Assembly: GCF_000485595.1 (NCBI RefSeq)
Contig: NW_014577672.1
Span: 163,229 to 187,971, forward strand
DNA: 24,743 bases
Direction: 5' to 3'
From: Priapulus caudatus
Taxonomy: Eukaryota > Priapulida > Priapulimorpha > Priapulimorphida > Priapulidae
The notes beneath the pieces are model-generated. The model ran no database searches, had not been told where the DNA came from, and was given only the letters and a program-made list of their open reading frames with translations. The translations under genes were made by a program, and so were the position numbers. Of this stretch, positions 1 to 24,743 are shown one piece after another (within the stretch, counting starts at the first letter, position 1; the number at the start of each line of letters is the position of its first letter).

Positions 1-296
1 AAGATTAAAAAGAAAGATTAAGTAAGCAAATATTCTGTAAAATTTTAATTTACTACGAAGCTCAACAGGTGGACAATGTGGACATGGCTTCAAAAAATTA
101 TAAGTGATTGGCCTTGATTTGTCTTTCCATATTGGTCATCATTCTACATGTAATGTTAGGTTAACATAGTTACAAGTTCAGAATTTGTGGATAAAGAGAC
201 AAATACAAAGCATAGGTAGGCTTTCCGATATGGAATCTTTGGTTAGAAGTGATTAATTGTCATGGCTTTGTGTCCAGTTATATAATTCAGGTAAGC
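1..296. other. Non-coding, nothing recognised
   Basis: AT-rich sequence without an open frame of note, splice-linked exon or repeat that I can recognise. Confidence 0.5.
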
Positions 297-757
297 CCGC
301 GGGGGGGGGGGTCGACTATATAGTGCCGGTTTACCCCATGTGCGTTTCCAAATTTTGGGCGGTTAGGGGGTGTTTTTTGCAAGCTCTAAAGCGCGGCCCG
401 CGCGGGAGCGAAATAGGCCCCGCTTTACAATAGCATAATCCCGCAATAAGCCCTGCGCGATCGTTCAAGTCATAAGTACCGCGCCCGCAGTAAGGACCCC
501 CTCACGGGCCGCCACTCTATTCTCCATCTTTGCCTTACACATTGATCTGCAAGACCGTCGCAATAGGGGGTTGGGGTGCCGGGTAGGACTCTTATCTTTG
601 TTGTATGCATAGGAGTGGTATTCTTCAATTGTGTGTGCAATATGGGGTAGGGTTTTTCAATGTGGGCAGGTTCGCAGCTAGGGGCCTATTATCTTTTAGG
701 TGAGAAACGCACATGGGGTAATACCGGCATATACGTAGTTGACGGCCCGCCCCCCCC
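297..757. mobile_element. Inverted-repeat element (MITE-like), ~460 bp
   Basis: About 50-bp imperfect inverted arms are visible: left 297-349 (G-run, GTCGACTATATAGTGCCGGT, TTACCCCATGTGCGTTTC) and right 703-757 (GAAACGCACATGGGGTA, CCGGC, GTTGAC, C-run). No transposase frame and no convincing target duplication were found. The open frame starting at 660 crosses the right arm and is spurious. Confidence 0.55.
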
Positions 758-2391
758 GGTCAGTAAGTTCGACTGGGCACAACAGTGGCTCTTGCGATAT
801 ATGTATGGAACTGTCCATAACATTTTAGCATTAAGTCTACACTCCAGTCGTTGCTGTCAACGTGTGCTACATCGCGCTCTCGGCATTTGCGAGCATCGTG
901 GCACTGTGACTGACACGCGGCCACGATTGCTACTTGCCACCTCGTGTGCGATGACTTGAGGCAGCTGCAGTGCTGCAGAAGGTGGCATGCTTGTCTGAAG
1001 CGTCACGGAGTTGTCATAGTGGCTGCCAGGGACCCGTACCGATCTTTTTTGCCCAGCCGCTACTCATATTAAGTCATTCACTATTTTGCGCAGTTTGCTA
1101 GCTGTTTTTGCCCCCCCCCCCCTGTTAACAAATCCTGCATGGCTACGTACGCCACTAGTGTAATATTCACTTTCTCGTAGACAGGCACATCGACTTTACT
1201 TGTCTCGAATTAGAATTGCACCCAATTTTCTCAAAAAGAACATGATAGTTTCTCGATACTTGTCCACCTCGATATGCCTCACGTTCACGAAACTAGCCTT
1301 TTCCCAGATCCTGGATCTGCTTCTCCTTGTATTGATTTGACACCTCCAGACAATGCACTTTTATATAAAGTTATTACATACGGCTGGTGTCGGCTGAAAA
1401 AAATGGATAAAGCCTATACTATACTATACTATAGGCTATAGCGACAACGAGAAGGCTATAGATACAAGACACAACAATTAAGATATACACGACTATATAG
1501 CTAAATGACAAGTTATAAGACAAGACTTGAATCCAGACCAGTAGGCAGTATAACAGCTATAGTCGACGGTTGTGAGAGCTAGGTCGGGTTAATTCTCTTC
1601 AGATATAGTTTTCTCTACGAACCGGTTGGTAAATTAATTGTAATTGGTAAAAGGGTATATAACTATATGAACAAAGAGAGAAAGAAAGTCAGCTAAAGTT
1701 ATACAAGAGAAGAACCTAGCAACTATATATATACGTATAAATAATGTACATTTTATTGCATTTCTGGCATTACATATAATAGCTAGTTTCAAGTTCAACT
1801 GCATTTATTTAAGTTAAACACGGTTAACTATGCACAGGCTAACACAGTGAGTTATGATGATGCCAACAAATAATAGGAAAGCGAGTCAGGGCGTAATGAC
1901 AATATCGAATTACTCATTTTACTGTACTCGCAAACTACTACCGAATTATTAGCGGAACAGCAAGACGTAATTTAGCAAATATAATAATTAACTGCCTTCT
2001 CACTTACCGGTACGCGGGCAGTAAGACAGACACAATGAGCTGCCGTGTTATAGTGCCGTTTGGTCGGAATACACCCGAAAAAAAACTTCCGTAAAGCCAA
2101 TATTCTGCATAAACACTGATGTGCAAACAGAGAGCTTCACGACTCCAACAGACAACCGCCGAAGAGAAATAACAGCTGGCTGAGCGTGCGGTATAGCTTA
2201 GTGGGGCACGACGGTGCGTTTGGGAACGCAAATGAAGCACGAAAGGGCTGTTTTAATCTAAACTGAAAGAAGTCATTGTAGCTTGTTTAAAAAATTACAG
2301 GTATTGCTCGGGTCATATAGCCTGTTTTTAGAATGATTAAAATGCATATTGTGTGCGCGTGTACCTACGTGCGCGCTTGCGTGCACGCATA
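758..2391. other. Non-coding stretch
   Basis: No gene is supported. Visible items are a C-run near 1111-1123, a short TATAC microsatellite near 1414-1432 and AT-rich sequence from 1340 to 2000. The minus-strand open frame 2004-2240 has no recognisable domain. Confidence 0.5.
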
Positions 2392-2585
2392 GTTAGTAGA
2401 GGCCGGGAGTCTCCCTCTACTAACGCTGAGAGGGTTTATGTCCCCCAGGGTACTGCCGGAACGTACCCTGGGTACGGTCCGGTATACCGGAACGTAAAGG
2501 CCCATTCACACCAGAGCTACGCTCATCACGATCGCCCCACGCTCCAAAAATTTGCCCGAGCGTGGTGAGCGTAGGGACGGAGAGC

Positions 2586-3546
2586 AGGGGCGGATCTAAG
2601 AATTTCAAAAAGAGCGGGCACCAAATGAGCAATATGTAGTGAAATGTGGGGGATGATACGGCGAGAGAGCGAAGCGAGTGAGGGGGTGCAGGGGCGTGTA
2701 CAGGATTTGGACCAGGGTGGGGGGTCTAACCGTAGCCCATACTTGCGAGCACGCGAAGGGGGGTCTAAAAAATTTTTGAAATTAGACCCCCTCAAATGCG
2801 TTTTCTGCGCGAGCATGCAGGGGGGGGTCCGGACCCCCCTCCCCCCTGTACACGCCCCTGGGGGTAGGGAGCTTTTGCACTTTTTAGCTTAAAATGGTGC
2901 AATCTGGTGCATACTGTAGAGGGTATTTTAACTCATATTGCAGCAAGCATTTATGTGTTAAATTTGATCAGTGGCGTGACCAGCCTTTCGGTATGGGGCG
3001 GGGGGGGGGGGGGCAAGACCGTCAAATGTACCGAGAAATTACATTACACTGAAATGTTTTAAACCTTATATATTTCTGACATGATCATGTGGTATTACAG
3101 AAGCACATTCACATATCAAATAACTATTGCAGGCTAGAGAAAAATATGGCAATTTCAAAATACAAATCTTGTGATAACTCGAATATATTTCAAACTTGAA
3201 AGAATGTTTGTATTAGTATAAGCAGGTATGACATATAACAGTTGCAGGCCAGAAATATATCTCTAACAATGTAAAAATCAAATTCTTGTAATGACTCTGA
3301 GATGTTTTCTTTGGCAGGAAATTCAGAAGAATGACTGACAAATTTGAATAGTTATGTTAAACATGAAAATGGGTCGTCACAATTTCTGACTGGAACCTCA
3401 TCTTGTAACCTTATTTACAACATTGAAATTGAGAAAAAGTAATTTTGTAATTTTGTAATTTTGTAATTTTTTTAATAATGTAATTAATTTTTTTTTTTTT
3501 TCAAAAGGGGGGCACGGGCCGGATGTGCCCCCATCCGCGCCTGGTT
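2586..3546. mobile_element. GC-rich interspersed repeat nested in the previous element
   Basis: It begins AGGGGCGGATCTAAGAATTT and ends GTGCCCCCATCCGCGCCTGG, an imperfect inverted pair, with GAGAGC on both sides (2580-2585 and about 3547-3552). The interior holds a G-run (3000-3013), a TAATTTTG octamer repeat (3440-3470) and a T-run (3490-3501). Boundaries are by eye. Confidence 0.45.
2689..2860. mobile_element. 172-bp element with perfect 16-bp terminal inverted repeats
   Basis: CAGGGGCGTGTACAGG at 2689-2704 is mirrored exactly at 2845-2860. The interior has GGGGGGTCTAA / TTAGACCCCC and GGGTCCGGACCC palindromes. It is non-coding and forms the innermost layer of the nested stack. Confidence 0.7.
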
Positions 3547-4965
3547 GAGAGCGTGGCCAATTGGGCCCAGCCAGGCCCAGCGTCGATACTACGATCTAAT
3601 TACGTCGATAATACGATCTAAGTGCGTCTTTACCCCGATCTCATTGCGCTCAACAAGCTTTCACCACGCTCAACACCACGCCCGCATCACGCTTGCACTG
3701 CGCTCACTGCGTCTTTATTGCGATCAATCAGATCGGGGTAAAGACGCACTTAGATCCTCAACTGCGCGCCAGTCACGCTCCTAGTGCGACTTAACCACGC
3801 TCTAGGCAGGCGCCGACTGCGCTGGCAACGACCATATAAATACCGCGCCGCGTTCTAGACATCATCATTCGTTCTGCCGTGCTGTTCACATCAAGATTAT
3901 TTGCTACTGATTTTATACCCATAATAGTATAATAGTATGCTACAACTATGCCGCCAAAAGACTTCTATTTCTCCTCCTCATCCTCCTCAGCATGATGACA
4001 GCTTGGCAATCAAGTAATTCGAGTTGTTCCTCTACGAGAAACATGGCATGGAGTAGTGTTGCCTCATCCATAGTGGACACTGCATGGTGGGGTGGCCAGG
4101 GTAGCACCCCAATTTATACCCCAAGTTCGCAGGACGTGATCTGAGCGTAACTAACACGTAATGCGAACGCCACAACGGCGTGGTCTGAGCGTGTTGGGCG
4201 TAGTACAGTGATACTACAATCGTAGTACGAACGGGTCGAGCTTGCTAGAGACGCACCATGGTCATAGCGAGAGCGTGGTCAGGTCGCAGAGACATCTCCA
4301 TGGACGTAGTAACAGCGTGATGAAAACGTATTGACATCGTGCTGAGAACGGGGCGACAATTTTCACGCACCCGACACGCTGGCGATACGATCATTAAGTT
4401 CGTACTACGCTCGAGTTACGTGGGTACTACGCCTTCCACGTCTCTAATACGCCCGCACTGCGCTGTCTTTCCGCCACGCTCGCACCACGATTGTTTTGAA
4501 CATGTTTAAAGTTTGGCCACGCTCTCCACGCTCATGGGTTCCTCATGGTGACTGCACCGCGCTCGATCGCGATCGCAGTACGTCCATATACGTTCATACT
4601 GCGTTCTACACGTTTCCACCACGCTCTTAGAGCGTAGTACGAGCGTAGTGAGATCGGGGCCCTGGTGTGAATGGGGTATAACCTGGTACTATCTAATATG
4701 CCGGACCGTCCCTCGCCTACTCCACTAACGACTCTAGGGAGTCGCTTACGCCTACTCCCTAACCCTAACCATATCAAATAGTTACCAGCCTACCAGGGTA
4801 CGTTCCGGTATATCGAACCGTACCCAAGGTACGTTCCGGTATATCGAACCGTACCCAGGGTACGTTCCGGCAGTACCCTGGGGGACATAGACCCTATGAG
4901 CTCTACTAACTATATGGTGTACGCTAGCAGCAAAGATGTATCGGGAGGTGGAGGAGATGAAGGAC

Positions 4966-5203
4966 AGGCGGGGCGGTTCCAGGATTTTTGAAAGGGGGGT
5001 GTCCACGAAAAAATAAAGGGCACTTTCTCCTACTTAATTTTTCTGGTGTTTTAAAACTCTGCCGAAGGCACGTCGCCACTTAGGGGGGAGGGGGGCAATA
5101 AATTTTTTTTAAATTGGTGCATTTTGAGAGCATCTGAGCAATTTTTTAAGGCACTTAAAGTGGGGTCCAGACCCCCCGGACACACCCCTAGATTCGCCAC
5201 TGA
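4966..5203. repeat. GC-rich interspersed repeat related to the 2586 element
   Basis: It starts GGGCGGTTCCAGGATTTTTG and ends with CCCCGGACACACCCCTAGAT and TCGCCACTG, an inverted arrangement like that of the repeat at 2586-3546. Overlapping open frames on both strands here are by-products of the repeat. Confidence 0.5.
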
Positions 5204-5378
5204 AGGAGAGGGAAGAAAAGACGCAACCTTATCGTCATCGTTGTCAAAGGATGAGGAGAATGTATATGGCTCAGAGAGAAGCATGAGGACGAGGAGGGGA
5301 TTAGGAGCATGGATATGCCTAAGAGACACGAATGCCTTGTATAGGTTGTGTGGAGGATGAAGAAATGAGCAGCAGCCA

Positions 5379-5428
5379 GTAACAACAACAACAACAACAA
5401 CAATAACAACAACAACAACAACAACAAC
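5379..5428. repeat. AAC/CAA trinucleotide microsatellite
   Basis: About sixteen near-perfect AAC units, followed by TATAC repeats (5433-5450). On the minus strand it gives a poly-Leu open frame that is not a gene. Confidence 0.95.
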
Positions 5429-5450
5429 TTTTACTATACTATACTATACT

Positions 5451-5887
5451 TTACTTTACAACAAAAGGAGCCAGGGGAGGGGAAAAGGAGGCAACAGGAG
5501 AGAGTTTATGTACCATGTACTATATGACCATAACAGATTTATGGTGCCGTTCACAAAGCGGCTTAACTACCCGCTTGTTTTATTTTATTGTGACGTCATG
5601 AACAATTCTCATGCAGGATAATAATGCCTATACTACACATAATATAAGCATCTGCTATAACTATACATCAAAGATTTCTCTTATATTACCCGTATTTAAA
5701 CCCCCACGACCTGGATTGCCACGTTGCTTGTGTGTGTGGGCTTGCGTACTCCTGTGACTCCAAGGGCGAGGTCAGCAAAGGTCTAGCCATGCTGAACCAA
5801 CCAAGGAAGAGGAGTCAGACTAAGAGTGAACAAAACCTGGCACCAGGGCGAGGTTAAACTGCCTCTGGGGTCCACACTTCCACAGTA
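5451..5887. other. Non-coding stretch upstream of a LINE-like remnant
   Basis: No gene is supported. 5700-5887 may be part of the same retroelement remnant as the next entry, since it has partly open frames with stops, but I recognise no domain. Confidence 0.4.
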
Positions 5888-6170
5888 ATGAAGAACAAAG
5901 TTAAAAGGAGCTATCATACTGGCTCAGTCGTCGCCCAGGATAGACCTTGTAGATGGGAAGCTACCCAGAGAATACATGCACGAATAGAGAGCATGGCATA
6001 CGATAACCCCATGAAAAACATTATCCAACAAGTACCAGTAACAAGACTCAAGTCAAGCAAACAATTTTACAACTCAGAGAAGAACGACTTCAACATCGTC
6101 GCAGCATGGAGACCGGAGTGGCAAGATAAGACACCTAAAGGAGGAGCCTTAATAGATGACCCCACGTTGC
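5888..6170 (+). pseudogene. Possible LINE ORF2 C-terminal remnant
   Basis: The frame encodes RPCRWEATQRIHARIES, FNIVAAWRPEWQDKTPKG and ALIDDPTLPHDPT. The W-x-W-Q-D-x-TP ... DDPT arrangement resembles the region after the reverse transcriptase in some non-LTR retrotransposon proteins. The likeness is from memory and weak. The frame then runs into the CT-rich minisatellite, so nothing complete remains. It could equally be a chance frame. Confidence 0.3.
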
Positions 6171-6175
6171 CACAT

Positions 6176-6500
6176 GACCCCACACATTTTTTCTCTCCAT
6201 TATATATTCCACATTCCTGTCTTCTCTCTACAATTCACAATTCCTTTCTCTCTGACATATCGCACACATCCCTGTCTTCCCCTTACAATTCACATTTCCT
6301 CTCTCTCTCTCTCTCTCTCTGTTATATATCCCACATTCCTGTCTATTCTCTACAATACACATTTCCTCTCCTAGTTATATCTCCGACATCCATCTTCCCT
6401 CTACAATTCACACTTCCACTCTCCCTTATATATCCCACATTCCTGTCGCCCCTTTATATATAACACACACATTCCCCTCCCCCTGTATATCTTACATTGA
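6176..6500. repeat. CT-rich degenerate minisatellite, ~55-65-bp period
   Basis: Five or six units recur with TATATCCCACATTCCTGTC, TCTCTACAATTCACA and TTCCTCTCTC blocks. One unit expands into a CT microsatellite (about 6299-6320). Confidence 0.75.
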
Positions 6501-6886
6501 GCACTTATATATCTTTTTTTTAAATTTTCAAGTTTTCTAACTTTACATGTCTTTCTTTCCTATATCCCAAATTTCCCTTTCACCGGTAATTGTTAGTACA
6601 CATTTCTTCTCTCCCTTATCCTCATCTTTACATCACAATGCTATCCATTTCTCAGTCTAGGGCCAGTTGTTAGAAACAAAATTTGTCTTAACATTAGTTG
6701 CAACAATAGATTTTTCTCGAAGACTGGACCTCTATACACTACATATGAGAAACTCATAACTTTACTGCGTTTTTGTCAATGGTCTACACGAAAAGTTAAT
6801 GTTAATACCAATGTTAAGGCTGATTTTATTTCTGACATAGGGCCCCTGTAGTTGAGATGCAGTGCGCACATGACAGCCATGTAGCG
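6501..6886. other. 3' flank of the ArsS-like gene
   Basis: No gene was found. On the minus strand this follows the TAA at 6887 and should contain the 3' UTR. I did not find an unambiguous AATAAA close to the stop. Confidence 0.4.
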
Positions 6887-7038
6887 TTAAGCAAGAGATC
6901 CCTGGCAGCTTGATCCCATGCCTGACGTGCAGCCAAAGCAGTGGTTGTCCACTGCAACCGCGCAGCCCTTCAGGCTAGTCGCAGTGTCAATGTCCCAGAT
7001 TGTCGCTCCGTTCTTCTTTATAGACTCTGTGGCTCCCT
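6887..7038 (-). CDS. Exon 8 (last) of the ArsS-like gene
   Basis: This short exon was found by reading the minus strand downstream of exon 7. The acceptor CACCAACAG is followed by AG completing a Lys codon. It encodes ATIWDIDTATSLKG, then VDNHCFGCTSGMGSSCQGSL and a TAA stop at 6889-6887. Cys425, Cys433, Cys436 and Cys444 complete the family's C-terminal cysteine set, likely ligands of an auxiliary iron-sulphur cluster (inference). The ending SSCQG(S/A)LA matches the usual C-terminus of the family, so the gene is complete at this end. Confidence 0.9.
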
Positions 7039-10000
7039 CTGTTGGTGAAAATAATTATTAAATTAATTGTATGGCTTTTCTTGGGAATGTAACCTCGCCA
7101 GCTCTATTATTAGCTCTTCTTGGTATTCAATTCAAAACTTGTTAATGCATGGAAGATTTTTTAACAAAGCATTGTACCATACCCCCTCCACTAATCATTT
7201 CATTAAAACTGATAATAAACTCTATAGGGTAGGGGTTGTAATAAGCCATGAGATGCCACGGATATGGCTGCATGCTACAGGACACAGTTCTATGCCACAA
7301 GAGATGACTGACTGCACGTTACAAGACACCATTACACATTACAGGACACGACTGCACGCTACAATATGTAACTGCACGTTACAAGACACCGTTTTCATGC
7401 TTCAGGACAAGATTGCACGCTGCGACGCAGCCGCGCGTCAGACAGGGGGAGCCACTACTGCTTTGGAGCTTACTCAGTAAGAAGAGCGGCATGTCTAGCT
7501 GCTGGTTGAAGTCGCAGTCATAGATCTTGCCATTCCACGCGACGCTCAGTGTGTCTACACACATGAGGCTGTCCATCGTGTTTAGGTTGTAGTTGTTGGT
7601 AAGAAGCTGCATGTATTCCTCCATCTCTCCCCTATGAACAGAGCAAAGCGATGTTAGTTTACAATAAATCCATGTGATTAACCTGCTGGCATTATCGTAG
7701 ATTTATTTGCAGACTAATTTGCAGCTCTCTCTAAAAAAATCTCCCCATTAACAATAACATTATCTCTCAAACAGACCGGAAAATAAAAACATGTAGACAA
7801 ATTAGATCTCACCTATCAGTGGGCATATTACTGATTACTCTAGTGTAAAAATGACCACGTTTGTGCCGTTATGGTATATAAAACAGCATATGAAGGACAA
7901 CCTCGCACTTGCATTCTTGAGACTTTCAGAAATGATATCTAACAAGAGCCGCAGAGCATCTGGGCTCATCTGAGGTCTGTTGCTACGGTTATAAACGTAA
8001 CATTTAAGTCGTGCGTAGTGACACCTTTGTTAGGCACAGATATGCAGATACGCAGTTGCGTACACATCATTTCAGCAACCTTCTGCATTCTGCATACCTC
8101 CCAAATCCCATTGGTTGATACAAATCGTGTGCCTGAAACTCATGTTTTATGGTGCATTGTGACCCTAACCCTTACCCAAACCCTATTAAAAAAAAAAATT
8201 GTTGTAAATAAATCATGTAAATATTTGCATTAATTGGAAAAAAATAGTTAAATGGATAAAGATCTAAAAATACAGAAAACAGGTAAATAATAAAAAATCT
8301 GATGGAATTCCATCAAAGAACCTCTGAGCCGTAATCCTGTGCTGTAGCCGTTTGGGCTATCCAGGCTTATTGGCTTTCTAGATTATGGATGTGCCATGAA
8401 TATGAGAACACTGTGACATCATTGAGGCAGTTCAGGAATCCATGTTTAACCCTCCTCTTGAGCGTCAAAAGGTTATCAGACAGTTACTCTTCGCACGTCA
8501 GTGGAAAGCACATTTCATGGTCCTTTCAATAAAGTGATAAAAATGGTAGGTCAGCGCTGAAACAAAAAAGTTTTTCACTCTGTCCATTAGGCCATGTCTG
8601 ATATCTGACCTTTCCCCCACTGCCCTTTGACCTGTGACCTCCAATTTCGCACTGGTGATGGGTTTCCTGCCCATCACACTATACACCGAATATTAAGAGC
8701 ATAGGTCGAGCCGTTAAGATTTGTGCCCCCTCCGTTTACACATCTTGACCTTTGACCCTTGACCCCCCAAATTTGTCATCTCGAGTCCTTTTCACGATCC
8801 CTCCCGACGTCCTGAATATCGTGACCGTACGTCGAGCGGTTAAGATTTGTGCCCAACTGTTGACGCACGGACGGACGGACGGACGGACGGACGGACGGAC
8901 GGACAATCATGCGATTCTACAAGCTGCATCTGACTACGTCAGATGAGCCAAAAATGGTGCCACAAATACAAGTGCATATGATTCTTGGATATAAATTGTT
9001 CTAGACTGGTACGAAATCTCAACATTTAGACAGAAGTCACAAAGTGTAGAGTCAGGGTGACCGTCGATGAAATCTCGAGAGATGCAAGAATCATGTGCTA
9101 CTTATTAAATATCTTGACATATGTAAACAAATATATTTTGAAATGCAGACCGGTGCATATATTGACGAAATATATACACATAATGATGTACGTGTCTGTT
9201 CTAAAACATGTTATATTAGCCTCACTGTATACACTTGGTGTTAAGCAGAGTACCGAGAAGTATCCGAACGGTCCTGCAAATGTGAAAACAGTTAGGAAAA
9301 CATGAGAAATCATTACTTTGAATTTGAATACAAAAAATGCCTCTCTTACCGTCTGAACAGATGGTCAGCAAAACGCTTGATGGGCATGTTTGTGATCGTG
9401 AACAACTTATTGAACTCAATTCCAAATGTCTCCCACAGCTCCTCCTTGTACTTTTGCTCCAGTTCAGCTTGGGGTGGGGGCAAGTAAGCACCTGGTAAAC
9501 AGACGTAACACGAACAGTTTACCGAACAAATGCAGCAAGATTTGTATATACGCAGTATGCATGCTCTCCAACTTTTAATTGTCGTACAAGGTACGCAAAA
9601 TAATTTATGCACTAATTTGACTAATTAAACCACTGATACATAGCATCACGAATGCATGTATATTGACTAATCCACATTGTATCACTTGCACTTTAACACA
9701 TATATGATCAAGACAGCACGTAACTAGAGTACAGTACACTCTACTGAGAATAGAACAGTGCAAAACTGCTCTAATGCCTTTTCCAGCTTCCGAAGGGAGT
9801 ATAGCAAGTTGAACCTTCCGAAGACAGAACAGGCCGATCCGAAAACACCAGAACAGTGCTTTCCAAAAGCCGAACAGGCTGAAGCGACCACATCGCAGCC
9901 CTTCCTAGATAATCTTACCTAGAGGGTTGTAGACGAGATCCATCTCCAGTCCTGTTCCCTCCCTGCCGTAGCCGGCTGCGTTCAGCAGGTTCAGCGCCCG

Positions 10001-13000
10001 GATGCTCTTGTCAAAGACGCCGCTGCCGCGTTGCATGTTCACATTCTGTGCCGTGTAGCAGGGCAGTGAGGCAACGATGTGCGCTCGATGCTCCGCCAGG
10101 AAATCCACCAGGTCCTCTTGACCTACCGAGAACACAAGAGCAGCACTCTCACACATAAGAGCAACATTCTCAAACCGAAGCACGGCACTCTTAAACATAA
10201 AAGCAGCCTTCTGAAACACAAACCTGGCACTTGAACATAAGAGCCTTAATCTTAAACACAAAAGCAGCATTCTAAAACAAGAGCACAGCACTTTTAAACA
10301 CACGTGCGGTATTTTCAAACATAAGTACACCACTTTTAAACACTAACACAACAAGTTTTAAACACAAGTGCAATGGTCAAGTTTATAAGACATACAAGAT
10401 TTTTTTAAATGGGTAGCATTTTATATTTCCATGCGAGGGCAGGCTATACACATCCAAAACGTTTGGACCGAATGTAAGCACAATGGCGTTTATAAGGGTT
10501 TATTGAATCAGAGCATATGTCACAACTTTTCTGTTTGCCATAGCCAGTGAAATAAATCCATAACATAAACATAAGCAGAAGCAGTGGTAGTAGCAGCAGC
10601 AACAGTATCAACATCACTAGCAATAGCAGTAGCAGCAGCAGAAGTAGCATCAGTATCAGCAGTAGCAGTAACGCTGAAAGGGTCGTTGTCGTATCAGGTA
10701 GTACATATATGTACCCTAGGTACGTATATGTATACCAGACCTGTATCTTCTCAGCATATATGTACCCTGTGTTTAGGGTTAGGGTTAGGGTTAGGGTTAG
10801 GGTTAGGATACACTTCTGTAGTACAAGTCTGGTACACTTTGTGTATACATATATGTAGTACCTGATACGACAACGAACCCTTCAGCAGCAGTAACAACAC
10901 TAGCAGCAGCAGCAGCAGCAGCACCAACACCAGCAGCAGAAGTATAAGCAGTCATACCACTATAGCAGGAGGGGTTGACATCAAATGATGACATATATGC
11001 TCTGCAGTTCTGGTTTAACATTATCATGGCAGCAGCAGGGCAAGCTCACATTAACTGGTCAGGAGATAACTGAAATAAATATTAACACACGCTCCAGTTT
11101 GGCAATTTATCATTCCGATTGAACGCACCTGTGAAAACTCTTGCATCAAGTATAAATGATTAAGTTGTTCACGAAAGGGAGCGTAGTGGCTTGAACTTGT
11201 GCTGTGTACCATCAAAGCAGTCACGACACACGAAACAGTCTAGTCCTAGCTACTCCACTGCCTGCATCAGTGATGTCACATCCTAACTACCCACCTGTCT
11301 GCATCAGTGATGTCACGCTAGCTACCCACCTGTCTGCATCAGTGATGCTTAAAATCCCTCTCCAACTGCTTCTCATACAGTATGTCACATCTAGCTACCC
11401 ACCTGTCTGCATCAGGTGATGTCACATCCTAGACTACTACCTGTCTGCATCAGTGATTGTCCACGCCCTAAGCCTTTCCTGCATGCATCAGTGATGTCAC
11501 CCCTAGCCTATTCACCTGTCTCAATCAGTGATGTCACATCCTAGCTACCCACACGTCTCAATCCGTGATGTCACACACCTAGCTACCACTGTCCAAATCA
11601 GTGATGTCACATCCTAGCGACCGACCTGTCTGATCAGTGATGGTCACCCTAGCTCCAACCTGTCTGCCATCATGATGTCACCCCTAGCTACCTCACCTGT
11701 CGTGCACAGTGATGTCACACCCGACCACTGTCATGCCCATGCAGTGATTTCACACCTATCTACCGACTGTCTGTCAGTGGATGTCACACCTCAGCTACGA
11801 CGGTCTGCCATCAGTGATTGTCACACTAGCTCATTTCCGGTCTGCATCAGTATGTCACATCCTAGCTATCAGCTCGTCTGATCATGCATGTCACTCCTAG
11901 CTACCACCTGTCCAATCGTGAGTCACACTAAGCCTAACTCAGCTGTCTGCATCAGTGATGTCACATCCTAGCTCCCACCTGTCTGCCATCAGTGATGTAA
12001 ACCCTACTACCAACCTGTCTGCATCAGTGATGTCACATTCCTAGCTACCACCCATCTGCATCAGTATGTCACATCCTAGCTACCACCTTCGGCTCATGAT
12101 GTCACATCCTAGCTACTCACTGTCTTGCGCATCAGTATGTCACATCTGCTTACTCACCTGTCTTGCATACAGTGATGTCACATCCTAAGCTACTTAACCT
12201 GTCTGCATCAGTGATGTCACTGCCTAGCCTACCCACCGGTCTGATCGTGATGTCACATCCTATACCACTGTCCTGCTCGTGCATGTCCACACCTAGCTAC
12301 CACCTTGTCTGCATCAGTGATTCAACACCCTAGCTACTCACACTGCTCTGCATGTCAGTGATGTCAACACGCCTAGCTACCCACCTGTTCTGCATCATGA
12401 TTGTCACATCTAGTACCCACTGTCTGCATCAGTGATGTCACACCCTAGCTACCACCTGTCTGCATCAGATGATGTCACATCCTACTACCAGCCTGTCTGC
12501 ATCGTGATGTCAACCCTAGCTATCTCACTGTCTACAATCAGCGTCACATCTAGCTACCACCGTCTGCATCAGTGATGTCACATCCTGCTAGCCACCTGTC
12601 TGCCATCAGTGATGTACACATCACTAGCTACCACCTCGCATCAAGTGAGTCCACCCTAAGCTCATCACTGTCTGCCATCAGTGATGTCCACCTAGCTACC
12701 CACTGTCTGCATCAGTGATGTCACATCCTAGCTACTCACTGTATAGCAGTCAGTAATTCAAATCCTAGCTCCAACCGGTCTGCATCAGTGACTGCACACC
12801 TAGCTACCACCTGTACTGCATCAGTGATGTCACACCCTAGCCATACCCCACCTGATCTGCATCAGTGATGTCACACCCAGTATCACCTGTCTTGCATCAG
12901 TGATGTCACACCTAGCTACCTCACCTGTCTGCATCGTGATTACATCCTGTACCACTGTCTGTCAGTTGATGTCACACCCTAGCTACCCACCTGTCTGCAT

Positions 13001-16000
13001 CAGCTATGTCACCATCCTAGGCTAACCATCCTGTCTGCATCGTGATGTCACCCCTAGCTACTCACCTGTCTCAAATCAGTGATGTCAAATCTAGCCTACT
13101 CACCTGTCTGCATCAGTGATGTCCATCCTAGCTAACCACCCCTTCTGCCATCGTGATGTCAATCCTACTAACCGACCACTGTCTCATCAGTCCTGTCACA
13201 TCCTAGCTACCCACCGTCTCAATCACTAAGCATGTCATCTCCCAGCTACTCACATGTTGCATCAGTGATGTCACACCTAAAGCCTACTACCTGTCTCAAT
13301 CAGTGATGTCACACCCTAGCCTACTCACCTGCCTGCTATCAGATGATGTCACACTGCTACTCTACCTGCACCTGCATCAGGAGACCTTCAACACCTGCTA
13401 CTCACTGCTGCATCGCTATGTCACACCCTAGCTACTCACCTGTCTGCATCAGTGATGTCCACCACTAGCTACGTCACCTGTCTACAATCAGTGATGTCAC
13501 ACCTAGCTACTCACTCTGCCTGCATCAGTGAGGTCACACCCTAGCTACTCAACCCTTTTCTGCATCGCATGATGTCAACCCTAGCACCTCCCTGCCTGCT
13601 CAGTTATGTCACACGCTGCTATCACCCTTTCTGCAATCAGTGAGTCACACCCTAGCTACCCCACCTGTCTGCCATTCAAAGTTATGTCACACACCTAGCT
13701 ACCACCTGTCTGCATCAGTTGATGTCACACACCTAGCTACCCACCTGTCTGCATCAGTGATGCTACAGCTAGTATTTCACCTGTCTGCTCAGTTATGGTA
13801 CATCCTAGCTAACACCTGTCTGCCCATCAAGACGTCACATTCATAGCATATTCACTGTCTGCCATCAGTGATTGTCACACCATGCTGACCCACCTGTCTG
13901 ACCATCAGTGATGTACATCCTATATTACCTGTCCATGCATCAGTTGATGTAAATCCTAGCTACCCACCTGTCTGCATCAGTGATGTCAACATCCGTAGCT
14001 ACTCACCGTCTGCATTCAGTGATGTACACATTCACTACTACCCACCTGTCTTGCATCAGGATGCTCACACCCAGCTACTCACTGTCTCATCGTGATGTCA
14101 CATCTAGCTACCCCTGTCTGCCATCAGTGATGTTCACATCTAGCTACTCACCTGTCTGCATCAGCTTATGTCACACCCTAGCTACCCACCTGTCCTGCCT
14201 CACTGATGTCACCCTAGCTACCACCATGTCTCAATCAGTGATGTCACACCCAGTATCACCTGTCTACATCCACTGATAGTACCATCCTAGCTACTCACCT
14301 GTCCTCATCAAGTATTGTCACATCTTAGCGTCTCACCTGTCGCATCAGTGATGCTCACATCCTAGCTACCCACCGTCTGCATCCAGTAATGTCAACCCTA
14401 GCTATTCACTGTTCTCAAGCGAGTGATGTCACTCCTAGTCCCTACCTGTCTAAGACCTACAGTGGCATTCACACCCTAGCTAACTCACCTGTTGCATCCA
14501 GTCTGTCATCAATCCTAGCTACTCACCTGTTCTGGCATCAGTGATTCACATCCTAAGCTACTCACCTGTCTGCCCATCACTGATGTCACATCTTACTATC
14601 ACCTGTCTTAATCAGTGATGTACATCCTAGCTACTACACCTGTCCTGCTCAGTGCTGGTCACCAATTCCTAGCTACTTCACCTGTCTGCATCAGTGATGA
14701 TCACATCCTAGCTACCCACCTGTCTGCAAATCAGTGAGTCACCTACCTAGCTATTCAACCTGTCTCAATCAGTTGAGTCACTCCTTAGCTGATCCGATCC
14801 TGTCTGCATCAGTGATGTCACACCCTAGCTACTCACCTGTCTGCATCAGTGATGTCACCTTCTAGCTCCCACTGTCTGCCATCAGTGATGTCACAACCCT
14901 TAGCTATTTCACCTGATCTCATCAGTTGATGTCACTCCTAGCTACCCACACTGTCTAGCAATCAGTAGATGTCCATACCTCAGCTACGAACCTGTCGGCA
15001 TCGTGACGTCACACCTAGCTACTCACCTGTCTCAATCAGTGATGTCAACACCCAGCTTACCACCTGTTCTGCCCATAGTGATGTCACACCCTAAGACACC
15101 ACCTCGTCTGCCATCATGATGTCACCCCTAAGCTTACTCAACCTGTCTGCCTCCTAGTTGATTCACCCACTACCCACCTGTCTGCATCGAGTGATGTCCA
15201 CACATAGCTATTCACTGTCATGCATCAGTGATGTCACATTTAGCTCACTCATTGTCGACATCAGTGATGTCACATCTTATCTATCACCTGTCTTATCAGT
15301 GATGTCCCATCCTAGGCTAACCCACCTGTCTGCTCGTGATGTCACTCGACGACTACGACCTGTCTGCAATCAGTGAGTCACACCCTAGCCTATTCCACCT
15401 GTCATCAATCAGTATGTCACCCCTAGTTCCCCTGTCTGCCAATTATGATGTCAACCTTAGCTCCCACTGTCTAGCATCATGATGTCACACCCTAAGCTAT
15501 CACCTGTCTTGCCATCAGTGATTGTCACACCTAGCTACCCACCTTCTGATCAGCTGATGTCACACCCTCAGCTATTCACCTTCTGCATCAGTGGATGCTC
15601 ACATAGTACTTATCCTGTCACTGCATCAGTCATGTCCACCTAGCATACCGACCTGTGGATTCAGTGATGTCACACCCTAGCTACACACCTGTCTGCATTC
15701 GTGATGTCACCCCTAGCTTACCGACTGTCTGCCTCAGATGATGTCACTCCAGGTACTCACCTGTCTCAATCATGATGTCACACCCTAGCTACTCACTGTC
15801 TGCATCAGTGATGCCACACCCTATGCTCCGACCTGTCTTATCACTGATGTCACACCCTAGCTAACCCACCTGTCATGCATACATTGCTGTCACACCTAGC
15901 TACTCACCTGTCTGCCATCAGTCGAGTCCCACCTCTAGCTAACCCCACGTCTGCATCATCTGCTGCTCCACCCGAGACTACTCTCACCTGTCTAATCGTG

Positions 16001-19000
16001 ATGTCACACCCTAGCTACTCACCTTAGTCTGCATCCAGTGCTTCACACCCTACGCTACTCACCTGCTGCAATCAAGTGATGTCACACACCTAGCTACTAC
16101 CTGTCTCATCGAGTTGATTGTACACCCCTAGCTAGCCGGACGCTGTCTGCGACATGATGTTTATTTTCTCACAACGCTAGTCTCACCTGCCATAATCATT
16201 GCATGTCACTACTAGCTACCCACCTGTTCAATCAGGTGATGTCACATCCTAGCTACTACCTGCCTACATCACCATGTACACGACTGCTAAGCTACTCCCT
16301 GCTCTAGCAGCTGCTTCAGGTCACCACTGTCGATAAATCTTTCAGCATCGGGCACTCCACCTATGCGTGCTTCCGACCGCGACGGCTGACAAATTCCCGG
16401 AGCACAGTCGGGAAGCGCACCTTATACATGATGCATCATAGAATATACCGCATGTGCCAACTATGCCAAGTTTCATAAACTACCAAATACAGTAACTAAA
16501 GCTTAGATATTTTTTGAATAGCAACGAAATTATCTGGTTGCCTATTTTTTAATTTACTATGAATACTTAGTAATTTAAATAATAAATTATTTTATTATTT
16601 TATTTTATTATTTATTATCATGCTACTGCTTACTTTTTTCCATTTTCAGGCGAGTGTAATAAAATATTAATAATAAATATTTTTATTCAATTCTGTTACA
16701 TGTATATTTTTATTTTGGTTTGTTTACCAGTGATGTTCCAGCGATATTAAAGTCAGTGGCCGTTCTTAAGCACAACATATGGCATCTCAGTCCGCTGGGC
16801 TCTCTGTTCTTCATCTCTTTGCGCTCTGTGAGCGATTCGACATGGCATATGGCTTGCAGCCCTGGTTAGCTAAATTGCCTCTTGTTCAGCTGCAGGATCT
16901 CACCTTGCCTTTTCTCACCATTTTTCACCGGCTCAGTTCAACAGAACAAGCCAAAACGACACACTGCAACTCGCCGACTTGTGCACCAGCCAGAAACAAG
17001 AATGGTCACACAACCTCTGTGAAATCAGAAATGAAATAAAAGTGTCAATGACCGACTGTAGCTCACCACAAAAAGGAACACAATGAGTGAGTGAAAAGAA
17101 GTCAAGTTTTAATTGGAGCAGCCCACATCGACTATCATTATGAACGAACAGTGATATTGGGTGAACTCCTATATATACTCTTGATAATTATAGTGTAATT
17201 TTTTTATAGATGAAAATATAAAATAATATTATATAAAATTATAAATAATTTATAAGACCAAATGAATCCAAATTTGAATGTAGATGCGCTATACCCGCTT
17301 GATGTTCTTAGCCAATAGATCATTATATTCATAATATAATATATAATAATATATAATATTAATATGTTCATATCAGGAAATTTTGCATTAAAGATATTGT
17401 CAATGAAATCTTGTAAAACGAACCAGACGAGTGTGACACCACAGACTGTTTGTTATCTGTGTTTATATAATATGATATATAATTGCCAAACGCTACATAA
17501 TTTGCATAATTTTTTAAATATCAAAAGCCTTATACCTTATTCATTCACATACCAAAAATGAGCAAAATCCGGTGAACCTACCCTGACTAATGGAAATTCC
17601 CATTTTTGCCAAAAAATTTCCGTGGCTCGAAAGTACGTCGACTGGCGTGCAAAAGGTCGTTTAATATGGGAGCATAGCAGTAACAACTATACCCAATTTC
17701 AAACATGTGGGACAAACGGTTCCTGAGTTATCGTTGACCGTAGCCAAATGTTGACAGACGGATGGACGTACGACGGACGACGACCCATGGCAATAGCTTG
17801 ACGATGTCAAGGTAAGCTAAAAACAATCTATAACTGTATGTGTGCGTGCATATGTGTGCATGCAAATGCGTGCGTGCATTCACGCATATGTGTCTGCATG
17901 TGTGTTCATGTGTGCGCATGTATGTGTGCGTGCATGTCATATCATGACTTAAATTATATGGTATACTCATAACGATGATGCATATGGACATCATACGATG
18001 ATATACCTATAACAAGTTGTTACATATTGTGCACACTTGCATAGACATGTTCACGACGATATACAAACCTGCTTCGATCCCTGCCTTTTTCTTCTCAGCG
18101 GTCCATAAGGAAAGGAAGTTGGGTACACCGAGGTTATCCAACGCCCGCTGTCGTTTCTTCCTCTCCTCTCTCGTGAGCTTCTTCTGACCAAGTTTCTTAA
18201 GGTTTTCTGCTGTTATCTTAAACTCTTCATCCTTCTCCATGTTCTCCAGTGTCTCGGGAATGAGCGAACCCTGCGCATATCAATGCGTGAGGGATACACA
18301 TGAGACAAGATCAACGACAGATGCAAGCTATCACTGCCTCCTCTGTTCGAGTCAATATTTCTCATATTTACAATTTTCTGGGACACGCAGGGCTGTAACC
18401 AGAAGATTTAAAAGAACCAAGCACATTTCTTAGGGAAACGTTGAGGAAACTTCTTTTTAACACCTATTCACCTAATATGTTTATGTTAAGATTTCTAACT
18501 TTGGCTAAAGAACACATGCTAAATATCAATTATGCAACTTGATAACCACTCTACATTGAACCTGAAGCATTCAAAATGTTTAGAATTGAGCTGTTTTTAA
18601 TATAAAAAAAACTGCGTTTTTTAAAATTCCTTTGTATGCTTATACCCCTGTCACACCTACCCGCGATCACGCTAGCACTCCCACTGCGACCTGAAAAATA
18701 TGAAAGCGTGAGGAAAAGCGTAGTACGGTCTCTGAGAACGATTTGGTGACGCAGTGGAAACTGTCAAGGACAGAAGAGGGTCACCATGAGCTACCTTGAG
18801 CGCCAAACCTCGGCGGTTGTTTTGTGCATGCTCAAAACAAGCACAGCGGGTCGGCGCTCTGACGAGAGCGGTGTAATGATGCAGTACAGTCGCCATGGCA
18901 GCGCAAAGCAAACTACATGAGCGTAGCGTGTACGTAGCAACAACGCATAGGACGCAGTAAGAGCGTAATAAGTGAATCAAGAGCGTACTGTAAGCTACAC

Positions 19001-19531
19001 ATTTTCAAAGTCTGGGAGCGCAAAGCGGTCGCTGGCTGATCGCGGTAGGTGTGACAGGGGTATTAGTTTCACAAGTTTGCCGCCTGAGAGAATTACCTCT
19101 CACTTATATCTCACACAAGTTATATCTCACACTTATATCTCACACAAGACACAACTAAGATTACATATTACATTTACATTTCGCAATTGCACACATGCAT
19201 TCGGAAAAGAAACAAATATTCATCTACTCTACAACCCCAGCCTTATGAAATATTAAAAGCTCCGGGGCCCTATTATCGTTTAGGTGCCATTATACCACGT
19301 GTAAGCGAGTAAGTTACTACCTTGCTGATGACTATATTGAGGTACCTTGGTTCTCTCTGCCAATCCCTCGAGTCCCACCCATGCACGCTCAGTTGGGCCT
19401 CGGTCAGGTCGTTTCAGTTTGTGCTTGTGAATATTCACGTCAGTTTTGAAGTCCGGTAGATCAGGACGGTACCAGCGCGAGGCTATCAGCGGCCGACAAG
19501 CCCTCGCTCCCCTGCTGCTGATGCATAGCAT
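6887..19531 (-). CDS. ArsS-like radical SAM/Cys-rich protein, eight coding exons (whole-gene entry)
   Basis: I assembled this gene by joining 19531-19346, 18270-18069, exon 3, exon 4, 10122-9919, 9491-9350, 7631-7474 and 7038-6887. Clean exon 3 and 4 sequence comes from 24601-24410 and 24107-23994. Phases match at all seven junctions, giving 449 residues. Visible features are an N-terminal Arg/Ser-rich presequence, CX3CX2C (C150, C154, C157) for the 4Fe-4S cluster that cleaves S-adenosylmethionine, the family signature DITGGAPEL (191-199), DRCNLT, SLPCYTAQN, DLVYNPLG, TNMPIKRF, DCDFNQQL, and a C-terminal NHCFGCTSGMGSSCQG. The family (with a DUF3641-type C-terminal domain) includes ArsS, which in bacteria attaches the 5'-deoxyadenosyl group to dimethylarsenite during arsenosugar synthesis. 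The family call is strong; arsenic chemistry and mitochondrial location here are inferred. The ~130-residue N-terminal extension exceeds bacterial members. Confidence 0.88.
7258..7440. repeat. ~21-22-bp degenerate repeat in intron 7, near the exon 7 donor
   Basis: About eight units related to CTGCACGTTACAAGACACCA run through the intron between exons 7 and 8. The array ends some 35 bp from the exon 7 donor at 7473. An open frame on the plus strand (7067-7480) runs over it and is an accident of the repeat. Confidence 0.75.
7474..7631 (-). CDS. Exon 7 of the ArsS-like gene
   Basis: The acceptor is GTTCATAG|GGGAGAG and the donor CTGA|GTAAGC; 158 nt. It encodes GEMEEYMQLL, SLMCVDTLSVAWNGKIYDCD and FNQQLDMPL (residues 348-399). 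Cys371 and Cys386 are the first two of six C-terminal cysteines. The DCDFNQQL block is near-invariant in this family. A degenerate ~21-bp tandem repeat starts soon after the donor. Confidence 0.93.
8560..8904. repeat. Interspersed repeat with DR1 motifs and CGGA-microsatellite tail
   Basis: An internal direct repeat is visible: GTCGAGCCGTTAAGATTTGT at 8705 and GTCGAGCGGTTAAGATTTGT at 8831. The 3' end is a clean GGAC/CGGA array (8867-8904). Two nuclear-receptor type direct repeats lie inside (8628-8640 and 8746-8758). Layout with a microsatellite tail suggests a short retroelement or satellite-tailed MITE; I cannot decide. Confidence 0.6.
8628..8640. promoter_or_regulatory. DR1-type nuclear-receptor motif
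   Basis: TGACCT G TGACCT is a perfect direct repeat with one-base spacing, the arrangement bound by RXR, COUP-TF or HNF4-type dimers. A second near-perfect site, TGACCTTTGACCC, is at 8746-8758. Both are inside an interspersed repeat within intron 6, so function is only a possibility. Confidence 0.35.
9350..9491 (-). CDS. Exon 6 of the ArsS-like gene
   Basis: The acceptor is TTTACCAG|GTGCTT and the donor CG|GTAAGA; 142 nt, entering in phase 1 and leaving in phase 2. It encodes AYLPPPQAELEQKYKEELW and FNKLFTITNMPIKRFADHLF (residues 301-346). The LPPPQ and TNMPIKRF blocks are characteristic of the family, after the barrel and before the Cys-rich C-terminal part. Confidence 0.93.
9730..9900. repeat. 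Weak ~22-bp repeats next to the exon 5 donor
   Basis: Degenerate copies around CTTCCGAAGACAGAACAGGC recur about every 20-24 bp between the exon 5 donor (9918) and 9730. Similarity is loose and the copy number is about six. It is listed because it mirrors the clearer array on the other side of exon 5. Confidence 0.45.
9919..10122 (-). CDS. Exon 5 of the ArsS-like gene
   Basis: The acceptor is TTCTCGGTAG|GTCAAG and the donor CTAG|GTAAGA; 204 nt, phase 1 at both ends. It encodes QEDLVDFLAEH, then ASLPCYTAQNVNMQRGSGVF, then YGREGTGLEMDLVYNPL, the conserved middle of the ArsS-type radical SAM barrel (residues 233-299). The first codon completes the Gly of LEPG from exon 4. Degenerate 21-22-bp tandem repeats lie on both sides within about 20 bp of its splice sites. 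Confidence 0.92.
10124..10375. repeat. 21-bp tandem array abutting the exon 5 acceptor
   Basis: About twelve degenerate units of 21 bp, plus-strand consensus near YTCTTAAACACAAGAGCAGC. In sense orientation the units are pyrimidine-rich and end in AG (for example GCTCTTGTTTTAG, GCTTTTGTGTTTAAG). The unit nearest the exon, GCTCTTGTGTTCTCGGTAG, is the functional polypyrimidine tract and acceptor. Period and unit boundaries were judged by eye. Confidence 0.8.
10572..10663. repeat. AGC/AGT trinucleotide microsatellite, left part
   Basis: Imperfect AGCAGT and AGCAGC triplets run into the target duplication of the foldback element and continue beyond it at 10887-10945. They create poly-Leu, poly-Ala or poly-Val-Ala open frames on both strands that are not genes. 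Confidence 0.9.
10673..10886. mobile_element. Foldback element with telomere-like core and 9-bp target duplication
   Basis: Inverted arms start GCTGAAAGGGTCGTTGTCGT and continue through ATCAGGTAGTACATATATG; the right arm mirrors this at about 10840-10886. The core at 10769-10806 is about six TTAGGG units. Perfect 9-bp direct repeats AGCAGTAAC flank it (10664-10672 and 10887-10895). The element sits in a CAG/AGC microsatellite within intron 4, so a chance match of the flanks is possible but the exact ends make insertion likely. Confidence 0.75.
10887..10945. repeat. AGC trinucleotide microsatellite, right part
   Basis: This continues the microsatellite split by the foldback insertion, with up to about seven AGC units in a row near 10904-10923. 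Confidence 0.9.
10946..11244. other. Unassigned intron 4 sequence
   Basis: Unique-looking sequence lies between the CAG microsatellite and the 37-bp array. I checked the minus strand for an ArsS-type exon and found none; exon 4 is at the far end of the array. Confidence 0.5.
11245..16299 (-). repeat. Splice-donor-derived 37-bp minisatellite, long noisy copy (intron 4)
   Basis: This is a head-to-tail array of roughly 135 units (length divided by 37). The plus-strand consensus reads CTAGCTACTCACCTGTCTGC followed by ATCAGTGATGTCACATC. On the gene's sense strand each unit contains CAG|GTGAGTAGC, identical to the exon 4 donor; a common variant reads CAG|GTGGGTAGC. Units differ by many one-base indels, probably from uncorrected long reads. 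The array fills most of the intron between exons 4 and 5. Confidence 0.95.
16300..16421 (-). CDS. Exon 4 of the ArsS-like gene, indel-disrupted copy
   Basis: This corresponds to the clean exon at 23994-24107 (114 nt there, about 122 here because of extra bases). The acceptor side (TATAAG followed by GTGCGC, for GTGGCGC in the clean copy) and the end at GCTAGAGC next to the minisatellite are visible, but the frame is broken several times. It is the exon from whose 3' end the adjacent repeat array derives. Coordinates are approximate because of the noise. Confidence 0.75.
16430..16727 (-). other. Intron 3 (A-copy), AT-rich
   Basis: A short AT-rich intron with TTATTTTATTATTTATTATC-type runs lies between exons 3 and 4. 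The corresponding intron in the second copy is 24108-24409 and has an ATT microsatellite at about 24268-24297. Both start GTAAA and end with TATAG (clean copy). Confidence 0.7.
16728..16929 (-). CDS. Exon 3 of the ArsS-like gene, indel-disrupted copy
   Basis: This is the collinear copy of the radical SAM motif exon. Aligned by eye with the clean copy at 24410-24601, it carries many one-base insertions and losses that break the frame, while the Cys-motif region, donor (CACTG|GTAAAC) and flanking intron remain recognisable. The indel-rich pattern resembles uncorrected single-molecule long reads more than a decayed pseudogene, where substitutions would dominate. Ends are approximate on the acceptor side. 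Confidence 0.8.
17580..17800. repeat. Interspersed repeat fragment with GACGGA tail
   Basis: This stretch of intron 2 holds a repeat-like sequence ending in TTGACAGACGGATGGACG and ACGACGGACGACG. Similar tetranucleotide GGAC tails end the repeat at 8560-8904, although the bodies differ. It lies inside the block missing from the second gene copy. Confidence 0.4.
17826..17945. repeat. Alternating purine-pyrimidine tract (TGTG/TGCA/CATG)
   Basis: Long runs of TGTGTGCGTGCATATGTGTG type dominate here and begin again at 24694 in the duplicate block. The alternating purine-pyrimidine composition can adopt Z-DNA. The minus-strand open frame over it (17728-17994) is low-complexity and not a gene. Confidence 0.8.
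18069..18270 (-). CDS. Exon 2 of the ArsS-like gene
   Basis: The acceptor GCGCAG lies at the high-coordinate end and the donor GCAG|GTTTGTA at the low end; 67 codons plus one base, ending in phase 1. The encoded stretch is highly charged (LTREERKKRQRALDNLGVP) and predicted helical, and reads as the linker leading into the radical SAM domain. Its last base G joins GA of exon 3 to form Gly130. An alternative in-frame Met is at 18240, but the frame stays open to the acceptor. Confidence 0.8.
18271..19345 (-). other. Intron 1 of the ArsS-like gene
   Basis: The intron runs from donor GTACCT to acceptor GCGCAG, phase 0. It contains the 420-bp Harbinger-like MITE (18643-19062) and, at 19085-19150, short repeats of TATCTCACACAAGT. 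I see no further exon. Confidence 0.6.
18643..19062. mobile_element. Harbinger-like MITE with TTA target duplication
   Basis: Terminal inverted repeats of about 26 bp start TACCCCTGTCACACCTACC at the left and mirror at the right end, with a one-base difference. The flanks are TTA (18640-18642) and TTA (19063-19065), the 3-bp TWA duplication typical of PIF/Harbinger elements. The 420-bp interior has no transposase but many short motifs such as GCGTAGTA and AGCGTAAT. It lies in intron 1. Confidence 0.75.
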
Positions 19532-19537
19532 GTTCAC
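19346..19537 (-). CDS. Exon 1 (first coding exon) of the ArsS-like gene, with putative mitochondrial presequence
   Basis: The exon is open from an acceptor-like CTTTCAG to a donor AAG|GTACCT, 192 nt. The ATG at 19531 follows 6 nt of apparent 5' UTR. The 62 residues begin MLCISSRGARACRPLIASRW: four Arg, no acidic residue in the first 20, hydroxylated and hydrophobic residues, as in mitochondrial targeting sequences. It ends phase 0 and joins exon 2 in frame. I do not recognise the segment from about residue 21 to 62 (rich in Lys, Arg and His), so this exon rests on open frame, splice signals, phase and position. An acceptor before the ATG implies an upstream non-coding exon that I cannot place. 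Confidence 0.6.
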
Positions 19538-19668
19538 CTGAAAGCATAACAAGACCCTGTACCTCTCTGTATTTATATCTGGACTCAGTTTACATGCAGC
19601 ATCCTCTCAATTTGTTGTAACTGCATTTATACAGGGTCTTACGTGCATGTCGCGTAAAAGCAAATCAT

Positions 19669-19768
19669 CCATAATATAATATATATATATAAATAATAAT
19701 AATTATAATATAATAAAATATAATATATATGATTATTTAGTATATTATATACTACACGCAATGTAGTG

Positions 19769-19806
<38 letters not shown>
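19669..19806. repeat. AT-rich tract ending in a TA dinucleotide array
   Basis: ATAATATAATATATATAT-type sequence ends in about eighteen TA units (19770-19806) directly against the hAT-like element that follows. Confidence 0.9.
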
Positions 19807-19812
<6 letters not shown>

Positions 19813-20620
19813 CCGGGCCTGACATTAAAGACTGCCCGATTGCCCAGGGCAAGTAGAATGGACGTTCGGGGAAGTGCAACGAGGGTCTAACTTTCCCGAT
19901 CGGGCAAGTGAAAAATTCTAAATGCACCAACAGTAAAAAGTCCAGTCAGTCTCCTGTGTATGTTATTCTGTTTATTATTTGTGGGTTTTTCAATAATCAC
20001 ATATACTAGTTGCAAAAATAAAGTCAAACGGTAGCTTACGTGTGGGGAATACATATTGGGCTGTAGTACATACGCACGTGAAACAGTGTATTACGGCTAG
20101 CGCAAATAGTGGAGTGTCTGTCTGTACGAGCGAGGAGGATCGATTGTTTATAGTATGTGAACCACGAATGCGAACCACGAAGTCTCTTGCGGTCGGGGTC
20201 TGCTGGCAAAGGCGGCATTGATTGAAGTATGGGGGGGGGCACACAATTGTTTCAGCGTGGTACTAATCACTACTAAAATGTAGGGAGTGGGCATTGCTGG
20301 ACTATGAGAGAGCAACAGCAAAACTCTTTCCTGGAATTGAGGAAAAATCTACAATCGGGAATGACACACGAGTGTGCCGGCAAGCAAAAATAAACGTGTG
20401 AATTTCATTACGAATTTCCATGGATTCCCGTTCTATAATCCTACGAGTCGTTGGTCCTACGGGTCTACGTAGGCATGCCCCCAGGCACACCCGCACACAC
20501 ACACACAGGCACGCATGCATGCACGAGCGCGCGCAGGCACACATGCAAGCAAGTTTCGGGCAAGTGAGATTGACATTGAGGTGAACTACAAGTGGGTTGA
20601 AAAATTAATGTCAGGCCCTG
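19813..20620. mobile_element. hAT-like non-autonomous element, 808 bp
   Basis: The right end reads, in inverse, CAGGGCCTGACATTAA; the left end matches with one difference at the second base. CAGGGCC/CAGGGCTC-ATTAA ends are known from hAT elements. Subterminal GGGCAAGT motifs occur at 19846-19853, 19902-19909 and 20557-20564. An 8-bp duplication is not evident, perhaps because the left flank is a TA array. The interior has a CA/CG-rich alternating tract (20484-20550) and no transposase. Confidence 0.6.
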
Positions 20621-20696
20621 ATACACGTGCCATATATATGCAATATAATCTGTCGCCTGGAGTTGCTAGCGTGTCACTGGTGTTATACTTAGGCTG

Positions 20697-20935
20697 CGAG
20701 GGTCTATGTCCCCCAGGGTACTGCCGGAACGTACCCTGGTACCAGAGCATATAAATCAATGTGATTTACATGCTCTGCTGGTACTATCTAATATGCCGGA
20801 CCGTACCTCGAAGCGCCTACTCCACTAACGAGTCTAGGGAGTCGCCTACACCTACTCCCTAACCCTATAACCCTAACCATATCAGATAGTTACCAGGGTA
20901 CGTTCCGGCTGTACCCTGGGGGACATAGACCCTAT
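20697..20935. mobile_element. Foldback element copy 2 with telomere-like core
   Basis: The arms start GAGGGTCTATGTCCCCCAGG and run through GGTACTGCCGGAACGTACC, mirrored at 20890-20930. The centre has CTACTCCCTAACCCTATAAC and CCTAACC, the complement of TTAGGG units. A small palindrome (AGAGCAT ... ATGCTCT, 20743-20777) is inserted in the left arm relative to the other copies. The target duplication is not clean. Confidence 0.75.
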
Positions 20936-21010
20936 GAGCTATACGCACCTAGCTTCCAATGCTGTGTCACTGCCGTTAAATAAACACGGTTATTACTAGA
21001 GCCGGTCTTA

Positions 21011-21355
21011 AACAAGCACTTGGAGCGTTTCAATAAAATATAATGCTAAATAAATACGAAATCTATTTACTACCAAAGTCTTAATGTTTCTATAGGTACT
21101 CTCTTTCACCTATTATTGCCGACAATTTTCTGTAAATCCCGTCCAAATGCTCATGTGCAACAAACGCTGGCGGCCGCCATTGCTCACGCTGCAACCAGCA
21201 TTGTTGCACATGAGCATTTGGACAGCATTTACAGGAAATTGTCGGCAATAATAGGTGAAAGAGAGTATAGAAACATTAAGACTTTGGTAGTAAATTAAAA
21301 TAGATTTCGTATTTATTTAGCATTATATTTTATTGAAACGCTCCAAGTGCCTGTG
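21011..21355. mobile_element. 345-bp foldback with 8-bp target duplication (hAT-type)
   Basis: Nearly perfect 160-bp arms (21011-21170 and 21195-21355) surround a 24-bp GC-rich loop containing GCGGCCGC. The ends include GCACTTGGAGCG and its inverse. Exact 8-bp repeats CGGTCTTA flank it (21003-21010 and 21356-21363), the length made by hAT transposases. The transcript of the element would fold into one long hairpin. Confidence 0.85.
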
Positions 21356-21363
21356 CGGTCTTA

Positions 21364-21730
21364 GGTCGGATTGCGATTGAATCCGTCTAAAGGCCCGTCT
21401 CCACACACGCAGCGCGGTACAAAACGCCACGGAAACGGCGCCGTTCACCACTACCGGCAAAGTTCAAATATATTAAATCTTATGGCGCAGTCTCCACTGA
21501 CACGGCACGGTGCCAGCCCAATTTCACGGCGATGGCAAAAGTCAAATATGAGTTTGACTTTTGCCGGATGCCGTGTATGCAGAAAGACAGTTGAACCAAT
21601 CAACGCGATTGTTTTTTCTCACGTGTTCTGCTCACGCCACCATCAGCCAATGGACAACAAGCACATGCATAAGTTCTGATCACTGAACCAGAGTGAACAC
21701 AATGCGCTCAGATACAATTCGCGGCGCAAA
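21364..21730. other. Probable degraded MITE sequence
   Basis: AAAGGCCCGTCTCCACACAC at 21390 resembles the AAGGCCCATTCACACC terminus at 2497. A perfect 13-bp hairpin GGCAAAAGTCAAA / TTTGACTTTTGCC lies at 21534-21565. The 102-residue plus-strand frame (21371-21679) has no recognisable domain. Confidence 0.4.
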
Positions 21731-22135
21731 CACACTTTCCTACCGGCCATAGCAGCGCCTGTATAAGCCTATGGGCATTACCGCTCGTGAATAATAGCTA
21801 ATTAATTAGACTAATCGTGCGTCAATAAACTCAAAACTCACAGGGATTATGGCTAAGACATGTGTCTACATGCATGTAGAATTCTAGAAACGTAACTCAA
21901 ATCGTTCGCAAGATATGATAGTTAAATACACTTTCCTACCGGCCACAGCAGCGCCTGTATAAGCCTATGGGCATTACCGCACGTGAATAATAGCTAATTA
22001 ATTAGACTACTCGTGTGTCAATAAACTCGAAACTGACAGGGATTATGGCCAAGACATGTGTCTACATGCATGTAGAATTCTACAATTATAACTCAGATAT
22101 GAAAGTTAAATACACTTTCTTACCGGCCATAGCGT
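21731..22135. repeat. ~190-bp tandem duplication, two copies plus a partial third
   Basis: The block beginning ACACTTTCCTACCGGCCA recurs at 21732, 21928 and 22112 (spacing 196 and 184). Copies share AGCAGCGCCTGTATAAGCCT, ATGGGCATTACCGC and GGGATTATGGC segments. The same start block occurs inverted near 22573-22590. Confidence 0.85.
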
Positions 22136-22379
22136 GATAGCGTGTGTGCAGGGGAGGGGGGGTGTTAACAGCTGTATACAATGCGCCCAGTACAGACAGT
22201 ACAGGCGGGCGCGGTAGGGGTGTACCGTAGTATGTGACGCTCGTTTTGGAGGTCCGTAGGAAATAGTAGCCATGCTCTTTTGTTTTCTTTTTGTTTCGCC
22301 TTGTAACCTGACACACATAACACAGTCTTACTAACTTACTACATTGCAAATTGTTTCAATCAAATGTTTCTGTGAGTGA

Positions 22380-22520
22380 CCGGGTTGTCCGCCATGTTTG
22401 TTTATTGCGACCGTTTTCGATGGGCGAGATGCGCAGACGACTACTGAGCATGCTGCGCATGCGGCCTTGCAAAACAAGAGGCGCCTGCCCGCATGCGCAC
22501 TTAGGAGCGTCCAGTTTTGG
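22380..22520. promoter_or_regulatory. CpG-rich candidate promoter with NRF1- and YY1-like sites
   Basis: TGCGCATGCGG (22454-22464) and its inverse-oriented partner CCGCATGCGCA (22489-22499) match the NRF1 core. GTCCGCCATGTTTG (22387-22400) matches the YY1 consensus on the minus strand. The region is CpG-rich compared with its surroundings and lies upstream of the ArsS-like gene, about 2.9 kb from the first coding exon. Direction and target gene are inferred. Confidence 0.35.
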
Positions 22521-22696
22521 GCGAGCGTCCAAATACTACGGTACAGGGGGTTCGGAGTCGGGTGCCGGCATATTGACCAGTAGGAAAGTGTATTTGCGCC
22601 CTGCGCAGGCCTGCGGCAACTGTACGCGGGCTATAGTACTAGAGCGACGCGTGAACTAGCTCTAGTAACTGTACGCGAGATATAGACGTATATGCT

Positions 22697-23275
22697 CATA
22701 GGGTCTATAGCTGCGTTCACACGTATACACGGCCTAGCTGGTATCGTACTTAGTTGGTGCTAAGTTCGGTTAAAATGCGTTCACACGAGATACACGAGAT
22801 TCGAGGCTTAGCTAGCTAGGTATAATATAGACTGGTAACCGGTCGACAGTTCCACGCGCTACACTAACGTCGTGCAGCGAACGGGTAGCAGTCTAGGTTA
22901 GCGCGCTACAGTTTCGCAATTCGAATTTCAAACAATACGCGGCCAGCGTGGTGCCGAATATATGCGGCTTAGTTGGCGCGGAATATGATTCCGCGCTAAG
23001 CAAGCCGGAGCAATCACGGCTAAGCAAGCGTGTGAACTCTTAAATACGGAACTAAAATCCTCGTGTGAACGCAGCTTATGTCACCCAGGGTACTGCCGGA
23101 ACGTACCCTGGTAACTATCTGATATGGTTAGGGTTAGGGTTAGGGTTAGGGTTAGGGAGTAGTCGTAGGCAACTCCCTAGACTCGTTAGTGGAGTAGGCA
23201 AGGTACGGGCGGGCATATTAGATAGTACCAGGGTACGTTCCGGCAGTAACCTGGGGGACATAGACCCTCTCAGCG
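22697..23275. mobile_element. Foldback element copy 3, interrupted by a MITE
   Basis: The left terminus (CATAGGGTCTAT, 22697-22708) is separated from the rest (TATGTCACCCAGGGTACTGC from 23077) by the 368-bp MITE. The core 23125-23157 has about five TTAGGG units next to GGAGTAGTCGTAGGCAACTC, also seen inverted in copies 1 and 2. The right arm ends GGGGGACATAGACCCTCTCA. Confidence 0.8.
22709..23076. mobile_element. 368-bp MITE with AGCTGCGTTCACACG termini
   Basis: AGCTGCGTTCACACG at 22709-22723 is mirrored at 23062-23076. TAT occurs on both sides (22706-22708 and 23077-23079), and removing the element plus one TAT restores the foldback terminus GGGTCTATGTC. Internal GCGTTCACACGAGAT repeats the end motif. 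It is non-coding. Confidence 0.8.
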
Positions 23276-23347
23276 TTACGCTGTTAGTGTTACTAGAGCT
23301 ACGCGTGAACATGCACGATATGGCACAAGTACACTTTCCCACGGGTC

Positions 23348-23681
23348 CAGGGCTCGAATTAACCGACGGCACCGACGGCAATTGCCGTAGGTGCCCCTAT
23401 CAATCGCCGTACTGCCCCTGAAAATCCAACCCGACCGACGGCAGTCACCTGCCTTGCCCTTTTGTGTAATTGCCGTCGGTGCCCTTTATTCTACTGCACT
23501 AGTTTCGTTTTTAGTCGAGTCAACATAACACGTGCGCGTGCGTGCTGTAGTTGCAATGATGAGCTTAAAACCGATAGTCGCAGGAGGGAATAATAACACT
23601 GTTACAGCATCGGATAATTATTTGCTCCTGATAGCGGGCATGTAAAATTTCTTGTTACTGTACTTCCATTGGCAGAAGGGG
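23348..23681. mobile_element. hAT-like terminus truncated by the assembly gap
   Basis: CAGGGCTCGAATTAACC starts at 23348, a hAT-type end. Subterminal CCGACGGCA and TTGCCGTCGG motifs recur several times to about 23485. The opposite end is not present before the 'n' at 23682. Confidence 0.5.
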
Positions 23682-23682
23682 N
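23682..23682. other. Ambiguous base 'n' marking a contig junction
   Basis: This is the only undetermined base in the window, at the point where unique sequence changes to a second copy of the minisatellite and of exons 4 and 3. It probably marks a join of contigs. Confidence 0.8.
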
Positions 23683-23683
23683 A

Positions 23684-23993
23684 CCCTAGCTACTCACCTG
23701 TCTCAATCAGTGATGTCACATCCTAGCTACTCACCTGTCTGCATCAGTGATGTCACATCCTAGCTACTCACCTGCCTACATCACTGATGTCACATGCTAG
23801 CTACTCACCTGCCTACATCACTGATGTCACATGCTAGCTACTCACCTGGCTCTAGCAGTGATGTCACATCCTAGCTACTCACCTGCCTACATCACTGATG
23901 TCACATGCTAGCTACTCACCTGGCTCTAGCAGTGATGTCACATCCTAGCTAATCACCTGCCTACATCACTGATGTCACACGCTAGCTACTCAC
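23684..23993 (-). repeat. Splice-donor-derived 37-bp minisatellite, clean copy
   Basis: About eight well-formed units of 37 bp run from just after the 'n' at 23682 to the exon 4 donor. Two unit types alternate near the exon: GCCTACATCACTG and GGCTCTAGCAGTG. The second equals the last exon bases (CACTGCTAGAGCC on the sense strand). Units farthest from the exon carry TCTGCATCAGTG, the type that dominates the long array. Regular spacing here argues that the indels in 11245-16299 are technical. Confidence 0.95.
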
Positions 23994-24107
23994 CTGGCTC
24001 TAGCAGTGCTGTCAGGTTACACCTGTCGATAATCTTCAGATCGGGACTCCACTTGCGTGCTTCCGACACGAGGTGACGAAATTCGGAGCACAGCTCGGGA
24101 GCGCCAC
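23994..24107 (-). CDS. Clean second copy of exon 4
   Basis: The acceptor is CATGTATAG|GTGGCG and the donor GAGCCAG|GTGAGT; 114 nt, open. It encodes GAPELCSEFRHLVSEARK and KIIDRCNLTALLEP. It supplies the GGAPEL and DRCNLT motifs that join exon 3 to exon 5 in frame. The 37-bp minisatellite begins directly at its donor, and its last ~20 nt are repeated in the array. Confidence 0.9.
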
Positions 24108-24409
24108 CTATACATGATGCACGATAGAATATACCAGCATTGCCATCTACGCAAAGTTTCATAAAACTACAATACAGTAATAAATGCTTAGATATTTTTG
24201 AATAGCAACGAAATTAGCTGTCGCTATTTTTTAATTTACTATGAAATAATAGTAATTAAAATAATAAAATTATAATTATTATTATTATTATTATTATGGC
24301 TACTGTTATTTTTTTCCATTTCAGCCATTTCAGGGGTGAATAAAAAGTCGAATAAAAATCTTTTTATTCACTCCTGTTAACATTATATTTATTATTTTGG
24401 TTTTTTTAC

Positions 24410-24601
24410 CAGTGATGTCCAGCGTATTAAAGTCAGGGCTGTTTTTAAGCACAACAAGGCATCTGTCCGTGGTCTCTCTGTTCATCATCTCTTTGCGCTT
24501 GGGTGAGGATTCGACATGGCAATGGTTGCACGCCTGGTTGCAGTAAATGCCTATGTTCAGCTGCAGGATCTCCACCTTGCTCTTTCTCAGCCATTTTTCT
24601 C
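24410..24601 (-). CDS. Clean second copy of exon 3 (radical SAM CX3CX2C exon)
   Basis: The acceptor is GTGACTACAG and the donor CACTG|GTAAAA; exactly 192 nt, phase 1 at both ends. It encodes WLRKSKVEILQLNIG, IYCNQACNHCHVESSPKRKE and LVVLKNSPDFNTLDIT. The three cysteines of CNQACNHC ligate the radical SAM 4Fe-4S cluster. The frame is intact, unlike the copy at 16728-16929. Its position upstream (in gene sense) of exons 1 and 2 is wrong for one linear gene, so this block is either a misplaced duplicate contig or a partial gene duplication. Confidence 0.9.
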
Positions 24602-24743
24602 CTGTAGTCACAGACGGAAAACGACACACTGAACTCACCGACTTGGTGCACAGCCAGAGCAGTGTCACACCTCTGTGAATCAGAAAAACAATCTATAACT
24701 GTATGTGTGCGTGCGTGCATATGTGTGCATGCAAATGCTTGCG

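What the first reader, a model, noticed from the sequence alone, without database searches (positions are those of the whole stretch)
11245..16421. A minisatellite grown out of an exon's 5' splice site
Seen: the 37-bp unit contains, on the gene's strand, ACTGCTAGAGCCAG|GTGAGTAGC-type sequence (clean copy 23684-23993), which is the last bases of exon 4 plus its donor. Units nearest the exon are identical to the exon end; distant units drift to GATGCAGACAG|GTGAGTAGC. The array starts exactly at the functional donor. The simplest reading is that an exon-intron boundary was amplified in tandem about 135 times, filling a ~6-kb intron. I know of no described family of this kind.
Basis: seen in the sequence. 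Interest (0 to 1): 0.9.

Follow-up and report, generated by a model that had tools for sequence, protein, structure and literature searches.

The report
Minisatellite grown from a splice boundary
In the marine worm Priapulus caudatus, a 37-letter piece of DNA spanning the end of one exon and the start of its intron appears to have been copied about 135 times in a row, filling most of that intron; it is a clear example of something already described in two human genes.

Summary
Window 11244-16298 is a tandem array of about 135 units of 37 bp. It lies on the minus strand in intron 4 of an ArsS-like radical-SAM gene of Priapulus caudatus and begins at the exon-4 donor. Each of the four unit types seen matches the last 21 nt of exon 4 in register (15 to 20 of 21), followed by GTGAGTAGC or GTGGGTAGC. 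At the far end the array stops about 14 nt into a unit's intronic half, as duplication of a boundary-spanning segment predicts. The exon end is conserved in homologues, so the exon came first. The unit was found only on this contig of the 385-Mb assembly.

Corrections. Most unit 'drift' is of the size of the read error. Exon-like units occur only in the clean copy (2 of 8, alternating with another type), in none of 135 in-place units. The clean copy (23683-24743) sits at the contig end behind a single N, out of gene order: a duplicate or allele of the same boundary.

'No described family' is wrong: the human ABCA7 intron-18 VNTR has the same anatomy (25-bp unit, first GT is the exon donor, up to about 427 units), and IFI6/6-16 is a second case. 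New member of a known kind.

The parts
11244..16298 (-). 37-bp minisatellite array in intron 4, about 135 units, raw long-read quality; gene-strand unit GTGAGTAGCTAGGATGTGACATCACTGATGCAGACAG
11244..11258 (-). last partial unit: only the intronic half of the unit (about 14 nt, with read errors), then unique intron sequence
   Evidence: sequence shown
16299..16420 (-). exon 4, in-place copy of raw-read quality, frame broken by indels relative to the clean copy
16730..16925 (-). exon 3 (radical-SAM CxxxCxxC exon), in-place raw-read copy, approximate limits
18069..18270 (-). exon 2 (GSLIPETLENMEKDEEF...)
19346..19531 (-). exon 1, coding part from the first likely ATG
9919..10122 (-). exon 5, downstream partner of intron 4 (GQEDLVDFLAEH...)
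9350..9491 (-). exon 6
7474..7631 (-). exon 7
6887..7038 (-). exon 8 with the stop codon
23682..23682 (.). single N: join in front of the clean duplicate block
23683..23993 (-). clean copy of the donor-proximal array: 8 full units in the order M, E, M, E, M, M, D, d, plus a partial
23994..24107 (-). clean copy of exon 4, ending ...CTGACAGCACTGCTAGAGCCAG before GTGAGTAGC
24410..24601 (-). clean copy of exon 3

Best explanation
A 37-bp segment made of about the last 21 nt of exon 4 and the first 14-16 nt of intron 4 of an ArsS-like gene of Priapulus caudatus was duplicated in tandem. It then expanded by slippage or unequal exchange to about 135 copies, which now make up about 82% of a 6.2-kb intron (noisy coordinates). 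Splicing should use the first, exon-borne donor: any later donor adds 37n nt and brings an in-frame TAG almost at once (LEPGE*), so later units are decoys or yield transcripts marked for decay. Shown: anatomy, register, phase of both ends, conservation of the exon end, no other hit in the assembly, the stop on read-through. Inferred: the copying process, first-donor use, decay.
For: The array begins at the donor. Each of four unit types matches the exon end best in register; E 20/21, p about 1.5e-11; D 16/21, p about 1.2e-6 under a simple 25%-per-base model; with the terminal CAG left out E 17, d 14, D 13 and M 12 of 18. The array ends after the intronic half-unit, as a boundary-spanning duplication predicts. 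The exon end is old: of the 120 listed homologues (best of 7998 scored), 107 have NLTxxxEPG, 11 have NLTxxxEP with another last residue, one first match was elsewhere in its protein (NLTSLIPET) and one lacks NLT. The E unit in the exon frame reads LTSLLEPG, as in the paralogue P0001, while this gene's own exon reads LTALLEPG; this suits descent from an older state of the exon, though both residues are common (S 17 and A 25 of 119). Unit pattern with up to 3 mismatches: 25 hits, all in this window, against 3 for the reversed control pattern. DNA search: 23 matches, all in this contig.
Against: The bulk unit D matches the exon at only 16/21. No exon-like unit was seen in the in-place array (0 of 135). 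The order of units differs between the clean and in-place copies, unresolved. The paralogue's intron could not be fetched (search tool unreachable), so the pre-array state is not seen directly. No reads or transcripts were available. Both genome searches are heuristic (one search scored 2 candidate regions) and see only the assembly.
Confidence: 0.85

Rival explanations
1. An unrelated satellite or mobile element with a 37-bp core landed beside exon 4 and its first unit was taken over as the donor; the likeness to the exon is chance or later conversion.
For: Many invertebrate mobile elements carry internal tandem repeats (recalled). Foldback elements are common in this window.
Against: No other hit in 385 Mb. 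Likeness to the exon of 15 to 20 of 21 in register, in codons conserved among homologues. Both array ends fall at the phase expected for boundary duplication.
Confidence: 0.06
2. The array is an assembly or read artefact and the true locus holds few or no repeats.
For: The in-place stretch is raw-read quality, and a second clean copy sits behind an N at the contig end.
Against: An error-rich and a clean stretch both show the same 37-bp repeat abutting the same exon. A raw read is unlikely to invent 135 ordered copies (inference). Copy number and unit order remain uncertain.
Confidence: 0.05
3. Splicing uses many donors of the array, as a length-dependent control of ArsS output (as VNTR length tracks exon skipping in ABCA7). 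This is an addition to the best explanation rather than its opposite.
For: Donor-like sequence is retained: CAGGTGAG 19 and CAGGTGGG 18 exact copies in the 135 joined noisy units. Precedents in ABCA7 and IFI6.
Against: Retention of donors may follow from copying alone. Every later donor gives a stop almost at once. In ABCA7 retention of a unit did not vary with length; only exon-19 skipping did. No transcripts were available.
Confidence: 0.15

Closest known systems
ABCA7 intron-18 VNTR, human (PMC5954066, 2018, passages read; first author De Roeck is recalled)
   Same: Minisatellite immediately flanking an exon and including its splice donor; the first GT of the repeat is the donor; about 12 to 427 units; retention of one unit shifts the frame and gives a stop.
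   Different: 25-bp unit in a region called C-rich. Here 37 bp, about 135 units, with about 21 nt of coding exon sequence recognisable in the unit (whether ABCA7 units hold exon sequence I did not see); another gene and phylum; no data on polymorphism or splicing.
IFI6 (6-16) minisatellite, human (Turri et al. 1995; only the cited title and a statement in PMC4526556 seen; original not held)
   Same: Tandem repeat that provides several splice donors at an exon end.
   Different: Short repeat (12 bp, 26 copies: recalled). Use of repeat donors is reported there; not testable here.

Membership tests
Splice-donor-anchored intronic VNTR (ABCA7 type) | Array begins with the exon's own donor GT | tested here: met
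Splice-donor-anchored intronic VNTR (ABCA7 type) | Short tandem unit repeated head to tail within the intron | tested here: met
   37 bp, about 135 units
Splice-donor-anchored intronic VNTR (ABCA7 type) | Copy number varies between alleles | tested here: inconclusive
   Clean and in-place copies differ in unit order, but allele versus assembly artefact is not resolved
Splice-donor-anchored intronic VNTR (ABCA7 type) | Unit retention or length-dependent exon skipping | not testable with these tools
   No transcripts; only the predicted stop on read-through
IFI6-type multi-donor minisatellite | Repeat at an exon end in which each unit carries a donor | tested here: met
IFI6-type multi-donor minisatellite | Several repeat donors are used in mRNA | not testable with these tools
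   No transcript data
Dispersed satellite or mobile-element core repeat | Copies at unrelated loci in the genome | tested here: not met
   Hits only on this contig in 385 Mb; both searches are heuristic and see only the assembly
ArsS-like radical SAM protein (host gene) | TIGR04167 above its cut-off | tested here: met
   P0002 416.6 bits against a cut-off of 300; PF04055 and PF12345

The most novel reading that the evidence does not exclude
Boundary-spanning tandem duplication is a recurrent route, across animal phyla, by which introns grow. At this locus it is still active: the exon-like units of the clean copy are freshly made from the exon, alleles differ in unit order, and array length tunes ArsS output through competing donors.
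Probability: 0.15. Interest if true: 0.6.

Novelty: new member of a known kind. Interest (0 to 1): 0.38.

Why it matters
It shows that a splice-donor-anchored minisatellite, a kind that my searches met only in two human genes, also exists in a distant animal phylum, with its exon origin readable from coding sequence. It offers a natural test of how the spliceosome chooses the first of about 135 near-identical donors, and of whether such arrays are a general route of intron growth.

Tried and rejected
Rejected: a distance gradient in exon likeness. Not shown: a distance gradient at unit base 4. Exact GTGAGT (25 units) and GTGGGT (23 units), 48 of 135 kept units, do not differ in position (Mann-Whitney p = 0.32); against this, the MAFFT blocks are G-rich at base 4 in the two far blocks (16 G to 5 A, 18 to 4), but one-base deletions make those counts ambiguous. 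A gradient at unit base 14 (A far, G near; 17 and 18 exact units, 35 of 135, p = 6e-4) looks real and is unexplained. A hairpin as driver: of three unit dimers folded as DNA only M folds clearly better than shuffles (z -2.48; D +0.81, E -1.07). Clean block as a second locus: rejected, since it lies upstream of exon 1, behind an N, at the contig end, and holds the exons 3 and 4 that the gene needs between exon 2 and exon 5. Papers looked at for precedents, passages only: chicken MUC2 is unrelated; Sparus MSTN-2 has one or two copies of a 150-bp block at the 5' end of intron 1, not clearly spanning the donor in the passages seen.

Could not do: read the paralogue LOC106805372 (P0001) and its intron at the same place, because the genome search for it did not complete.

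Full report
What it is. The window is the last 24.7 kb of a 187,971-base contig. The organism is inferred to be Priapulus caudatus: the protein search returned LOC106812134 (partial) at 99% identity over 80% of the query, on a contig of exactly that length, and a paralogue LOC106805372 at 88% over 98%. The gene runs on the minus strand and encodes an ArsS-like radical-SAM protein (TIGR04167, 416.6 bits against a cut-off of 300; PF04055 and PF12345). Exons 1 and 2 lie at 19531-19346 and 18270-18069, exons 5 to 8 at 10122-9919, 9491-9350, 7631-7474 and 7038-6887. Exons 3 and 4 are present twice: in place (about 16925-16730 and 16420-16299) in raw-read quality, and clean at the contig end (24601-24410 and 24107-23994).

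The two copies. The in-place copy differs from the clean one over 673 clean bases by 4.0% mismatch, 10.8% insertion and 4.8% deletion, an insertion-heavy pattern typical of uncorrected long reads (recalled). The clean block follows a single N (23682), ends with the contig, and lies upstream of exon 1, so it is out of gene order. It is best read as a misplaced duplicate or second allele of the same stretch. The in-place copy also holds about 790 bases (17032-17819) that the clean block lacks, which hints at two alleles. The NCBI model P0002 takes its first exons from the clean block.

The array. From the exon-4 donor to 11244 there are about 135 units of 37 bp (138 segments by cyclic alignment; 135 kept of 141 segments, four of the six dropped being exon 4). 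Against one template the array shows 89.3% match, 4.2% mismatch, 6.5% deletion and 6.8% insertion, close to the read error in the flank, so the true units are probably near-identical. Block consensus is the same along the array apart from bases 4 and 14 and a one-base length wobble. Variation that looks real is at unit base 4 (A or G; GTGAGT or GTGGGT) and base 14 (A or G).

Link to the exon. The unit is 16 nt beginning GTGAGTAGC plus 21 nt of exon-like sequence. Matches to the last 21 nt of exon 4: E 20, d 17, D 16, M 15; with the terminal CAG left out 17, 14, 13 and 12 of 18; each best at the true register among 37 offsets. E occurs in 2 of 8 clean units and 0 of 135 kept in-place units, M in 4 of 8 and 5 of 135. 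The array ends at 11244 after about 14 nt of a unit, its intronic half, and runs into unique intron. That is the end expected if a segment [exon 21 + intron 14-16] was duplicated in tandem. The exon end codes for NLTxxxEPG in 107 of the 120 listed homologues, so it was not built from the repeat. The E unit reads LTSLLEPG in the exon frame, as in the paralogue, where this exon now reads LTALLEPG.

Elsewhere in the genome. A unit pattern with up to 3 mismatches gave 25 hits, all in this window, against 3 for the reversed control pattern. A DNA search gave 23 matches, all in this contig. The assembly has 385 Mb; both searches are heuristic and cover only what is assembled.

How it should work. 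Use of the exon-borne donor gives the normal protein. Any later donor adds 37n nt and a TAG two codons after the split glycine codon, so later units are decoys or produce transcripts for decay. This step is inferred; no RNA was available.

What is known. PMC5954066 (2018, passages read) describes the ABCA7 VNTR: 25-bp unit including the exon-18 donor, first GT equal to the donor, 298 to 10,678 bp, retention of one unit with frameshift, exon-19 skipping rising with length while unit retention did not. IFI6/6-16 (Turri et al. 1995) is cited in the four papers; I saw the title in their reference lists and one statement on repeat units used as donors (PMC4526556). The statement that no such kind is described is therefore wrong. 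None of my nine answered literature searches listed a report of this array, but only named Priapulus, neither with minisatellites, and the library holds open papers only.

Verdict. A genuine boundary-derived minisatellite; new member of a known kind; exon gradient not confirmed; the decisive comparison with the paralogue's intron was not obtained.

Noticed in passing
2418-2496, 4679-4908, 20693-20940, 23077-23290: Family of foldback (MITE-like) elements with palindromic ends around CCAGGGTACGTTCCGG; some carry telomere-like TAACCC/TTAGGG runs inside (for example 23126-23157).
   Followed up: no
10673-10886: Foldback of 41-bp arms enclosing TTAGGG x5.8 (10773-10807), an interstitial telomere-like run inside a hairpin element.
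   Followed up: no
17032-17819: About 790 bases present in the in-place copy but missing from the clean block: probable insertion allele or mobile element.
   Followed up: no
21728-22082: 196-bp tandem duplication at 94%, beside two long palindromes at 21012-21354.
   Followed up: no
11244-16298: Unit base 14 shows A far from the exon and G near it (17 and 18 exact units of 135, p = 6e-4): a domain structure within the array that no explanation here accounts for.
   Followed up: partly
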